From positions 1-64,000 of the IMG/VR virus record IMGVR_UViG_3300018080_000175: a DNA stretch of 64,000 nucleotides. One strand, 5' to 3'. The stretch comes from a virus. The notes under the pieces were generated by a model. The model was not told the DNA's origin and did no database searches. It was given only the letters and a program-made list of their open reading frames with translations. The first letter of the stretch is position 1, and each line of letters opens with the position of its first letter. The position numbers were made by a program, and so were the translations under genes. This document shows positions 1-64,000 of this stretch, in pieces.

Positions 1-152
1 AAGAAATTGAAGATGATGTGCCGTTAGATAATGATTCAATGGGCGACACTGATGATTCCAAATTCGTTGAAAAGAAAGAGGGCGGCAAAAAGAAAAAGAA
101 GAAGAAAAAGAAGAAAAAATCCTTGAAACGCAAAAAACGATTTAAGGAATAA
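1..152 (+). CDS. C-terminal end of an unidentified gene (truncated by window edge)
   Basis: The frame starting at base 3 is open from the window edge to the TAA at 150-152. The visible 49 residues are acidic at first (EIEDD, then DTDD) and end in an almost pure lysine/arginine tail. The stop overlaps the ATG of the RecA-like gene (TAATG), so the two are translationally coupled. The acid-to-basic tail could bind DNA or an acidic partner, but the family cannot be named from this fragment. Confidence 0.7.
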   Translation, partial: EIEDDVPLDNDSMGDTDDSKFVEKKEGGKKKKKKKKKKKSLKRKKRFKE

Positions 153-1222
153 TGGCTATGAAAAAGATAAGTAAAATCAAAAAGGGACTTAAACAGGTAG
201 TGAAAGCTAAGTCTTCAAAATCAAAAAAAGTAGATGTGAATACTTTGATTCCTACAGGATCAACCACATTTAACTTGGAATGTTCTGGTAGAATTGAAGG
301 TGCGTTTTTATTTGGTAAAGTTGTAAATCTTATCGGAGATTCTCATTCTGGCAAAACACTGTTTGCATTAACAATTTTTGCTGAATGTTCTATACTTCCA
401 AGATTTGATAATTTTAGATTTATCTATGACGATGTTGAGGCCGCCAATGAATTTGATATTGCTTATCTTTTTGGCAGTCGAGTCAACAAACGTATCGAGC
501 AGGATGTCAGAAGCAGAACCATTGAAGACCTCAATGACACTCTTGCTCGATTACTATCTGAGGACGATCCCTTTATCTACGTTCTTGATTCTTTCGATGC
601 ATTAACATCAGAAGCCGCATTGGAAAAAGATGAGAGCAACAGAAAAGCAAGAGAGAAGGGCAATAAGGTTGCAGGTAGCTATGGAGACGGTAAACCAAAG
701 AAAGCTTCCGAAATGTTTTCTCAAAGAGTTCAGGAATTACATGATCAAGGATCTTTTCTTCTGATCATCTCGCAGACAAGAGATAACATTGGATTTGGCT
801 CTATGTTCACCCCCAAAACACGGTCCGGTGGCAAAGCTTTGAAGTTTTATTCTTTTCATGAAATTTGGCTTGCTTGTCAGAAGAAAGAAAAGAAGGGCGC
901 CAGAACATATATTACAAATGTGAAGGCAAAGATCACAAAAAATAAATTAACCGGAAGACATGGCGAGGTTGAATTTCCGATATTGTTTGATTACGGTGTA
1001 GACAATATATCCGGATGTATTAAATTTTTGATGGATGAGAAAGCGTGGAGCGGTACAAAGAAATCAGTTAACAGCAGGGATTTTGCAGATAAAATGCCAC
1101 TTTCCAAGCTTATTAAACACATTGAGGATGAAAACCGTGAAGATGAGCTTTACGAACTCTGTCAAGAAGCATACGATGAAATAATGCGGAAGTTAAAACC
1201 AAACCGAAAAAGAAAATATTAA
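152..1222 (+). CDS. RecA/UvsX-like recombinase (RecA-fold ATPase)
   Basis: This is a 356-residue RecA-fold ATPase likely to pair single-stranded with duplex DNA during phage recombination and repair. Walker A is GDSHSGKT at residues 62-69 and a Walker B strand FIYVLDS lies near 141-147. Near residue 208 a segment beginning LLIISQTRDN is followed by RSGGKALKFY, the layout of RecA L2 and the following strand. The first 30 residues are lysine-rich. A second ATG at 158 is better spaced from AAGGA at 144-148 and could be the true start. It sits upstream of exonuclease and endonuclease VII genes, which fits a recombination module. UvsX, RecA or a Sak4-type protein cannot be distinguished by eye. 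Confidence 0.88.
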   Translation: MAMKKISKIKKGLKQVVKAKSSKSKKVDVNTLIPTGSTTFNLECSGRIEGAFLFGKVVNLIGDSHSGKTLFALTIFAECSILPRFDNFRFIYDDVEAANEFDIAYLFGSRVNKRIEQDVRSRTIEDLNDTLARLLSEDDPFIYVLDSFDALTSEAALEKDESNRKAREKGNKVAGSYGDGKPKKASEMFSQRVQELHDQGSFLLIISQTRDNIGFGSMFTPKTRSGGKALKFYSFHEIWLACQKKEKKGARTYITNVKAKITKNKLTGRHGEVEFPILFDYGVDNISGCIKFLMDEKAWSGTKKSVNSRDFADKMPLSKLIKHIEDENREDELYELCQEAYDEIMRKLKPNRKRKY

Positions 1223-1248
1223 TCACAATTAATTGGAGAAAAGAAAAC

Positions 1249-1902
1249 ATGGGTAAAAAAATCAAAAACAAAAAAGCCGACAAAAACATTGAGAAAAAAA
1301 TTGAAGTTGTTTTTCTCAGAGAACGGCGATTAACTGTATCTGTTGGAACATCTGCTGAATTCGGCAAAGCAAAAGTGGGTCTGTCTCTTTCTCAGAATTT
1401 GAAAGACGGCGAAGACTCCATGGAAATTGCAGACGGCGTTTATGAAGAACTGGTTGAAAAACTGGAAGAAAAATTTGATGATCTTTGTGAAAAAGTCGGT
1501 GTCGGTGATTCCGATGACGATGAATCCGATGACGATGACGACCAGGATGACGATTCTGATGATGACGATGATGATGACGATGATTCTGGTCAGGACGATG
1601 ACGATGATGACTCCGATGATGATGACGATGATGACTCCGATGATGACGATGATGACTCCGATGATGACGATGATGACTCCGATGATGAAATCACCGAAGA
1701 CGAAATCAAAAAGATGAAAAAAGCCGATCTGATTCAACTGATCAAAGATGAAGAATTGGATGTAAATCCAAAGAAATTCAAAAAGATTGCTGATCTCAGA
1801 ACTGCCGTAATTGATGATATTTTTGATGACGATGATGACGATGATGACGATGATGACTGGGATTCCGATGATGACGATGACGATTGGGGTGATGACGATT
1901 AA
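1249..1902 (+). CDS. Poly-aspartate protein with SAP/HeH-like helical domain
   Basis: 217 residues in three parts. Residues 1-85 are a lysine-rich start followed by a small alpha/beta domain. Residues about 88-145 are almost only Asp and Ser, encoded by GATGAC codon repeats with a unit of about 21 bases. Residues about 148-190 (EDEIKKMKKADLIQLIKDEE onward) resemble the helix-extended-helix SAP/Rho-N type of nucleic-acid binding domain, followed by a second Asp run. It directly follows the recombinase. An acidic tail next to a recombinase recalls single-strand binding proteins, but no OB fold is recognisable, so the role is not assigned. Confidence 0.8.
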   Translation: MGKKIKNKKADKNIEKKIEVVFLRERRLTVSVGTSAEFGKAKVGLSLSQNLKDGEDSMEIADGVYEELVEKLEEKFDDLCEKVGVGDSDDDESDDDDDQDDDSDDDDDDDDDSGQDDDDDDSDDDDDDDSDDDDDDSDDDDDDSDDEITEDEIKKMKKADLIQLIKDEELDVNPKKFKKIADLRTAVIDDIFDDDDDDDDDDDWDSDDDDDDWGDDD

Positions 1903-1942
1903 TCCCAGGTAAACTTTAAAACTAAGTTATACTTATAAATCC

Positions 1943-1979
1943 AAAAGGGTCAGAGTCGCATTGACTTTGGCCCTTTTTT
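1943..1979 (+). terminator. Rho-independent terminator after the poly-Asp gene
   Basis: Arms 1944-1957 and 1963-1976 pair along 14 positions (two G-T wobbles) around a five-base loop, and the 3' arm runs into a T tract. It closes the recombinase/poly-Asp transcript just before the exonuclease gene. Confidence 0.8.
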
Positions 1980-1988
1980 AGAGGAAAT

Positions 1989-2885
1989 ATGAATCAGAGA
2001 ATATTGTTAATAGACACGAGTGCTGTCCTTCATCAAGTAAAATTTAGTTTGGGAAAACATAAACTTTCAAATAAAGAAAAGCACACATTTGTTATTTATG
2101 GCTTTCTTCTTAAATTAGCGTTTTTGATCAAAAAAGCAAAATCTAATGTCATAGTATTCACTACTGACAGTAAAGCGTCAAAACGCAAAACCATGTACGC
2201 TCAGTACAAAGAAAAACGAAGTAAGAACAAGACAGATAAGCAAAAAGCTCTTGATGCTCTGGCCTACCCACAATTTAATGAAATAATCGACTATGTAATA
2301 CCTTCTTTAGGGTATAGAAATGTTTTTGGTGCAGAAGGATTTGAAGCTGACGATGTAATAGGCAAAATATGCAAGACCTATAAAGACTCTGAAATTGTAA
2401 TGTGTACAACTGACCAAGATATGTATCAGCTATTACGTGCTAACGTGGTGCTGTTTGATATAAGAATTAATAGCTGGTTCACTCATAAAGATTTTACTAA
2501 AAAATATGGGATTGAACCAAAAATGTGGAAAAGAATAAAAGCTATTGGTGGATGCGTTTCTGATAATATAAAGGGCGTTCCAATACCTCAACCTGATCCA
2601 AAAAAAGATGTTCGTCATGTTGCTGAGACTGGTGCTTTAAATTTCATTAAAGGAAAAATGGGACCAAACACTCAGGCTTATAAAGCAATCACGAGCAGAG
2701 CAGGAAAAGACATTATCAACAGAAATAAAAAGCTTGTGATATTGCCATTCAAAGGCACTCCTGATTTTCCTATTAGACCAGATCATCCAAGTAAAAGTGG
2801 ATTCATAGAAGTTTGCGAAAGATTTGGATTTGATTCTTTGATTTCTGATATAGGATATTATCAAACAATCATGAGGTTAAGATAA
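1989..2885 (+). CDS. 5'-3' exonuclease / flap endonuclease (T5 D15-like)
   Basis: 298 residues. The N-terminus ILLIDTSAVLH has the first metal-binding Asp of the PIN/FEN fold. FEADDVIGK (about 116-124) and CTTDQDMYQLL (about 139-149) supply the acidic cluster, and GCVSDNIKGVP (about 188-198) is the start of the helix-3-turn DNA-binding region. Such enzymes remove RNA primers and flaps during lagging-strand synthesis or degrade host DNA. It has an AGAGG ribosome site just after the terminator and its stop overlaps the start of the endonuclease VII gene. Confidence 0.9.
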   Translation: MNQRILLIDTSAVLHQVKFSLGKHKLSNKEKHTFVIYGFLLKLAFLIKKAKSNVIVFTTDSKASKRKTMYAQYKEKRSKNKTDKQKALDALAYPQFNEIIDYVIPSLGYRNVFGAEGFEADDVIGKICKTYKDSEIVMCTTDQDMYQLLRANVVLFDIRINSWFTHKDFTKKYGIEPKMWKRIKAIGGCVSDNIKGVPIPQPDPKKDVRHVAETGALNFIKGKMGPNTQAYKAITSRAGKDIINRNKKLVILPFKGTPDFPIRPDHPSKSGFIEVCERFGFDSLISDIGYYQTIMRLR

Positions 2886-3379
2886 TGAAAGAACCAAAAC
2901 AACTAAAACATTCAGATATAAAGTCTCTTAGAAAATTCATACTCAAGCGACAAAAGGGAAGATGCTGGATTTGTGGTAATAAGCCAAAAGTGGCTTGCTT
3001 AGATCATCATCATAAAAAAAGAATAAAAGGAACAGGTCTTGTTCGTGGTGTTTTATGTTCTGCCTGTAATGTTTTCATTGCAAAAAGCGAGAACAATGCT
3101 CTAAGATACGGAGTAACAAAAGAAGAACTTCCAAAAACATTGCGTAAAATTGCAGACTACTTAGAAAAACCTCATTATCCATATATTCATCCAAGTGAAA
3201 AACCAAAAGATCCTGTACTCAGCAAAAGAAACTTTAATGTTTTGGCAAAAGCACACGCTTTGAAATATCCAAATAGAAAAAAATTACAATACCCAAAATC
3301 TAAAAAACTTACCAAGAATTTGACAAAGATTTATGCTGAATTTGGACTTAACCCAGAATTCTTGAAAAGTAAGAGATAA
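2885..3379 (+). CDS. Recombination endonuclease VII (T4 gp49-like)
   Basis: 164 residues. A zinc site of two CxxC pairs (C27/C30 and C58/C61) brackets a DHHH motif with D40 and H41, and N62 follows the second pair. These positions match the zinc and catalytic residues of T4 endonuclease VII, which resolves four-way junctions and branched DNA before packaging. The C-terminal 70 residues are basic and proline-containing and not recognised. It is coupled to the exonuclease through TAATG. Confidence 0.9.
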   Translation: MKEPKQLKHSDIKSLRKFILKRQKGRCWICGNKPKVACLDHHHKKRIKGTGLVRGVLCSACNVFIAKSENNALRYGVTKEELPKTLRKIADYLEKPHYPYIHPSEKPKDPVLSKRNFNVLAKAHALKYPNRKKLQYPKSKKLTKNLTKIYAEFGLNPEFLKSKR

Positions 3380-3466
3380 ACAATACATGGAGACTTTACA
3401 ACAAGCAAGGCGCACTTGGAAAAGCATTTTAATTACAGAGATTTAATGGGAGGCATAGTATAAATA

Positions 3467-3850
3467 ATGCGTGGACAAATAGGTAAATTATTCGGCATGG
3501 AAGTATTAGTAAATGACAATGCTTTGACCAGTGAAATTATATTTACCAAAAAACAAACAAGAAAATTCACAAACACTCGTTGGGTCAAAAAGTATAGGAA
3601 GAAATATTCCTATACTAAATATACACCAGCAATGTATCAGATACATGACCAGTTTGTGATTCATCCTAAACTGTGGGACGATTTAAAGGAGAAAATGGAA
3701 AATGATTCAAAAACCATTAGAGCAGAATCAGGCAACAGTAGTTTCGGAGGAAGTCTTACAAGAATTCCAGGGTATGAACAGCCGCCAAAGCTCAGAATAT
3801 CAACTAACCCAATGGGTAGCTGGTCGCTCTATTCACAACCCGGTGCGTGA
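3467..3850 (+). CDS. Unknown basic protein, overlaps next gene
   Basis: 127 residues, start at ATG 3467 with GGGAGG upstream. The first half is rich in Lys/Arg/Tyr/Thr; the end contains GSLTRIPGYEQPPKLRIS. No domain recognised. Its last 149 bases are shared, in a different frame, with the following gene. The upstream 88 bases hold only a 19-codon ORF that I do not call. Confidence 0.6.
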   Translation: MRGQIGKLFGMEVLVNDNALTSEIIFTKKQTRKFTNTRWVKKYRKKYSYTKYTPAMYQIHDQFVIHPKLWDDLKEKMENDSKTIRAESGNSSFGGSLTRIPGYEQPPKLRISTNPMGSWSLYSQPGA

Positions 3851-4046
3851 TGAATGTTGTCCTGATTTTAGCTGTTGTAATCCCAAAGGACTTATGGATA
3901 AAGATTTAAGAATTAAATTTGCTGATGCTCATAAAAGAGGCGATTCAAAGACAGAAAGTGAAATACTTGGAATGGCTTTATCTGGAATTACTTCAAGCAT
4001 GGGAATTGACGTTCATATTGCCGGTGAAAATATCACAATAAATTAA
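3702..4046 (+). CDS. Small conserved phage protein with CCPDFSCC motif
   Basis: 114 residues. The core is WVAGRSIHNPVRDECCPDFS followed by CC, a signature I recall from small uncharacterised phage proteins; the four cysteines may bind metal. The tail alternates helical segments and ends HIAGENITIN. ATG 3702 has AAAGGAG upstream; ATG 3774 would give a product starting closer to the conserved core but lacks a good ribosome site. Function unknown. Confidence 0.7.
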   Translation: MIQKPLEQNQATVVSEEVLQEFQGMNSRQSSEYQLTQWVAGRSIHNPVRDECCPDFSCCNPKGLMDKDLRIKFADAHKRGDSKTESEILGMALSGITSSMGIDVHIAGENITIN

Positions 4047-4056
4047 GGATGATACA

Positions 4057-4455
4057 ATGGGAGTTACCAGTACGCAAGAATATGCAAAAATGATTGAACA
4101 AAGATATTGTGCGAAATACAATGTCGATGCATTTTCATCTAAAGAAATGTGGCATGAACAGCCGGCACGAATTGAAGAAGACGTAATTTGGTGGTTTTTT
4201 AATCTAAGAATGGAAAGAAGAAAGGTTAGATTTTATCGCTGGTTATTCAGATGGGAAAAGTACGGCGGAATACATGAAGTAGTTTTTGACCCAATCCTAA
4301 AGAAAAAAGTAAAAGAAGTCGGCAAATTAAAGAAAAATATTCATTGGTATATAGATGAAAATGCAATGAATAGAGAATTAAAAAAATTAATAACCGATCA
4401 TAATGAAAAATTAAAAAAGGAAATGGATAATGGATTACACTCAAGCAATAATTGA
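4057..4455 (+). CDS. Unknown protein, Trp/Lys-rich
   Basis: 132 residues with an aromatic centre (WWFFNL, RFYRWLFRWEKYGG) and a lysine-rich helical end. Ribosome site AAGGATG lies before ATG 4057. The last 26 bases overlap the HD-domain gene, so it belongs to the operon. No family recognised. Confidence 0.65.
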   Translation: MGVTSTQEYAKMIEQRYCAKYNVDAFSSKEMWHEQPARIEEDVIWWFFNLRMERRKVRFYRWLFRWEKYGGIHEVVFDPILKKKVKEVGKLKKNIHWYIDENAMNRELKKLITDHNEKLKKEMDNGLHSSNN

Positions 4456-5008
4456 TTTGGCAAGACATCATTTAACAGAAAATGGGTTCAAACTGCTTAT
4501 GAAAATTGAAAGTAAAATGCCGGATATCTGGGACAAACCTTCATCTTCAACTGGAAAGTATCATAAAAAAGCTGACGGATCAGTTCCGTCTATTGCACAC
4601 CATACATATGAAATGTTCTATGCAGGAGCCAAAATAATTCGCATGTTTGGGGGTAAATTAAAATCCACTCAAAACGATGCATTTCTAATGGCTATTGTTT
4701 TGCATGACATCCAAAAATACGGAAAGAAAGGAACAAATCCTCATACAACTCCAAATCATGACAAAACAATGGCAGATTTACTCTTGAAAAACAGGAAAAC
4801 TTTACTGAAACATTTCTCTGAATTAGAAATGGAAATCTTAATCAGTGGTGTTCGTTATCATTCTGGCAGATGGAGCAAAAGCGTGACAAACATGCATGAA
4901 TTTGATTTTTCGGACTATCATCCTGTTGTAATGTTCACTCACATGCTTGATATGATGTCAACTGCCGATGTTCTTCAATTCCCACATGTTGATAATGAGG
5001 GCAGATAA
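4430..5008 (+). CDS. HD-domain metal-dependent phosphohydrolase
   Basis: 192 residues with an HD-type metal site: H57/H58, the H92-D93 doublet in VLHDIQKYG, H110-D111, H144 in RYHSGRW and D180 near the end. HD enzymes hydrolyse nucleotides or nucleotide messengers. The substrate is unknown; the setting among DNA-metabolism genes is compatible with nucleotide cleanup or a host signalling nucleotide. Start at ATG 4430 lies inside the previous gene. Confidence 0.8.
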   Translation: MDYTQAIIDLARHHLTENGFKLLMKIESKMPDIWDKPSSSTGKYHKKADGSVPSIAHHTYEMFYAGAKIIRMFGGKLKSTQNDAFLMAIVLHDIQKYGKKGTNPHTTPNHDKTMADLLLKNRKTLLKHFSELEMEILISGVRYHSGRWSKSVTNMHEFDFSDYHPVVMFTHMLDMMSTADVLQFPHVDNEGR

Positions 5009-5269
5009 TTGGCAAAAATAGAAAGCATAGGACACTTAAAAGAGGATGCATTGCTTGTTACTCCAGAGCAATGCATTAAAAGTGTCCTGAATGATGATCT
5101 GGGAAAACGTGGAGCTTTTAAAAATGGAAAGAAAATCATTGTTATTGCATTGGATGATTCTGACGGAGAATACCAGTTTAGTTTCTCACAAGGTGGATTC
5201 AAAGTGAGTGAGATATTGGCACTTCTATCTGTGGTTAAAAAATACTTTATCAATATGATGGGGTTCTAA
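5009..5269 (+). CDS. Unknown small protein with TTG start
   Basis: 86 residues beginning at TTG 5009, immediately after the HD-gene stop, with GAGG at 4997-5000 as ribosome site. Sequence alternates charged and hydrophobic strands (KKIIVIALDDSDGEYQFSF). No family recognised. Confidence 0.6.
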   Translation: MAKIESIGHLKEDALLVTPEQCIKSVLNDDLGKRGAFKNGKKIIVIALDDSDGEYQFSFSQGGFKVSEILALLSVVKKYFINMMGF

Positions 5270-5279
5270 GGAGACAATT

Positions 5280-5546
5280 ATGGGCTGGGGCGATTGTGGA
5301 ACAGACAGTAAGGGTAGACCAATAGGGTATGTGTTTCCTGCAACTTGTGATCACCCTGATTGTCTTGAAGAAATTGATCGTGGTCTTGCTTATGCTTGCG
5401 GTGATATGCACGGAGAAGATGAATACTCCTGTGAAAAATATTTCTGTTACAAGCACAAAATGGAATTGATTAAAACACATGACGGACGGTATGTAGCTGT
5501 ATGTGAGGACTGTTACAATGAATCTTTATGGGATGAGGAAGAATAA
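5280..5546 (+). CDS. Cysteine-rich zinc-binding protein (MGWGDCGTD family)
   Basis: 88 residues with cysteine pairs spread over the length (CGTD, CDHPDCLEEIDRGLAYACG, CEKYFCYKH, CEDC), typical of a two-zinc treble-clef or ribbon. I recall similar small proteins beginning MGW-DCGTD in many phages, function unknown. Ribosome site AAGGAG. Stop overlaps the next start (TAATG). Confidence 0.8.
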   Translation: MGWGDCGTDSKGRPIGYVFPATCDHPDCLEEIDRGLAYACGDMHGEDEYSCEKYFCYKHKMELIKTHDGRYVAVCEDCYNESLWDEEE

Positions 5547-5827
5547 TGAAAAAAATTCCAGTTAAGAAATACATGTACACCAATACGTTTAATGGTGAAA
5601 TTCATAAAGTAGAAATTCAAAGGCGTACTGATAAATCTGTGGTATTATGGCACGGAGGCACGGCACGAATTAAAACCAAGGACACTATCTTTTGTGATAC
5701 TCCTGAGGAAGCATTTGAATTCCATATAGACATGCTGTGTGGTGAAGTGTCAAGACGTAAAAGAGCATACCTTCAATATAAGAAAAAGTATGATAAATTT
5801 ATGGAAAAGGGGATGATATGCAAATAG
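5546..5827 (+). CDS. Unknown small basic protein
   Basis: 93 residues; the N-terminal half looks like a small beta barrel (KVEIQRRTDKSVVLWHGG) and the end is a basic helix. No recognised domain. Coupled to both neighbours. Confidence 0.65.
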   Translation: MKKIPVKKYMYTNTFNGEIHKVEIQRRTDKSVVLWHGGTARIKTKDTIFCDTPEEAFEFHIDMLCGEVSRRKRAYLQYKKKYDKFMEKGMICK

Positions 5828-6348
5828 AACTAAAACAAAACCTGCTTAGATTTTTGCAAAAGATTATCAACTCTGTTCCTGGCGTTCATTCTAAAGAAAT
5901 TACTGCCGAAGCATTTGAATTGGAAATGAACCTAAGAATGAGTAGAAGAAACCTTAACCTGAGAATTCCAAAAGAAATGTATGAACTTTTGTCTGGTCTA
6001 ACCGAGTATCAAAGAGAACACTATGAAACAATTTCCTGGTTAACTGATCCAATGGGCCCACGTGCTATGGGGAAAACTCATTTAATGGCTATATCGTTTA
6101 TTCAGCACTCCTTGTTTTTCGGGACATGGGTGACTATATATAACCATAATAATAGTCCTGATGCTATTCGTGAAATGGTAGACAGGATTCAAAAGATTGT
6201 CAGTGAAATGGATGATCTTAGATTGTCAGTGAGAGGAATGGGGCCCAGTAGAAGTATGCACAATAAACCATCAATCCTTGTTGCAAGAATCCCAAGTGAA
6301 AAACTAATGTACAAAGGAGAATGGAAAAATGAGCGGAAAGATAAATAG
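5818..6348 (+). CDS. Small P-loop protein
   Basis: 176 residues. A Walker-A-like GPRAMGKT lies at 80-87, preceded by two helices and followed by a hydrophobic strand (WVTIYNH). No Walker B or helicase motif can be seen, and the protein is too short for a full helicase or terminase. It could be a degenerate or minimal NTPase. Overlaps both neighbours by a few codons. Confidence 0.65.
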   Translation: MQIELKQNLLRFLQKIINSVPGVHSKEITAEAFELEMNLRMSRRNLNLRIPKEMYELLSGLTEYQREHYETISWLTDPMGPRAMGKTHLMAISFIQHSLFFGTWVTIYNHNNSPDAIREMVDRIQKIVSEMDDLRLSVRGMGPSRSMHNKPSILVARIPSEKLMYKGEWKNERKDK

Positions 6349-6580
6349 AAAAAGGCACGATATAAAATTAACAGAAGAACTCCTTCTCAGTTTACTTAAA
6401 GGCAAAAAAATTCAATTTATTATTCGTGACTTAGATTCCGAAGAAATAGAATTTAATATCAGGCCTCCTTTTGAAGGAACATGGATCACTCATGAGGAAA
6501 TTAATCAGTTGCAATACAATGCTGAAATGGGCGTTTTGAATATAATGGAAAGACTTGCAAAAGAAAGGATAATAGGATAA
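6329..6580 (+). CDS. Unknown small protein
   Basis: 83 residues; starts inside the previous gene after GGAGAATGG and overlaps the next start (TAATGG). Mixed alpha/beta composition with no recognisable motif. Confidence 0.6.
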   Translation: MSGKINRKRHDIKLTEELLLSLLKGKKIQFIIRDLDSEEIEFNIRPPFEGTWITHEEINQLQYNAEMGVLNIMERLAKERIIG

Positions 6581-6912
6581 TGGATACTTGGACTCCGCCA
6601 GAACCTCCTTTTAAGAATGTTGACTTTCAACATCTTAAATATAATGAGGAAAATGTGTGGGTAGGTAAAACAGCATTCAAATTCTATCATGATCAAAGAT
6701 GTCCAAATTGTAATTATTGTTCAGTAGGATATAATGATTTGAGAAGCGAAGGTCCCTGGAATTTTACGTGCGTTTCATGTCATTACGAATGGTCAGTTTC
6801 AATGCTTACAGATGCCAAAGAAAATAGAAGAAAAATATTAAGAATATTGAAAGACATTGACAGAAAAATTGGAGAAGCACTTGCTATTGAAAGGAGATAT
6901 GTCAAGCGATGA
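6580..6912 (+). CDS. Zinc-ribbon protein
   Basis: 110 residues with a zinc ribbon in the middle: CPNCNYC, then CVSCHYEW about 25 residues later, followed by a basic helix rich in Arg/Lys. Likely metal-binding and perhaps nucleic-acid binding; no specific family. Confidence 0.7.
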   Translation: MDTWTPPEPPFKNVDFQHLKYNEENVWVGKTAFKFYHDQRCPNCNYCSVGYNDLRSEGPWNFTCVSCHYEWSVSMLTDAKENRRKILRILKDIDRKIGEALAIERRYVKR

Positions 6913-7253
6913 TTGAATTTATATGCGCTGGTTGTGGTAATCCTATATATGTATCAAACTCTTTGACAATAGCGAGTGTTACCACAATCAAAATGGAGCC
7001 ATGTGAATATTGTGTTGAAACAAGATGCAATGACGAAGGTTGTTCCAAGTTCAATGCACTCAGAGATGATTTACAAGCTACCATTACACAGCAAAATGTT
7101 GACATTGAAGGCAATGATGAAATGATCCAAAAGATCAGAAAATTGTCAGAGGAATGGGGAGGGAAGATTGAAAAAGAAATAAACGATATATTGGAGGGAG
7201 ATGCAGATGTCAAAAAAGAGGAAATTGACCAAGAATCAGAAAAAAGCACTTAA
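6909..7253 (+). CDS. Zinc-ribbon plus coiled-coil protein
   Basis: 114 residues: N-terminal CAGCGNP, then CEYC and CNDEGC, followed by a charged, probably coiled C-terminal half (EEWGGKIEKEINDILE). ATG 6909 overlaps the preceding stop. Function unknown. Confidence 0.65.
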   Translation: MIEFICAGCGNPIYVSNSLTIASVTTIKMEPCEYCVETRCNDEGCSKFNALRDDLQATITQQNVDIEGNDEMIQKIRKLSEEWGGKIEKEINDILEGDADVKKEEIDQESEKST

Positions 7254-7416
7254 ATTCGTTCATAAATGTGGAGGTTCTTGTGGTTGGAATGAAAAAGGAC
7301 TTTCTGTAAAAATGTCAGAAAGATTGGTTGATCTTGCTTTTATGGAATTAGTTGAATCTTTTCTTGAAACTGAAACGTGGAAAATAACTAAAGAAGGTAA
7401 AAAATATGTCAAATAA
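7207..7416 (+). CDS. Winged-helix-like small protein
   Basis: 69 residues from ATG 7207, chosen over ATG 7201 because GGAGGG at 7193-7198 is then eight bases away. Helices followed by WKITKEGKKYVK resemble the end of a winged helix. DNA-binding is an inference from shape only. Confidence 0.55.
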   Translation: MSKKRKLTKNQKKALKFVHKCGGSCGWNEKGLSVKMSERLVDLAFMELVESFLETETWKITKEGKKYVK

Positions 7417-8845
7417 ATATAATGGACTGCTTTGCACTGAATGTAATATGCCCTTGTTTGAAACAAGAAGTGGGGATGTTTGTGTAAACGGACATGGCGG
7501 AAATGAAGGATGGGATCCGGAGGAACACATGTCACTTGATTATATATATGACTGGTTAGATAATATTAAAAACACTTCTGGAACAAATGATAAAATAGCT
7601 TTATTGATTCAATATTTGGCTGATGATGGGTTTTTACAAATTATCAAACTGATGTATGATGATAAATTACATTACGGCGTTAAACAAATGCCGTTATGTG
7701 AGAAACGAAAATTCAACAGACAAAACTTGATTAAATTTTTGTTAACCCTGTCAAAACAAAAAGGCACCTCAGATTCTGATAAAGGAAGGCTTGCTGAACT
7801 CTGTTCCGTTGATTCTAAAACTAAAAAAGTAGTCCACATGATCATCAATAAAGATGCTAAAAGTGGATTCGGAGCAAAGACCATAAACAAAGCCTATCCC
7901 GATACTGTCTACATTGAGTCATATATGCGATGCAGTACCGAGAAAAAAGTGGACAATATTGTCTATCCTGCTTTTGTTCAACAAAAAGCTAATGGTATGT
8001 TTTGCAATCTCAAGCTTTATAAAAACGGAAAGTTAGAATTTATATCAAGAAATGGTAAAAAGATTCATCAATTAGGCAGACTCAAACAACTTTTGAAAAA
8101 AAGAATCCCAAAAAAGTTCTGGGGAGTTGTAATTCATGGCGAATTGGAAGTAGAGATTGATGGAGTCATTCAAGACAGACAAACAGGCAACGGTATTTTG
8201 AATTCTTGCTTATCCAATACAGCAGATCAAAAATTGGCAGATTGCGTCATATTAAAAATTTGGGATGCTGTCCCGATGAAAGCGTATAATAATCATTTCT
8301 TTGATCTTTCGTATGAAAAGAGACTCAAGAGATGCAGACGTATAGTAAAACACGTTAAATACAAATCCTTTACATGTATTCGTACTAAAATCGTTCATTC
8401 TTTCAAAGAAGCTCAAGAATTTTATAAACTTATTAGAAGTTTGGGCGGTGAAGGCGCAGTATTGAAAAATTTCAATCTGAAATGGAAAAATCATACCGCA
8501 ACAGAAGCCATCAAAATGAAAAACATTTCTGAGGGTGAATTTCGCATTGTAAGATTGAATAAAGGTAAACCAGGAACTAAATGGGAAAATAATGTCGGAT
8601 CAATAGAATGCGAATCAGAATGTGGTAAGGTCAAATTCTCTGTTGGCGGTCTTACAGATGAAGAACATCTAAGAGATTGGGATGATTGGTTAACCGATAT
8701 CGGATCTGTTTGCTCTTGTGAATTCGAAGGTCTTATCAAAGATAAAAAGAGAAAAGACATTTACTCTTTATATCTACCAAGAAATCTTGTGCTTAGACCA
8801 GAAAGAACATATGCAGATACCTTAAAAGACTTACAAACAAGATAG
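7406..8845 (+). CDS. ATP-dependent DNA ligase
   Basis: 479 residues. The nucleotidyl-lysine motif is KANG with K194 (canonical KxDG), followed by RNGKKI, HGELEVE (about 244-250), GGEGAVLK (about 357-364) and IKMKN, the ordered motifs of ATP-dependent ligases; a C-terminal OB-like region ends in RPERTYAD. It seals nicks in replicating or recombining DNA. Residues 10-32 carry an extra zinc-finger-like segment (CTECNM, then CVNGH), not part of the standard ligase fold. Confidence 0.9.
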   Translation: MSNKYNGLLCTECNMPLFETRSGDVCVNGHGGNEGWDPEEHMSLDYIYDWLDNIKNTSGTNDKIALLIQYLADDGFLQIIKLMYDDKLHYGVKQMPLCEKRKFNRQNLIKFLLTLSKQKGTSDSDKGRLAELCSVDSKTKKVVHMIINKDAKSGFGAKTINKAYPDTVYIESYMRCSTEKKVDNIVYPAFVQQKANGMFCNLKLYKNGKLEFISRNGKKIHQLGRLKQLLKKRIPKKFWGVVIHGELEVEIDGVIQDRQTGNGILNSCLSNTADQKLADCVILKIWDAVPMKAYNNHFFDLSYEKRLKRCRRIVKHVKYKSFTCIRTKIVHSFKEAQEFYKLIRSLGGEGAVLKNFNLKWKNHTATEAIKMKNISEGEFRIVRLNKGKPGTKWENNVGSIECESECGKVKFSVGGLTDEEHLRDWDDWLTDIGSVCSCEFEGLIKDKKRKDIYSLYLPRNLVLRPERTYADTLKDLQTR

Positions 8846-8854
8846 GAGAAATCA

Positions 8855-9445
8855 ATGGCATATCGCAGATTAAACAAATCAATAAGATCAGAAATCAGAA
8901 GTTCCATTGAATTAAGTGTAAAAGCCAAAATGAAAGAATCAATTCCTGGAATTGAACTGAACGAAGCTCATAGAAAGATTACCGAATTTATTGTAAAGGA
9001 ATTGAAAAAAAGATTCACAGAAAAAGAAATGGTAATATTAAGAAAATACAAACATGTCAAACATTTGTCAGAAATTAAGCTTGCCAAAAGTAAAGACAAG
9101 CTTACAAATCCATGGAATACTGGAACTTACTTCACTTTAAAGTTTGACGAAGTTGAAGTACCAAATACAGGCGACTTTAGCAAAAGCAGTATAATAGAAA
9201 TTTTACAAAACGATGATAGAATGCGTGAATTGGCATTTCAGGCACTTAAAATTTTCGAACATATCAAATGCGAGGTACTTGCCACAACCAACGCATACAT
9301 GGAAATTGTTGAAACATACCGAACAGAAAAAGCACTCATTGAAGATTATCCTGATATTGAAAAACATATCCCCAAAGCTGAGGATATGGACAGTCCGTCA
9401 ATTTCAAAAGAAGCCAAATCCATTGTTAAAAATTTTAAACTATAA
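8855..9445 (+). CDS. Unknown protein, weak resemblance to Nmad5-type phage proteins
   Basis: 196 residues, mainly helical and charged. The start MAYRRLNKSIRSEIRSSI recalls phage proteins with a nucleotide-modification-associated domain, but the match is a memory of the opening pattern only. Ribosome site AGGAG at 8845-8849. It ends the block; 82 bases without a gene follow. Confidence 0.65.
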   Translation: MAYRRLNKSIRSEIRSSIELSVKAKMKESIPGIELNEAHRKITEFIVKELKKRFTEKEMVILRKYKHVKHLSEIKLAKSKDKLTNPWNTGTYFTLKFDEVEVPNTGDFSKSSIIEILQNDDRMRELAFQALKIFEHIKCEVLATTNAYMEIVETYRTEKALIEDYPDIEKHIPKAEDMDSPSISKEAKSIVKNFKL

Positions 9446-9491
9446 GAGTCAGAATGATAAAAAAAATAATTAAAAAATCATTAAATTCTTA

Positions 9492-9525
9492 TTGATTTTG
9501 CTTTAAAATAGTAGTACAACTATTT
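9492..9525 (+). promoter_or_regulatory. Possible sigma70-like promoter with inverted repeat
   Basis: TTGATT at 9492-9497 and TACAAC at 9515-9520 are 17 bases apart in an AT-rich gap between genes. AAATAGT (9506-9512) and ACTATTT (9519-9525) form a seven-base inverted repeat around the -10 region. The -10 is poor, so the call is tentative. Confidence 0.35.
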
Positions 9526-9527
9526 GT

Positions 9528-9710
9528 ATGAAAAAAAATCAAAAAAATATACGGCCTTACGGAAAAAATGAATTCTGTAGGGCCGTAGTATGTCCATGGC
9601 TTGATCACATAAATCTAACTTGCACAAACAAAGATGGATGTTGGTACACAGCAAAAGATTTTCATCATTGGCTAAAAACAAATAAATTCAAAATTGTTAA
9701 GGATGATTAA
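9528..9710 (+). CDS. Small cysteine-containing phage protein
   Basis: 60 residues with CRAVVCPWLDHINLTC and CWYTAKDFHHWL. I recall similar short phage proteins in which C-x-x-x-x-CPW and C-x6-C are conserved; function unknown. Stop overlaps the next start. Confidence 0.65.
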   Translation: MKKNQKNIRPYGKNEFCRAVVCPWLDHINLTCTNKDGCWYTAKDFHHWLKTNKFKIVKDD

Positions 9711-9970
9711 TGCAAAAGTTATTGACTAAAAAGCAAAGACTGGAACAGCAGGCAAAGAAAATGATGATATGCACTGCTACCAAGAAAAAAGAACACTGCA
9801 TCGTTCAATGCTTTCATGGCATTCCTCATAAAAAAGAATCTGGTAGAGAAGCGTGTCATCTCAATTCAGAATATTGTGATATTTTAAGTCCAAGAATAGT
9901 AAAAGTGACATGCAAACCTTTAAATAAAAAACAACAAAAACAATGGATCAAAGAGGAGATGAAAAAGTAA
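9710..9970 (+). CDS. Small cysteine-containing basic protein
   Basis: 86 residues, lysine-rich, with CTATKKKEHCIVQC, CHLNSEYC and a late C. Coupled to both neighbours (TAATG at each side). No family recognised. Confidence 0.6.
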   Translation: MQKLLTKKQRLEQQAKKMMICTATKKKEHCIVQCFHGIPHKKESGREACHLNSEYCDILSPRIVKVTCKPLNKKQQKQWIKEEMKK

Positions 9971-10419
9971 TGAAAGCAGACCACAAAACATTGATGAAAG
10001 CGGCAGAATTAGGAATCATGAGAAGTTTGCCTGATTTCTTAGCCGTCAAACCAAAGATGGGAAGACTTCGCAGAAGGTTCGAAGAAGTTGGTATGATTGT
10101 TGATTTTGAATTGAAAAAAATGTACTCCCAGAATAATCATCTTTTTACTGATAACAAAGATGAAATGGCAGTATATCTTGAAAAATTCGGTAAGATTATG
10201 GGATTTGGAAATGTCAAGAAAAAGACTGATATCCATGTTGCCTCTATAATTTCCTTTTGTCTTTGCTTTCTTGAAAATACACAATCAAACTATCCTGCAA
10301 AATTATCTGTATATCTTCAAGACATGTTGGATTATTATGAACGGGCTGATAATATGAAATATAGTGATTTCACCGTTGGTGTAAATTTCAATGCTGAATG
10401 GGAAAAGCTGAAACAATAA
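9970..10419 (+). CDS. Unknown helical protein
   Basis: 149 residues from ATG 9970. GAGGAG at 9953-9958 fits this start better than ATG 9943 which has none. All-helical by appearance, with a hydrophobic segment VASIISFCLCFLE. Not recognised. Confidence 0.6.
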   Translation: MKADHKTLMKAAELGIMRSLPDFLAVKPKMGRLRRRFEEVGMIVDFELKKMYSQNNHLFTDNKDEMAVYLEKFGKIMGFGNVKKKTDIHVASIISFCLCFLENTQSNYPAKLSVYLQDMLDYYERADNMKYSDFTVGVNFNAEWEKLKQ

Positions 10420-10553
10420 TGAAAATCACCCTAAAAGAATATCAAATCTCATACACACCTTTTGTTGTATTCTATAGCAAAATAGTATGGAATGATGATT
10501 GGTCTTGGTGGGGTGATACTGAACATTATATCAAACTGTATTGGAGAGATTGA
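10419..10553 (+). CDS. Aromatic-rich microprotein
   Basis: 44 residues, starting MKITLKEYQISY, overlapping the previous stop (TAATG) and ending two bases before the next ATG. Eleven of its 44 residues are Trp or Tyr, which is unusual. No homologue known to me; support is only position and coupling. Confidence 0.5.
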   Translation: MKITLKEYQISYTPFVVFYSKIVWNDDWSWWGDTEHYIKLYWRD

Positions 10554-10555
10554 CA

Positions 10556-10705
10556 ATGGAATACGAATGTCCTGTATGTGGAGGTGGTCCTGTGTATCAG
10601 GATCGTCTTGATAGTCAAATGAAAGAGGCACATTGTGATGATTGCGGTACACTTTTTTCTGAAAAAGAATATCTTAACATTGTAGGAGAAGATGATGGGC
10701 GATAA
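10556..10705 (+). CDS. Zinc-ribbon microprotein
   Basis: 49 residues with CPVCGGG and CDDCGTLF, the two halves of a classic zinc ribbon. The upstream gene ends in GGAGAGATTGACAATG, giving a good ribosome site. Its 3' end overlaps the next gene. Confidence 0.7.
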   Translation: MEYECPVCGGGPVYQDRLDSQMKEAHCDDCGTLFSEKEYLNIVGEDDGR

Positions 10706-10883
10706 TCCTGAATTCGTTGGAGAAGTAAAGTCAGTTGGACAAAATGCATGTTTGATCAATGTTGATGGAGTCACAGGATGGGTGCCTGATTCAGAGGCAG
10801 ATTACATTGATGAACCTGAAAGAGGCAAAGAAATTCGATTCACTATCCCTATGTGGTTAGCTGAGAAAAAGGAATTCATCTAA
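10695..10883 (+). CDS. Unknown small protein, beta-rich
   Basis: 62 residues from ATG 10695, six bases after AGGAG (ATG 10692 is three). The strand pattern EVKSVGQNACLINVDGVTGWVPDS could be a small SH3/OB-like barrel. Function unknown. Confidence 0.55.
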   Translation: MGDNPEFVGEVKSVGQNACLINVDGVTGWVPDSEADYIDEPERGKEIRFTIPMWLAEKKEFI

Positions 10884-11122
10884 TGCAAATAATTGGTTGG
10901 ACACTTGGACAATGGAGTCTTGCTTTAGCAAAATTTGATATTGAAGTTATGAGTATCGGACAAGCTCTTGATATTAAAAGAGAATATTTAATAAAATATA
11001 GGACTTCTCCAATTGACAAACCTACAATCTATAATCCAAACGGTGATGAAAGAAAACGTGATTGGGATAATGCAGACAAATTATTGAAATTAGTCTTAGC
11101 GAAAGGAGTAATGATAGGATGA
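10883..11122 (+). CDS. Unknown small protein
   Basis: 79 residues, coupled through TAATG upstream and overlapping ATGA downstream. No motif recognised. Confidence 0.55.
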   Translation: MQIIGWTLGQWSLALAKFDIEVMSIGQALDIKREYLIKYRTSPIDKPTIYNPNGDERKRDWDNADKLLKLVLAKGVMIG

Positions 11123-11487
11123 GTGAGAAGATAAAAATTTATGTGTGGCCCGATGGAGACTGGTATTCGGAAGAAGATATTGTTGATTTTGAATGGTTAG
11201 GAAAAAGCGATGACTTCAAAGAATATGAGGTTCCCATTGAACTTGAGGCAGATGATATTGATGAACTGATTTCATTGAATGCGTTGCCTGGAATGCTGCC
11301 AGACAAACCCGTTGGTCTTGAACATCAGGGCATAGTATCAGTGCCAGAAGGATGTATTCTAATTGTACATCATTCAAAAGACATTGAATACAATGCCGTT
11401 ACAATGCTGGAAGATAAGCTGATCGTCAATGCTCCTGGCGTTTATGTTGAAGTAATTACTCCTAAAGAAGGAGAAAAAGATGCATAG
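11119..11487 (+). CDS. Unknown acidic protein
   Basis: 122 residues, acidic, beginning MSEKIKIYVWPDGDWYSEED and ending in strands (VYVEVITPKEG). No recognised family. Overlaps the dCMP deaminase start by eight bases. Confidence 0.6.
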   Translation: MSEKIKIYVWPDGDWYSEEDIVDFEWLGKSDDFKEYEVPIELEADDIDELISLNALPGMLPDKPVGLEHQGIVSVPEGCILIVHHSKDIEYNAVTMLEDKLIVNAPGVYVEVITPKEGEKDA

Positions 11488-11968
11488 ACCTGACTGGATT
11501 GAATATTTTTTTAATATAACCAAAGTTGTTGCTGAACGAAGTTCATGCTTAAACAGGCAAATAGGTGCCATTGCTGTAAAGGATAAACGAATATTAACAA
11601 CAGGTTACAATGGCGCTCCAACAGGAATTAAACACTGTTTTGATCGTGGGGGATGTATTAGGAAAAAACTACAAATACCGTCAGGCGAACAGCAACAAAA
11701 ATGCATTGCGATTCATGCAGAAGAAAATTTAATGGTTCAAGCGGCCCTTCACGGAATAAGCCTTAAAGATTGTGATATTTATTGTCTTAATCAACCATGT
11801 GTTATGTGTTGTAGAAAAATAATCAGTCTTAAACCAAAAAACTTATTTTATACTGGATCTTACCCAGACAAAGATTCAATTGAACTGTTGCGAGAAGTTG
11901 CTTTCATGGAAGTTTTAGAAGACGTAAGTAATAATATACCGTGCGTAGTACATTGGGAGTTTAAATAA
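11480..11968 (+). CDS. dCMP deaminase
   Basis: 162 residues. The zinc site is H79-A-E81 with PCVMC (C107, C110); the substrate-side sequence TGYNGAPTG and GGCIRKK are typical of deoxycytidylate deaminases, with an extra cysteine/histidine zinc site likely. It converts dCMP to dUMP, the substrate of the thymidylate synthase encoded near 22 kb. Confidence 0.9.
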   Translation: MHRPDWIEYFFNITKVVAERSSCLNRQIGAIAVKDKRILTTGYNGAPTGIKHCFDRGGCIRKKLQIPSGEQQQKCIAIHAEENLMVQAALHGISLKDCDIYCLNQPCVMCCRKIISLKPKNLFYTGSYPDKDSIELLREVAFMEVLEDVSNNIPCVVHWEFK

Positions 11969-12177
11969 TGATTATTCACAAAGATATTGACGGACATGAT
12001 CTCACAGAAGGAACAAGAGTTGCTTTTGTAGACATGATCAGCAGAACCGGACTTGACAGAGGCGTAATTGTTGGATCAACAAAACAACGAGTCAAAGTAA
12101 AAATTGATGGAGAATTAAATCCAGCTTCAAAAACTCCAAGAAACGTTGTTAAACTCATTAATCAAGAGACAAAATAA
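11968..12177 (+). CDS. Small KOW/SH3-like protein
   Basis: 69 residues; strands and turns such as LTEGTRVAFVDM and GVIVGSTKQRVKVKIDG suggest a KOW-like barrel, which would bind nucleic acid or protein. Start overlaps the deaminase stop. Confidence 0.6.
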   Translation: MIIHKDIDGHDLTEGTRVAFVDMISRTGLDRGVIVGSTKQRVKVKIDGELNPASKTPRNVVKLINQETK

Positions 12178-12359
12178 TGGCAACTATTTACGAAGATGTT
12201 GGACAAAATCTAAGCAGTGAGAAAGCTCTTGTGGTTGTTCTGTCGTATAAAGAGGCTAAAGTAATGAATGATGCTTTAGAGGAATATACAAAGAATAACA
12301 AAAGGAAAAAGATTGCCAAAAGACTTTACTCTCAATTTTATAAGGAGCTTCCATACTGA
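12177..12359 (+). CDS. Unknown small basic protein
   Basis: 60 residues, helical, ending in a lysine-rich stretch. Overlapping stops and starts on both sides support translation. Not recognised. Confidence 0.5.
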   Translation: MATIYEDVGQNLSSEKALVVVLSYKEAKVMNDALEEYTKNNKRKKIAKRLYSQFYKELPY

Positions 12360-12628
12360 TGAAAATCACTATAGAATTAGATGATCTTGATAAAATCACA
12401 GAAAACATTAATGCTGTTGAAAGAGCAAGCTGTACTCCTCAAGTCGGATTGAAAGCATCTGTATTGTTGGTAGATGTAAAAAGTATTTTGATAGCTATCA
12501 AGGACGCTTATGAGAAAGAAAAGAATGCTCCTTGTAGGTGCAGAACTTGTAAAGGAACTGGAGTATTAAAAGCCCCAGATGATATTTATGATACATGCTT
12601 TCATTGCAAAGGAAAAGGAACTGTATGA
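12359..12628 (+). CDS. DnaJ-type zinc-finger protein
   Basis: 89 residues. Residues 58-89 hold two CxxCxGxG-type repeats (CRTCKGTG and CFHCKGKG), as in the zinc centre of DnaJ, after a 55-residue helical part. No J domain is present here; a J-domain-like gene lies at 22.7 kb. Confidence 0.65.
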   Translation: MKITIELDDLDKITENINAVERASCTPQVGLKASVLLVDVKSILIAIKDAYEKEKNAPCRCRTCKGTGVLKAPDDIYDTCFHCKGKGTV

Positions 12629-13005
12629 ATGATCCTAAAAAATTATACAGATGTGAGGTATTATGTACCACCTTAACTGATGAAATTACATTCACAGAAT
12701 ATGAAGTGGTAAAAAGAACTCCAAAAGGATATTGGGTAAAAGAATTTCCCTTTGATACCGATTTAATATGGGTAAGTGATTATGCAAAAAAGAGACTATG
12801 TTATCCAACTCAGAAAGAAGCGATACACAATCTATACCATAGAAGATTAAGATATAGAAAAATTCTTAACGCAAGACTAAACACCACAAATGAAATAATT
12901 AGACAATGTGAGGAGATATTGAATGGAAATAAAAGATGTTCTGAAACTAAAGGTAGAAAAAGACGAGGTCTTAGTAATTCAATACGACCCAGAGACATTG
13001 GATGA
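12625..13005 (+). CDS. Unknown basic protein
   Basis: 126 residues from ATG 12625, which overlaps the preceding TGA. Aromatic strands early and a strongly basic end (KGRKRRGL). Its last 83 bases are shared with the next gene in another frame. No family recognised. Confidence 0.6.
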   Translation: MNDPKKLYRCEVLCTTLTDEITFTEYEVVKRTPKGYWVKEFPFDTDLIWVSDYAKKRLCYPTQKEAIHNLYHRRLRYRKILNARLNTTNEIIRQCEEILNGNKRCSETKGRKRRGLSNSIRPRDIG

Positions 13006-13123
13006 TGAAGAAGTAAATGATTCAATGGAAACATTACATAAAACTTTCCCACTCAACAAGATTTTGTTTCTTCCAAATGACATGGAAATAAAAGTCGTAA
13101 AAATGGAAGAGAAATCGACATGA
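12923..13123 (+). CDS. Unknown small acidic protein
   Basis: 66 residues with GAGGAG upstream of ATG 12923; alternating strands and an acidic helix. Overlaps the SbcC-N start by four bases, so it may be co-translated with it. Confidence 0.55.
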   Translation: MEIKDVLKLKVEKDEVLVIQYDPETLDDEEVNDSMETLHKTFPLNKILFLPNDMEIKVVKMEEKST

Positions 13124-14214
13124 TCAAATCAATAAATACAGAAAATTTTGAAACGCATATTAACACGTCCATTGATTTACACCCAGGCGTTAACACGTTT
13201 GTTGGAGAATCTGATGAAGGCAAATCTGGAATAGTTCGTCAAATAAAATGGAATTCAAAAAACAGACCAAAGGGAGATAGTTACAGAAACGATGCACTTG
13301 ATCCCAAAAAGAAATCCGACAAACTTAAACTGACTCAGGTTAAAATTGATTATGAAGGATCTGGTATTGTTACAAGAGCAAGAGATGGTTTCAAAAGCGG
13401 AGTAAATCATTATCAAATCGGAGTTAAAGAGCCGTTAAGAGCATTGAGGATGGATGTTCCAGATGAAGTCCAAGAACTTACCAGAATGAAAGATGTAAAT
13501 ATTCAGGGACAACATCCAACAGAACAGTATTTCATGCTTGCAGATAAACCAGGTCAAGTAGCAAAACAATTCAACAAAGTTGCTGGATTAACTATAATGG
13601 ATGATGCAATAAAAAGCATAAATTCACAAGTTCGTACCTGCAATACTGAAATTGCTATTACCAAAAAAGAGATCGAAGCAAAAACAAAAGAATTAAAAGA
13701 CACAGAATGGGTGTTGAAAGCTGAAAAACTTGCAGATAAATTATCCAAATATGAAAAGAAACTGAATAAGAAAAAAGCTGAACTGAAAGCCATCGGTGAT
13801 GCCGTTCATCTCATTGAAGAAATTGATAAAAAGTTGAAAAGATTTGATGATATAGGTGATGCAAAAATAAGATTGAAAGAGCTTGAGACTGAAAAGCTGA
13901 ACATAAGCACTAAAGAAAACGACATTGAAGACATAGACAACACAATCCTTGCTATGAAATCAGTCGATACAGCTTTAAAGAATACTGTTAACGTCACTGA
14001 TGCTAAAAAGATGCTCAAATCGCTTGAAACGTTAAGAAGCAATATTGATGAAGACCAAGAAAAAATAGATAATATATCTGATTTGCTGGCAAAGATAAAA
14101 GAAAACACTAAAAAAGAAACCAAAGCAACAATGAAATTGATAGATGCCCAACAAGCTCATCTTAAAATGTGGAGGGAAGAAGAATGCCCTGTATGCGGGA
14201 GATCAGGAAAATAA
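13120..14214 (+). CDS. SbcC/Rad50-like ATPase, N-terminal half ending in the zinc hook
   Basis: 364 residues. Walker A GESDEGKS is at 29-36; a Q-loop region (NIQGQHPTEQYF) lies near 128-139; residues about 160-350 are long coiled coil. The chain stops five residues after CPVCG (C356, C359), the zinc-hook motif normally at the apex of the complete coil. No Walker B or signature motif is present; these are in the gene at 17027-17659. Together the two halves give about 574 residues, close to T4 gp46. With the Mre11-like nuclease at 15.2 kb it should form the end-resection complex. Confidence 0.88.
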   Translation: MIKSINTENFETHINTSIDLHPGVNTFVGESDEGKSGIVRQIKWNSKNRPKGDSYRNDALDPKKKSDKLKLTQVKIDYEGSGIVTRARDGFKSGVNHYQIGVKEPLRALRMDVPDEVQELTRMKDVNIQGQHPTEQYFMLADKPGQVAKQFNKVAGLTIMDDAIKSINSQVRTCNTEIAITKKEIEAKTKELKDTEWVLKAEKLADKLSKYEKKLNKKKAELKAIGDAVHLIEEIDKKLKRFDDIGDAKIRLKELETEKLNISTKENDIEDIDNTILAMKSVDTALKNTVNVTDAKKMLKSLETLRSNIDEDQEKIDNISDLLAKIKENTKKETKATMKLIDAQQAHLKMWREEECPVCGRSGK

Positions 14215-14215
14215 T

Positions 14216-14770
14216 ATGAAGAAACTGTCCTATAATAATTTACATTTAAATTTGAATTATGACCCTTTAACTGGAATTTTTACACGTAAAAAAGCAAATA
14301 CAAATTGTGTTGACCTTGGAGATATTGCTGGTACTAAAAAAACAGACGGGTATATAGAAATTTGGGTAGAAAATGAAAGATATTTAGCTCATATTTTAGC
14401 ATGGTTCTATGTTCATGGGTATTGGTCTGAAAATATGATAGATCATATAGATGGAGTTAAACATCATAATTGGATCGGTAATCTTAGAGAAGTCTCAAAC
14501 CAATGTAATCAACGAAATAGAGGGAACCCTAAAAATAACTCAAGCGGAGTAAAAGGAGTAAGTAGAAATGCATCAAACGGAAACTGGATGAGCTATTTAT
14601 ACATAAAAGGGAAAATAAAAAGATTAGGAAGTTATAAAGAGTTTGATAATGCAGTTTGTGCCAGATTGGCTGGAGAACAATGTGTAGGATGGGAAGGATG
14701 TGATAGTAACAGTCCTGCTTTTTTATATGTAAAGGAAAAAATATGCTCAAGTGGAAGGACGGGAGAATAG
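14216..14770 (+). CDS. HNH endonuclease with AP2-type DNA-binding domain
   Basis: 184 residues from ATG 14216 with AGGA upstream. The HNH core is IDHIDGVKHHNWIGNLREVS with N-x8-N downstream (QCNQRN), and the C-terminal part (GVKGVSRNASNGNW, then LGSYKEFDNAVCARL) is an AP2-like DNA-binding domain. This combination is typical of free-standing homing endonucleases of phages. It begins two bases after the stop of the hook half of SbcC and overlaps the next gene, as expected of a gene that inserted into an operon. Confidence 0.88.
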   Translation: MKKLSYNNLHLNLNYDPLTGIFTRKKANTNCVDLGDIAGTKKTDGYIEIWVENERYLAHILAWFYVHGYWSENMIDHIDGVKHHNWIGNLREVSNQCNQRNRGNPKNNSSGVKGVSRNASNGNWMSYLYIKGKIKRLGSYKEFDNAVCARLAGEQCVGWEGCDSNSPAFLYVKEKICSSGRTGE

Positions 14771-14976
14771 TGGAAACTGTTGACATGTATCGAGTATATA
14801 AAACATGTACAAAATGTGGCAATTGGTATGCTGATATGTGGAGTGAAAATAGATTCATGAAACAAGATGATATTCTCACAACCCCTCCAGAAGAATGCAA
14901 AACATATTATAAGCATTTTACTCATTACAAATGCAGAAATAAAAAATGCAATCACAGATGGTATACAAATCCATAG
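14743..14976 (+). CDS. Zinc-ribbon protein
   Basis: 77 residues. CTKCGNWY and CRNKKCNHRW form a zinc ribbon with a 40-residue insertion. ATG 14743 with AAGGA upstream lies inside the end of the HNH gene. Function unknown. Confidence 0.65.
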   Translation: MLKWKDGRIVETVDMYRVYKTCTKCGNWYADMWSENRFMKQDDILTTPPEECKTYYKHFTHYKCRNKKCNHRWYTNP

Positions 14977-14986
14977 GAGATTAAAA

Positions 14987-15175
14987 ATGATACGCAAAGA
15001 ACTGATTGATCCTTTACATAAAGAGCGTAAAAAACTGTACAAACAAGCGGCCGCTATTGACAAAGCTATCAGAGCGTTGCAGGATTTATGCGAACATGAT
15101 TGGAAAGAAGATGGACATGATTCACATAAAACTCACCACATATGTAAAATATGCAGTAAACAGGAGTCTTGGTAA
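14987..15175 (+). CDS. Small coiled-coil zinc-binding protein
   Basis: 62 residues from ATG 14987 (AGGAG upstream): a basic helix followed by CEHDW and HHICKIC, a possible single zinc site. The stop overlaps the ATG of the SbcD gene. Confidence 0.6.
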   Translation: MIRKELIDPLHKERKKLYKQAAAIDKAIRALQDLCEHDWKEDGHDSHKTHHICKICSKQESW

Positions 15176-16143
15176 TGACAATAAAAATACCTACAAATGA
15201 GGATTTCATAGCTGGTGCTGATCTTCACATTCATTCGAAAGTGCCTGAGAACAGGAAAGGAGATTATTTCGGCCAAGTTATTATGAAATTCTCACATTTA
15301 CTGGCATATACAATTAGATTCTCAGCACCAGGATTACTTGTTGTTGCTGGAGACTTCTTTGATGCCCCCAATGTTCCTTACAAAGTTACCAAGAGAGTCA
15401 TAGAACTGATCAAAGAGAGTGGGATTGAAGTTCTTGTGGTCCCTGGTCAGCATGATCTTAGGTATCACGTATCTGGACTTGATAATACACCACTTGGAAC
15501 TCTTGAAGCGGCAGGGGTTGTCTCTATCCTTTCAAACACATGTAGATATGCCCCAAAAGGAATGAATGGAGTTACATTCATAGGATCTGGATGGAATGAA
15601 GAACCACAAGAGGAAGCTGATGTATTGGTAATGCATAGAATGATTACAAAGAAAGGTGAACTCTGGCCGGGACAAAAAAATTACTCCACTGCTCACGCTA
15701 TTTTAAGAAAATATCCATGGGCTAAGTGTATCATAAGTGGGGACAACCATACTCCACATTCATTGAGAACTGATGGAAAACTTCAAATCAATTGCGGATC
15801 AATGGTTAGATCAACTAAATCACAAATAGGTTATCAGCCAAGATGCTGGAGAGTTGATACTTCTACTTGGAAAGCAAAACCAATAAAAATTCAATGCCTG
15901 TCAGATGAGGAAGTTTTTGATTTCGGAAAAATAGCAATAGAAGAAATAAAAGAGGAATCAAAAAAAGAAGCCGAAAAGAAAATTGCTGAATTTATTGATA
16001 CGCTTCCAAAGAATTCAAAAGAAAGACCTGATTTTAAAAACATTCTCAATAATGTTGTTGCTCATGTTGATCCAAAACAATCAGTGAGAGATATAATTGA
16101 TAACACTATGGAGAGAGTAGGTACTGCAAATGAAAAAGTTTAA
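15175..16143 (+). CDS. SbcD/Mre11-like nuclease (metallophosphoesterase)
   Basis: 322 residues from ATG 15175, eight bases after AGGAG. Metallophosphoesterase motifs in order: ADLHIH (about 15-20), AGDFFDAPN (about 60-68), PGQHD (about 93-97, canonical GNHD), VMHRM, and SGDNHTP (about 185-191, canonical GHxH). It should cut DNA ends together with the Rad50-like ATPase encoded on both sides of it. The last 80 residues are charged and helical, as the Rad50-binding region of Mre11. Confidence 0.87.
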   Translation: MTIKIPTNEDFIAGADLHIHSKVPENRKGDYFGQVIMKFSHLLAYTIRFSAPGLLVVAGDFFDAPNVPYKVTKRVIELIKESGIEVLVVPGQHDLRYHVSGLDNTPLGTLEAAGVVSILSNTCRYAPKGMNGVTFIGSGWNEEPQEEADVLVMHRMITKKGELWPGQKNYSTAHAILRKYPWAKCIISGDNHTPHSLRTDGKLQINCGSMVRSTKSQIGYQPRCWRVDTSTWKAKPIKIQCLSDEEVFDFGKIAIEEIKEESKKEAEKKIAEFIDTLPKNSKERPDFKNILNNVVAHVDPKQSVRDIIDNTMERVGTANEKV

Positions 16144-16312
16144 AATGCAACATCGAGTCATGAAAAAAACGGTAAAAGAATTCTATGAAGACAATCCGCC
16201 AAAATGGATGTTATCCGATGAATTCAAATGGTGGTATGATGATTATGTTTTAAAATTAGAAGTTGGAAAAAGCATCAGAACAGATTTTCAAAATATAACA
16301 AGGATAGAATAA
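16130..16312 (+). CDS. Unknown small basic protein
   Basis: 60 residues starting inside the SbcD gene. Central FYEDNPPKWMLSDEFKWWYDD is aromatic. It ends directly before the next ATG (TAA ATG), so translation is likely coupled. No family recognised. Confidence 0.55.
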   Translation: MKKFKMQHRVMKKTVKEFYEDNPPKWMLSDEFKWWYDDYVLKLEVGKSIRTDFQNITRIE

Positions 16313-16543
16313 ATGGATTTAATTCAAGCAAAGAAAAAAGTGGAAGCGAAAGACAAGGAAAGAAATAAACTTCTTGGTCAAAAAGAAATGTTAATGGATG
16401 GGTTAAAAGAATTGGGATTTAAAACGATTGATGAAGCAAAGAAAACTTCCAAATCGCTTAAAAAGACCGTAGATAAAATGAATACGCATTATGATAAAGG
16501 CGTATCCAAATTTAAAACTCAATTCGGTCATTTGTTGAAATAA
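16313..16543 (+). CDS. Small coiled-coil protein, possible piece of the SbcC coil
   Basis: 76 residues, almost wholly heptad-like and lysine-rich, with a break LKELGFKTIDEAKKTSK and ending KFKTQFGHLLK. Such breaks and endings occur in the descending arm of SbcC/Rad50 coils. It lies between the SbcD gene and the ATPase C-terminal half, whose own coil is short, so it may supply part of the missing arm. That role is inference. Confidence 0.6.
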   Translation: MDLIQAKKKVEAKDKERNKLLGQKEMLMDGLKELGFKTIDEAKKTSKSLKKTVDKMNTHYDKGVSKFKTQFGHLLK

Positions 16544-16587
16544 ATTTTATAACATATAAAGTGGAATTTCAAAGGAGATAGAATAGC

Positions 16588-16977
16588 ATGAAAAAACATA
16601 TTCAAGAAATGGAAAATAATACAGATTTATGGCCGTGGTATTGGCGGGCTGTCGGAGAGAAATGCTACGCCTTTGATGTCGTAGAAGCTTTTCCTATGTG
16701 TGAATCAGATCCAGTTCCAAAACCAGGATCAAAACTTGAACTCTCAGAAGACGATAATGACGGAATTGTATGGGTTGGGGAGAATGGAACCAACATGATA
16801 ATTAATGGGTATATTGCCGGAATAGAGCAACAAAATGGGGATACAATATGTAGTTTTATTGCTGCTGCCCATGCTCATTTGTTGATAAATGTTTCTGAGT
16901 GCGATTACTGTGAACGCTACAAAGAACATCTCCCAAATTCAAACTATTGTGGTCAATGTGGCAAAAAGTTTGAGTAA
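16588..16977 (+). CDS. Unknown protein with C-terminal zinc ribbon
   Basis: 129 residues. Main part beta-rich (DGIVWVGENGTNMIINGYIAG); the end has CDYCERY and CGQCGKKFE, a zinc ribbon. AAAGGAG lies before ATG 16588. Function unknown; it interrupts the SbcC/SbcD cluster. Confidence 0.65.
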   Translation: MKKHIQEMENNTDLWPWYWRAVGEKCYAFDVVEAFPMCESDPVPKPGSKLELSEDDNDGIVWVGENGTNMIINGYIAGIEQQNGDTICSFIAAAHAHLLINVSECDYCERYKEHLPNSNYCGQCGKKFE

Positions 16978-17026
16978 CGATAGTAATACATAAATCATAC
17001 CAGATATCAAAAAACTTAAACAGGAA

Positions 17027-17659
17027 TTGACAAATCTTGGGATGGGACAAAGTGTGAAAAAATTATTAGAAAACCTAAACGACAAAATATTGGATAGAAA
17101 AACCAATCAAAAAATTCTTGAGCTTCACACGGATAAAGTTGAAAGTCTTTTATTACATCATGAAGACTTAGAAGAAGCAAGAGTTATTTTTCAAAAAGCA
17201 TCACAGGTAACTCAAACTCAATTAGCCGAACAAGTCTCAAATATTGTATCAAGTGCTTTGGCCGCAGTATTCTATGAACCTTATAAATTTGTAGTTGAAT
17301 TTGTATCAAGAAGAAATACCACAGAATGCGATCTAACATTCGAAAAAAACGGAAAACAAAAATCCCCTCTCGCTTCTTGTGGGTACGGTGCCGCTGATAT
17401 TGCTTCTCTGGCACTTAGAGTTGCTTACTGGAAACTTGACGGAGAAGCAAGAAATGTATTAGTACTTGATGAACCTCTTCGCAATCTTGATGTTTTTAAA
17501 CAACCGCTTGCTTCAATGATGATAAAAAACCTTTCCAAAATGCCAGGAGGACTCCAATTTATTATTGTAACGCATCAAAAAGCTCTTGCCGAATCTGCTG
17601 ATAAGAAGTTTAGTGTTGTTAAAGAAAACGAGGTAAGTTATGTAACAGAACAGAAATAA
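17027..17659 (+). CDS. SbcC/Rad50-like ATPase, C-terminal half
   Basis: 210 residues as read from TTG 17027. A short coiled coil (1-75) is followed by the ABC signature region ASCGYGAADIASLALRVA (116-133), Walker B VLVLDEP (144-150), D-loop LRNLD and switch His 183 in IIVTHQ. No Walker A or CxxC is present. It should assemble with the half at 13.1 kb. Coil-like coding continues upstream in frame to a stop at 16991-16993 with no ATG or GTG, so the start codon is uncertain; ATG 17042 is a poor alternative. Confidence 0.82.
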   Translation: MTNLGMGQSVKKLLENLNDKILDRKTNQKILELHTDKVESLLLHHEDLEEARVIFQKASQVTQTQLAEQVSNIVSSALAAVFYEPYKFVVEFVSRRNTTECDLTFEKNGKQKSPLASCGYGAADIASLALRVAYWKLDGEARNVLVLDEPLRNLDVFKQPLASMMIKNLSKMPGGLQFIIVTHQKALAESADKKFSVVKENEVSYVTEQK

Positions 17660-17662
17660 TTC

Positions 17663-17691
17663 TTGATTTTTAGTTCATCTAATAATATACT
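17663..17691 (+). promoter_or_regulatory. Sigma70-type promoter of the second HNH gene
   Basis: TTGATT (17663-17668), 17-base spacer, TATACT (17686-17691), about 30 bases before the HNH start. It lets the endonuclease be transcribed independently of the operon. Confidence 0.65.
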
Positions 17692-17708
17692 ACTTGATGA
17701 ACTAAAAA
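17667..17708. promoter_or_regulatory. 13-bp inverted repeat flanking the -10 (operator candidate)
   Basis: TTTTTAGTTCATC and GATGAACTAAAAA are perfect inverted copies separated by 16 bases that contain the -10 box. A dimeric repressor bound here would block the promoter. Neither arm is followed by a T tract suited to termination. Confidence 0.55.
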
Positions 17709-17720
17709 ATAGGAGTTAAG

Positions 17721-18314
17721 ATGAAGAAAATAATTATTGTTCCAAAATGTGAGTGTGGATGTGGTAAAAGAGTTACCTGGAATAAACGAAAAAAAGAATG
17801 GAATAAACGACTTGTAGGACATCATGAACGAACTAAGGAAATGAGAAAGCAACTAAGCAATTCCCTAAAAAAAAGTAGTTTTTTCCACACGTATAATAAA
17901 ACAAAAGAACACTCCGAAAAAGTAATAAAAAGCAATCAAAATAGAATTGTTTCAGAATTAACCAAAGAAAAAATATCAACAACATTGACAGGCAGAATAC
18001 AATCAAAAGAATCAAACATTAAACGAAGTATTACAGCAATTGATAATGGTTCTCATAGAGGGAAAAATAACGCCTCATGGAAAGGAGGGATATCTCCCAG
18101 AAAGGATATAGGAGAATGGACAAAAATCAGTAAAGAAATTAAAAAACGAGATAATTACACCTGCAAAAAATGTGGAACACAAAAGAATATAGATGTCCAC
18201 CATATTGATTTTGATAAACATAATCACGAACCATTGAATTTAATTTCTCTTTGCAGAAAATGTCATATGAAAAAACACAAAGAGAATACTCAAAAGGAGA
18301 TAGAAAATGCCTGA
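17721..18314 (+). CDS. HNH homing-type endonuclease with NUMOD-like N-terminus
   Basis: 197 residues. The start CECGCGKRVTW with repeated basic segments (MRKQLSNSLKK and similar) resembles NUMOD-type DNA-binding modules. The C-terminus is a zinc-braced HNH: CKKCG, VHHIDFDKHNH, N-x-x-SLCRKCH. It has its own promoter and is followed at once by an operon gene. It sits right after the SbcC C-terminal half, so the two HNH genes bracket the split SbcC/SbcD cluster. Confidence 0.85.
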   Translation: MKKIIIVPKCECGCGKRVTWNKRKKEWNKRLVGHHERTKEMRKQLSNSLKKSSFFHTYNKTKEHSEKVIKSNQNRIVSELTKEKISTTLTGRIQSKESNIKRSITAIDNGSHRGKNNASWKGGISPRKDIGEWTKISKEIKKRDNYTCKKCGTQKNIDVHHIDFDKHNHEPLNLISLCRKCHMKKHKENTQKEIENA

Positions 18315-18621
18315 TCTTAGCGCAATTTTGAAAATGCTGGAAGAAGAATTTGAAATAATGGTTAAATTGTTTAACGATGATACTTGGAAATTTTACAAAT
18401 TCGGACAAGGTGGACCATACAAAAGAACTCTTACCAAACTTCAAGAAAAAAGCAACAAATATGATCAGGTTATATCTGATTTTTTTGGCTTTTCAAAAGA
18501 AACTGCTTCTTTCAAAAAATTGGTTGTTCTTTGCATTTCCGCAGTAGATTCTCCAAAAGAGCGATATGACAAAATTGATACTTTCCGAAGACAAATTAAA
18601 CTGATGAGGAATACAATATAA
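18307..18621 (+). CDS. Unknown helical protein
   Basis: 104 residues; AAAGGAG precedes ATG 18307, which overlaps the HNH gene end by eight bases. Helical and basic. No motif recognised. Confidence 0.6.
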   Translation: MPDLSAILKMLEEEFEIMVKLFNDDTWKFYKFGQGGPYKRTLTKLQEKSNKYDQVISDFFGFSKETASFKKLVVLCISAVDSPKERYDKIDTFRRQIKLMRNTI

Positions 18622-18914
18622 TGCATAATTCTGACACTGGAACTGGAACTTACGGAGATAACGATTACGCTTATAGAGTATGCAGAAGATGTCAACGTGA
18701 TATATTCATGTGTATTTGTTGGCGTAATTTAATGAATCGTATTGAATGGGCTATGTTTCTCAAGTTAAAAAGAGAAATGTATAAACATCTGATCATCAAA
18801 TCCCTTTGCGTGTCTGTAGTTACCATTGTCAGAAAAACTCCGTTTTCATTGTCAGGAATGAAAGGGTTGGCATTACTAAAAAAGGAAGATAAGAGAAAAA
18901 AGAAAGGGTCATGA
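18621..18914 (+). CDS. Unknown cysteine-containing protein, possibly frameshifted
   Basis: 97 residues as read. The first 55 contain CRRCQRDIFMCIC, a possible metal site. From about 18785 the -1 frame reads RVCSYHCQKNSVF and stops at 18890, which looks more like a zinc protein than the frame-0 tail. Either a sequence error, a decay event or a real alternative end. Position and coupled ATG support the 5' part. Confidence 0.5.
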   Translation: MHNSDTGTGTYGDNDYAYRVCRRCQRDIFMCICWRNLMNRIEWAMFLKLKREMYKHLIIKSLCVSVVTIVRKTPFSLSGMKGLALLKKEDKRKKKGS

Positions 18915-18917
18915 AAA

Positions 18918-19256
18918 GTGAGTAAATTTATCAAGGATATGTTTTGTGAGAAAGGTGATAAGAAGCCTTATTCGAAAGAGATACAGATACAAGGCGAATT
19001 GTCAATGAGGAACGATGTTCAGGAATTATTCCCATTCACTATAGAATACACGTTCAATGCTAATTGGCAGATGGTAGCGGCTGGTAAAGCTGATGAATAT
19101 GAGCATCTTCATAAAATAGCACTCAAAGCCTTAAAAAGGAATATATATGGTGAATTTTTTGATAAGCTTACGGAACTTGAGCTTAGTTTGTATGATCGTG
19201 ATATTAAAAGTGCCAAAATACTTGTGCAGGAAATTAAAAAGGAGGTAGGATTATGA
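18918..19256 (+). CDS. Unknown protein with GTG start
   Basis: 112 residues from GTG 18918; a weak AAAGGG lies upstream. Central part LFPFTIEYTFNANWQMV then helices. Overlaps the next start by four bases. Not recognised. Confidence 0.6.
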   Translation: MSKFIKDMFCEKGDKKPYSKEIQIQGELSMRNDVQELFPFTIEYTFNANWQMVAAGKADEYEHLHKIALKALKRNIYGEFFDKLTELELSLYDRDIKSAKILVQEIKKEVGL

Positions 19257-19693
19257 GCAAGAAGATAGAAAATAAATGGAAGAAAAGATTGATAAATGCT
19301 TTTCAGCTTATCAAAAATGGCAAACAACTCGGTCATTTAAAATTTGATGAGTTCTGCACAAGAATGGATTTAGAACATGATCATAACGGAGAAATAGTTC
19401 ACCCAAAAAAGGCGGACATTAAACTTCCTATGATAGAAACACTGGACGAAGTATTAAATATTATCTCCAACGAAATGGGTTTGCCAGATAGACAACAACT
19501 AAAAACCACTGCCAAGAAAGATTTGATAATGTATCACAGTGGCTTTGGGATGCGTATTAGAAACGAATTCAGATTATGGGAAGGAAATCATAAACTTGTT
19601 GCTGACATGGGATTACCTAAAGGATGTCATGCTGATGAAGTCTCATTTGCTATAATCGAGGCATTGTGGGATAGATTCCAGGGAGAGGAATAA
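19253..19693 (+). CDS. DUF6794-like protein
   Basis: 146 residues. The stretch MYHSGFGMRIRNEFRLWEGN followed by HADEVSFAIIEALWDRF matches my memory of the DUF6794 pattern (short phage and bacterial proteins of unknown role). AGGAGGTAGG before the start is a strong ribosome site. Confidence 0.7.
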   Translation: MSKKIENKWKKRLINAFQLIKNGKQLGHLKFDEFCTRMDLEHDHNGEIVHPKKADIKLPMIETLDEVLNIISNEMGLPDRQQLKTTAKKDLIMYHSGFGMRIRNEFRLWEGNHKLVADMGLPKGCHADEVSFAIIEALWDRFQGEE

Positions 19694-20073
19694 TGGAATG
19701 GTGGTTAGGTGTAAAAGGGGAAATGGGACAAGTATTGCACGATTCTTTACCAGTTACCTTTTGTGAGTATAATTGTGTATTCCTTGCGCCTACAGAAAAA
19801 GAACAAAATAAGTACGGTGGAAAGATTCCACACAGATGTTTAAAATACAACAAACCTCTGTATCATGGTCCATTTCATCCGGAAATTGTAGCTATAAGAG
19901 ACTGTAAATATTCAATAAAACCAAAAGGAGACAGAGAATGTCAGAAGGAAACAGAAAATGCAAATCGTTCGGAGAATGTGAAGACTTCACCACAGCAGAA
20001 GAATGTACCACAGCGTGTAAGTCATATGTTCCGAAAAACCCTAACGAAGTTATGGAACTTCCTGACGAAGTAG
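19693..20073 (+). CDS. Unknown cysteine/histidine protein
   Basis: 126 residues starting MEWWLGVKGEMG, coupled to the previous stop. CEYNCVFLAPTEKEQ, HRCLKYNKPLYHGPFHPEI and CKYS suggest a metal site. The last 136 bases overlap the next gene in another frame; that basic tail may be less constrained. Confidence 0.6.
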   Translation: MEWWLGVKGEMGQVLHDSLPVTFCEYNCVFLAPTEKEQNKYGGKIPHRCLKYNKPLYHGPFHPEIVAIRDCKYSIKPKGDRECQKETENANRSENVKTSPQQKNVPQRVSHMFRKTLTKLWNFLTK

Positions 20074-20315
20074 AAGCTCCTGAACTGAAATTAGAGTACA
20101 GCAATCTTCCAAAGTTTGACAAAAAGCATGAGTTCTTTGTTATGAAAGGACATGTGTTTCTCATGCAGAATGTCAGTCCAAAGAAGATCATCCTTAAATA
20201 CAGGAAGAAGCTAAAAGAATCAGACAAATTGCAGGATGGTTGTTACGTGTTCAAAGACATGGATGGCAACCTTCTTGAACCATCGAAAGAATTTAAAAAA
20301 ATGGAAAGGAAGTAA
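19938..20315 (+). CDS. Unknown protein
   Basis: 125 residues with AAAAGGAG before ATG 19938. Four cysteines early (CKSFGEC, CTTACKS), then a beta-rich part (HEFFVMKGHVFLMQNVSPKK). No known family. Confidence 0.6.
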   Translation: MSEGNRKCKSFGECEDFTTAEECTTACKSYVPKNPNEVMELPDEVEAPELKLEYSNLPKFDKKHEFFVMKGHVFLMQNVSPKKIILKYRKKLKESDKLQDGCYVFKDMDGNLLEPSKEFKKMERK

Positions 20316-20316
20316 A

Positions 20317-20649
20317 ATGCGAATTACGGACTTATGTGACAGATTTCCAGATGATAAATTAACTCTGGAAAAACTTGCAGAAGAGGCAGGAGAGATAGTT
20401 CAGGCAAAATCAAAGATTATACTTTTTGGTTTGCATGACACCTATAACAATACCACTAAACCTGATCAAACAAATCAAGAGAAGCTTGAAACAGAAATTG
20501 GTCACTTAATGGCTGTGGTAGATGTTCTTGTTGCAAGAGGTATCGTAAGACCATCAGAAATGAACAGAGTCAAAGCAGATAAGTGGGACAAAATGGAAAA
20601 GTGGAATAAATACAAAGGAACTCTAACAGAGGAAGGGGATATATTTTGA
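20317..20649 (+). CDS. MazG-like nucleotide pyrophosphohydrolase
   Basis: 110 residues from ATG 20317. Four-helix all-alpha NTP-PPase pattern: LEKLAEEAGEIVQAKSK gives the EExxE half of the metal site and LETEIGHLMAVVDVLVARG the ExxD-like half. These enzymes hydrolyse dNTPs or noncanonical nucleotides to monophosphates, fitting the adjacent kinase and thymidylate synthase. Confidence 0.75.
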   Translation: MRITDLCDRFPDDKLTLEKLAEEAGEIVQAKSKIILFGLHDTYNNTTKPDQTNQEKLETEIGHLMAVVDVLVARGIVRPSEMNRVKADKWDKMEKWNKYKGTLTEEGDIF

Positions 20650-21236
20650 ATAAGACTGTGGTCTTGATAATGAATGGTCCAGGTGAATCAGGGAAAGGCA
20701 CCGTTGCTGAATTCCTAAACAAGCTATTTGAATTTGACATTGTTGAGTATTCATCCATTGATTATGTCAAAGAAGTTGCCAGAGATAGTTTCGGATGGAA
20801 TGGTGAGAAAGATACAAAAGGACGTAATCTTCTCGCCGCAGTAAAACAGGTAATGATTGCATACAATGATATGCCTACAAAGAAGGTGATAGAAAGATTA
20901 AATGATGCAATAGCCTTCAATGTAGATATCTTGATTGTTGATATCCGTGAACCTGATGAAATTGAAAAGCTTGTGGAATACTGCAAAGAGTTTGAAATCA
21001 TTTGTAATACTTGCAGGGTACACAATGCAAAAGCTGAGAAAAAAGCGGAAACAGACGGTCTCAGTCTCACAGGTGACAGGCTTTACGGTGAATATGACTA
21101 TGACATTGACCTGAACAATAATGGCACCTTCAAAGAACTGGAAGTGCAAGTAGCTACTGTATTCCAAGCCTTGTACAACTGTGAAATGAAGGATCAATGC
21201 GATGATGCTTTAAGAATATTGGAGGAACAAAGATAA
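20646..21236 (+). CDS. Deoxynucleoside monophosphate kinase-like protein
   Basis: 196 residues from TTG 20646, which overlaps the preceding TGA. The P-loop GPGESGKGT is at 11-19; VDILIVDIREPDEIEKL (about 97-113) resembles Walker B and the following strand-helix of phage dNMP kinases. It would phosphorylate dNMPs for DNA synthesis. ATG 20670 is a possible later start but would leave only two residues before the P-loop. Confidence 0.75.
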   Translation: MNKTVVLIMNGPGESGKGTVAEFLNKLFEFDIVEYSSIDYVKEVARDSFGWNGEKDTKGRNLLAAVKQVMIAYNDMPTKKVIERLNDAIAFNVDILIVDIREPDEIEKLVEYCKEFEIICNTCRVHNAKAEKKAETDGLSLTGDRLYGEYDYDIDLNNNGTFKELEVQVATVFQALYNCEMKDQCDDALRILEEQR

Positions 21237-21649
21237 TGTTATCAAAGTGTATTGAGTCACCACACCATGGTGGAAAGATGAAGCAACTATGGGTTGTTTT
21301 GAGTGATCTTGCCAGTCAAGAAGGTTGTGACGGTTCTCCTTATGATGAAATGATGATTGCCTCAGAGTACATTGAAGAATTGGAAAAAAGATTCAATGAT
21401 CTGTCTGAGGCTCTTTCTCCTTTTCTTACTTCTGAAAAGGAACTCATGAAGCGTATTGAGAAAGAACGCCCTGAGGAAGAACCTGCATTGGAGGTAGGTC
21501 CAGGATCCCATAAAGATCAACCTGTGATTAATGACATGAACTTAGGTACTTGTATGATTTGTCATAGAAGTAAACATTACAATGATATGGCTACCAGATC
21601 AATTATATGTGCATATTGCGGACAAAAATACGATCATAAAGGATATTAA
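21236..21649 (+). CDS. Zinc-ribbon protein
   Basis: 137 residues: helical first part, Pro/Glu-rich linker, then a zinc ribbon CMICHRSKHYND with CAYCGQKYDH. Coupled to the kinase gene (TAATG). Function unknown. Confidence 0.65.
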   Translation: MLSKCIESPHHGGKMKQLWVVLSDLASQEGCDGSPYDEMMIASEYIEELEKRFNDLSEALSPFLTSEKELMKRIEKERPEEEPALEVGPGSHKDQPVINDMNLGTCMICHRSKHYNDMATRSIICAYCGQKYDHKGY

Positions 21650-21651
21650 AA

Positions 21652-21792
21652 TTGCGCTGTTACCTGTGTTCAAGATTGCTGATCAAAACCAACCATGAAA
21701 AAGGCAAAGATGTTTGTTTTAACTGTGAACAAACCATTGAAAAAGAAAAGGAGAAAAAGAATGTTAGAACACGTAACCATAAAAGGAACTAA
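21652..21792 (+). CDS. Zinc-ribbon microprotein overlapping the thymidylate synthase start
   Basis: 46 residues from TTG 21652 (AAAGGA upstream): CYLCSRLLIKTNHEKG, then CFNCEQTIEKEKE and a basic tail. The two CxxC halves 22 residues apart are the reason to call it. It fills the gap before the thymidylate synthase and overlaps its first 32 bases. Confidence 0.6.
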   Translation: MRCYLCSRLLIKTNHEKGKDVCFNCEQTIEKEKEKKNVRTRNHKRN

Positions 21793-22651
21793 CTTACCCG
21801 ACATCTGGCACCAGACCTTATACAAAGCTGTAGAGGTAGGGAGGGACTTCAAAATTGATCGAGGATCCTTTGCAGGACAACATAGAAAGGAATTCGACCA
21901 TATCACGATTCATGCAAGCTGTCCTGGTGTAGGTGAACTCCTTCCCAAATTGAATCCTGCATTAAAATTGGACGATCCGGTAGCTCAGGATTATCTTGAT
22001 AAATACATGCCCTATCTTATGACGGGAGAAGAACAACCTGGAGAAGCATACACTTATGGGCAAAGAATCTGCAAAGCCTTGCTTGATGGCACATTTCTGA
22101 AACCTATCAATGTTCATACAGAAGAAATATTGATCAAAGATCCTGAAATCTGGGAGGCTGACAGAGGTATCATTATTCAGGAAGAAAGCGGAGATAGCAC
22201 TGAATCCAGTTATTTCCTGAATCAGATGGAACTCATGATCTGGACCTACAAATACAAAGGTCACAGGAATAACCAGATGATCATGCAAGTTGGTCAGCCT
22301 ACTGACATGATGTTACAGGACCCTCCCTGTCTCAGACATATTGACACAAGAGTACAGGATGGAAAACTTCATTTCTTTCCATATTTCCGATCATGGGACT
22401 TATGGGGTGGTCTTCCTGCAAACCTTGCGGCAATTGAGTTGATGAAACAATATTGTGCCGCTCAGATCGGTGTCGAGAATGGCGAAATTATTGCAACCTC
22501 TAAAGGACTGCATCTGTACAATTATGTATGGGAAATTGCTGAATGTGTTCGTGGCAGAACTGCTGAGGAATTTAAAGCCGAAATGGTTAGAAATACCCCA
22601 GGTGATTCTCAATACAGAAATGTACAGGAAACACCCTACAGGGAGAAATAA
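21761..22651 (+). CDS. Archaeal-type thymidylate synthase (ThyA superfamily)
   Basis: 296 residues from ATG 21761 with AAAAGGAG upstream. The catalytic cysteine is C190 in DPPCLRHID; YFRSWDLWGGLPANLAAI (208-225) aligns with the R-S-C-D...G-L-P-x-N stretch of E. coli ThyA, and N221 occupies the place of the asparagine that selects dUMP rather than dCMP; HLY at 251-253 matches the dUMP sugar-binding HxY. So dUMP methylation, or hydroxymethylation, is expected. The sequence is closer to archaeal-type enzymes than to bacterial ThyA. Confidence 0.82.
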   Translation: MLEHVTIKGTNLPDIWHQTLYKAVEVGRDFKIDRGSFAGQHRKEFDHITIHASCPGVGELLPKLNPALKLDDPVAQDYLDKYMPYLMTGEEQPGEAYTYGQRICKALLDGTFLKPINVHTEEILIKDPEIWEADRGIIIQEESGDSTESSYFLNQMELMIWTYKYKGHRNNQMIMQVGQPTDMMLQDPPCLRHIDTRVQDGKLHFFPYFRSWDLWGGLPANLAAIELMKQYCAAQIGVENGEIIATSKGLHLYNYVWEIAECVRGRTAEEFKAEMVRNTPGDSQYRNVQETPYREK

Positions 22652-23028
22652 TGCCTTCGCAACAGAAAGTTCCGATTGAGGAAGTCTGTAGAATACTTGA
22701 GCTTCCTGTAAGTGTATGGAAGCTCAATCCTAAAATGGGTGTAGAACAAGCCCAATCCTTTGTAGAGGAGTTCAAAGAACTTGTCAAAAAACAAAGAAAG
22801 ATACTTGCAAAGAAATATCATCCTGACAAAACAGGTAGTGATGATTCAAGAATAAAGCAGATCAATAACATGGTCGATATTGTGATGAAATTGGAAATAA
22901 CAGCACAAAGAAGACAAAGACCTCAAAATATTCGATTCCACTTTACAAGCGCATCTGGAGGAAATTCCACTGCATCATCAGGATATACAGGATCGTATGG
23001 TGGTTTTAAATTTTACACCTATAGATAA
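22651..23028 (+). CDS. J-domain-like protein
   Basis: 125 residues. KILAKKYHPDKTGSDDSRIK with the HPD motif near 56-58 is the core of a J domain, which stimulates Hsp70 ATPase. The C-terminal 40 residues are Gly/Ser-rich. It could recruit host DnaK. Coupled to the thymidylate synthase stop (TAATG). Confidence 0.75.
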   Translation: MPSQQKVPIEEVCRILELPVSVWKLNPKMGVEQAQSFVEEFKELVKKQRKILAKKYHPDKTGSDDSRIKQINNMVDIVMKLEITAQRRQRPQNIRFHFTSASGGNSTASSGYTGSYGGFKFYTYR

Positions 23029-23041
23029 GAAGGAGAGAGGT

Positions 23042-23557
23042 ATGGAAAAAGTTAAATTAATCAAGATTGAAGAGGTGGAAATATATCCAGGTCAAACCAC
23101 TCTTGAATTGGACCCTCCATTAGAATCACTGACTGATAGTTTTGTGTCAATGAATGGAGATTCAATCAATGAAATGACAGTTGAAAGAGAACATGTACCG
23201 ATCAATTTGTTTATTTATGTAGATGGAATACCTGTTCGTGAAAGAGAATTGAATGAAAAATCTATTGATCAACTCCTTGCAGATGGGTACACCGTAAGTT
23301 CTGAAAGGGATGAATATGTAAAAGAGTTCAAATATAAAACCGCAATGACTACAGAAGCAAGAAAATTTCTTGATATGGAGAAGGAGGCAATTAAGGATCT
23401 AAAAATGCAGATCAGATCCTTGAATAATGAAATTATAACTCTTGAAAAAATGAAAAGAACAGAGCAAAGTTACTCTGGACATCTTGAAAGAAAAATCGAA
23501 AAAATGTGGACCACACGCATTAAGAAATTTTTTAAGAAACTATTCATAAAAAGTTAG
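23042..23557 (+). CDS. Unknown protein with C-terminal coiled coil
   Basis: 171 residues from ATG 23042 (GGAGAGAG upstream). Beta-rich N-terminal half (VEIYPGQTTLELDPP), then a coiled coil and a basic end (RIKKFFKKLFIKS) that might touch membrane or nucleic acid. Last gene of the rightward unit. Confidence 0.7.
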   Translation: MEKVKLIKIEEVEIYPGQTTLELDPPLESLTDSFVSMNGDSINEMTVEREHVPINLFIYVDGIPVRERELNEKSIDQLLADGYTVSSERDEYVKEFKYKTAMTTEARKFLDMEKEAIKDLKMQIRSLNNEIITLEKMKRTEQSYSGHLERKIEKMWTTRIKKFFKKLFIKS

Positions 23558-23568
23558 TTCAAAATACA

Positions 23569-23617
23569 AAAGCACGATTGATTCTCACGTAATTTCTCAG
23601 AGTTTCAATCGTGCTTT
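23569..23617. terminator. Bidirectional terminator between convergent units
   Basis: Perfect 13-base-pair stem, arms 23569-23581 and 23605-23617 (AAAGCACGATTGA and its complement), with a 23-base loop. It has A/T ends on both sides and lies between the last rightward gene and the last leftward gene. Confidence 0.75.
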
Positions 23618-23669
23618 AGTATGTCTGTATCAATTCAATCTAAAAACGTCTTAAATCGAATATTTTGAA

Positions 23670-23828
23670 CTACACTTCTTCCAGTTGGTCAGGCGTATTA
23701 TTAGCAAATTTATCCTTTTCAGTCTGATAAATCGCATCTAATTCTTCCTCAGTGGCATCATTCATTTGAGCCAATCGAAAGTAAACTCCCAACGATAGTT
23801 TTAAAAGTTCCACAATTGCGGCAGTCAT
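23670..23828 (-). CDS. Small phage protein of the lysis region
   Basis: 52 residues, MTAAIVELLKLSLGVYFRLA then an acidic end. AAAGGA is eight bases before the ATG at 23828. Short proteins of this opening occur near lysis genes of other phages, as far as I recall; function unknown. Last gene of the leftward operon. Confidence 0.65.
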   Translation of the reverse strand: MTAAIVELLKLSLGVYFRLAQMNDATEEELDAIYQTEKDKFANNTPDQLEEV

Positions 23829-23882
23829 GACATTATCCTTTTAATGTGTTATCAGTTTCAGGGTGAAGTGTCTGCAATGATA

Positions 23883-24272
23883 TTAGTCAGGGACAAGCAA
23901 TGCCAATTGGTCGATTAAAGCAAACATTTCAGCCTCAGTTTGCACCGACATAGGCGTTATCCCTGCTACCATAGAATCATATACTTTTATCAGAGGATGT
24001 AATGCAGTAAGGATTTTCTTTTTCTCTCTTAAAATTACCTTTTTATCCTCTGATAAAACCGGATCATTCACCTTTTCCCATTTGCCATCAACATTCAGAA
24101 CATAACCAGTGTCCGTCATGTACATAGTGTATTGAGAGTTGTAAGTCCCATACGCCATTGTTAGTTTTTGTTTAGGGGACATTTCAGCAGGATTCTGAAT
24201 GCCAGCACATGATGCAAGCACCAAAAGCAACAGAACTGCCAGAAACGCATTTAAACGATAAAATTTTTTCAC
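23883..24272 (-). CDS. Small lipoprotein
   Basis: 129 residues from GTG at 24272 (AAGGAGAGG upstream). KKFYRLNAFLAVLLLLVLASC is a signal peptide with a lipobox (LASC); the mature part starts CAGIQNPAEMSPKQKL. It should be lipidated and sit in the envelope of a Gram-negative host, possibly a spanin-like or exclusion role. No transmembrane partner spanin is obvious. Confidence 0.8.
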   Translation of the reverse strand: MKKFYRLNAFLAVLLLLVLASCAGIQNPAEMSPKQKLTMAYGTYNSQYTMYMTDTGYVLNVDGKWEKVNDPVLSEDKKVILREKKKILTALHPLIKVYDSMVAGITPMSVQTEAEMFALIDQLALLVPD

Positions 24273-24311
24273 TTTCCTCTCCTTCTTGTTATATGATATT
24301 AAAATCAACCA

Positions 24312-24890
24312 CTATTTAGCAGTTGCACTATCCTTTGGTGGTTTTTCATACAAGTCAACTTCCTCAGGCACAAACACTTCTGGGAAATCCTCTTGCAAAC
24401 TGCATTCATTTTTTCTGTTCTCATTCCATCCCAAAAAACCAAATGCTGTCAAAGTGTATGTTGCCACTTTAGAAGCTTTCGGCATACCACTTTCATACGC
24501 ACAAAGATTGTTGAATATTTCATCCAATTCATCTTTTGTATGAGTTTTAAATTCAAGATTACCAAGATAATCGACATAAAGCAAGCCTTTATATCTGTAT
24601 CCGAAATCATGAGGGGCGGCACCGAGAAGTAGCATTCCTGTAGGACTGTATAAGTTATTTAGAATTTTTGGAACACTTGCTCCGTCAAAAATGAAGAAAG
24701 CAGGAATGAAGATCCATTTTGCAATACTTGGCACCCATAAAACGTAATCTTCCTGAATCTTGAATTTTCGTCTATATGTTGCAAAATTCCAAATTCGTGT
24801 AAATGGGTTTTCTTCAATGACTGTTGGGATTGCTCTTGTTACCGGAAAGTGTAAATCGGACTTACACTGGGTAAGATCAATTCTTTTCAT
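24312..24890 (-). CDS. DUF1353-family protein
   Basis: 192 residues. WIFIPAFFIFDGASVPKIL (about 62-80) and GAAPHDFGYRYK (about 94-105) are the DUF1353 signature, found in phages beside lysis genes; role unknown. AAGGAG precedes the ATG at 24890. Confidence 0.8.
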   Translation of the reverse strand: MKRIDLTQCKSDLHFPVTRAIPTVIEENPFTRIWNFATYRRKFKIQEDYVLWVPSIAKWIFIPAFFIFDGASVPKILNNLYSPTGMLLLGAAPHDFGYRYKGLLYVDYLGNLEFKTHTKDELDEIFNNLCAYESGMPKASKVATYTLTAFGFLGWNENRKNECSLQEDFPEVFVPEEVDLYEKPPKDSATAK

Positions 24891-25071
24891 ACAAACTCCT
24901 TGATGATATACATTGTAATTCTATCAGAAAGCCTAAAATCAGTTTATGTCTTTTCCTTCTATTCGGACATTTAACCTTTTCCAGAATATCTGATTCCTCT
25001 GATATTAATTGTACTAATCTTTTGTGTACCTCAACTTCCGAACTTCTTATTACTTGTGAATCTTGCATCAT
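24877..25071 (-). CDS. Possible small helical protein
   Basis: 64 residues from ATG at 25071; mostly helical (RLVQLISEESDILEKVKC) with a basic patch. Overlaps the ends of both neighbouring genes. No strong ribosome site, so weakly supported. Confidence 0.4.
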   Translation of the reverse strand: MMQDSQVIRSSEVEVHKRLVQLISEESDILEKVKCPNRRKRHKLILGFLIELQCISSRSLYEKN

Positions 25072-25552
25072 TAAACAGGTCCCAGTATTTGTGATCAGCT
25101 TGTGGATAACGATAAAAGTCCTTGCCATTAATTTTTTCTACAATCCAAATCAAAGGAGAATTATCATTAAATCCATTTGGTCTAATATCTACATGAAACA
25201 TGACCCAAGGCAATCCGTCAGGGCCTTTGGTGTCTAAATAAATACCTATGCCTTTAAACGTATGCAAGGACAAAATAGATGTGAAAGTAAATATTGGCGA
25301 ACCTTCACAAAATATATCACATGCAGTTGATTTTCTTATTGGCGTTTCTTTTGGTCCAACAAAATGTTGAGAAGTTTGCCTTCCATCATGTCTTGCAAGC
25401 GCACCAGAAGCAGATGATGGAAATATTCTTTTTTGCGTGGAACTTCTTAAATCACTTAATCCGTACATTAATGCAGGTTCAGCAAATATATCTGGATTTT
25501 CAGAAAATTCAGAACGAGTTAACCTATACAATGATTCCCATCTAATTACCAT
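25031..25552 (-). CDS. M15-type peptidase, likely endolysin
   Basis: 173 residues from ATG at 25552. Probable zinc ligands H63 (SQHFVG), D79 (ACDIF) and H120 (MFHVDIRP) follow the H-D-H order of peptidase M15 enzymes, which cut peptide bonds in peptidoglycan. No signal peptide or cell-wall binding domain. It lies directly downstream of the PAS gene and near two membrane proteins, so it is the best candidate endolysin. Confidence 0.7.
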   Translation of the reverse strand: MVIRWESLYRLTRSEFSENPDIFAEPALMYGLSDLRSSTQKRIFPSSASGALARHDGRQTSQHFVGPKETPIRKSTACDIFCEGSPIFTFTSILSLHTFKGIGIYLDTKGPDGLPWVMFHVDIRPNGFNDNSPLIWIVEKINGKDFYRYPQADHKYWDLFNDARFTSNKKFGS

Positions 25553-26321
25553 TTTTCTCTTTCTCCATAATAGATTCAATGGTTTCCTCTATGCAATTAT
25601 CACATTCTCCGTCACAAGATTTTCCTCGTTCAGGAGTAGGACAAAAGTGATTGAATATTTGACACTTTTTATCTTCCGGACGAATTGCATAACAAAATAC
25701 TGATTGATCTCGATACAATTTTATGGCACGTTTTGAATATATCCATCTATTCAATTGCTTGACGGTGAATTCAGATTTGTCCGTCATATCCCAAGCCATT
25801 CCAATTGACCCTACAAATTCGTTATACTCAGTGAATTGTGGAGTTTTAACAGAGTATAATAAAACCTCTTTTCCGTCTATCATACCAGCTTCTAAGAAAT
25901 GACAAGTTTCACCTAAATTCTTAACATATGCATCAGATGCAGTGCAAATTGGTTCAAATGAGTTAGTTATGCCGAACTCTTTTTTATTAATCTCAATAAG
26001 TTCTTTGTCACTCCTACCTACGATAGAATCCAAACATTCATGCGAAATTTCGTAACCGAAAAACGATTTACAATGTAGTGGATTAGCTAAAAGATAACGA
26101 TGATCTTTATCTTTTTTCCAAATTAGCACCTGCATTGCTTCCGTTAACAGGCTTAAAGTAGACACATACTGATGATTCCAGCGAGATAAAGTATTGTATT
26201 CATTCTTTAATTCCGCAATCCGTTCTCTTTGATGCTTTAAAGACTCATGCAATTCTTTCGAGGCAATGTCCGGATTAAAGAAGTTTCGCAGTGAACCCCT
26301 AATAGTGGCTATTGACATCAT
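25542..26321 (-). CDS. PAS-domain protein in the lysis cassette
   Basis: 259 residues. Residues 1-50 are a basic, partly amphipathic coil. Residues about 58-195 read as a PAS fold: MQVLIWKKDKDHRYLLANP, then DSIVGRSDKELI, then strands LEAGMIDGKEVLLYSVKTP and FVGSIGMAWDMTD. The end has a cysteine cluster (CHFLEAG, CYAI, CQIF, CPTP, CDGECDNC). No kinase or effector domain follows. PAS domains sense ligands, redox or light; what this one senses is unknown. It sits between a candidate holin and the M15 endolysin. Confidence 0.72.
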   Translation of the reverse strand: MMSIATIRGSLRNFFNPDIASKELHESLKHQRERIAELKNEYNTLSRWNHQYVSTLSLLTEAMQVLIWKKDKDHRYLLANPLHCKSFFGYEISHECLDSIVGRSDKELIEINKKEFGITNSFEPICTASDAYVKNLGETCHFLEAGMIDGKEVLLYSVKTPQFTEYNEFVGSIGMAWDMTDKSEFTVKQLNRWIYSKRAIKLYRDQSVFCYAIRPEDKKCQIFNHFCPTPERGKSCDGECDNCIEETIESIMEKEKNGN

Positions 26322-26329
26322 TCTCCCCC

Positions 26330-26590
26330 TTATTTTTCAGGTGGATATTTAATTTTATGTTCTATAGGAGCGTCTTCTCGGTGGTATAAAACAGCAGAAG
26401 GGTCTTTTTTCATATAACCATAAAGTGCACCGATGCTCGTGACAAGAAGGAACAGAATAATACCTACAACAAGTTTTGTGACTACTCCTAAAATGCCTGC
26501 ATTAGTATGTACTAATCTCGAAAGGTCAATGAGCCTATTCGAATTGATATCTAACTCCTGGAATACCCTGTCAATAATTCGATCATCCAT
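26330..26590 (-). CDS. Single-span membrane protein (holin/antiholin candidate)
   Basis: 86 residues: helical N-terminus with DDRIIDRVFQELD, one transmembrane segment (VVTKLVVGIILFLLVTSIGA, about 36-55), charged end. Such topology occurs in small phage lysis proteins. Adjacent to the PAS and endolysin genes. Confidence 0.6.
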   Translation of the reverse strand: MDDRIIDRVFQELDINSNRLIDLSRLVHTNAGILGVVTKLVVGIILFLLVTSIGALYGYMKKDPSAVLYHREDAPIEHKIKYPPEK

Positions 26591-26679
26591 TTTTGAATTC
26601 CCTATAAGAGTATGAACAAGTTCAAATCCCTTCGTGTATATTAACTAATATGTAGCAAATAAAATTATAAAAGTAAACA

Positions 26680-26840
26680 CACATTAAGGCAGAAAGCCGC
26701 CAAACAATCGAAGGACATAAGTGCGTATGCCAGAGTATCTCCGATTGTTTGGAACTAAATGAGTTCTTCTCCGCCGGCTGGAGTAATGCAGAAAACACTT
26801 AGTATGGCTTGCTCTTATTCGATTTACATATCATACGTTG
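26680..26840 (-). other. Structured intergenic element upstream of the lysis genes
   Basis: The 290 bases between 26591 and 26880 hold no gene. They contain a perfect 11-bp stem (26700-26710 with 26742-26752) around a 31-base loop, a GAACT/AGTTC hairpin (26752-26756 with 26762-26766) and CTCC/GGAG (2669-72 and 80-83 of the same kb). The block is much less AT-rich than its surroundings. No T tract follows, so it does not look like a simple terminator; it may be an RNA regulator of the genes at 26590 and below. Confidence 0.5.
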
Positions 26841-26880
26841 TCTTTTAATTTAAAATGAGTAAAATCATGCGAGGATTCAC

Positions 26881-27117
26881 TCACGCAGACATTAAAAGCT
26901 TATTGATGTATGACATAATGTAAGAGAAAAAGAAAACTATCAACCATACAAGTGCCAACTGAAAAATAACAATGTATTTTGCCGGAAATTCAGATGTCAT
27001 ATAGGAATACATCTTTTTAAAACCTTTCTTTCTTTTTCTTGGAAAAGGTTTTACAAAAATCCAGAAACTTTTCAATAGTATTAAAATGGCAATTGTCGTG
27101 ATATATTTCTCAATCAT
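26881..27117 (-). CDS. Two-span membrane protein (holin candidate)
   Basis: 78 residues with hydrophobic segments at about 5-22 (YITTIAILILLKSFWIFV) and 47-70, separated by a basic loop (KPFPRKRKKGFKK). Two spans with a short charged loop fits a class II holin. It would release the endolysins at the time of lysis. Confidence 0.6.
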   Translation of the reverse strand: MIEKYITTIAILILLKSFWIFVKPFPRKRKKGFKKMYSYMTSEFPAKYIVIFQLALVWLIVFFFSYIMSYINKLLMSA

Positions 27118-27128
27118 CTTTACTCTCC

Positions 27129-28979
27129 TTAATTTTCTATAAGCACCAGATCAAATCCACCTGAAACGCCTGCGTCATTTTCATCCGTATTACATCTTAT
27201 TTCAATATCGGTCTTTTCTGCAAACTTCTTTGGTTCTGCATACAAATGAGGCATGTTACTTGATCCACTTGCATTTATACTGGCATCGTGTTTAAGCTGA
27301 AAAACTTGACCGAAGGGACGGGCAAACATTCGTATGTTACTGACATTCACACGTTTAGCTCCAGCAAGAGAAGCAAACCAGACTCTCATGTATGCGGTGT
27401 ATCCTGCCGGTACTGTGTAAATTGCCATCAAAGTCTGATTATTTCCTATTGATATAGATGCTCTGCATTTTGTTTCGTCAATAGGGACCCCTGCTGTAAG
27501 TGGAGTATTCTCAAAACAAAATACATCCCCTGCAAGATCTGTGGAACCTACATTCTTTAACCGAAATACACGAATTAAGGAAGTAGTCAAAGCCACTCTT
27601 GTCTGTCCTGTTAAAGCAATCGTTTGTATTACCAGATTGTAATTGACATCAAGACCCTGAACTTCAATTAATTGCGTGTCTCCTGTTGAGGAACTGGATA
27701 GAGAATCAATGATAGCTGTCAAGGAATATGTGTACAGCATAGCATTAAGTCCAAGACTACTGGCACCATCCCACATTGATACATAACCGTCCACTATATC
27801 AAAATCTGGAGCTTTTCCAAATTTATGAATAGTAGTGCTTCCTACTACATCTCCTTTAGCGATTGCAAGACCATTCTCCGCATCAGAAACTTTCAAGTTG
27901 CCAGAAGGGGTAGCTCCTATTGGGATGAGATTTCCATCAGGCTGAGATCCTTTAATTTGTGATTCTGTTATAATTGCTTTTTGAATGGTGATATTGGATA
28001 TAGTTACTGTATCAGCGGTAAAAAACTCCATTTTAAGTGCATTGAAAAGTTGTGGAGGGAATTCATAATTTTTAGAAGTATACTTGGTATTGTTTGTGGA
28101 ATCATCCAATAAAGTTCTTGTAACTCCACCAGATCCTATTAGAGTCAATTTAACATTACTAAAATCCCCTCCACCAGTACAACCAATACCTACCTGTTGT
28201 GCATTTACGGTTCTGTTAAAATGCGTTATGATTGTTTTTGGATTATCGGATGTTGTATTTCTTATTCTTGTGTGGAGATTTGTATATGGAATAACAATAA
28301 CATGCTCTCCGATATTATCAAGATCAACCCAATCGGTGACTACGGATTCATCTTCCCATATATTGTGAGCAAATATAGATCCAGAATCAACAGGCATTGC
28401 ATGTTGTGTGCCTATGTTATGGTAAGTATCATCATTCTCATCCCGAAAGGCTACAACTGATTTGGTGAGTTCTGCATCATCATTACCCGTTACTCTATCT
28501 CCAAGCCTATGAGAGGTGGGTTTAGCATAAACATAGGAATAAATAGTAGCAAGACTGAAACGAGTTTGATCCGCTGTTCCATTTGTATAAAGTATCCTGA
28601 AATACTTTGCAACAGGATTTGGAGTGAATAGTTTAGGAGTACTGTTCGTATATTCATAAACCTCATTATCAATATCGACCATATCAGGACTTTGCTGAAA
28701 GATCAATCCACCTATTGCTCCTGCTTGATCAGAGGAAATAAATACCTTGATTATAGCATAGTCTTTTATTAATTCCCATTCACCTGTAAAAGTCTCTCCT
28801 GCTGTAAGCACATCAGTGGAAGAATTTCCTTCGGACTCAACTCCTTGTTTTCCGGGACCCGGGGCAAAAGTCAAATAACCCTCAGGAGTTATAGCAAGAG
28901 TTCTTGGGTTAAGATCATTATCAACAGGAAGTCTTCCTCTATCTATTCTTGTGGTCAAATGATGAAAAGGGTTAGCCAT
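27129..28979 (-). CDS. Virion protein, probably tail-associated
   Basis: 616 residues, no signal peptide, beta-rich with Ser/Thr/Gly and several short repeats of strand-turn type. It follows the fibre genes and ends the structural block, so a distal tail or receptor-binding part is likely. No catalytic motif is visible. Confidence 0.65.
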   Translation of the reverse strand: MANPFHHLTTRIDRGRLPVDNDLNPRTLAITPEGYLTFAPGPGKQGVESEGNSSTDVLTAGETFTGEWELIKDYAIIKVFISSDQAGAIGGLIFQQSPDMVDIDNEVYEYTNSTPKLFTPNPVAKYFRILYTNGTADQTRFSLATIYSYVYAKPTSHRLGDRVTGNDDAELTKSVVAFRDENDDTYHNIGTQHAMPVDSGSIFAHNIWEDESVVTDWVDLDNIGEHVIVIPYTNLHTRIRNTTSDNPKTIITHFNRTVNAQQVGIGCTGGGDFSNVKLTLIGSGGVTRTLLDDSTNNTKYTSKNYEFPPQLFNALKMEFFTADTVTISNITIQKAIITESQIKGSQPDGNLIPIGATPSGNLKVSDAENGLAIAKGDVVGSTTIHKFGKAPDFDIVDGYVSMWDGASSLGLNAMLYTYSLTAIIDSLSSSSTGDTQLIEVQGLDVNYNLVIQTIALTGQTRVALTTSLIRVFRLKNVGSTDLAGDVFCFENTPLTAGVPIDETKCRASISIGNNQTLMAIYTVPAGYTAYMRVWFASLAGAKRVNVSNIRMFARPFGQVFQLKHDASINASGSSNMPHLYAEPKKFAEKTDIEIRCNTDENDAGVSGGFDLVLIEN

Positions 28980-28989
28980 TACGTTCTCC

Positions 28990-29427
28990 TTATATTACAC
29001 AAGGGATATCCTTCATGGACTCAATAAGGATCTTGCGTTTAATTTCAAAGTGACAAAAATTGACGGATTTTCTATTCATGCCAGACCATTGAAGTTCTGG
29101 ACATTCATCAAGAACAAGATTTCCAAATAGTATGTACCATGCATTGGTTGTAGAATTTCTTAAATTCCAAGACCATTTTGTATCGAAAAAAACATAATCA
29201 ACAGCAGTTGCGTAAAGTGGAGGATCATTTTTAAGATCATACAAGTGGTGCGAGATTATATCTTTCGTTTTTCCTTTTCTAACAAGCATTTCATGCCTGT
29301 CATGTTCTCTACCAGTTTCAAACAGCCTAACTGGGATATTGTGAGCATCAATTACCTTTTTCTGAATTCTTCGAACACATTCTGCCATTGTAGGATGTAA
29401 ATTTTCCAGGCTTCTTTGAATCTTCAT
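28990..29427 (-). CDS. M15 peptidase (L-Ala-D-Glu endopeptidase-like)
   Basis: 145 residues with the VanY/M15 layout: R40, H60/H61 in IISHHLYD, D77 in YATAVDYVF, W114-S-G, and H126-F-E in FCHFEI. It resembles T5-type endolysins or virion-associated peptidoglycan peptidases. Because it lies inside the tail gene block and a second M15 gene lies in the lysis cassette, one may act at entry and the other at lysis. Confidence 0.72.
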   Translation of the reverse strand: MKIQRSLENLHPTMAECVRRIQKKVIDAHNIPVRLFETGREHDRHEMLVRKGKTKDIISHHLYDLKNDPPLYATAVDYVFFDTKWSWNLRNSTTNAWYILFGNLVLDECPELQWSGMNRKSVNFCHFEIKRKILIESMKDIPCVI

Positions 29428-29436
29428 AGTTTATCC

Positions 29437-29715
29437 TTAGTTGATTCCATTGCCAATTATAAAGTTCTTTGCAATGGGTTCTGATTTGCTTCCCTTCTTT
29501 ATGATAAAGGAATTATTTGTTTGACCTTCTGTTACAGCAAGTAAAACAGGATCACCAACTTCCAATGTAAGACTGTTATCCTGAATGGTCATTTTCAAAC
29601 CATTGGAAGTTTCAATCACATAGATATCATTGGTCTTAACTTCTGTTACTGATCCTATTTTATAATCTTGACGAGCATCAGGAGTACCAAACTGTTTTAA
29701 TATTGAATTATCCAT
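29437..29715 (-). CDS. Unknown small virion-region protein
   Basis: 92 residues, beta-rich with an SH3/barrel look (VTEVKTNDIYVIETSNGLKM). No family. Overlaps the next upstream gene by eight bases. Confidence 0.6.
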   Translation of the reverse strand: MDNSILKQFGTPDARQDYKIGSVTEVKTNDIYVIETSNGLKMTIQDNSLTLEVGDPVLLAVTEGQTNNSFIIKKGSKSEPIAKNFIIGNGIN

Positions 29716-30286
29716 AACTTAAATCAGTATACTCTACCGTCCCTAAGTGATTTGTCAATGAATCAGCGTTGCCCATAATTACAACTTCCTCAACGTTCGT
29801 TAAAACGTCAATTCCTAATCGTGTTGAATTCACTCTGCAAACATCACCAACTTTAATAGAAGGAATATGTGTTGCCACTCCTATTTCTCTAATCACCTTT
29901 ATGTGCGTATGAATATTTATTTCTGAGATAGCTCTTGTCTGAATCAAAGACTCTGATCTGTAAATGCTGTTATTGATATCAGGCAAGTCAATGAATGGAG
30001 CAATGCTAAAAATCTTCTCAGGATCTCCATCAGAGCCAGATACTTTCAAATGATAGGTCAATTCATCATTGAAAAATGAAATAGATCCACTTTGAACTGG
30101 TTCAAACACAACTGATTGAGATGAACCAAAAGGAACACTATCCGCTTCTGCAAATATATTAGTTTCTGCCTGAGCATCCGCTAAAGTACTGTATAAGGCA
30201 ACGTCCATTACAGAACCTATATCTTTTACTACAACATACCATTGCTGGTTTGGATTTAGATTCCAATCGTTTATTGAGTAGGGCAT
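29708..30286 (-). CDS. Unknown virion-region protein
   Basis: 192 residues, beta-rich and acidic; the end resembles the tail of phage baseplate/fibre connectors only in composition. ATG 30286 overlaps the end of the upstream gene. Confidence 0.6.
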   Translation of the reverse strand: MPYSINDWNLNPNQQWYVVVKDIGSVMDVALYSTLADAQAETNIFAEADSVPFGSSQSVVFEPVQSGSISFFNDELTYHLKVSGSDGDPEKIFSIAPFIDLPDINNSIYRSESLIQTRAISEINIHTHIKVIREIGVATHIPSIKVGDVCRVNSTRLGIDVLTNVEEVVIMGNADSLTNHLGTVEYTDLSYG

Positions 30287-30681
30287 AATCCACTCTCCGC
30301 TTTTTCACCTATTAAACCCATTCTCCATCCCCTTGTGGGACCACCGCCATATTCTTGACCTTCTGGTTTTATGTCCTTGATTATCTGTTTGGTCTTGTAA
30401 TCAATTTTCCAGATACAGACAAAACCTTGTGAAGCTCCACAGAAAAAGAATGCCTGAATTTCTGCACTGCTTTTCTTATTTAAAGATTGAGCGACCTCAA
30501 CAAAGAAATTGTACTTTTCATATCCTTTCAGAATAAGAGTCATATCATTTGGCAGTTTAATGGAGATTTCTTCAATTCCTACTTTCTTTCCTTCTGCTTC
30601 GGAAGCCCAACCTGGGTCTTTTTCTCTTACATCAGGTGAAATGTACTGGATTCCGTCTGCGTATTTAATCGTGTATTTCAT
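30271..30681 (-). CDS. Unknown virion-region protein
   Basis: 136 residues, starting MKYTIKYADGIQYISPDVRE. Ribosome site GAAGGAAAG upstream. No recognised domain. Confidence 0.6.
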   Translation of the reverse strand: MKYTIKYADGIQYISPDVREKDPGWASEAEGKKVGIEEISIKLPNDMTLILKGYEKYNFFVEVAQSLNKKSSAEIQAFFFCGASQGFVCIWKIDYKTKQIIKDIKPEGQEYGGGPTRGWRMGLIGEKAESGLCPTQ

Positions 30682-30705
30682 TTTCTTTCCTTCTTTTTCT
30701 AAAGT

Positions 30706-31365
30706 TTATGAATACAAATATCTAAGGGTCAATACCAAATCAGTTGTAGAGCCAGGAGAATGTGTTCCTTGAGTAACAACTTGTTTAAGGTTAAAATACA
30801 AATTCTTTGCGGCAGATAATGGAGCAGAATCAAGAGATAATCTTGAAGTCAATCCTGCAAGAGGAGTCCCAGCCCATGTAGCTGATCCAGGAACAGCACT
30901 TGTGGTTGTAATTCCAATTAAGCTTGAATTAGCAGGAGTTCCACCACCTAAAAAGTCATGTGCGGATGTTGCATGAGTGTTATCATCCCAAGCTTCAAGA
31001 TAAGGAATACCAGCAGTCTCACCATCAAAATAGATAGCAAATACATACTGAGTATCACCGCCACTCTGTCCACCTGCTGTTGTTCCTGCAAGAGGTACTT
31101 GTGCGTAAAATGTTGTAGAAGCATCCTTGATAAATGTCTTTTCAGCTTCATTACTTCCTGTATCAGGAATTACAACCGGATAACGAGTTCCGCCAACTGC
31201 GTCACCATCATTCTGTTGTTCTGAACAAAATGCCAAAGCATCGTTCGTTAGATCAATTACAACCCAGTTTGAGGATAATGCTCCTACTCCGCCTGTAGCG
31301 TTCCCAGAGTTTGCCCCATCATTAACTGTGTCATTAAAGAGCCAGTACGTGTTAGGTTGTGCCAT
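30706..31365 (-). CDS. Probable tail fibre/virion protein
   Basis: 219 residues, Gly/Ala/Thr-rich and beta-like, no cysteine clusters (one C). AAAAGGAG precedes the ATG. The context between fibre genes suggests a minor virion component. Confidence 0.65.
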   Translation of the reverse strand: MAQPNTYWLFNDTVNDGANSGNATGGVGALSSNWVVIDLTNDALAFCSEQQNDGDAVGGTRYPVVIPDTGSNEAEKTFIKDASTTFYAQVPLAGTTAGGQSGGDTQYVFAIYFDGETAGIPYLEAWDDNTHATSAHDFLGGGTPANSSLIGITTTSAVPGSATWAGTPLAGLTSRLSLDSAPLSAAKNLYFNLKQVVTQGTHSPGSTTDLVLTLRYLYS

Positions 31366-31382
31366 TTTCTTTTCTCCTTTTC

Positions 31383-34300
31383 TTAGGTTACATCCTTTAT
31401 TGCACTTTCTAAATGAATACCATATATTGCTCTGAATACGGGAGTTGGCGCAACCAAGGTCAAGCTTAATCCCAGATTCTCTTTTTTATTACCATCGGAT
31501 ACTTCAAGATCCATTTTATTATCTTTATAAATAATTCCATCTCCTACAGATAGATCAAACGGACAATCACTATCAATGATGCTTTGGGTTAAAACCATCG
31601 CCAATTTAAGATCATCAAATGATCTAAGAGCGGCGTTGATATCAAGCTTTCCATCCTCTCTAACTTCTACAGCTACACGGAAGTCAATTGGAAGTGTCTC
31701 TATTATACTCTGAAAAGTTTTTAAATCAAGTTTTGTTTCAGTGAGACTCTGGAAATATACTTGAAGGTCTGTTTTGAAGTCATTAATAACATCAGCACCC
31801 AACGTAACATCCCACAACAAATTGTCAAATGCATTTCCAATAATATTGAAATCACTCTTAAAATTTGTCAGTGATTCAAAATATGAGGACAAATCTAAAA
31901 CAACATTTTGATTGGAACTATCAAGAGCCATTGACATATCCATCTTTGCATTCTCAACACTGTCCTTGTACGCTTGGATATCTAATGCAAAATCTTGCAA
32001 GGCATCTACTGTACCCAAATCAAATGATATCAGTGCATCGTCCATAACATAAGAGAATGCTTTCACCCAAGCATCGGATCTACCCACATTAGATATTCCC
32101 ACAAAAGCAATGGAGCCCAACATTGTGTCTGATGTGGAGTTATATACTGATCCTATACGAACTGGACTGGTTGCCTGATTTAAAGAAGTCACCACAGACG
32201 TACCATCACTCACACCGTCTACGAATATTTCCTTAGCAAGACTATCTACTCTGCCATCAAAGTTATACCACGTATCCGATAGTAAGGTAGTAGCACCTGC
32301 CAAACCCTCAAACCCATCACCAGTTTTTTCTGTACCAAAATTGATTTTGCTGGCAGTTAGGTATAAATAGTAATTTCGTGGATCAACTGAATCTAATCGT
32401 CCTTTAGATAACAACCTTGTATCTCTTGTAATATCAGGCACTTTCATTCTAATGGTAAGAGTCATATCAGTCAATCTAAGATCCGAATTATCTGCAATCT
32501 CTATATCATCGTCTGTGCCATCAAACTCAATAGCTTTACCAATTTCTCCATATATAAGGTCATCAGAAGTCATTGAACCATTTGGTGTGCCATGATTACG
32601 ATTTCTGGTAGAATCAAAAATTGAATCAATTGCATCACCGTCTGGGTCTTGTGACATGTGATAAATTGCCTTGAAATTATCATCCCAGACATGATTGGAA
32701 GGACAGTCAATTACAGTCCCGGAGTTAATAACCAATGAATCAAAATATCCACTTACACTTGGGTTAGAACCCCAGCATGTCAAGTACAATCTTATATCAG
32801 CAACCTCTCCAGAGAAACCAGACACCGTATCCGTCCCCAAAGCAGTCCAAGAAGTGCCATTCCAAAAATATCCTGTGAATGAATCACCTGTTCTGACTAT
32901 TCTTAATTTCCCAGAGGTATCTGATGAATTAGAAACAGTGGATGAGCCATCAACGCCACCATCAGTTTCATATGAAGTATATCTATGAGTGCCGTCATAT
33001 CTTCTTGATACAGTAAACCGATTATTTAAAGTTGTATCTGGTGCTTGGACTCTTAAAGTTATTGACCAAGAAGTTGTGGATGGAATAGCATCCATACCAA
33101 AATCAATTTGAACGTCAAAATCACCAAGTAATCTGAATATAGAAGAAATCCCATTCAACCCGCCAGTTGTAGCAACAGCCAAAGCATTGCTGCTTATGGT
33201 TGGAGTACCCCAAGTTTGACTCCACAAATCAACGTCTGGAGCATCCCCATCAACGCCTTGAAAAGTATCTCCTGAAATTTCGGAAGATACATCAATAATT
33301 TCTTGAACATCGCCTATATATTTATTAGCTTCCTGAGTTGAATCATAATACATGAATAACTCCGAATCTTCTGAGGACAAAACAGTAAGATCATATCTTG
33401 ATACCCAAAACACAGCTTTGCTCATTCCTGCAAAGTTGTTTTCGTCATAAGTGAATACCTTTACATGTGCGATATCTCCGTCAAAAAATTCTATCGGTAC
33501 TGTTGGGGTGACACCTGAAATAGGAGAGGACCCATCAGAAGCGAAAGCCACTCCAACATCCGCTGATCCATCTCCATTTGTAATCGTACCAACAGTAGTA
33601 GCCAACACTGACAAAGTTCCAGCGTCCAGTAATTGTATTTTGGTTTTATCTGCTCTCAATATATACCAAACATTATTTAAGTATTCAGTTGATGCAATTA
33701 CAATAGATGTCAAGGTACTTGAAGATCGACCAAAAATACCAAGATTTCCAGAGGAGTCAATTCCTACTGCTATCCCGTTAATCTCTCCGCCTGATTTAAA
33801 AAGAATCTGATTTCCAGCACCCTTATTATGCGCTCTAAATTTAACCTCAAATGCAATGTTCTGTTCATCAGTTCTGGTGTATTGATATAGTCCATTTGTC
33901 GAGCCATCAAAAGTATAATAATCTCCATTATCAGTAGGAGTACCATACGCACTAACAATCCCTCCATCTCCGTGTCGATTAGATCCAAAAAAGTAAGCAG
34001 ATAATAATCCTGGACTTTGATCAAATGTTTCAATTTCTGTATACATAGGAGTTGAGCGATAACCATCAGTAAAAGCTACTCTTTTCCTATTTGGATTGGT
34101 ATTAGATGGCCAAATAATTGTCCCGGAATTTATAACAAAATTATCAAAATCAGCGGTATACGATTGAGCGACATTTGTTTGAGATCCAAGTGCCATCTTT
34201 ACATCATCAGATACCCAAGAACGTGAATCAATTTGAGTCCAAGAAGATCCACTCCAAAAATAAGAAGTTAAAGTTGAACCAACTCTGGTAACTCTTAATT

Positions 34301-36656
34301 GTCCGGAGGAGTCTGTTGTTCCAGTGGTAGAAAGGGTTCCCCAAGAACCACTTACTGATTGATTATATGCATATTGCTCTCCAGTATCGTATCTTCTCAA
34401 TATCAAAGCTTGTCCAGTAGTTGTACCTACACTGTCTATCACAAATCCAGTCCATCTTACTCCCGAAATTGGTTGAGAAATTAAATTGAAATCCGCCTGA
34501 ATATCAAAGTCACCTGATAATCTCCAAATTGAAGTTGCCTTTTGTAAATCCGAAGAAGTAGCCTCCAACCATGTTCGTAAAGAATTACTTAATATATACG
34601 GATCTCTTTGTGTTCCTGATAAACTCCATAAATCAGAATTTGGTGGATCGTCATCTGTTCCTGTAAAAACATCATCCACATCCCAATATTCAAGCTCATT
34701 CAAAAGAAAATTCAAATTTTGTCCGAGAGAACCGGATGATTCACCTATAGCTATTTGAATTGGAAAGTGTGCTAAATCAGCATCTATCTTGGAACTGTCT
34801 ACACTAATTTTTAACCTATCTGACCAGCCATCTAACCACAATGACTCCTGAGCATCATATGTTACAATGCTTTCTAAAATATTATGAGAAAAAGCTTTAA
34901 TCCAGTCCAAAGACCGTGCCTTAGCAGAGACTTCATGCCAACCCAAGGCACCAACCCAATAATCACCAGTTGGCCCTGTTGTTCCTGCCTCAGCACCCAG
35001 TACTAATGGGGTGGTTTCATTTGAGTAAGACAGGTCACCTGTCACAACATAAGTATCTTCCAGATTACCATCAACAATCAGGCTTGTTTTTGCACCATCA
35101 TAGGTTGAGTAAAATAAATGCCAACCGGGTGACAGTGACCCATGTTCAAATTCAGCAGATCGGTATGCCCCATTTATGTAAGCAATATTATCAATATCAT
35201 TTGGAGAGGAATCAAAGTCAAACCCAAAACCACCTGTCTCAATACATGACATTAATTTCTTATTTGAGAAGTTCTGATTCCAATCATCATGATAAGCAAG
35301 TGCGGCATAAGAATATTGCTTTGTTACTCTCTGCTCTACATTGGTTCCAAACGGTATACTGATACAGTCATCAACACCATCAAGAGCTATACCTTTTTTA
35401 CCATCAATAGAGCCTGCAACAAAATCTCCTGTAGTCATTGAGCCCACAGGCGTACCATGAAATCTTCTCCAAGCTGAATCTTTTATTGAATCTGCTACAT
35501 CACCATCTGGGTCTTGTGCCAATGTGTAAACACTTCTAAAATCTTTTTCCCAAATTTGCTCAGAAGGAACTATATAAACTTTATCAGCAGAATTTATGGT
35601 GAAGTTATCAAAAAATGTTTCAAAAGGTTCATCTTCAAATCTGGCAAAAAGGGATACCATCACATCAATAGCTGAGAACGTTTTTGTTGCGGCAGTAGTC
35701 CAGCTACCTGCTCCATCTTGATACTGAAACTCAACGGATGTTCCAGTTCTGATTAATCGCAGTTTACCAAAATCATTTGTTCTTGCTGGCTGTACTGCAC
35801 CGTCCCAAACATTACTCACACTAAGGTTGGCATCGAATCCAGTATCGCCATCAAATCTCCAAGATATCCTATCAGCCTCAGAAGCCCACAAATATAGAGT
35901 TGCCTCTTTGGATGGTCCCGTAGAATTTACCCAATCAGAAACATCTATATCAACCTGAATATCAAAATCTCCAGATATCCAGAATTTCGAATTTAAGTTG
36001 GCAAACGTGAAGAAGGCGTTGTTATCCGTTTGGGACATTTTCAACCTACCTCCTTCAAGCTCTACACCCGTGGTAAAAGGGTAAAGAAGGTCAGGAGCCC
36101 ACAAATCTTCATTTGGTTCACGCCATAAAGTCTGGTCTGGTACAGCCCCATCTGTACCAGTGAAATCATCACCAGTGACTAACGATGTTATATCGTATTC
36201 CTCAGTAGTCTTACCTATATAATATGAATTATCAGCTTTGGTTGAATCAAAATAAATATACAGGTCTGTAGTTGCAGTGGAGGTTACAGTAAAATCACTT
36301 CTTGACACCCATAACAGGGCTACCTCTGCAACACTATCCCACGATTCAACTTGGGCAAATATTTCTGTTGTTCCATCATCAAGAGTTATTGCTATTTTTT
36401 TATAGTTTGCACCAATCTCAGTAAAAATATCCGTAATATTCTGAGAACCTTGTCCAGCAGATGCAGAAATAGGAACAGCTACAGGGAAATGAAGTAAGTC
36501 CGAATCCACATTTGTATGGTCAATTATTATTTTGCGGCGTTTTGCCCAATCACCTAACCATGGGGTTATGGAAGAAGCCGCTCCAGTTTTGAAACTATCA
36601 TACACCGTATCTCTAAAAATATCATATGCCGAGTGTTTAAAAATATCATCTGCCAT
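31383..36656 (-). CDS. Giant tail adhesin with DUF2341 and LamG-like modules
   Basis: 1757 residues, a tail-tip adhesin. Two DUF2341-like starts (about 40 and 615: WSDRLKISVDSSKIDADLAH and similar) precede repeated jelly-roll units marked by DDFTGTDG...DLW, GDFDIQ and FDNFTINS (about 160, 655, 1150). LamG-like parts follow at about 370-600, 870-1110 and 1360-1550 (GKAIEFDGTDD). The final 200 residues are helical repeats of the pattern L-D-x-x-x-Y-x-x-S-L-x-x-x-K-x-D. Such modules bind surface sugars. The extended internal repetition suggests duplication. Confidence 0.82.
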   Translation of the reverse strand: MADDIFKHSAYDIFRDTVYDSFKTGAASSITPWLGDWAKRRKIIIDHTNVDSDLLHFPVAVPISASAGQGSQNITDIFTEIGANYKKIAITLDDGTTEIFAQVESWDSVAEVALLWVSRSDFTVTSTATTDLYIYFDSTKADNSYYIGKTTEEYDITSLVTGDDFTGTDGAVPDQTLWREPNEDLWAPDLLYPFTTGVELEGGRLKMSQTDNNAFFTFANLNSKFWISGDFDIQVDIDVSDWVNSTGPSKEATLYLWASEADRISWRFDGDTGFDANLSVSNVWDGAVQPARTNDFGKLRLIRTGTSVEFQYQDGAGSWTTAATKTFSAIDVMVSLFARFEDEPFETFFDNFTINSADKVYIVPSEQIWEKDFRSVYTLAQDPDGDVADSIKDSAWRRFHGTPVGSMTTGDFVAGSIDGKKGIALDGVDDCISIPFGTNVEQRVTKQYSYAALAYHDDWNQNFSNKKLMSCIETGGFGFDFDSSPNDIDNIAYINGAYRSAEFEHGSLSPGWHLFYSTYDGAKTSLIVDGNLEDTYVVTGDLSYSNETTPLVLGAEAGTTGPTGDYWVGALGWHEVSAKARSLDWIKAFSHNILESIVTYDAQESLWLDGWSDRLKISVDSSKIDADLAHFPIQIAIGESSGSLGQNLNFLLNELEYWDVDDVFTGTDDDPPNSDLWSLSGTQRDPYILSNSLRTWLEATSSDLQKATSIWRLSGDFDIQADFNLISQPISGVRWTGFVIDSVGTTTGQALILRRYDTGEQYAYNQSVSGSWGTLSTTGTTDSSGQLRVTRVGSTLTSYFWSGSSWTQIDSRSWVSDDVKMALGSQTNVAQSYTADFDNFVINSGTIIWPSNTNPNRKRVAFTDGYRSTPMYTEIETFDQSPGLLSAYFFGSNRHGDGGIVSAYGTPTDNGDYYTFDGSTNGLYQYTRTDEQNIAFEVKFRAHNKGAGNQILFKSGGEINGIAVGIDSSGNLGIFGRSSSTLTSIVIASTEYLNNVWYILRADKTKIQLLDAGTLSVLATTVGTITNGDGSADVGVAFASDGSSPISGVTPTVPIEFFDGDIAHVKVFTYDENNFAGMSKAVFWVSRYDLTVLSSEDSELFMYYDSTQEANKYIGDVQEIIDVSSEISGDTFQGVDGDAPDVDLWSQTWGTPTISSNALAVATTGGLNGISSIFRLLGDFDVQIDFGMDAIPSTTSWSITLRVQAPDTTLNNRFTVSRRYDGTHRYTSYETDGGVDGSSTVSNSSDTSGKLRIVRTGDSFTGYFWNGTSWTALGTDTVSGFSGEVADIRLYLTCWGSNPSVSGYFDSLVINSGTVIDCPSNHVWDDNFKAIYHMSQDPDGDAIDSIFDSTRNRNHGTPNGSMTSDDLIYGEIGKAIEFDGTDDDIEIADNSDLRLTDMTLTIRMKVPDITRDTRLLSKGRLDSVDPRNYYLYLTASKINFGTEKTGDGFEGLAGATTLLSDTWYNFDGRVDSLAKEIFVDGVSDGTSVVTSLNQATSPVRIGSVYNSTSDTMLGSIAFVGISNVGRSDAWVKAFSYVMDDALISFDLGTVDALQDFALDIQAYKDSVENAKMDMSMALDSSNQNVVLDLSSYFESLTNFKSDFNIIGNAFDNLLWDVTLGADVINDFKTDLQVYFQSLTETKLDLKTFQSIIETLPIDFRVAVEVREDGKLDINAALRSFDDLKLAMVLTQSIIDSDCPFDLSVGDGIIYKDNKMDLEVSDGNKKENLGLSLTLVAPTPVFRAIYGIHLESAIKDVT

Positions 36657-36673
36657 TATACCTACCTCATATT

Positions 36674-38029
36674 TTAGATGTCAATGTACCCAAATTCGTT
36701 GCCCTGAGTATTTACAGCCGGGCTAAAAGTAGTACTGCAATTTATGGCAGTGGCTCCAAGCGCATACATATAAGATCCACGGCTACAATAAAACCCAGTT
36801 GTACAATCATTTGCTACTGCATCAGCTAATCTAAAAGTGGCTTGGATTGACGCCAAAAATCCAATGCTCAACCCACCGCCAGCTATGCTCCCGGTTGCTT
36901 CAATATGAGAATTGTAAGTTGAAAAGAATCCATATTTTGAACTCGCTTGCATTCCGCTTGCTATGGCATTTGGGCAAATGATTGTTGCGTGATCATCGGC
37001 CATTATTGAATGGCTTGCATTTGCACCAGAAGTCGCAAGCAAACCCTCTGCCTTGATGTTACTCCCGTTATCAGAGAATACATTCAATCCACAATCAAAT
37101 ACTCCGACAAAACTTGACACAGGAGTTCGCAAAAATGAGAAATCTGTTACATAGATTCCATAACCAGTACTGCCTAATCCGTCAAAGACTAAATTTGCCA
37201 AAGAGCCCAGCTTATTACTGCCAGAGACAAAAATGCCATGCTCTCCCGTAGCAAGTTGAAGAACGGTTTTGATAATCTCTACAGAGGCAGCAACGGCCCC
37301 AGAAGGTGCTGTGGTATCTTGGTGAGTAGTGAGAACCGTAATTCGTGAATTGCCTGAATCCACATTTGTTACCTCATGACATCCCACTATATGATATGGA
37401 AGCGTACCACCGCTTGGTGCTGATACAATAGCAAAATCACCTACTGCTATGTTGGTAACATCAGACACATTGAGAATAACAGACCAAGCACCAGCAGAGC
37501 CAGAGCTTGATTGGATTGAGGTCATTGACTTGGAATATGTATTCTCACCAGTTATTGCAATATTATTCCCACATGGGTGTGTGATTGTTATTGGCTCAGT
37601 CATAGTATACTGACCATCGCCAATCTGAATTGTGACTGTAACATCTCCGGCTATCCAGCAATCTTTTATACTATCCAAAGCCTTTTGGACTGTTGCAAAT
37701 GGAGTTGATACTGTCCCGTCACCTGTTACATCACTTCCAGTAGTCGCCACGTAAATGGTGGTATCTGTGGTAATGGATTTCGGTCGTTCGAAGTTATCAA
37801 CCGGATTTTTCAGAATCCATCTTTTTGTTCCAGCATTAGTATCAGGAGCTATGACATAAGGGGAGTTTTCTGCCAGACCACTTGAAGCATCCAGTCGATA
37901 AAAATACACACCACTATCAATAACAACTACAGCAGCACCACCACCAACCAGATCTGCGCCGTCTAAGGCGTCTAAAGAACCAGCACCTCCGCCTGTTAAA
38001 GCACTTAAAGCCAGAGTAAATTCACCCAT
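36674..38029 (-). CDS. Tail spike-like protein with parallel beta-helix
   Basis: 451 residues. Residues 1-75 look like a particle-binding segment; from residue 95 IYVATTGSDVTGDGTVSTPF leads into a right-handed beta-helix (repeated I-x-G, N-I-A-I-T-G turns) as in phage tailspikes and pectate-lyase-like proteins. No catalytic residues assignable. AGGAG precedes the ATG. Confidence 0.78.
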   Translation of the reverse strand: MGEFTLALSALTGGGAGSLDALDGADLVGGGAAVVVIDSGVYFYRLDASSGLAENSPYVIAPDTNAGTKRWILKNPVDNFERPKSITTDTTIYVATTGSDVTGDGTVSTPFATVQKALDSIKDCWIAGDVTVTIQIGDGQYTMTEPITITHPCGNNIAITGENTYSKSMTSIQSSSGSAGAWSVILNVSDVTNIAVGDFAIVSAPSGGTLPYHIVGCHEVTNVDSGNSRITVLTTHQDTTAPSGAVAASVEIIKTVLQLATGEHGIFVSGSNKLGSLANLVFDGLGSTGYGIYVTDFSFLRTPVSSFVGVFDCGLNVFSDNGSNIKAEGLLATSGANASHSIMADDHATIICPNAIASGMQASSKYGFFSTYNSHIEATGSIAGGGLSIGFLASIQATFRLADAVANDCTTGFYCSRGSYMYALGATAINCSTTFSPAVNTQGNEFGYIDI

Positions 38030-38041
38030 TGTACATCTCCT

Positions 38042-38545
38042 TTATAGTAACATTTCGTGATCAGGATTGTCCTCGCAAATCAATCTGATTTTAAATCCCT
38101 TTTTACCATCTGCACAACCGCCACAGACACTTTGCTTATACAATTTATTACCACATTTTGGACAAGCTAATGGAGAAGTTTCTAAGTCCATTTTTTGTCC
38201 TGTATAGTTTGCACCTTTAGTGTTTTTATCAGAGGCACTTGTTTTGTTCTTCTTATTGCGAGAAGGAACAGGAGGAATCTTTGCATTATTTCCTAACGCT
38301 TTTTTAATATCAGCGGCTCTTGCATCATATGTTTGTAACCAGTATTTATCATTGAAAAAATAAAACTCACCTAACTCAGGTGGTGGTTTTTCTTCATGAG
38401 GACGCCAACCTTCTTCTCTCAATTCTTTTTCTGTTTCTTTAAATTTGTCCTTTATTCCTTTTTGATAAAGGTCAATTGCTTTGAATACGTCTTCTTCCTC
38501 GTTTGCATTCATTACGGACAAAATTTGTTTGTCAGCCTTTTTCAT
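38042..38545 (-). CDS. Unknown protein with C-terminal zinc finger
   Basis: 167 residues. Basic helical part followed by CPKCGNKLYKQSVCGGC and a final ICEDNPDHEML, a zinc ribbon. Unusual among tail genes; could assist assembly of the cysteine-rich neighbour. Confidence 0.6.
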   Translation of the reverse strand: MKKADKQILSVMNANEEEDVFKAIDLYQKGIKDKFKETEKELREEGWRPHEEKPPPELGEFYFFNDKYWLQTYDARAADIKKALGNNAKIPPVPSRNKKNKTSASDKNTKGANYTGQKMDLETSPLACPKCGNKLYKQSVCGGCADGKKGFKIRLICEDNPDHEMLL

Positions 38546-38568
38546 TTAACTTTCTCTCCTTCTGTTAA

Positions 38569-41196
38569 TTAACATTCCCATTCGTACCATTTAATCGGAT
38601 TAACATTTTCCATACATCTATTATGATTAGCATCAGGATAATTCTGAGGACATGGGTGACCGCAATAATTGTCATGATCTCCACAATTTACATAGTAAGT
38701 CTGATCGCCACCAGGACATTTGTATTCGCCAAATTTAAAGGTACGAGAGGTATTCCAATACTCCCGTCTTGTTCCCATATCACAATAAATAGCATAAATT
38801 GTTGAACCACAATAATCAGAAGTACAAACCCAAGTTCCGTCAGATGATCTAATATCTACCTCACAGCATCCGACTGTAGTAGTGTAAGTACCGCATTGGT
38901 CTTCTGGCATTGTAACAATTTCAGATACACCGTTACTACAAACATATTCAGCAGATTCCCCATTAGCCAAATAAGTAGGACCAACAACTGAATCACAATC
39001 ACCACAAAGTTCTAATCTCTGTGATTCGCACTTGGATGAACAATCAGCAACATTTTGTTCCATGACACGGTTGAATTCCTCATTGTACTCAGGTGTACCT
39101 TTTTCAAATCCATCTGCCACGATTGTATCATGAATTGTCTCAGAATGATCGTAAGTGTTACCTTTTTCTCTTACCTCAGAATTACAAAGCTCATCACAGG
39201 AGCAATCAAATTCTGCATCATCAGGACAATTTGCAGAACTGGAAGTACCAAATCTATATCCGTCCCTTTCTTCATCACTGGTTGCGTTGTCAGCATTTAA
39301 TATCCTATTCATTACATCGTCAAGACAGGGATCAGGAGAAGTTCCCGCAGAAGGGCCAGGATCAAATCCATTTCCATCATCTTCAAATCCACCATCAGAA
39401 TCATCGTCATAGTCAGAATAACCGGGATCATATTCATCCCAGTCTTCATTGCTGTCGGGAATGTCTGTTATAGAGCAATCCTTTGCTCTTAGAGTGACTT
39501 TACTGAATAACCCTGACTCTGTACCGTCTGACATACTTGCAGTGATCTCAGCATCGCAATCCTTTTCTTCACCGAGCGTTCTCCATGATACTAAGGTTGC
39601 ACCTTCTGCATGATAAGAAACAAGTACCTTTGTGCCTGTTTCAATCACTTGATTCAAGTCAATTACTTTTCCTGAATAAGATGAATAGAGATTATTGGAT
39701 CTTCCCGTATCCTCCTCAGCATAAACGGAAGGAAGTTGAGCACCTGAAATATCTATTTCAGTTTTTACCTGAGAGGTTCCAGAAATAATATTTTCAGCAA
39801 ATGATGCCTCATTTCTGATTTCGACATTTTTAAACACCTTATTCTCACTGGACAGAACCCCACAACCTTTTGTTATTCTTATTCTCACATTTTGTCCGGT
39901 TGCAGGTACTTTACCTATTGTTGCCCAAACAAGAAGATGTCCTAAATTGCCAAGACATACATCCCCAGAAGGATTTGCTTTCATATTCAAATTAGATCCA
40001 CACGCACAAGTATTGCCTAATTTTATGGTCATTGTGTCTGTGGCACCTTCAACATCTGCGGAAACTTCAACATCCTTTGCAGTATCTCCAGCTATAACTG
40101 TGTTTACTGCACATCCTGCGGTGACATATGTAATTCTTAATAGCTGATCACAGAAAGAAAATGGTTTTCTTACAGTTATTTTATTTCCATCAATTGATCC
40201 GAATTCTGGTTCCCAAAAATTGTTTTTTGATCCTGAATCAGAATAAGCCCAAATTCCTACTACACTCTGAATTGGATAATCCACTGTGACTTCGTAAAAA
40301 TTATCCGCTTCATGCTTTTTACCAGACAAGACATAATTTTGTGTGGCGGTAACAGGATAAGCTAATGTTGCCCCATCTCCAATTTCCCAATTAACCATCG
40401 TGTTATCTGGGGCGGCATTATTTTCTGAATCATTTACAAAAGCAAGGAGTGTGCCTTGACTTGTCCCATCAGCAGGTAAGCAATCATCATCGTCCACTGC
40501 CTCCATATTTACACTGTAACCAGAACCAGTTCCACCTAAAGCACTTATTCTTATCCTGTTACCAAAATCAGGTAGCTCTTGATTCTCTGACAAATCAGCT
40601 ATATTAATATCTTCCAAGGTTTGAACTGCTACAGAAGGATGATAAGTATCCTGCTTTATAACAAGATTGCCGTCATTCGTACAAGCGACATAGGCTCCTG
40701 TAAATGCGGCAAGTTCTGTAATGACATCAATCGGATAGATGTTATCTGCAACATATGTATTGGCTACTATAGCATAATTTGATACCTCAAATGTTACTGT
40801 CATTCCAGATAATGCGGCAACCTCATTTACTATATCAATGAAATTTGTATCTGTTTCCCAGCTTTGTGATATCTTTTGTGCAAATGGAGGTCCTGCGGCT
40901 GCTGAACTTGATCTGCCCCAAACCCCAGGACTTGTAGTGCCATCTTCATTTGCAACAAGAATTGGTTTCTCTATATAAAACGTTCCTTGAGAAACAAAGT
41001 CCACACCTGATTTGGTAAGTACATCAACTCTCGGAGAAGGCAAATCAGTGTAAGAAAATTGATTGTAAAATTCAGGATCAGCAGAAACAAGAGTGATCTC
41101 TCTAACATAAGATCCTTTTGATTCTCTTACATTGAAACTGGTGATCTGATCTTTAATGGATACTGAATCCAGTAGTATGTCCCAATCTAAAGGCAT
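38569..41196 (-). CDS. Tail hub/baseplate protein with cysteine-rich C-terminus
   Basis: 875 residues. The N-terminal 400 (SFNVRESKGSYVREITLVSA, then VLTKSGVDF, and INIADLSENQELPDFGNRIR) resemble gp27/late-control-D type tail hub proteins. After residue about 590 comes an Asp/Gly/Pro linker, then roughly 250 residues with about 22 cysteines (GDCDSV, GCCEVD, CGHPC). It should cap the tail tube and hold fibres. Confidence 0.72.
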   Translation of the reverse strand: MPLDWDILLDSVSIKDQITSFNVRESKGSYVREITLVSADPEFYNQFSYTDLPSPRVDVLTKSGVDFVSQGTFYIEKPILVANEDGTTSPGVWGRSSSAAAGPPFAQKISQSWETDTNFIDIVNEVAALSGMTVTFEVSNYAIVANTYVADNIYPIDVITELAAFTGAYVACTNDGNLVIKQDTYHPSVAVQTLEDINIADLSENQELPDFGNRIRISALGGTGSGYSVNMEAVDDDDCLPADGTSQGTLLAFVNDSENNAAPDNTMVNWEIGDGATLAYPVTATQNYVLSGKKHEADNFYEVTVDYPIQSVVGIWAYSDSGSKNNFWEPEFGSIDGNKITVRKPFSFCDQLLRITYVTAGCAVNTVIAGDTAKDVEVSADVEGATDTMTIKLGNTCACGSNLNMKANPSGDVCLGNLGHLLVWATIGKVPATGQNVRIRITKGCGVLSSENKVFKNVEIRNEASFAENIISGTSQVKTEIDISGAQLPSVYAEEDTGRSNNLYSSYSGKVIDLNQVIETGTKVLVSYHAEGATLVSWRTLGEEKDCDAEITASMSDGTESGLFSKVTLRAKDCSITDIPDSNEDWDEYDPGYSDYDDDSDGGFEDDGNGFDPGPSAGTSPDPCLDDVMNRILNADNATSDEERDGYRFGTSSSANCPDDAEFDCSCDELCNSEVREKGNTYDHSETIHDTIVADGFEKGTPEYNEEFNRVMEQNVADCSSKCESQRLELCGDCDSVVGPTYLANGESAEYVCSNGVSEIVTMPEDQCGTYTTTVGCCEVDIRSSDGTWVCTSDYCGSTIYAIYCDMGTRREYWNTSRTFKFGEYKCPGGDQTYYVNCGDHDNYCGHPCPQNYPDANHNRCMENVNPIKWYEWEC

Positions 41197-41197
41197 A

Positions 41198-41641
41198 TTA
41201 TAACTCCTTACTCAAGACAAGTAACCTGCAAGAATAGCTGAAAGTCATAAATCCATTCTGAGCAAAAATAAGGTTTCTGAAATAATTAAAACCTCTTGGG
41301 TTTCTACTGAACTTAACTTTCCAGCATTCATAACCGTCTGTAAAATACCATTCACCGTCAACCACTTCATAAGCTGTTTGCAATGCTGTTACTGTTGCCT
41401 GGACAATTGCGTCCGTATCTTCAAAAAAGATAACTTCATCCGTGACAGCAATACCTAAATCTTGAACTACTGTTCCACCAAAAGTCTTAATGATAGATCC
41501 TCTATCACTTTGAGCGGACGCCGGTTCGTATGTCCCATGATGTGGATCCTGATCAAACACAATGTTTGTTGCTGGAGTAAAGCTATCAGGATCCAGCGTG
41601 GGTGCAATATCCGTTGAGTATATTCTAAATTTATCTGGCAT
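41198..41641 (-). CDS. Distal tail protein-like
   Basis: 147 residues, between the tape measure and hub genes. Sequences such as GTYEPASAQSDRGSIIKTFGG and WKVKFSRNPRGFNYFRN fit a small distal tail or tail-tip connector; not recognised by motif. Confidence 0.55.
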   Translation of the reverse strand: MPDKFRIYSTDIAPTLDPDSFTPATNIVFDQDPHHGTYEPASAQSDRGSIIKTFGGTVVQDLGIAVTDEVIFFEDTDAIVQATVTALQTAYEVVDGEWYFTDGYECWKVKFSRNPRGFNYFRNLIFAQNGFMTFSYSCRLLVLSKEL

Positions 41642-44600
41642 AAACCAACCTCATCCTTTGTAATTCACTTGCCATTTGTTTAACGGCTGTTCTGGAGTTT
41701 CTGTCAGTGATTTTTACAGGAGCATCAACATTACCTGCCTGAAATCTGACAATCAAAGTTTCAGAAGGTCCACCCTGAGTAGAATCACTTCCCAAACTTA
41801 CTGGCATTCCAACTTTTCCTCCTGTTTGAAATTTAGGTAATGACATAGTATTCACACTATTCATGAAAGCATCACCATATTTTCGCACTGCTTCTTTTCT
41901 AATGAACCATTCGCCATCTTCTGCAAGAATTGGATTTCTATCTCCACCGCCATATCCAGGTAATCTACCACCGGTCAACATACCGCTTGATTTTCTACCT
42001 TTAGTAACGTATCTTGTGGTAATGGTTATTGTTCTATTTCTTAATCTCTTTATAGATGCATAAAGAGCGTCCACTTTATCTTTACCAATTACTTTTGCAA
42101 TAATGTCAAGGACCGTATTGTCAACCTGCTCAAGAAGACTTTTTGTCCTCTCAATCTCAGCAGTGTCGATATCCATTTTCATCTCTTGCTCAATTATCGC
42201 TTGCGCTTCATCATACGCTTCCTGAGCGGCAACTGGAACATTTTCAAAAGAATCTGAGAAATCAATCTCATTTTGAGCATCAATAAACTCATCTACTTCC
42301 GCTTTTGCTCCCTCAAACTTATCATGAATAGCATCTTTTTCAAGCTCAATATTTTCTAATTCATTTTGATGACGTTCGTCCTCTTTCTGCATGATAAGAT
42401 CTGCATCACCGCCATTGATCTCTCCGCCATCATCCAAATAATTAAGGGCATTTTCAGCTATCTCAAGTTTTTTCTGCAATGCTCTGGTTTCAGTCTCAAT
42501 ATTCAACATCTCTTTGCGGTGACGTTCATCTTCTTGAGCTATGATTTTATCAATTGCTGTGGTAGCAGTTTCAACTTTTGAATCATATTCCTTTTTAGCA
42601 TCGTCAATTTTCTTTTGAGCGGCGGCTTCTTCCTCTTGTCTGCGTTGGAGAAGTGCTTTCTCCTCAATATCAGCTTCAATGTTACGAGCTTTTGCCAATT
42701 CTTTAAAAGCATCTTCAAGAAATCCAACAGCTTTTCTTTGATTTTTAAGACCAGAACCAATGCTTTCAGCTTGCTTGATAAGATCTCGACCCCTTGCCAA
42801 TGCTTGCTCATCCTGAGTTTTATCGGCATCAGCTAAGAGTTTTCTGCCTTCTTTAAGGTACTTATCTGCGGCGGCTTCGTCACTTCTTTCTTTGACTTTA
42901 CCTTTAGCGCCTCTCAAACGGACTTGTCTTATCTTTTCTTCTGTATCAGATTCGAGCGATAATATGTCTGAATTCTCTTGTTTTCTGTTTTCAGCTATCT
43001 CAGCATCAATATCTTTTAATTTGCTCTTTAAGTCGTCATGGATGCTCTCTATTTTGTCTGCATAGTCTTCTTCTATTGCTAAAAGTTTGACTTTTGCTTC
43101 TCTTGCGTCTTCCTCACGCTCATCAGAGTGCTTGGAACGCTCATTTCTAAGATCTGCATCCAGCTTTTTCAATTTTTCTGTTGAATCAGCCACTTCCTTA
43201 TTATACTTAACCAAGGATTTGTGTCTTTCAGCATAAAATTTTTCTTCTGATTGAAGAACAAATTTCTGTCTCTTTGCATATTCCTCAGGAGAATCAACCT
43301 TTGAAACTTGATCTCTGTATTTGACTGCCTCGATGTAAGACCGTCTATAGAAATCCAAGGTGGACTGAAATTTTAATTCATTGGCACGATCAGAATCAAT
43401 TGCACCACGTGCCTCAAGCAATGCTATTTGTTCCAGATGTTTTGAAAAAGAAGTTTCACGTTTTGCTAAATTCGCTTCATATTCTTTTTTCTGCTTTTCT
43501 GGATCAATCGCATAACCCTTGATCAGTTTCTTTTCTTTTTCCAAATATTCTCTGGTCGCATCTTCTTGATACTTGACACGTAATTTGGCATTGTTCTTAT
43601 ATTTGATTGCAATTTTATCAAGTTCTTTCTGGAGTTCAGAGCGTTCATGGATAATCAGTTTGATATTCTGTCCAGATGAGTTCTTGGAAATATTTTCTCT
43701 AACCTTAGCGGCATCTTTCAAAAGAGTTCTTTCACGGATATAATAATCTTTCCATGCTTGCTCTGTATCTGCACCAGCTTTGATTTCTGCCTCAGTTTCT
43801 TGTTTAAGCAAATCCAATCTATAAACAAGTTGCGCTTTCTGAGAATCGTTATCTCTTAATTGCTGTTCTTCACCTTCTTTAAAAACACCACCAAGTTTTT
43901 TATATTCGTCAATGAAATCAACCACAGCACCCTGTCCATCCAATGCCCATTTTTCAATGATGTTGGAGAATGAACCGGTATTTGCGTTTTGAACATCCTT
44001 AAATTTCTGCAAAGTATTTTCAAGAATCCTACCTGTGATTCCAGCTTCCTTAGCAACCTTTCTAAAGTTTTCTTCTGTATCATCAAGACCAATCTTATTG
44101 GTATCGACAAGGTACTTTAATAGTCTGTCAGATTGTTCGTTAAGCTGTTCATAACTACTGATAAGATCTTTTTGCTGATCATTCAAATTGGAATAATCTA
44201 AACCTTTTATATATTCACCAAGTTCTTTAACACTTACAGTTCCATCGGCGAATCGTGCGGCAAAAACAGTTGCTTGTAATGATGAATCCTCAAGAGCTTT
44301 GTGCGCTTCTCTATCAAATATTTTTGAAAGATTTTTTATTCCTGTACCTGCTCTATTAATAAAACGACTCCAAGATCCGTTTGTCTTGGTTATTGATTTA
44401 TCAACTTCGGCACTGGCCCGCACAAGTTTTTGATACTGAACCTCATCCAGCTTTTTATTATAACTTTCTAAAGCGGTAGAACCTTCTTTTATTTCACCAG
44501 TTAAAGGATTGATTGCATCTGCGGCCGCTCTTGCTTCTGCGGAAACTTCAACATATTTATTGGCAGTTTTCAATAAATCCTGACGTAATTCAAGATTTGC

Positions 44601-46583
44601 CTCTTTCAACTTAATAGAACCAGCTTTTAAATCAGAAATTTTAAGAACGTAATCCTCAAATTTCTTGGCAAGAGTACCAAAAGAGTCAGAACTTTTATTC
44701 ATTTCTTCTGCTGTATCACTGACAGTATTGCTTAAAAGTAGATAAGCGGCAGTGACTATTCCCAGAATTATTGAAAGCGGACCTAATGCTGTTCGAATCG
44801 CAAACAACGCTCTGCCCATAACACCAAGAGCAGAATTTGACATTGCTATACCTAACAGAAATTTTGAAAATCCAACTGCCGCCAATTGAGTTGACAATAA
44901 TTTCAATACTCCTATCAAAGTCAATGTGGTAGCGGTTGCAATTCCAATTTTAACGATCCAATTACCTAAAGTAGTGTTGGTAAGATAAGTCAGTGTGTCA
45001 ATCAATACCCTGCTGATATTGATAATTGCTCTCATTGCATCAGCCAGACCAGCATCTCCAATGGCGATTGCAAGAATACCAAGCTTATCTTTTAAGTTCT
45101 TAAATGATACCCCAAGCCCTTCCATCTGTATTGCGGCCTGTCTTGCGGCAGTACCAGAACGTCCAACTGTTTGAAGCATTTCATCAAATCTGGACTCAGT
45201 GTTTGACAGTGCGAGGGCGGCGGAGGCTCCACGTTTTCCAAAGATATCAAATGCTACCTGAGCATCCTCAACAACCAATCCCAAATTCTGCATAACTTCG
45301 GAGAGACTTGTAGATCGAGGATCTAACTCATTTAAAGCAACACCAGCTTCCTCAGCGGCCTTTTTCAATTTCTTAGATGGATCAATCAGTTCAGCAAAAA
45401 CCCTCCTAAGTCCAGTACCAATGGTAGATGCTCTCAAACCAGAGTTAGCAAGAGTACCCATTGATGCGGCCAATTCAGTGAATGATACACCAGAATCTCT
45501 TGCAATAGGACCAATATAGTTCATTGCAGTTCTGAGTTTATCAATGGTAAGTTTTGATCTATTGACAGCATTGGCAAATACATCAGCAATCTCACCTGAA
45601 CGAGTTGCGTCAATTTGAAATACTCTCATTGCAGTGGTAACAAGATCCACTGTTGTTTTCATATCGGATAAAGTACCAGTAGCGAGATCGGAAACAGCCT
45701 GCATTGTTTCAACTGCTTCGGTTGCATTAAAACCAGCCTGTCCTATGGTTCTCATGCCCTCTGCTACTTCTGCGGCGGAAAATTTTGTCGTGGATGCTAC
45801 TTCAAGAATCTTAACACCCATCTGAGCTACTTCAAGAGAAGTTGCTCCTGTGATCGCTTGCAAATCCTTCAAAGCCTGATCGTATTCAACGATGGCTGTA
45901 ATTCCATCACCTAATGCTGTTTGTAATCTAACAAGAGCTTGCGAAATCAATCTGAATTGAAATACTGTGGAAACTTTATCTCCAAACGTTCTAATCTTCA
46001 ATCCATTACGTTCGGCAGCATTTCCGGTTTCATCAAGTGCTTTTCTTATCTTAATAGTTGAGGTTGCCGCTTGACCAAACGCATTCCTCATGCTTCTCAC
46101 ATCAGCCGCAAACTTTCTGAATGCTGAGATATTACCCCGCTTATCAAGCTCGCCTAATGCAGTATTTAAAGCACGTATTTTGTTAACCACATTATTAACA
46201 TTCATCTCAGTCAGTTTTTTGAAACCATTGACCAATGTTGTAATGCTTGGAAGTTTTATTTTTGCAAATTTCTTTAACTCTGTTACAAACGGACTGAGAT
46301 TTGGGGGAGTCTCAATCTTGCTTATCTTATTAAAACCATTTACAAGACTGTTTAGACTTGGAATTTTGATTTTATCGAGTTTTTGAAGACCCTCAATAAC
46401 TGTGGTTAAATTAGTGGGGGCTTTAATTTTGTTTAAAGAAGCTTGCAGACCGTCAATGGAAGTTTTTGATTTGTCCACTGCGGTCTGCAAAGTCTTAAAG
46501 GCGGTAGCAAGTTTATCCAACTTGTTGAAATCAATCCCAACGACCTTTAGAGCAATTTCTACGGTATTTTTTACATCAGCCAT
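41631..46583 (-). CDS. Tape measure protein
   Basis: 1650 residues. The PhageMin_Tail/TP901 core lies near 240-460 (FTELAASMGTLANSGLRAST, IGTGLRRVFAELIDP). A long hydrophobic region near 540-640 has membrane-like helices, and 900-1500 is mostly coiled coil with KEE/EAE repeats. It sets tail length and would imply a tail of a couple of hundred nanometres if the usual proportionality holds. It starts at ATG 46583, overlapping the chaperone stop by eight bases. Confidence 0.92.
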   Translation of the reverse strand: MADVKNTVEIALKVVGIDFNKLDKLATAFKTLQTAVDKSKTSIDGLQASLNKIKAPTNLTTVIEGLQKLDKIKIPSLNSLVNGFNKISKIETPPNLSPFVTELKKFAKIKLPSITTLVNGFKKLTEMNVNNVVNKIRALNTALGELDKRGNISAFRKFAADVRSMRNAFGQAATSTIKIRKALDETGNAAERNGLKIRTFGDKVSTVFQFRLISQALVRLQTALGDGITAIVEYDQALKDLQAITGATSLEVAQMGVKILEVASTTKFSAAEVAEGMRTIGQAGFNATEAVETMQAVSDLATGTLSDMKTTVDLVTTAMRVFQIDATRSGEIADVFANAVNRSKLTIDKLRTAMNYIGPIARDSGVSFTELAASMGTLANSGLRASTIGTGLRRVFAELIDPSKKLKKAAEEAGVALNELDPRSTSLSEVMQNLGLVVEDAQVAFDIFGKRGASAALALSNTESRFDEMLQTVGRSGTAARQAAIQMEGLGVSFKNLKDKLGILAIAIGDAGLADAMRAIINISRVLIDTLTYLTNTTLGNWIVKIGIATATTLTLIGVLKLLSTQLAAVGFSKFLLGIAMSNSALGVMGRALFAIRTALGPLSIILGIVTAAYLLLSNTVSDTAEEMNKSSDSFGTLAKKFEDYVLKISDLKAGSIKLKEANLELRQDLLKTANKYVEVSAEARAAADAINPLTGEIKEGSTALESYNKKLDEVQYQKLVRASAEVDKSITKTNGSWSRFINRAGTGIKNLSKIFDREAHKALEDSSLQATVFAARFADGTVSVKELGEYIKGLDYSNLNDQQKDLISSYEQLNEQSDRLLKYLVDTNKIGLDDTEENFRKVAKEAGITGRILENTLQKFKDVQNANTGSFSNIIEKWALDGQGAVVDFIDEYKKLGGVFKEGEEQQLRDNDSQKAQLVYRLDLLKQETEAEIKAGADTEQAWKDYYIRERTLLKDAAKVRENISKNSSGQNIKLIIHERSELQKELDKIAIKYKNNAKLRVKYQEDATREYLEKEKKLIKGYAIDPEKQKKEYEANLAKRETSFSKHLEQIALLEARGAIDSDRANELKFQSTLDFYRRSYIEAVKYRDQVSKVDSPEEYAKRQKFVLQSEEKFYAERHKSLVKYNKEVADSTEKLKKLDADLRNERSKHSDEREEDAREAKVKLLAIEEDYADKIESIHDDLKSKLKDIDAEIAENRKQENSDILSLESDTEEKIRQVRLRGAKGKVKERSDEAAADKYLKEGRKLLADADKTQDEQALARGRDLIKQAESIGSGLKNQRKAVGFLEDAFKELAKARNIEADIEEKALLQRRQEEEAAAQKKIDDAKKEYDSKVETATTAIDKIIAQEDERHRKEMLNIETETRALQKKLEIAENALNYLDDGGEINGGDADLIMQKEDERHQNELENIELEKDAIHDKFEGAKAEVDEFIDAQNEIDFSDSFENVPVAAQEAYDEAQAIIEQEMKMDIDTAEIERTKSLLEQVDNTVLDIIAKVIGKDKVDALYASIKRLRNRTITITTRYVTKGRKSSGMLTGGRLPGYGGGDRNPILAEDGEWFIRKEAVRKYGDAFMNSVNTMSLPKFQTGGKVGMPVSLGSDSTQGGPSETLIVRFQAGNVDAPVKITDRNSRTAVKQMASELQRMRLVYAR

Positions 46584-47342
46584 TATTTACTCCTGACATG
46601 AATGATTTAAGTCTGCTCCATTCCTTGTTTACTTCTTCTACGGGTAGTTGGGGTTCTTCTATAGGCTTACCGCTCTCACCTAATACTTCTTTCAACCCTT
46701 CTTGTGAAAGGTTGTTTCCCATCCACATGTGGGAAATCTGTTCGAGTTTCTTTTCCTTCTGACCTATCACTATCGTTCTGAAAAATACACCTATTTCAGA
46801 AAGAGAATATTGTTTAATGCTTGACCAAGAATGCCCGTTTTCAACTAAAAGTTGAACTGCAAAGGCTATGTCTTTTTGATCTTCTTCAAGGGAGTTTTCG
46901 GTGCTTTTGGAATCTCTTTCTCTGCGTCTTCCGCTGGCATCACTTCCATGAATTTCTTCGTCAAGCTGTTGAAGTTTTTTGCAAGTTCTTCCTTAGACTG
47001 CAAATTTACCTCAATGATCTTATTCACAAGAGAAACAATGATTTCCAGTGGGAGAATCTTAATGCATTCGATTTCAAGATTGGCGGCTTCTTCCAGAATT
47101 TCAGGAAAATTGATAAGAATGACAGAAGCTATTTTAAACATAGAACCAGCTTCATTATAATTTTCCCATGTAACGCCTTCTTCCAATAGAGTTGAGCCAA
47201 AGCCCTTCATCTTTTTGGAAATTTCAGCAATTTGAGCGAGACTCAAAGGACGAATCATAATGGATTGTTCGCCAATTTCAAATGTTTCGCCTGGAAATAA
47301 TTGATCGAGATCTAAGGAGAGTGTTTGTCTGGGTTTGTTCAT
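46576..47342 (-). CDS. Tail assembly chaperone GT, -1 frameshift fusion
   Basis: Read as G from ATG 47342 to the codon AAG at 46874-46872, then -1 slip and continuation to the stop at 46578. 157 + 98 residues, about 255 in total. The T part reads IAFAVQLLVENGHSWSSIKQ then YSLSEIGVFFRTIVIG, the conserved T pattern preceding the tape measure. Without the shift this open frame has no start near its beginning. Confidence 0.8.
46866..47342 (-). CDS. Tail assembly chaperone G
   Basis: 158 residues, start at ATG 47342 (AAGGAAAG upstream). MNKPRQTLSLDLDQLFPGET opens a small alpha/beta protein ending in a basic, proline-rich tail. It binds the tape measure and recruits tube subunits. The frame stops at 46866 and is extended into T by slippage. 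Confidence 0.75.
   Translation of the reverse strand: MNKPRQTLSLDLDQLFPGETFEIGEQSIMIRPLSLAQIAEISKKMKGFGSTLLEEGVTWENYNEAGSMFKIASVILINFPEILEEAANLEIECIKILPLEIIVSLVNKIIEVNLQSKEELAKNFNSLTKKFMEVMPAEDAEKEIPKAPKTPLKKIKKT
46872..46878 (-). other. Probable -1 ribosomal frameshift site
   Basis: On the minus strand the G frame reads ATC AAA AAG ACA TAG. The tetramer A-AAG inside C-AAA-AAG permits tRNA-Lys to re-pair one base back (AAG to AAA). The -1 frame is open without stop for about 98 codons after it. It is not the canonical lambda GGGAAAG heptamer. Confidence 0.6.
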
Positions 47343-47374
47343 GGGTCTTTCCTTCTTTTTTTGTTCGTTGTTAA

Positions 47375-47416
47375 AAGTCTGGTGGGCTTTATTCTTTTGT
47401 GACACCCACCAGACTT
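47375..47416 (-). terminator. Hairpin attenuator between tail tube and chaperone genes
   Basis: Arms 47375-47386 and 47405-47416 form a perfect 12-bp stem with an 18-base loop; on the minus strand the stem is followed by TTTT. It would reduce expression of chaperone and downstream genes relative to the tail tube. Confidence 0.6.
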
Positions 47417-47445
47417 GGAGGTAAATCGGTTAAAATTAAATCAGA

Positions 47446-48486
47446 TTATGTGGCAACCTGATCCATGATGATATCCATGTACGGAGACAGAGGATGATTG
47501 GTTTCATCTTTCAGGATTTCTCCAACAAAGCCGAGAGTTGACCAGTCATCGCCAATCATTGCAGTATCACCGGAAGGAGTCAGAGAAACAGACCATACTT
47601 CCAATTCCTGCTGATTACCAGCGGGGTTATCAGAAACAAATCGAAGTTTACCAACGACCTGTGTATTTGCAAATGCTGAAATATTGGAATATGTCAGACC
47701 TGCGTACTGATAGGTGATATGCAATTCTTCACCCGCTGTAATAGAACCACCTGCAAGAATCTTCATCCGACCAATTGAATCATCACTCAGAGTGGTGTCA
47801 ATTGAATAGTCAGTGCCAGCTACATAAGTAGTGGTGTCGGTCGAGTCCTGTACAAGGACAAGTGGAGTTCCAGTTGCAAGAGATCCGCCAGTTGCGGAGT
47901 TCACTTCTGCGGCGCCTGTTGCAGAACCAGTAAGGGCTTCATCATCTACAAAAGCGGTTGTGTTGGTACGTGCAATTGTCAATGTGCCGGAAGTAGCATC
48001 ACCAGTTACAGCAAGAACAACACCAGTTGCTCCACCTGCGCCTGTGACAGTTTCACCAACAACGAACAGTGAATTATCTGCGGCAGAATCGTCATAGGGC
48101 AGAACCCAGCAAATGACTCCACGGAAGGCAAGGTCAATTCTGTTGTCGAGGATTGCAGGAGCATCAACCACTTCTGCAACAACTGAACCGGCAGTCTGTG
48201 TTACTGTGGTAATATCACCCAAGGTCAAAAGACCCAGATTTTCTTTGTTTACTTCATCAAGTGTGAAAGCAAGTCCCGGTGTAATCTGAGAAATGATTTC
48301 TTTATCCTTTGCTTTCAAACCACCCCTGGAACTGTAATGTTCGAGTTTTTCAAGAGCAATATTGAAGGTAAAGGCGGGGGCATTCCCAAGATCTCTTTCT
48401 CCCTGATAAGCACCAGAGACAAGTTGATCGAAGAATACGACACCTTTTCCTAAGGTATAATTGTCAGTATTCGGTGAAGTGGCCAT
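47446..48486 (-). CDS. Major tail tube protein
   Basis: 346 residues starting MATSPNTDNYTLGKGVVFFD. A first tube-like domain is followed by a Gly/Thr/Ala-rich insertion (about 145-215) and a second beta part; position between terminator-type and chaperone genes identifies it. The AGGAGG ribosome site is strong, as expected for an abundant protein. Confidence 0.8.
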   Translation of the reverse strand: MATSPNTDNYTLGKGVVFFDQLVSGAYQGERDLGNAPAFTFNIALEKLEHYSSRGGLKAKDKEIISQITPGLAFTLDEVNKENLGLLTLGDITTVTQTAGSVVAEVVDAPAILDNRIDLAFRGVICWVLPYDDSAADNSLFVVGETVTGAGGATGVVLAVTGDATSGTLTIARTNTTAFVDDEALTGSATGAAEVNSATGGSLATGTPLVLVQDSTDTTTYVAGTDYSIDTTLSDDSIGRMKILAGGSITAGEELHITYQYAGLTYSNISAFANTQVVGKLRFVSDNPAGNQQELEVWSVSLTPSGDTAMIGDDWSTLGFVGEILKDETNHPLSPYMDIIMDQVAT

Positions 48487-48542
48487 TTTAAGTCCTCCTA
48501 ATTTGTGTTAATTTTATATTTTGTGGAATCCACGAATCGCAT

Positions 48543-48998
48543 TTATAAATTATCCGTATAAACCAAATCCAAAACCAAGCTCATTCCCAAGATATTTGGC
48601 AATCCGTACCCTGTAGGACCATCAGTTCTGTTCTCCTGAATGAATCCAACTCTTCCTTTTGGTACTAACTTAGCATTGAAAACAGCAGGATCGGTACCTC
48701 TTTCAGTGAAGACAACTCTCCGCAAATCTTTAACGGCGGCTTTGATGTCAAAACTTTTTGCTGTGACAAGCTCCAACGTTACTTCTAAAGCTCGTCTTAC
48801 AGGATATCCAGAATTGTTTTTGCTTGAGTGTTCAATAATGTTATCAGTACCTTCCATCATGAATAAACATGGCATGTCTTCATCGTCAATTGGAACTGTT
48901 GGTGTTCGCTTAAAAGAAACCAATCCCAAATCAATATAATTAGCTTTGATTCGTTCAAATAATTCCAATAAAGCATCTTCCCTATTATCGTAACTCAT
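48543..48998 (-). CDS. Tail terminator/completion protein
   Basis: 151 residues. Order and length (between gp10-like and tail tube) and the pattern IKANYIDLGLVSFKRTPTVP and RALEVTLELV fit gpU-like tail terminators. No firm motif. Confidence 0.6.
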   Translation of the reverse strand: MSYDNREDALLELFERIKANYIDLGLVSFKRTPTVPIDDEDMPCLFMMEGTDNIIEHSSKNNSGYPVRRALEVTLELVTAKSFDIKAAVKDLRRVVFTERGTDPAVFNAKLVPKGRVGFIQENRTDGPTGYGLPNILGMSLVLDLVYTDNL

Positions 48999-49477
48999 AC
49001 AAATCCTTTTACAACTTCTTTTGCATATTCCTGTGTGAACCTGTCAACAAACTTGGACAAAACTTGAGCAATTGGACCGCCTACAGTTTTATGATGTCCA
49101 GGGCTTAAACCACCAGCCCAAACTTTTCCACCGGTTGCTCTCAATTTTCCGGTACCCTTTTTGAATCTACCTGTTTTTTTATCTCTATGCGGATAATACC
49201 AGGGAGCTTTGCTTTGTTCTGCACCAAATGCCACAAACTGCCCATAATGTGGTGTAGCATTTGTAATCAAAAGCCCTGCTAATGTATTCTTGGATCCGAA
49301 TCGAGGTCTAACCGCTTTCCAGTTGTCTCTAAATTCACCAGAGTCTACAGGAGAATGAGCTTTCAAAAGTGCCACTATTTTCTTGTCTTCTTTATTCATG
49401 AAACGAGTAGTGGTGGCTTTGATCTTTTCGCTCGAACTTTTTTTCAGGTTATCTATGATTTGTTTTAAACTTGCCAT
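48995..49477 (-). CDS. HK97 gp10-like head-tail joining protein
   Basis: 160 residues. AHSPVDSGEFRDNWKA, GLLITNATPHYGQFVAFGAE and the basic C-terminus are typical of the gp10 family. It joins head and tail. Confidence 0.78.
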   Translation of the reverse strand: MASLKQIIDNLKKSSSEKIKATTTRFMNKEDKKIVALLKAHSPVDSGEFRDNWKAVRPRFGSKNTLAGLLITNATPHYGQFVAFGAEQSKAPWYYPHRDKKTGRFKKGTGKLRATGGKVWAGGLSPGHHKTVGGPIAQVLSKFVDRFTQEYAKEVVKGFV

Positions 49478-49478
49478 A

Positions 49479-49841
49479 TCAAACCTTTCTTAAAAGCAGA
49501 GTATAGATTACATCCATTGGATCAAGCTCATGCCCTTCTACGGTATATTTATCAGTACCAAAAAGAACATGTCCTTTGGTGGTCATTTCACAATTAATTA
49601 AATCAACTGACGGCATCAAACCCTTTATGTCCTTGGGCTGAATTGAGGAGGCAAAACTTAAAAGATCAAGATCTTTGGCTGTAAACTTCTCAAAAATGCA
49701 TCTAATATCGTCTGAGACTGTACTTGGATCGTCAAAGCCGTTGTCTGTCACTACATTGAATGTCCCGACATGCACAGCCTCTTCAAACGTCTTAAATATA
49801 GTCTCAATGCCGTTTAAAAATGTCTTTCTGAGATTTGCCAT
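49479..49841 (-). CDS. Head completion/stopper protein
   Basis: 120 residues between adaptor and gp10-like genes; beta-rich with late LVHGELDP-like strands (EGHELDPMDVIYTLLLRKV). Assigned by position. Confidence 0.5.
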   Translation of the reverse strand: MANLRKTFLNGIETIFKTFEEAVHVGTFNVVTDNGFDDPSTVSDDIRCIFEKFTAKDLDLLSFASSIQPKDIKGLMPSVDLINCEMTTKGHVLFGTDKYTVEGHELDPMDVIYTLLLRKV

Positions 49842-49842
49842 T

Positions 49843-50349
49843 TTACGCTCTCAACAATCGCACCACACCACCTGAATTATACAAATCTTTTAAGATCTGA
49901 AACACATGGGAAGGTACTGGTTTTGCATTCGTTTGATTTGGTTTTTCTGCTCCAGCTTTTATCATAAGCGAACCAGCCTGGAGTTGTCCGATTCCGGCTA
50001 AGGGATCGTCATCCATTCTATCAGCTTCAATATTAGATAGAGCCTGCTCAAAAACAGCAGTTTTTACCTCTGGCGGCAGAACGTCAATGTCAATTTCAGT
50101 TCCGTCTGGTCTAATGACTTCTTTTCTGGGCCAAAGCATGAATTGGGTGGTAGTCGCTCTCACACCTTTCCATTTTACATGCCAGTCCAACATCTGAGAG
50201 GACGTAATCAAAAGACCTTCTTTGACTGCATCATCTGTCAACGCTGTCCAAGCGGACGAATGCATACGATCTGCAAAGTATGCATCCGCCTCAGCCTGGG
50301 TAACGTAGGAGTTGGCATCGCTGGCACCTAATGTTGCATTTAAGGCCAT
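49843..50349 (-). CDS. Head-tail adaptor (DnaT-like/gp6-like family)
   Basis: 168 residues. Starts ATLGASDANSYVTQAEADAYF, the opening of the phage DnaT-like/adaptor family, with helical bundle and WPRKEV. It binds the portal. Assigned from the opening pattern and position. Confidence 0.72.
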   Translation of the reverse strand: MALNATLGASDANSYVTQAEADAYFADRMHSSAWTALTDDAVKEGLLITSSQMLDWHVKWKGVRATTTQFMLWPRKEVIRPDGTEIDIDVLPPEVKTAVFEQALSNIEADRMDDDPLAGIGQLQAGSLMIKAGAEKPNQTNAKPVPSHVFQILKDLYNSGGVVRLLRA

Positions 50350-50363
50350 TGGTTATATCTCCC

Positions 50364-50639
50364 TTATTTATTCTTCTTTAAGGGTTTGTTAAGTTTCGCT
50401 TTTTTAGCAGATTTCGGTTTTTCAGCTTTTTTTGCTTCCTCAGCTTCAAGAGCCGCCTGAGCTTCCGCTTCCTCAGCTTCCAGTTCAGCAAGTTCTTCCG
50501 CTTCCTGAGCTTCTAATTCAGCTTTCGCTTTCGCTTCCTCTGCCACTTCATCAGTTCTGCTCCATCCGGCATCAAGACAAATATCCAATTGATCTTTGTC
50601 TACCATCTGCATACATTTGCCGTCTTTATAAAGCTTCAT
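50364..50639 (-). CDS. Ala/Glu/Lys-rich protein
   Basis: 91 residues from ATG at 50639 (AAGGAG upstream). First 28 residues compact (MKLYKDGKCMQMVDKDQLDI), then an Ala-Glu coiled helix and a lysine tail. Short genes like this follow coat genes in other phages; role unknown. Confidence 0.65.
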   Translation of the reverse strand: MKLYKDGKCMQMVDKDQLDICLDAGWSRTDEVAEEAKAKAELEAQEAEELAELEAEEAEAQAALEAEEAKKAEKPKSAKKAKLNKPLKKNK

Positions 50640-50691
50640 ATCAAGTAATCTCCTTTTTCTGAAAATTGTCATTATTCAGAAGTTAATGGTC

Positions 50692-51852
50692 TTAGGCGGT
50701 TTTATCACCTACCAAAGTAATACGTCTGGGATCGAGACAAAAAGATCCGGCCAGAAGATCAAGAGACATGGTGGTTTTCTTGGAACTGATGTCATAACCT
50801 TTAACGATACGAATGCTGACACCGTTATTGTATGCGGTTGCGGCAACTTTGTCTTCCGGAATGTCAAGCATTGGGAAGGCAACTGCAAGAGATCTATCAT
50901 CAAAAATTGCACCGTGATGCTGAACGTCTTTGCCAGAAGCAAGTACGGTTACGGCGGCACCATCAGGAATAATTTCAGTGATAGGATCAATCAATACAAC
51001 CTCAGTTGTTGCGGTAGCATCTGCAACGGCAGTTTTGACTTTCAGAGGACGTTTAACGCCAGCAATAGCGAGTCTGTCACCTGCTACAAGAGTCAGTGCA
51101 GAGCCAGCGGCATCAATTGAAAGAACTGAATCACCGATGAGGTTTTCAGTACCGGAGTTATTATCAGTTGTGGTTACGAGAGTACCAACTGTTGCGGCGG
51201 CTGCTTCTGTCGGGAATGCAATACTGGAATAAAAATCCATACCCATTACACGACCCATATCAGCGTTACGGAGAGTCATTTCACCGTCACCGCCACGAGT
51301 CTGAGACTGGTTAAACCAGGTCTGGCCCAGGAGAGTCGCTTCAAGATCGAGATCGACCAGACAGAAACGATTCATTGCCAACTGTTGCAAAATTGCGGTT
51401 TTACGAGCAAGAGCAATATCAGCGGCAGTTTCAAACAATGCGGTGCTGTAATAAGCGCCAGCGGCTTCAAGAATCTTGGTACCAACATAGGCATCAACTT
51501 TTTCAGCCAGTTTGTAAGTTGCAGGACGAATGACCTGATCAACAAAAGAATCCAGATCCAATGCCTGTTCTCTTGCGGTCACTTCTACGGAAATATCGAA
51601 ATGTTTTTCGATACTCATGGGACGGGTGGATGAACTGATGGACTGAGTACTGATGGAAGATGAAAATTCATCAACTTCGTATTCACCATGAGTTCTAAAA
51701 GATACCGTGTCACCGACTTTCCAGCCGTTTGCGGTATTGGTAAAATCGCTTGTTTTGTCTTTGGCACAGAGAGGAGCAATTACAAGTGCGTCCTCCAGAT
51801 GTGTTAAGGCTTCCATTGCAATTACTGAGGGATGATCCCAAATATTTGCCAT
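50692..51852 (-). CDS. Major capsid protein (P22 coat-like, HK97 fold)
   Basis: 386 residues. Features: N-terminal helix MANIWDHPSVIAMEALTHLE, KVGDTVSFRTHGEYE, SIEKHFDISVEVTAREQALD, and a C-terminal VSIRIVKGYDISSKKTTM and LDPRRITLVGD, as in P22-coat-like proteins. It has its own promoter about 150 bases upstream and a hairpin-rich leader. Confidence 0.85.
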   Translation of the reverse strand: MANIWDHPSVIAMEALTHLEDALVIAPLCAKDKTSDFTNTANGWKVGDTVSFRTHGEYEVDEFSSSISTQSISSSTRPMSIEKHFDISVEVTAREQALDLDSFVDQVIRPATYKLAEKVDAYVGTKILEAAGAYYSTALFETAADIALARKTAILQQLAMNRFCLVDLDLEATLLGQTWFNQSQTRGGDGEMTLRNADMGRVMGMDFYSSIAFPTEAAAATVGTLVTTTDNNSGTENLIGDSVLSIDAAGSALTLVAGDRLAIAGVKRPLKVKTAVADATATTEVVLIDPITEIIPDGAAVTVLASGKDVQHHGAIFDDRSLAVAFPMLDIPEDKVAATAYNNGVSIRIVKGYDISSKKTTMSLDLLAGSFCLDPRRITLVGDKTA

Positions 51853-51882
51853 TTTAAACTCCTCCTATAAGATTAATTATAT

Positions 51883-51982
51883 TTTCACCGGATGTGAAAA
51901 AGGGCCGGTGAAACTTTACTAAAACTCTTAATAATGTTTTCCGACCCCCAAGGTCTTCAAAACGGCGTTTCCCAGAAACACC
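51883..51982 (-). promoter_or_regulatory. Three hairpins in the coat-gene leader
   Basis: From 5' to 3' of the transcript: an 8-bp stem (51982-51975 with 51971-51964, loop TGG), a GACC/GGTC stem with loop TTGGG (51955-51943), and a 9-bp stem (51913-51905 with 51891-51883). The first starts about a dozen bases after the predicted transcription start and may protect the mRNA 5' end. Confidence 0.6.
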
Positions 51983-52000
51983 TTATACTATTTTTACTAC

Positions 52001-52029
52001 ATATTAAAAAAATAAAATCAGGATGTCAA
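52001..52029 (-). promoter_or_regulatory. Sigma70-type promoter for the coat gene
   Basis: On the minus strand TTGACA (52029-52024), 17-base spacer, TAATAT (52006-52001). Lies between scaffold and coat genes, giving extra coat transcript. Confidence 0.68.
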
Positions 52030-52048
52030 GTAATTTAAAGGATTAAAT

Positions 52049-52825
52049 TTATCTTTTCTTTTTCTTATCCCTTAATTTTCTGTATGCCGCCGCATCACCT
52101 GAATCAGCGGCCGCTTGCAGTTTTACCATATCATCGCCATCTTCTCCGCCACCACCACCGAAAGCACCTGCTCCTTTAGAATTGGGCCAGTAATGAGGAG
52201 AAGTAATTTTAAGTCCTTCAACCCAATTTTTGGTTGTGAGAACTTTTTTGTCTTCTGTTACAGCAAGCTTGCCTTCACTGTCACGAGCCTCAATCTGTTT
52301 GTTCTCATCAAGCGAGAATACAGAACGACCACGGAGAACAGCATCTTCAACAGCAGTTGGAAGCATTCCCTGTTTGATCGCTTCCTCACGAACACCGTCA
52401 TCAATAGTTTTGGATTCAAAGAGTTCCTGGTACATTTGTCCGTGTGTTTTTGCTTCTGTCAGATTAGTGGTAAGTTCGGTAACAACCGTTTCATGATCAG
52501 AAATCAACTGAGAAGTTTTCTTTTCAATCAATTCTTCCACAGTACCATCTTTCAGGAATTCAGCATCTTTATTTTTTTCATAAAATTCAGTAGCAGTTTT
52601 GACCTTTTCAGGTTCGTATCCGTCAAATTTTTTCAGAGTGGTTTGGAGAACTTTCTTTTCATCCAAAAGTTCAGTGTTTTTGGCTTTCAAACCTGAAACA
52701 GCTTCCTCAACAGCCGTTTTGTTTGCATTGGTCAAATCAATTGTAAGCTGATCAACCTCGATTTTGTGGGCGTTTTCTGCTTTTTCTCTTAGGTCTGCAT
52801 CTTCAATAAAATCAAAATTTGGCAT
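52049..52825 (-). CDS. Scaffold protein
   Basis: 258 residues, strongly helical and charged, with a central coiled coil (EEAVSGLKAKNTELLDEKKV), a Gly-rich hinge (GAFGGGGGEDGD) and a basic C-terminal helix ending RKLRDKKKKR that would contact coat. Position before the coat gene supports this. Confidence 0.78.
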   Translation of the reverse strand: MPNFDFIEDADLREKAENAHKIEVDQLTIDLTNANKTAVEEAVSGLKAKNTELLDEKKVLQTTLKKFDGYEPEKVKTATEFYEKNKDAEFLKDGTVEELIEKKTSQLISDHETVVTELTTNLTEAKTHGQMYQELFESKTIDDGVREEAIKQGMLPTAVEDAVLRGRSVFSLDENKQIEARDSEGKLAVTEDKKVLTTKNWVEGLKITSPHYWPNSKGAGAFGGGGGEDGDDMVKLQAAADSGDAAAYRKLRDKKKKR

Positions 52826-52846
52826 TTTTTACTTCTCCTTAGTTTC

Positions 52847-52886
52847 GGAATCCTCAAGATTCCAGTTTTGGGGACCTCAAGTCCCC
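52847..52886 (-). promoter_or_regulatory. Twin hairpins with identical TTGAG loops
   Basis: Six-bp stems 52886-52881/52875-52870 and 52863-52858/52852-52847, each closing the pentaloop TTGAG (minus strand), lie just before the scaffold ribosome site AAGGAG. The stem sequences differ completely while the loop is the same. Confidence 0.65.
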
Positions 52887-52910
52887 GATTAATTTGCTTT
52901 ATTTCTAAAG

Positions 52911-54461
52911 CTAAACCTTTACTTTTGAATCAGGTTCAACTTTTTCTTTGGTCTTTTTCTTTTTAACAGTGGTAACTGGTTCTATTACATTACCTTCATC
53001 ATCAACTTCCGGTTTTTTACCGCCAATAAGGTTTCCGTCTTCATCAACCAAAGAAAGATCATCTTCCTCACTTTCAATATTGATTGGACTATTTTCAAGC
53101 ATTACCACATAATCATCATAACCAACAGTTTGATCAAGAAGACCAGAATAAACAAGATATCTATGAATAGCTTCCAAAGGCACAACACCTGTGGTATATC
53201 CTTCGATGATCTGTTTAAGAATTGTTGAATCAGGAATACCCTGTGTCAATGAGGATGGGGCATCAAGGATAACCTCATCCTTATTATATCCACCCCAAAC
53301 ACACATTGCTTCAAGTCCCTGCTTGATTGCGCTCATAGCAGACAAAAAGACCGAGTAAATTGATGCGCTCTGAGTCGATTGACGTATTCTTAATGACTCA
53401 GCCGCTTCAACGCCTTTACGTGCATCTAAGACAGCAACGCCGTGTCTGATTGCTTCCTCATATAGATCAGTTATATGATTTTTTACATGAGTGAGGGCGG
53501 CAGTATCAGTTTCAGTGTAAAAAATACGTGCTTGCTCATTTGGAAGAACGATCATTACAGAAGAACCAACAACATTGGGAAGATTATCATCATTGCTTGC
53601 ACCAACAATACATAAAGTTGGATTACATGATAAGTATTCAGAGTTTGCCAAATCTGCTTCTTTTCTGTAGATCTGAACAGAACAATTAGCAACAGAAACC
53701 AATGGGATCGGTTGCATGTCAAAAGAGTTGTTTATTGATCCTGAAAGAAAAAGAGGTATTTCATCAATACTTTTTCCCATTAAAACAGGCGTGACTTTTG
53801 AATCGACAAGTTCCATTCCGTCTGAATCATAGACAGCAGTGATATATTTACCATCTTCATCAAGTCTTAAAACACGATAAACTTCTTTGGTATCGTGTGA
53901 AAAAATATCATCTGAATCAGGTTGACTTTCTTTCAAGACGCCCAAAGTCAAATTCTTTTCTTCATTAACGATTGGAGTTTTCCAGTTAATGAATTCCTCA
54001 GCTTTGTAATCAACAAATCTGAATTCATTTTTTGAAGAAACAACATCAACCAGTAACGGACAACGACCAGTCTGAAACACTTCAATGATCATATCCAAAA
54101 ACAACTGATTCAAGGATCTTCCATCCTTGGTAGCATTTTTCAGAATATATTCAAGCTGTTTGGGAACATTGAACTCAGGAAGTTTTGTAATTACAATGCC
54201 CAATGCCCCAGAAAGAGCATAGGATGTAACAAGCGGGAAATGCGCTCTCTCAATATATCCATCATAAGCTGATGCATATTCTCCTGACATGCCAGAAGGT
54301 CTTGGCAAATATGTTTCTCTTTTGCTTTTTACGACATCTTCACCATCCATACAATCTCGAACTCTGTCCCAGGACGGTTTGACCTTAATATAATCCGGAT
54401 GAACTGTATCAACGACTCCCAGAGATTCAATACCTTTTTTAGGTTCTATTTGTTTTGGCAT
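52911..54461 (-). CDS. Portal protein (DUF4055-like)
   Basis: 516 residues. VHPDYIKVKPSWDRVRDCMD and RAHFPLVTSYALSGALGIV are DUF4055-type portal features; the end is acidic then lysine-rich (TTVKKKKTKEK). It forms the DNA entry channel and the dock for terminase. Position after terL fits. Confidence 0.8.
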   Translation of the reverse strand: MPKQIEPKKGIESLGVVDTVHPDYIKVKPSWDRVRDCMDGEDVVKSKRETYLPRPSGMSGEYASAYDGYIERAHFPLVTSYALSGALGIVITKLPEFNVPKQLEYILKNATKDGRSLNQLFLDMIIEVFQTGRCPLLVDVVSSKNEFRFVDYKAEEFINWKTPIVNEEKNLTLGVLKESQPDSDDIFSHDTKEVYRVLRLDEDGKYITAVYDSDGMELVDSKVTPVLMGKSIDEIPLFLSGSINNSFDMQPIPLVSVANCSVQIYRKEADLANSEYLSCNPTLCIVGASNDDNLPNVVGSSVMIVLPNEQARIFYTETDTAALTHVKNHITDLYEEAIRHGVAVLDARKGVEAAESLRIRQSTQSASIYSVFLSAMSAIKQGLEAMCVWGGYNKDEVILDAPSSLTQGIPDSTILKQIIEGYTTGVVPLEAIHRYLVYSGLLDQTVGYDDYVVMLENSPINIESEEDDLSLVDEDGNLIGGKKPEVDDEGNVIEPVTTVKKKKTKEKVEPDSKVKV

Positions 54462-54488
54462 TATAGGCTCCTATACCTTTTAATATTA

Positions 54489-54794
54489 CTATTTACGTTT
54501 TTTGGTAGCTGGTTTTCTTTTAGCTGGAGCTTTCTTAACGGCAGGTTTCCGTTTGGGAGTAGCTTTCTTAGCGGCAGGTTTCCGTTTGGGAGTAGCTTTC
54601 TTAGCGGCAGATTTTTTGGCAACTTTTTTCAAAGAATTCGCTTCTTTTTCAGCACGTTTTGCCATGCTTTTTGCTTCTGCCTTTGCTCCTTTTAATCTAC
54701 CAGGAGTAGATTTGATTGATTCTGCTTCTGCAAGTGTTCTTGCATCAGCTTCCCTTTGCCATTTCTTCTCTTGGGCATTCATTGATAGGGCCAT
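54489..54794 (-). CDS. Histone-H1-like lysine/alanine/proline repeat protein
   Basis: 101 residues. Residues 1-55 helical, then tandem AAKKATPKRKP units, identical at DNA level over about 33 bases for two copies (54541-54606). The tail resembles eukaryotic/bacterial H1-like DNA condensing proteins; in a phage head-gene cluster it could bind packaged or host DNA. Confidence 0.75.
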   Translation of the reverse strand: MALSMNAQEKKWQREADARTLAEAESIKSTPGRLKGAKAEAKSMAKRAEKEANSLKKVAKKSAAKKATPKRKPAAKKATPKRKPAVKKAPAKRKPATKKRK

Positions 54795-54805
54795 AAGTTT
54801 CTCCT

Positions 54806-56269
54806 TTAATGCTTGACTTTTCTTCGTTTCATGGTTGTTAATCTGCGAGCTAACATATATCTTAATGAATCCATTAAATGATCTTCAAGATCGGTATCAA
54901 TGTCTTCTGGCTTTTTCTTATCTCTCTGCATTTGTGGTAATGTTCGTATGTGATGAGCCGCTTGATCAAAAAAATATAAATGTGGAGATTCTAACTCCTT
55001 TCTTTTTGCGGCACCCAACATTTGACGAATAATTGACCATCCAGCTATTCTTGATCCTTTGCCTTTATATGCTTTTGTCCATACACATCCATGTTTTTCT
55101 AATTGGGCTCCAATCGAAGTTCCATCTCGCACTTCATAGATTGACGTATCAGCAGGACCCGGAATACATCTGGCATTATATTCTGTAAGCAAAGCATTGT
55201 CAACCTCCAAAACACGTTTAGCAATTTGAGATGATGTGGCACGATCACCTTCATTAGGAACTCCAGTCCATCCGTATATTTCATTAGGAATTATTACTGA
55301 ACCCTTTGGAATATAAGGAATATCCATTCCTCCAAGATGATTTGGATCAGGTTGTTCTCCATTTGATTCAAATCCATAAGTAACTCCCCAAGGTTTGGAT
55401 GATCCCCAGTCAAAGCTTCTGACTAATTTCCAAGAACTTGGAATTTTGAAAGTAGGCAACACATGAATATCTTTATCCCATACATCAGTAAAAAATCCAC
55501 CAATTAGTAAGTCCCAAGAACCATCAATCCACGCTTTTCTTAACATTTCATCGTCTTGAGTCAAGGAATAAATCTTTGCCATGTACATTGGATCAGCTTC
55601 CAACAGTGCTTTATTCTCTGCCATATAACTTTGAACATGAGTTCTGGCAACAACAACCTTCTGTTTTTGCATGTTACCATTTTCATCAGGGAATTCGAAT
55701 TCAAGTTCTTCTCTGTGAATTTTGCCTGGTTTTATAACATCAATGAATCTTTGCTTGACCCACGCATGTCCTGGACCACTTGGATTGCATGTACTTCTGT
55801 ATTTAGGAGTGATATTCTTGTTTGATGAACGATTACAAGACATTAGCTTCAAATAAACAGTAGGGAAAACATGATTTGTTAATTCTTCCCACCCAATCCA
55901 AGGATATTCATGACCATGATACTGATCATAATCTTCAATTGTTCGTGCATAATTCAACCACAGTGTTTCCCCATCCTCAAAAGTCCAAATTTTCTTAGAA
56001 CCATTGTATTTGGCAGTAGGAAATACACGTGGAATCCACTTTTTACACTTTGCAATGACATCGCCAAGCTCAGTTGTTGCTTCACGTAAGAGCAATCCTC
56101 TGTAATCTGAACCGTATCCTTTTCCAACACCCTGCAAATAATCCATTAACAGAACATCAGTTTTGCCTCCACCTCTATTTCCATGAAGTAAACATTCCCA
56201 AACAGGACATTTCATGAATTTGGTCTGAGCACCAGGAAACGGTTGCCATATTACGTTAGGTTTTCTCAT
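54806..56269 (-). CDS. terL: Terminase large subunit
   Basis: 487 residues. ATPase Walker A GNRGGGKT (30-37), Walker B-like YPWIGWEEL (about 121-129), then SPG-like CNPSGPGHAW. The nuclease half has SFDWGSSKPWG, PADTSIY and EDHLMDSLRYML as acidic metal sites. It pumps and cuts DNA during packaging. Confidence 0.93.
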   Translation of the reverse strand: MRKPNVIWQPFPGAQTKFMKCPVWECLLHGNRGGGKTDVLLMDYLQGVGKGYGSDYRGLLLREATTELGDVIAKCKKWIPRVFPTAKYNGSKKIWTFEDGETLWLNYARTIEDYDQYHGHEYPWIGWEELTNHVFPTVYLKLMSCNRSSNKNITPKYRSTCNPSGPGHAWVKQRFIDVIKPGKIHREELEFEFPDENGNMQKQKVVVARTHVQSYMAENKALLEADPMYMAKIYSLTQDDEMLRKAWIDGSWDLLIGGFFTDVWDKDIHVLPTFKIPSSWKLVRSFDWGSSKPWGVTYGFESNGEQPDPNHLGGMDIPYIPKGSVIIPNEIYGWTGVPNEGDRATSSQIAKRVLEVDNALLTEYNARCIPGPADTSIYEVRDGTSIGAQLEKHGCVWTKAYKGKGSRIAGWSIIRQMLGAAKRKELESPHLYFFDQAAHHIRTLPQMQRDKKKPEDIDTDLEDHLMDSLRYMLARRLTTMKRRKVKH

Positions 56270-56721
56270 AAGGATTCTATCTCTGACATAGTGATAACAC
56301 CTCTATAAGTATTGATACGAGGAATATCTTTTTCAAATTTTGCTTTATGAATTCTGGTAACAATTTCTTCTTTTGTTCCAATATTCATATCTCCATTTGC
56401 CCAAGCTTTCTTCACTCCTTTGCTTATACTTTTAATATGTTTTTCTCTCTGCTCAGGAGTAATATTGTCCCAGTATCTTTTCTGTCCTTTACTCATTCTC
56501 TTGGCAAATGCTTTCTTTTGTGACGGAGAACAGTTTGCACAATAGTCTTTTCTGACCTTTTTCATTACCTTAGACATTAATTTTTTGAATTCTTTCTTTT
56601 GCTCTGGAGTTCTACTTCTTTGATATCGTCTTACTCCAATACTCATAACGTTAAGTGGAGCAAGACATTCTAAACCATGAGAATTCTTTATACAGTCAAA
56701 TAATGTTTCAGGAATCAACAT
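56266..56721 (-). CDS. NUMOD-like basic protein between terS and terL
   Basis: 151 residues from ATG at 56721 (GAGG nine bases before). Central repeats MSKVMKKVRKDYC, MSKGQKRYWDNITPEQREKH and ISKGVKKAWANGD resemble NUMOD3-type DNA-binding repeats of homing endonucleases, but no HNH or GIY-YIG catalytic part remains. It might be a degenerate homing endonuclease or a DNA-binding packaging accessory. Its ends overlap terS and terL by 14 and 4 bases. Confidence 0.68.
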   Translation of the reverse strand: MLIPETLFDCIKNSHGLECLAPLNVMSIGVRRYQRSRTPEQKKEFKKLMSKVMKKVRKDYCANCSPSQKKAFAKRMSKGQKRYWDNITPEQREKHIKSISKGVKKAWANGDMNIGTKEEIVTRIHKAKFEKDIPRINTYRGVITMSEIESL

Positions 56722-57379
56722 CAATTATATCCTCGTTTTCCCATTCGTCTTCTGATACAGCATCCGGAGCAACTAAAACACCATGTACATTTAAATTGGT
56801 ACTTTTTGTCTCCATTTTATCAGAATATCCAAGTTTATTGGATGTTAAAAATTTGAATAGAGAAGTATTAAAACTTCTATTTTCTAATCCACTCTTTCCT
56901 TTTTCTATCCACCAAGCTTCATGCAATGCATCTCCAATCTCAGTAGCAAGATGCATTGATTCAAATTTCTCTGCCCAGTTCTTTAAAGTAATGGTTGATG
57001 TTCCCATGTGTGCGGCAATTTCTACATTGGATAATCCTGCTCTACTGAGTTCTATATATTCAATAGGATGAACAGCAGGATTAAATTTATTGTCACCAGC
57101 ACTTTTAGTCAAAGCTACTTCTTTTTCCATATGCATAGGAATCATGTTTTCTTTGATAATTGGATCTCCGCCATGCTTTTTGCAAAGAGTCCCTTTTCCT
57201 ACAGCATAATTTTTACACGTATTACCATTTTCATAAATAAAATCACATCTCTGCTTTTTGTACTTTTTAATTGTTCTAAGACGTTGAACAGGCTTTTTGA
57301 ATTTCTTCAATTTGACCGTTTTGATCTTCTTGGTCTTCTCAACGATCTCAGATTTCTTTTTTAGTTTACGTCCAGTCAT
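56708..57379 (-). CDS. terS: Terminase small subunit
   Basis: 223 residues. A basic N-terminus with CDFIYENGNTCKNYAVGKG then CKKHGG is a zinc site; residues about 110-140 (SRAGLSNVEIAAHMGTSTIT) form the helix-turn-helix; HEAWWIEKGKSGLENRSFNT then FKFLTSNKLGYSD is typical of phage small terminases. It recognises the packaging site. Confidence 0.83.
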   Translation of the reverse strand: MTGRKLKKKSEIVEKTKKIKTVKLKKFKKPVQRLRTIKKYKKQRCDFIYENGNTCKNYAVGKGTLCKKHGGDPIIKENMIPMHMEKEVALTKSAGDNKFNPAVHPIEYIELSRAGLSNVEIAAHMGTSTITLKNWAEKFESMHLATEIGDALHEAWWIEKGKSGLENRSFNTSLFKFLTSNKLGYSDKMETKSTNLNVHGVLVAPDAVSEDEWENEDIIDVDS

Positions 57380-57460
57380 TTTTATGATTCAATCCTAAGC
57401 GTTTTTAAGCGTGTTTTAAAGCTGTCAATAAGTACTCGTATCAATAATTGAATAAAGCGT

Positions 57461-57814
57461 CTAAATCTTGTCATGGATTCGCTTGTATTCAATAAAATCT
57501 TTCTTTGATAATATATCTTTTATCATTCTCTCTGTAATAAAGTCAGAAAAGCCTTTAGCAGTATCTTCTTTCCATATATCCAAAGAGTTATGAATGAAAT
57601 CAAGAATCATATCTTTAGGGTTCTTAAAATCATTGTATTCACGTAAGAGCAACCACAAAGAACAAACATTCTTCTTTAATGATATTGAGGTAACAAAGCT
57701 TCCCGAATGCGTATTGATACGAACGGAAAATTTCAGTGATCCCGTGGTAAGCAAAGCTTGTGGTTTCTTCTTTGAAGTCCTGTTTATTTTGGTTGTTTTG
57801 GGTAATGTATCCAT
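57461..57814 (-). CDS. Unknown first gene of the late operon, apparently leaderless
   Basis: 117 residues from ATG at 57814. Alpha/beta sequence SLKFSVRINTHSGSFVTSIS then helices. No recognised family. A promoter ends eight bases upstream, so its transcript would begin at or near the start codon without a ribosome site. Confidence 0.6.
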   Translation of the reverse strand: MDTLPKTTKINRTSKKKPQALLTTGSLKFSVRINTHSGSFVTSISLKKNVCSLWLLLREYNDFKNPKDMILDFIHNSLDIWKEDTAKGFSDFITERMIKDILSKKDFIEYKRIHDKI

Positions 57815-57821
57815 AGAAAGG

Positions 57822-57850
57822 AGTATAATGCTTTGTATCCGAGTTGTCAA
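57822..57850 (-). promoter_or_regulatory. Strong sigma70-type late-side promoter
   Basis: Minus strand TTGACA (57850-57845), 17-base spacer, TATACT (57827-57822), the best promoter match in the window. It should transcribe the packaging genes leftward. Confidence 0.78.
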
Positions 57851-57956
57851 TAAGTTTATGTAAAAAAATACTACGAGAATAGGAATCGAAAAAAATTTAG
57901 AGGTGAGGGGAATGGAGCATATAGTATATGGGGGTCCTTAGAATAGGGAATAAGAC

Positions 57957-58174
57957 TTCGGGTGAGTGTCTTCGAATGAGAGTTGAGGAAAGAGATATTT
58001 GTACAGTCTTACTACCTAAAAATTTTAAAAAAAATCGGTCATATGAGATTTCGGATGATAGTCTTCGGATGATAGTCTTCGGATGATAGTCTTCGGATGA
58101 TAGTCTTCGGATGATAGTCTTCGGATGATAGAAAATCTATTTGTACAGTCTTACTACCTAAAAATTTTAAAAAA
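57957..58174. repeat. Iteron-like tandem repeats between two long direct repeats
   Basis: A 37-base direct repeat occurs at 57996-58032 and 58138-58174 (starts TATTTGTACAGTCTTACTAC). Between them six copies of CGGATGATA at a 14-base period (58052, 58066, 58080, 58094, 58108, 58122) form a tandem array of TTCGGATGATAGTC. Two diverged units lie just upstream (57957-57985). No intervening spacers, so not a CRISPR. Confidence 0.85.
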
Positions 58175-59132
58175 CGGAGGTGGCGAAGGAGGGACGGGGC
58201 ATCATCCTGAAAAAACCCCCCTCCAAAAATGAATTGCGCCTCAGTGAAAAAATGTGGAACTTTTTTGTGGCAGAAAATAATTTTTATTTTTTTCTTGACA
58301 ACCAAAATTTAATTTTAAATTTAAAATAAATTAATTTTTATTTTTTTTATTTGGTTTTATTTTATTTTTTTATTGACAAACAAAATTCTTTTAAAATTTT
58401 ACCAATGATTTTTATTTTCTTTCTATGATAATTTATTTTTATTCAATGTAATATTTTTCTTGACAACCAATTTTATTTTAAAATCGTGCTCAAAAAGCTT
58501 TGATTTTAGCGTTAAAAATTTGATTTAAAATTAATTCTTATTTTTTATTAATTTATTTTAATTTTTCTTATGTGAAACAACGTGTGAAACACAGCTCCTA
58601 ACCTATTGATTTTATTAGATAAAAGTCGAATTTTGAGATACAAACTTTTTACATGTTAGTGTATGCATAACGTATGAAAACGCTTTAAATCGACTAAAAA
58701 CAAGCACCATTTTGATTTATAGTAATTATAGTTAATTTTTTTTAATCGTTTTTATGTTCATAGGGGTATGATTTTTGCAACATGCGTGCCTATGTGTGCC
58801 TGCCCCTGCCCGTCTTCATTATTTTTTTGAATTTTAAAATTTCAATGGTTTTTATTTTGTGGGAAAAATATTGATAGGATTTTATTTTTTGATACGATTA
58901 TTTCTTATTTTTATTTAATTTTTTTTATTTTCTTCTAAGTAATTGAATTTAAAGCAAAATTCAACATTTTTAAAATTAATTTTTAATTTTTTTTAAATTT
59001 ATTTTCTAAGTAACTGAATTTACAGCATAAATTTTTTTTATGAGATGAACGATTTATTTTTTATCAATAAATTCAATATGTTGCAAAGATTAAAAAGTGT
59101 TTTTATCAATAAATTCAATAGGTTGCATATGC
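58175..59132. other. AT-rich non-coding region with several direct repeats, origin/control candidate
   Basis: No convincing gene in nearly 1 kb. Contains three TTGACAAMCAA elements (58295, 58373, 58460) each followed by T/A runs; a pair at 58933-58959 and 59004-59030 (TTCTAAGTAAYTGAATTTA); a 28-base pair at 59058-59085 and 59100-59127 with one mismatch. A short GC-rich island near 58785-58815 stands out. It lies where early and late transcription diverge, matching a replication origin or control region. Confidence 0.6.
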
Positions 59133-59161
59133 TTGACTTATTTTCTTAAAAAGTTTATTCT
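59133..59161 (+). promoter_or_regulatory. Sigma70-type rightward early promoter
   Basis: TTGACT (59133-59138), 17-base spacer, TATTCT (59156-59161), followed 58 bases later by the first early gene. Confidence 0.55.
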
Positions 59162-59219
59162 TTACCTACGATTTAAATGAAACATAAACAAAACAACATT
59201 AACTAAGGGGATTAAACAC

Positions 59220-59312
59220 ATGACAAACTCACTGACAAAAACAATAGGATACGGCATTACTTGGGGCGTCATGATTAATACTGCAATTATAATGGTAATG
59301 GCAGTTAACTAA
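59220..59312 (+). CDS. 30-residue membrane microprotein
   Basis: MTNSLTKTIGYGITWGVMIN then TAIIMVMAVN: one hydrophobic helix over nearly the whole length. AAGGGG precedes the ATG by about ten bases. First gene after the early promoter; such peptides often target host membrane enzymes, but its role is unknown. Confidence 0.6.
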   Translation: MTNSLTKTIGYGITWGVMINTAIIMVMAVN

Positions 59313-59449
59313 AAAAACAACCGGGGCAATGAGGCAGCCCTTTTGATCTTTGAAAATTTGTGGGACGGAGATTTGAAAAATAATCGAACCGACTTGAAAG
59401 TAAAAAAAACTAAATTGCAAAAGTTGCAAATTCAAAAGACACTGAGGGT

Positions 59450-59593
59450 ATGAGCCAAAGTATCGGAGAGCGCCACAGAGAACAACAAACGAATTTACAC
59501 GCAACGAAAAAGCATGGAATTTTTGAAAAAATCAAGGTCTGCCTGAAAAACGAGAAAGTAAAAAATAGCGTACCTAAAAGCTACCATTTTTGA
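59450..59593 (+). CDS. Possible 47-residue basic microprotein
   Basis: Starts MSQSIGERHREQQTNLHATK, Lys/Arg-rich. GAGGG lies only a base or two before the ATG, a poor spacing. The stretch 59313-59449 and 59594-59881 holds no other ORF I would call. Confidence 0.38.
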   Translation: MSQSIGERHREQQTNLHATKKHGIFEKIKVCLKNEKVKNSVPKSYHF

Positions 59594-59881
59594 AATTGGT
59601 TTTTCTATACTACAAAATAAAATCAAGCGATGAATGAAAAAACCGATTGTGAGACAAAGCAAACAAAGTAAAAAGTTTTTTATATATTAATCAGAAAAGT
59701 TTTTGAAAAGTTTTTTTTCTTTCATAATCATTTAATTTTTAATTTATACGGTTTAGAAATTATTTTCTTTTTATATACTGAGAATTTTTTTTAAATCGTA
59801 TATGAGAAAAATTAAAAAGATAGTTTTTCTATTAGTTGGGGCTAAAAAAAAATTAAAAAAATTAAATTAAGGAGCTTAAAA

Positions 59882-60460
59882 ATGGCTAAATCAATCAAAC
59901 GTAAAAATGTTAAAAAATCTGTATCTGTAAAAGTTGGTGATAAAATGGTTAAAACTACTTGCAAGACTTTTGGTGCACCTTTGAAAAATGAGAAAGGTGA
60001 ATTTGTATCAAAATGTAAGACTTGTTCTGTGAAAAAATCAGATGTTTGTGCCGCATGTTCTGAGAAATTTATTGAATTAAATCCTCCTGAGAAAAAAGTG
60101 GTTACAAAAAGAATTGCAAACAATGATATGGAGAATCTGGTGGTTGCTATCAGTGAAAATTCTTTACTTTCTCGAAAAGCATTGGTTGAGAAAATGGCAA
60201 AGGATTCTGCCCGAAGTGAAGGTGGTTGGAAAACAATGGTCGGTGCTTGTTTTCTTGCTATTAAACATCTTGAAGGCAAGGGCAGTGGTAAAGGTGCTTA
60301 TCATTGGGCGGCACAGGGAATTAAAGAAGGAATTGTTGACTTCAAAGCGTTGAAAAAATATGTGGCTAAGAAAGAAAACAAAAAAGAGGGCATCATTGGT
60401 AGGTCGGTTCAATATGTTTATACTGTAAATCGTTTTATGCCTGAGAAAACCGAAGCATAA
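59882..60460 (+). CDS. Zinc-binding early protein
   Basis: 192 residues. A basic start, then C27 and CKTCSVKKSDVCAAC (about 45-59) as a zinc site, then a helical half ending with basic patches (KKYVAKKENKKEG). AAGGAG well placed. Might be a DNA- or transcription-associated protein; not recognised. Confidence 0.72.
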   Translation: MAKSIKRKNVKKSVSVKVGDKMVKTTCKTFGAPLKNEKGEFVSKCKTCSVKKSDVCAACSEKFIELNPPEKKVVTKRIANNDMENLVVAISENSLLSRKALVEKMAKDSARSEGGWKTMVGACFLAIKHLEGKGSGKGAYHWAAQGIKEGIVDFKALKKYVAKKENKKEGIIGRSVQYVYTVNRFMPEKTEA

Positions 60461-60479
60461 GAAAAATTAATTCTTAATC

Positions 60480-60553
60480 GAGGGGTTGAAAAATACCCCT
60501 CATTATTAAACCTACTATGAACGGTCCAAAGTCCGTCTTTGAAAAGGTGATGG
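60480..60553 (+). ncRNA. Two-hairpin RNA element, copy A
   Basis: Hairpin 1 GAGGGG (60480-60485) with CCCCTC (60496-60501), linker TTAAACCTACTATGA, hairpin 2 ACGG (60521-60524) with CCGT (60533-60536) around TCCAAAGT, then GGTGATGGG. Same order and linker as copies at 61.87 and 63.27 kb. Confidence 0.65.
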
Positions 60554-60580
60554 GTAAAAATTTGAAAAATGGGAGAAAGA

Positions 60581-60721
60581 ATGAAAAATTTAATGTGGGG
60601 ATTTTACTGGATTTTTACAAGTTCTTTTCTTATGTGGCAAATTGAAACAAAGGGAATTTTTGCACAATTTTTAAAATGTGTTTTTGAAATTCTTTTAAGA
60701 AAAGAACTTACTTGGAAATAG
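60581..60721 (+). CDS. 46-residue membrane protein
   Basis: MKNLMWGFYWIFTSSFLMWQ opens with one transmembrane helix, then a second amphipathic part (IFAQFLKCVFEILLRKEL). GGGAG is six bases before the ATG. Confidence 0.6.
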   Translation: MKNLMWGFYWIFTSSFLMWQIETKGIFAQFLKCVFEILLRKELTWK

Positions 60722-60764
60722 GATTGAAATTGGATTGAAAACTGAAAAAAGGGGGTCCAAAAAA

Positions 60765-60878
60765 ATGACTATTAAAGAGCTTAAAAAAATGACTGAAAAA
60801 ATGACTGAGGAAGAAAAACAGGAATTATATTATATTCTTGGTATTAAAATTAAAAGAATTGCTTGCGGTGATATTTAG
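60765..60878 (+). CDS. 37-residue basic/acidic microprotein
   Basis: Starts MTIKELKKMTEKMTEEEKQE; charged helix. Preceded by the repeated leader AACTGAAAAAAGGGGG with AAGGGGG as ribosome site, which supports translation. Confidence 0.55.
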   Translation: MTIKELKKMTEKMTEEEKQELYYILGIKIKRIACGDI

Positions 60879-60915
60879 AAATTGGATCAAAAACTGAAAA
60901 AAGGGGATCGGAAAA

Positions 60916-61617
60916 ATGAAGGAAGAAAAAAAGCGGATTATTGAAAAAATTCAAAAAATAATGGTACAGGCAAAAGACCAGGAAGGAACACCGGAAGGGG
61001 ATACGTTTAAAAAACATGCCGCTCTTTTGATGGCAAAATACAGAATCCAAGAAACTGAGATTGACCTGGAAACTGATAATTTCATCTTGGATACTTTCAA
61101 ATTTTACAAAGATGGGTCAAAACATCCACAATGGGTGTCCAGCATTGTTTCCACCTTTGCTCATACATTTGATTGTAAAGTAGTTTTCCGAACTTTGCCT
61201 GAATATCGAGAATGGGAGTTGATTGGAACATTTTCAGATGTGGAAACAAGTCTGTACTTTATAGAGGTAGTTTGCGGGCATATTGAAAAGGAATGCTTTA
61301 AGACCTTTCCACAGAAAACCTATTCTGGAAAAAGACAACAATTGGGTAATGTTGCGGCGGATGTTATTTGGAATAGGGCTTGGGAATTGAAACACCAGAT
61401 GGATCAGACAATTCATGCAGATAAAAATTGTACCGCTCTGGTTGTGGTCAAAGAAAAGGAGATCGAGGAAGCGGTTGCTGAAATGTATCCAAAACTGAAA
61501 AAAGGGAAGTCTGAGAAAAGGGATATGCCGTCTGATATGAAAACCTGGGCGGCTGGTCAAGAGGCTGGAGAAACTGCTCCACTGAATTTCGGAATTGAGG
61601 AGGAAACTGCGGCATGA
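60916..61617 (+). CDS. DUF2786-like protein
   Basis: 233 residues. IIEKIQKIMVQAKDQEGTPEGDTF, then LMAKYRIQETEID (about 5-52), is DUF2786, followed by a second domain with YFIEVVCGHIEKECF. Known only as phage/bacterial proteins of unknown role. Preceded by a leader of the AACTGAAAAAAGGGG type. Confidence 0.8.
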   Translation: MKEEKKRIIEKIQKIMVQAKDQEGTPEGDTFKKHAALLMAKYRIQETEIDLETDNFILDTFKFYKDGSKHPQWVSSIVSTFAHTFDCKVVFRTLPEYREWELIGTFSDVETSLYFIEVVCGHIEKECFKTFPQKTYSGKRQQLGNVAADVIWNRAWELKHQMDQTIHADKNCTALVVVKEKEIEEAVAEMYPKLKKGKSEKRDMPSDMKTWAAGQEAGETAPLNFGIEEETAA

Positions 61618-61850
61618 AAAGATACTGGATCGAAATCAAATGGATAGATCCGAACGGGAATGGGGTTATTTCCGAATACACATTCAAAGCAAACACAATA
61701 AAGGGGGCAAGGAAAACTGCTGAAAAAGCTTTTTGGAGGGAGAAAAAAGTAACCTGGGGCGGTACAAAAGATATTGAAATAAGAGGTACTGAAACTGTGC
61801 CGATGGAAAGCGGTCTCCAAAATGAAAGAACATGGAGAAATCCAAAATGA
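61614..61850 (+). CDS. Unknown small protein
   Basis: 78 residues, beta-alpha-beta look (YWIEIKWIDPNGNGVISEYT, then ARKTAEKAFW). ATG overlaps the preceding stop (GCATGA). Confidence 0.6.
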   Translation: MKRYWIEIKWIDPNGNGVISEYTFKANTIKGARKTAEKAFWREKKVTWGGTKDIEIRGTETVPMESGLQNERTWRNPK

Positions 61851-61866
61851 GTTGAAAACTGAAAAA

Positions 61867-61939
61867 AGGGGGTCGGAAAACGGCCTCCTGTTAAATCTGC
61901 CGATGGCGGTCCAAAGCCCGCATAAAAAAGATGATGGAC
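61867..61939 (+). ncRNA. Two-hairpin RNA element, copy B
   Basis: Hairpin 1 AGGGGGTC (61867-61874) with GGCCTCCT (61882-61889), closed further by G-C over a GAAAA loop; linker TTAAATCTGCCGATG; hairpin 2 GCGG (61906-61909) with CCGC (61918-61921). The outer pair of hairpin 2 is G-C here but A-T in the other two copies, a compensatory change. Confidence 0.65.
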
Positions 61940-61970
61940 AAATTGAAAACTGAAAAAAGGGGGTTGGAAA

Positions 61971-62279
61971 ATGTCTGAAAAATCAGATTTAAGATCCTAC
62001 ATAGGATGTGTGGTACGATTTAAAAAAGAAGGTGCTACTGAAAAGTTTGGAAATCTTGCCGTAAATAGTTCTTATTTGATCAAAGATACTATGGAAGATT
62101 ATAAAGGTAAAAAATGCATTAGGGGACATTCGGTGGAATTCAGTGACACTGTTGGAAGATGCATTGATCCGGATGATATTGAGATTGTAAGTAAGGATCC
62201 CGATTTTGATCCAAATCATTATCAAACGTATGACGATTATATGGATGATTCATTTGAGCAGGGATGGGATGTAAATTAG
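61971..62279 (+). CDS. Unknown acidic protein
   Basis: 102 residues beginning MSEKSDLRSYIGCVVRFKKE, a small barrel followed by an acidic tail. Preceded by the repeated leader with AAGGGGG. Confidence 0.62.
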   Translation: MSEKSDLRSYIGCVVRFKKEGATEKFGNLAVNSSYLIKDTMEDYKGKKCIRGHSVEFSDTVGRCIDPDDIEIVSKDPDFDPNHYQTYDDYMDDSFEQGWDVN

Positions 62280-62346
62280 AAAAAGGGGGTCCAAAACCTC
62301 TTAACATTATATAACGAACGAAAACTCAAAAATGAGGAGAAGTAAA

Positions 62347-63252
62347 ATGGAAAACGTTAAAAATGAGATCTTGGAAAAATGTGACAAAAAGGGTGTTAAA
62401 ATTTCTGGACTCGAACAAGTACCAACAATTATTCAGGGTCGTCCATTGTTTGATTTTGCTGGAGTTGAAACTGACCTGCTGAAAAATCTGGGACAGGATC
62501 CGGATGATCTTTTCGAAGCCACTGGAAAATTCAACATTGCCGTATTCCCTGATGGTAGAGTTGAGGGTCTGAAAACAGTATCCAAACAATATAAGCTGGT
62601 ACAGCATTTGGATGCAATCAACAAAACGATTGACTATGTGCCTGATGGATTTGATCTAAAGGATATTAACGTAAATACTTCCCTTGACGGTGGTCGGACC
62701 TGGGCGACTTTCAATTCCAAGAAAAAAACGGAAATCAAAAAAGGGGATCTCGTTTCCTTACAGGCTACCATGCAAAATTCTTGCGATACTTCAAAATTAT
62801 ATCGGATGATGTTAAGAGCCATGCGGTTGGTCTGTTCAAATGGAATGGTTGCTCCTGATTCTCGATTTGACCACCAAACAGTTCGCAAACTTCACAAAGG
62901 TAGTTTAAATCTGGAAAATCAGATCAGCGGTTTCTTTGAAAACATGGAGCAAAACATTGCCGCAATTGATGGTTGGAAAAAATACACTCAAAAATCCCTG
63001 AAAGCACCGGATATTGATACTATTTTCCAGCAAATGGAAGTTGGTCCACGTGTTCAGGAGGAACTTTTGACTACCTCTTTAAGAGGGCAGGCGACAAATG
63101 TCCAGTCTTTACTTGACCAAAATGAATTGACTGCCTGGGATTTATATAATTCCTTCACTCAGCGGATCACCGATTCCGATTCTGTTGAATCTGCAAAAAT
63201 CGAAGCTGGTGGAAAAGTATCTGCTTATTTTGATAGAATGCTTGCGGCATAA
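62347..63252 (+). CDS. DUF932 (phage/plasmid-like) protein
   Basis: 301 residues from ATG 62347 (GAGGAG upstream). FNIAVFPDGRVEGLKTVSKQ, MMLRAMRLVCSNGMVAPD and the ending with helical repeats are DUF932 features (TIGR03299-type). Found in many phages and plasmids; role unknown, possibly anti-restriction or DNA-related. Confidence 0.82.
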   Translation: MENVKNEILEKCDKKGVKISGLEQVPTIIQGRPLFDFAGVETDLLKNLGQDPDDLFEATGKFNIAVFPDGRVEGLKTVSKQYKLVQHLDAINKTIDYVPDGFDLKDINVNTSLDGGRTWATFNSKKKTEIKKGDLVSLQATMQNSCDTSKLYRMMLRAMRLVCSNGMVAPDSRFDHQTVRKLHKGSLNLENQISGFFENMEQNIAAIDGWKKYTQKSLKAPDIDTIFQQMEVGPRVQEELLTTSLRGQATNVQSLLDQNELTAWDLYNSFTQRITDSDSVESAKIEAGGKVSAYFDRMLAA

Positions 63253-63268
63253 ATCTTAAATCCAATAA

Positions 63269-63340
63269 AGGGGGTTGAAAAATACCCCCTGTTTTTAAAC
63301 CAGCCCATGACGGTTCAAAGCCCGTATTCAAATGGTGATG
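63269..63340 (+). ncRNA. Two-hairpin RNA element, copy C
   Basis: Hairpin 1 AGGGGG (63269-63274) with CCCCCT (63285-63290) followed by TTTTT, so also terminator-like; linker TTAAACCAGCCCATG; hairpin 2 ACGG (63310-63313) with CCGT (63322-63325); then GGTGATGA. Best candidate for a functional termination point among the three. Confidence 0.65.
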
Positions 63341-63377
63341 AAAAACAAAAATTAAAAAAAACAAAGGAGAACCGATC

Positions 63378-63665
63378 ATGAAATGGAATCTTGTATCAAT
63401 AATGGATGAACTTGCGGATAAAATGGAAACTGAGGCATTGGATGCGATTGCTTGCGGTTCATGGGGACGGAGCGAAACAATGAATCAGCTTTTGATAGTT
63501 GATTGCCTTAAATCTGGCTGGACTCTTGATGATTTTTTCATGGAATTCAAAGACAGTAATGTGATGGATCCCTGGAAAATTAAGAAAGATATGGAATGTC
63601 TGATCGCCTCCAAACAAATTGAGGAAATGTTCGAAAAATATGGAGAAGAAAACAAATGTTTGTAA
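63378..63665 (+). CDS. Unknown early protein
   Basis: 95 residues, helical (LVSIMDELADKMETEALDAI), AAAGGAG upstream. No family recognised. Confidence 0.62.
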   Translation: MKWNLVSIMDELADKMETEALDAIACGSWGRSETMNQLLIVDCLKSGWTLDDFFMEFKDSNVMDPWKIKKDMECLIASKQIEEMFEKYGEENKCL

Positions 63666-63904
63666 TATCCACCGATAAATTGTTTTGGGATGCGAAAAAA
63701 CATCAATTCCAACAGGAAGCAAGTACTCTTAACATCCCTGCCGGCGTGGTTCACAAAACGATCAAATTAAAAAATCCGAAAACCAAAGGGACTTGTCTGT
63801 TTAATCTGGTAAAACATGAGGCAGATAATGGAGATGTTGTTGCTTGGATATATAAAAGTCATTGGCCCATAAAAGATTTAAGAATGTTAATCTGGAATGA
63901 TTAA
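63656..63904 (+). CDS. Unknown small early protein
   Basis: 82 residues, overlapping the previous stop. Strands and VAWIYKSHWPIK near the end. No family recognised. Confidence 0.6.
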   Translation: MFVISTDKLFWDAKKHQFQQEASTLNIPAGVVHKTIKLKNPKTKGTCLFNLVKHEADNGDVVAWIYKSHWPIKDLRMLIWND

Positions 63905-63916
63905 AGGAGAATAAAA

Positions 63917-64000
63917 ATGAATATGTTTCCACAACATGCCAGAAAAGCCGTAATTGAAAATGAAACCATTCTTTATTGGAATACTCAAAGAATGTATACT
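63917..64000 (+). CDS. N-terminal part of an unidentified gene (truncated by window edge)
   Basis: 28 residues visible from ATG 63917 with AAAGGAG upstream: MNMFPQHARKAVIENETILY and on. Continues beyond the window. Confidence 0.62.
   Translation, partial: MNMFPQHARKAVIENETILYWNTQRMYT

What the first reader, a model, noticed from the sequence alone, without database searches (positions are those of the whole stretch)
13120..17659. Rad50/SbcC-like ATPase split at its zinc hook, with the nuclease gene between the halves
The half at 13120-14214 has Walker A and the ascending coil and ends five residues after the CPVCG hook. The half at 17027-17659 has signature motif, Walker B and switch His but no Walker A. 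The SbcD/Mre11 gene and a 76-residue coil (16313-16543) lie between. Each half lacks what the other has and the sum is close to T4 gp46, so the ATPase should work as a two- or three-chain complex. In Rad50/SbcC the apex joins the two arms covalently; here the joint is broken exactly there.
Basis: partly seen in the sequence, partly recalled or inferred. Interest (0 to 1): 0.85.

Follow-up and report, generated by a model that had tools for sequence, protein, structure and literature searches.

The report
Phage Rad50 made in three pieces
This phage, and more than a hundred others plus several bacterial megaplasmids, make the DNA-repair motor Rad50 (SbcC) not as one long protein but as separate N-terminal, small hairpin and C-terminal chains, nearly always cut just after the zinc hook at the far tip of its arm, which suggests that the covalent tip thought to define this machine is dispensable in nature.

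Summary
In detail: one ATPase half (13120-14214) carries Walker A and ends at CPVCG-RSGK; the other (about 17054-17659) carries the signature position, Walker B and switch His. SbcD and a 76-aa protein lie between; neither half has another copy. It is not decay. The same split recurs in relatives without the HNH gene, in Bacillus phage vB_BboS-125, a cyanophage and Bacillota megaplasmids. In IMG/VR, 82/82 usable loci carry N-half, SbcD and C-half; about 80 carry the small gene. In 109 of 111 N-halves a CxxC lies 3-28 residues from the C-terminus; it never occurs in the other chains. In a Microbacterium phage and a Jeotgalibacillus plasmid the halves are unlinked, so they must meet as proteins. 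Profiles of the halves match complementary parts of one solved Rad50 head. Corrections: the cut lies just after the hook hairpin; the 76-aa protein is predicted to be a helical hairpin; the N arm varies in ~47-residue steps while the other chains stay constant, so it is not simply a Rad50 arm cut at its apex. The HNH gene is a local mobile insertion. No description found in the open-access literature searched. Assembly and activity remain inferred. New variant of Mre11-Rad50.

The parts
13120..14214 (+). Rad50/SbcC N-half (Walker A lobe, N-terminal arm of three ~47-aa repeats, complete zinc-hook hairpin ECPVCGRSGK at the C-terminus)
   Evidence: phrog_16465 1.1e-22; family profile hits Rad50 3aux residues 3-220 at 3.8e-17; model matches the Rad50 N-segment chains 1ii8_A, 3qkr_A, 1f2t_A; repeats at coil positions 31, 78, 125
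15175..16143 (+). SbcD/Mre11-like metallophosphoesterase (GNH motif reads GQH, GHxH reads GDNH)
   Evidence: Metallophos 6.6e-6, phrog_100 1.3e-5; present in 82/82 loci; metal-site residues tabulated
16313..16543 (+). K: 76-aa third chain, predicted helical hairpin, directly upstream of the C-half in most relatives
17054..17659 (+). Rad50/SbcC C-half (short descending arm, signature position, Walker B, switch His); start GTG 17054 preferred, ATG 17042 or TTG 17027 not excluded
   Evidence: phrog_15167 1.1e-20; family profile hits Rad50 3aux residues 172-368 at 2.2e-15
14216..14770 (+). HNH/AP2 homing-type endonuclease gene inserted at the hook codons; a copy of the hook end remains at its 3' tail (not part of the machine)
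   Evidence: HNH_3 5e-10; alignment of both junctions with L003, which lacks the insertion
14743..14976 (+). zinc-ribbon ORF whose start overlaps the hook codons in relative L003; displaced downstream here by the HNH insertion
17657..17718 (+). inverted repeat (TTTTTAGTTCATC / GATGAACTAAAAA), likely transcription terminator ending the cassette
   Evidence: read from sequence; one search reports it only as a chance hit to a hairpin model
17721..18314 (+). second HNH gene, directly behind the cassette
   Evidence: HNH 0.0014, phrog_8446 2.4e-11

Best explanation
A functional Mre11-Rad50 (SbcCD, T4 gp47-gp46 type) complex whose Rad50 is encoded as three chains. The N-half (lobe I, arm, zinc-hook hairpin) and the C-half (lobe II with a short descending arm) come together as proteins to form one ABC ATPase head; two such heads sandwich ATP and carry the SbcD dimer, which processes DNA ends and recombination intermediates for the phage. 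Two N-chains meet tip to tip through their CPxC hairpins on one Zn ion, so the complex keeps hook-mediated dimerisation although nothing covalent joins the tip to the C-half. K, a small helical hairpin made from the cistron next to the C-half, most likely packs on the arm and takes the place of the missing descending helix. Shown here: the sequence anatomy, conservation, co-occurrence, unlinked halves, complementary homology to one Rad50 head, intact catalytic residues. Inferred: assembly, ATPase and nuclease activity, Zn binding, the role of K. The split is old; the HNH gene seen here is a later, local insertion at the conserved hook codons.
For: Both halves single-copy. N profile matches 3aux residues 3-220 (3.8e-17) and C profile matches residues 172-368 of the same chain (2.2e-15). 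Model of the N-half matches the separately expressed Rad50 N-segments 1ii8_A, 3qkr_A, 1f2t_A. Walker A Lys in 107/107 aligned N-halves, Walker B Asp and Glu in 98/98 C-halves. Same split without HNH in L003 and L004, in vB_BboS-125 and cyanophage Mvi-JY20. 82/82 loci have N, SbcD and C; K in 70 by profile and about 10 more by eye. A CxxC lies 3-28 aa from the end in 109/111 N-halves; 0/98 C and 0/90 K contain one. Halves unlinked in Microbacterium phage Magritte and the Jeotgalibacillus plasmid. SbcD is fused to the N-half in Geobacillus, Paenibacillus, Brevibacillus, Aneurinibacillus and Jeotgalibacillus plasmids, still ending at the hook. Pairwise distances of N, C, D, K agree (r 0.80-0.90; best of 500 shuffles about 0.10). 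Precedents: a 14-residue hook hairpin is the first stabilising unit of the Zn hook (PMC9569753); split phage NrdA and gp43 are active (PMC2988022).
Against: No complex could be modelled and nothing is biochemical. N-arm length is not matched by K plus C, so the arm geometry is unknown. In Magritte the N-half has no CxxC, and L010 has only a degenerate one, so the hook is not always kept. In the window clade two SbcD metal-site positions differ from the canonical motif. The K model has no match among solved structures, so its membership of the complex rests on synteny and co-variation.
Confidence: 0.85

Rival explanations
1. Decayed remnant of a single gp46/SbcC gene, broken recently by the homing endonuclease.
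For: An HNH gene sits exactly at the break with a duplicated hook end; HNH insertion is a known way to split phage genes (PMC2988022).
Against: Relatives without the HNH are split at the same place; catalytic residues are conserved in all aligned members; no single-chain version was found among more than 100 loci.
Confidence: 0.03
2. One protein after all: the pieces are joined by RNA splicing, trans-splicing, an intein or frameshifting.
For: Phage genes are often interrupted by introns that carry HNH genes.
Against: No intron family in Rfam over the region; a whole SbcD gene lies between; in Magritte the halves are about 93 kb apart in the record and in Jeotgalibacillus about 75 kb; the stop follows the hook by a short distance in 109/111 members; C-halves have their own starts, often overlapping K.
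Confidence: 0.03
3. The halves assemble, but the machine is not a hooked Rad50: the N arm folds back on itself in ~47-aa helices or pairs with the other N arm as a parallel rod, K caps the head or the tip, and the CPxC site is a clasp rather than a ring-closing hook.
For: N-arm lengths step by about 47 aa while K and C arm are nearly constant; repeat spacing 47-49 where detected; helix breaks at 195 and 242-244 in the model; K is predicted as a hairpin.
Against: Arms with 3, 4, 5, 6 or 7 repeat lengths would put the hook alternately near and far from the head if each repeat turned back; the last 109 residues are modelled as one helix; no coordinates or multimer model to decide.
Confidence: 0.35
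4. K is an unrelated small protein (for example a regulator or inhibitor) that merely shares the operon.
For: No sequence or fold match to Rad50 coils.
Against: Found in about 80 of 82 loci, directly upstream of the C-half in most of them, with 31 of 70 overlapping it, in both gene orders and on plasmids; its distances track those of N, C and D.
Confidence: 0.2

Closest known systems
T4 gp46/gp47 (SbcCD of myoviruses)
   Same: Phage Mre11-Rad50 pair with CxxC hook, neighbouring genes, recombination context
   Different: gp46 is one chain of 560 aa with CPTC at residue 288, about the middle; here three chains, the hook at the end of the first
Archaeal/eukaryotic Rad50-Mre11 (e.g. M. jannaschii 3aux, P. 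furiosus 1ii8)
   Same: ABC head built from an N and a C segment, zinc hook, SbcD/Mre11 partner; 1f2t and 1ii8 are structures with N and C segments as separate chains A and B
   Different: In nature a single chain joined by a long antiparallel coiled coil; here the break is natural and conserved
Aeh1 split NrdA and Aeromonas phage 25 gp43A/B (genes in pieces, PMC2988022)
   Same: Phage enzyme in two chains, with a homing endonuclease at or near the break
   Different: Those are reported as insertions into genes that are contiguous elsewhere; here the split is the rule in a family and mostly has no endonuclease at the break
PHROG families 16465 ('exonuclease'), 18563 (unknown), 15167 ('ATPase')
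   Same: They hold the three chains (18563 matched 11 of 65 K proteins)
   Different: Listed as separate families; nothing in the entries connects them as one machine

Membership tests
Rad50/SbcC | Walker A lobe I of an ABC-SMC head | tested here: met
   Profile to 3aux 3-220, 3.8e-17; Lys conserved 107/107
Rad50/SbcC | Signature, Walker B and switch His in lobe II | tested here: met
   Profile to 3aux 172-368, 2.2e-15; Asp and Glu 98/98, His 90/98; signature degenerate (xxGGG rather than SGGE)
Rad50/SbcC | CxxC zinc hook | tested here: met
   CxxC 3-28 aa from the N-half C-terminus in 109/111; Zn binding itself not testable here; absent in Magritte
Rad50/SbcC | Both lobes in one polypeptide joined through the hook | tested here: not met
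   Separate genes in all loci, unlinked in two records
Rad50/SbcC | Ascending and descending arm of matching length | tested here: not met
   N arm 140-344 aa; K about 80 and C arm about 70 in most; correlation with N arm -0.16 and 0.31
Rad50/SbcC | Linked Mre11/SbcD nuclease | tested here: met
   82/82 loci; fused to the N-half on plasmids
Rad50/SbcC | ATP-dependent dimerisation, DNA tethering, nuclease activity | not testable with these tools
   Needs purified proteins
SbcD/Mre11 | DxH, GD, GNH(D/E), H, GHxH metal motifs | tested here: inconclusive
   DxH, GD, motif-IV H and last H kept in all aligned; GNH is GQH in 50/108 and first H of GHxH is Asp in 62/108, including the window
Gene split by a homing endonuclease (Aeh1 NrdA type) | Endonuclease at the break while relatives lacking it are intact | tested here: not met
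   HNH at the break here and an AP2 gene in vB_BboS-125, but relatives lacking it are split too
Group I/II intron or intein | Intron RNA or splicing domain joining the exons | tested here: not met
   Rfam scan without any intron match; no intein domain in the Pfam scan

The most novel reading that the evidence does not exclude
A Rad50 without a closed arm: the two N-chains form a zinc-clasped rod of modular length (whole ~47-aa repeats) that carries the N lobes of the ATPase heads, while C-half and K are exchangeable lids, so the complex can open at the head-arm junction or at the tip in a way that a covalent Rad50 cannot, for example to load on or let go of DNA during phage replication.
Probability: 0.3. 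Interest if true: 0.85.

Novelty: new variant of a known kind. Interest (0 to 1): 0.75.

Why it matters
Models of Mre11-Rad50 and SMC machines rest on a covalent path from head to hook and back (long-range signalling from hook to ATPase, ring closure). A natural, widespread family that has cut this path directly behind the hook gives a direct test of which functions need it. It also offers a ready-made split Rad50 in which arm, hook and heads can be swapped independently, explains three unconnected PHROG families as one machine, and shows that phage annotation misses SbcC when it is in pieces.

Tried and rejected
Rfam scan for an intron: nothing. Protein searches of GenBank phages with the window halves: only vB_BboS-125; Magritte and Mvi-JY20 came with other family members. 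The genome-contig scan found one contig only, a phage contig binned into Ca. Tenebribacter; A5 was too diverse to scan with. K against the PDB by profile gave only generic coiled coils and by fold nothing. T4 gp46 against the family profiles: only weak coil-level matches. HNH at the break as the general cause of the split: considered and rejected, since HNH_3 was found in only 6 of 66 intervening proteins scanned and relatives without it are split. Model coordinates could not be read, so hairpin versus kink at N residues 242-244 stayed open. Two repeat-profile scripts failed on an option clash. Literature searches for a natural split Rad50/SbcC found none; the library is open-access only.
Full report
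Observation. The 66.9-kb virus record carries a tailed-phage genome. From phrog hits and from reading the sequence it has a RecA-like protein, nuclease, ligase, dCMP deaminase, dNMP kinase and thymidylate synthase on the plus strand, and terminase, portal and tail genes on the minus strand. At 13120-14214 a 364-aa protein with Walker A and a long coil ends ECPVCGRSGK. At about 17054-17659 a second protein has the signature position, Walker B and switch His. SbcD (15175-16143) and a 76-aa protein, here called K (16313-16543), lie between. Each half is single-copy in the record.

The split is conserved. Two IMG/VR relatives, L003 and L004, have N-halves of exactly 364 aa ending CPTCGRTGK and CPVCGRSGL, then SbcD, a 76-aa K and a C-half of 205-208 aa, with no HNH between N-half and SbcD. 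Bacillus phage vB_BboS-125 has gp32 (ends GGICPLCEQTHKGGGC), an AP2 gene, a 78-aa coil, gp35 and an unannotated SbcD. Profile searches over 156 records gave 111 non-identical complete N-halves. In 109 the last CxxC lies 3-28 residues before the stop; L010 has a degenerate tip, and one record gives a CxxC only far from the end. None of 98 C-halves or 90 K proteins has a CxxC. Loci were picked by matches near the N-terminus of the N-half or in the C-half, not by the tail, so this is not a selection effect. Of 82 loci with a complete N-half and at least 4 kb downstream, all have SbcD and a C-half and 70 have K by profile; about ten more have a K-like gene just upstream of the C-half. Gene order is N-D-K-C in 49 and N-K-C-D in 21.

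The halves act in trans. In Microbacterium phage Magritte the C-half is gene 2, K-like gp245 is at 127 kb and the N-half gp155 at 93.8 kb; in the Jeotgalibacillus plasmid N and C are about 75 kb apart. This excludes splicing and frameshifting as general explanations, and Rfam shows no intron here. On Geobacillus, Paenibacillus, Brevibacillus, Aneurinibacillus and Jeotgalibacillus plasmids SbcD is fused in front of the N-half, and the fusion still ends 22-26 residues from the start of the hook CxxC. That ties SbcD and N-half to one complex.

The halves make one Rad50 head. The N profile matches residues 3-220 and the C profile residues 172-368 of the same solved Rad50, 3aux. The AlphaFold model of the N-half (mean pLDDT 86.6) best matches the Rad50 N segments 1ii8_A, 3qkr_A and, fourth, 1f2t_A, structures in which N and C segments are separate chains. 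Walker A Lys is present in every aligned N-half, Walker B Asp-Glu in every C-half. Pairwise distances of N, C, D and K over 76 loci correlate at 0.80-0.90, far above label shuffles; shared descent of the operon explains much of this.

Where the cut lies. The model places a beta bridge between residues 355 and 362 around C356-C359, so the N-chain seems to keep the whole minimal hook hairpin. Published work finds that a 14-residue CxxC hairpin is the first major stabilising unit of the P. furiosus zinc hook and that the two N-terminal helices contact each other near it (PMC9569753). Two N-chains could thus still dimerise through Zn. This is inference; Zn binding was not tested.

What does not fit a simply cut Rad50 arm. 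N-arm lengths cluster near 146, 193, 241, 296 and 343 residues, and hydrophobic autocorrelation is highest at lag 47; a repeat profile finds spacing 47-49 for most neighbouring repeats it detects. K (about 80) and the C arm (about 70) do not change with it. K is predicted as a two-helix hairpin with pLDDT 96. T4 gp46 has its hook near the middle. So part of the N arm must pair with itself, with the second N arm or with something unknown.

The HNH gene. In L003 the zinc-ribbon ORF starts inside the hook codons (ATGCCCAACTTGTGGAAGGACGGGAAAATAG). In the window the HNH gene sits at this junction; upstream is a diverged hook end (TGCCCTGTATGCGGGAGATCAGGAAAATAA), downstream the original-like ATGCTCAAGTGGAAGGACGGGAGAATAG. 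The simplest reading is a local mobile insertion with about 30 bases present on both sides, keeping both neighbours readable. It did not cause the split, since L003 and L004 are split without it. Whether an older insertion caused the ancestral split is unknown.

Novelty. Searches of the open-access library for a naturally split Rad50 or SbcC found none. The vB_BboS-125 genome paper does not mention SbcC. The jumbo-phage survey describes SbcC as near universal; the passages found mention splitting only for DNA polymerase III. PHROGs keeps the three chains as unconnected families. Subscription papers could not be checked. I rate it a new variant of Mre11-Rad50.

Noticed in passing
window 15175-16143 and SbcD of relatives: In about half the family the SbcD metal motif GNH reads GQH (50/108) and the first His of GHxH is Asp (62/108); the nuclease site may bind metal differently.
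   Followed up: partly
N-halves of the family; window residues about 190-330 of the 13120-14214 protein: The arm of the N-half is built of ~47-aa repeats and varies in length by whole repeats.
   Followed up: partly
L027:5048-7171; plasmid loci L160, L161, L162, L165, L169: Natural SbcD-Rad50N fusions of about 700-940 aa that still stop at the zinc hook.
   Followed up: partly
N-half tails of the Bacillus clade (e.g. L126, L041, L032): Short tails after CPLC end in His-rich strings such as EHSH, VHAH, THSH, possibly extra metal ligands.
   Followed up: no
window 14216-14770 and 17721-18314; L004:1649-2200 and 4544-5086; L055:10643-11182: HNH cassettes, several of them related, sit at different junctions of this gene cluster in different relatives.
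   Followed up: no
window 1249-1902: 217-aa protein with very long runs of aspartate and serine.
   Followed up: no
L166:4001-5053 (Microbacterium phage Magritte gp155): N-half without any CxxC, in a phage whose pieces are scattered; no SbcD was seen near them.
   Followed up: no
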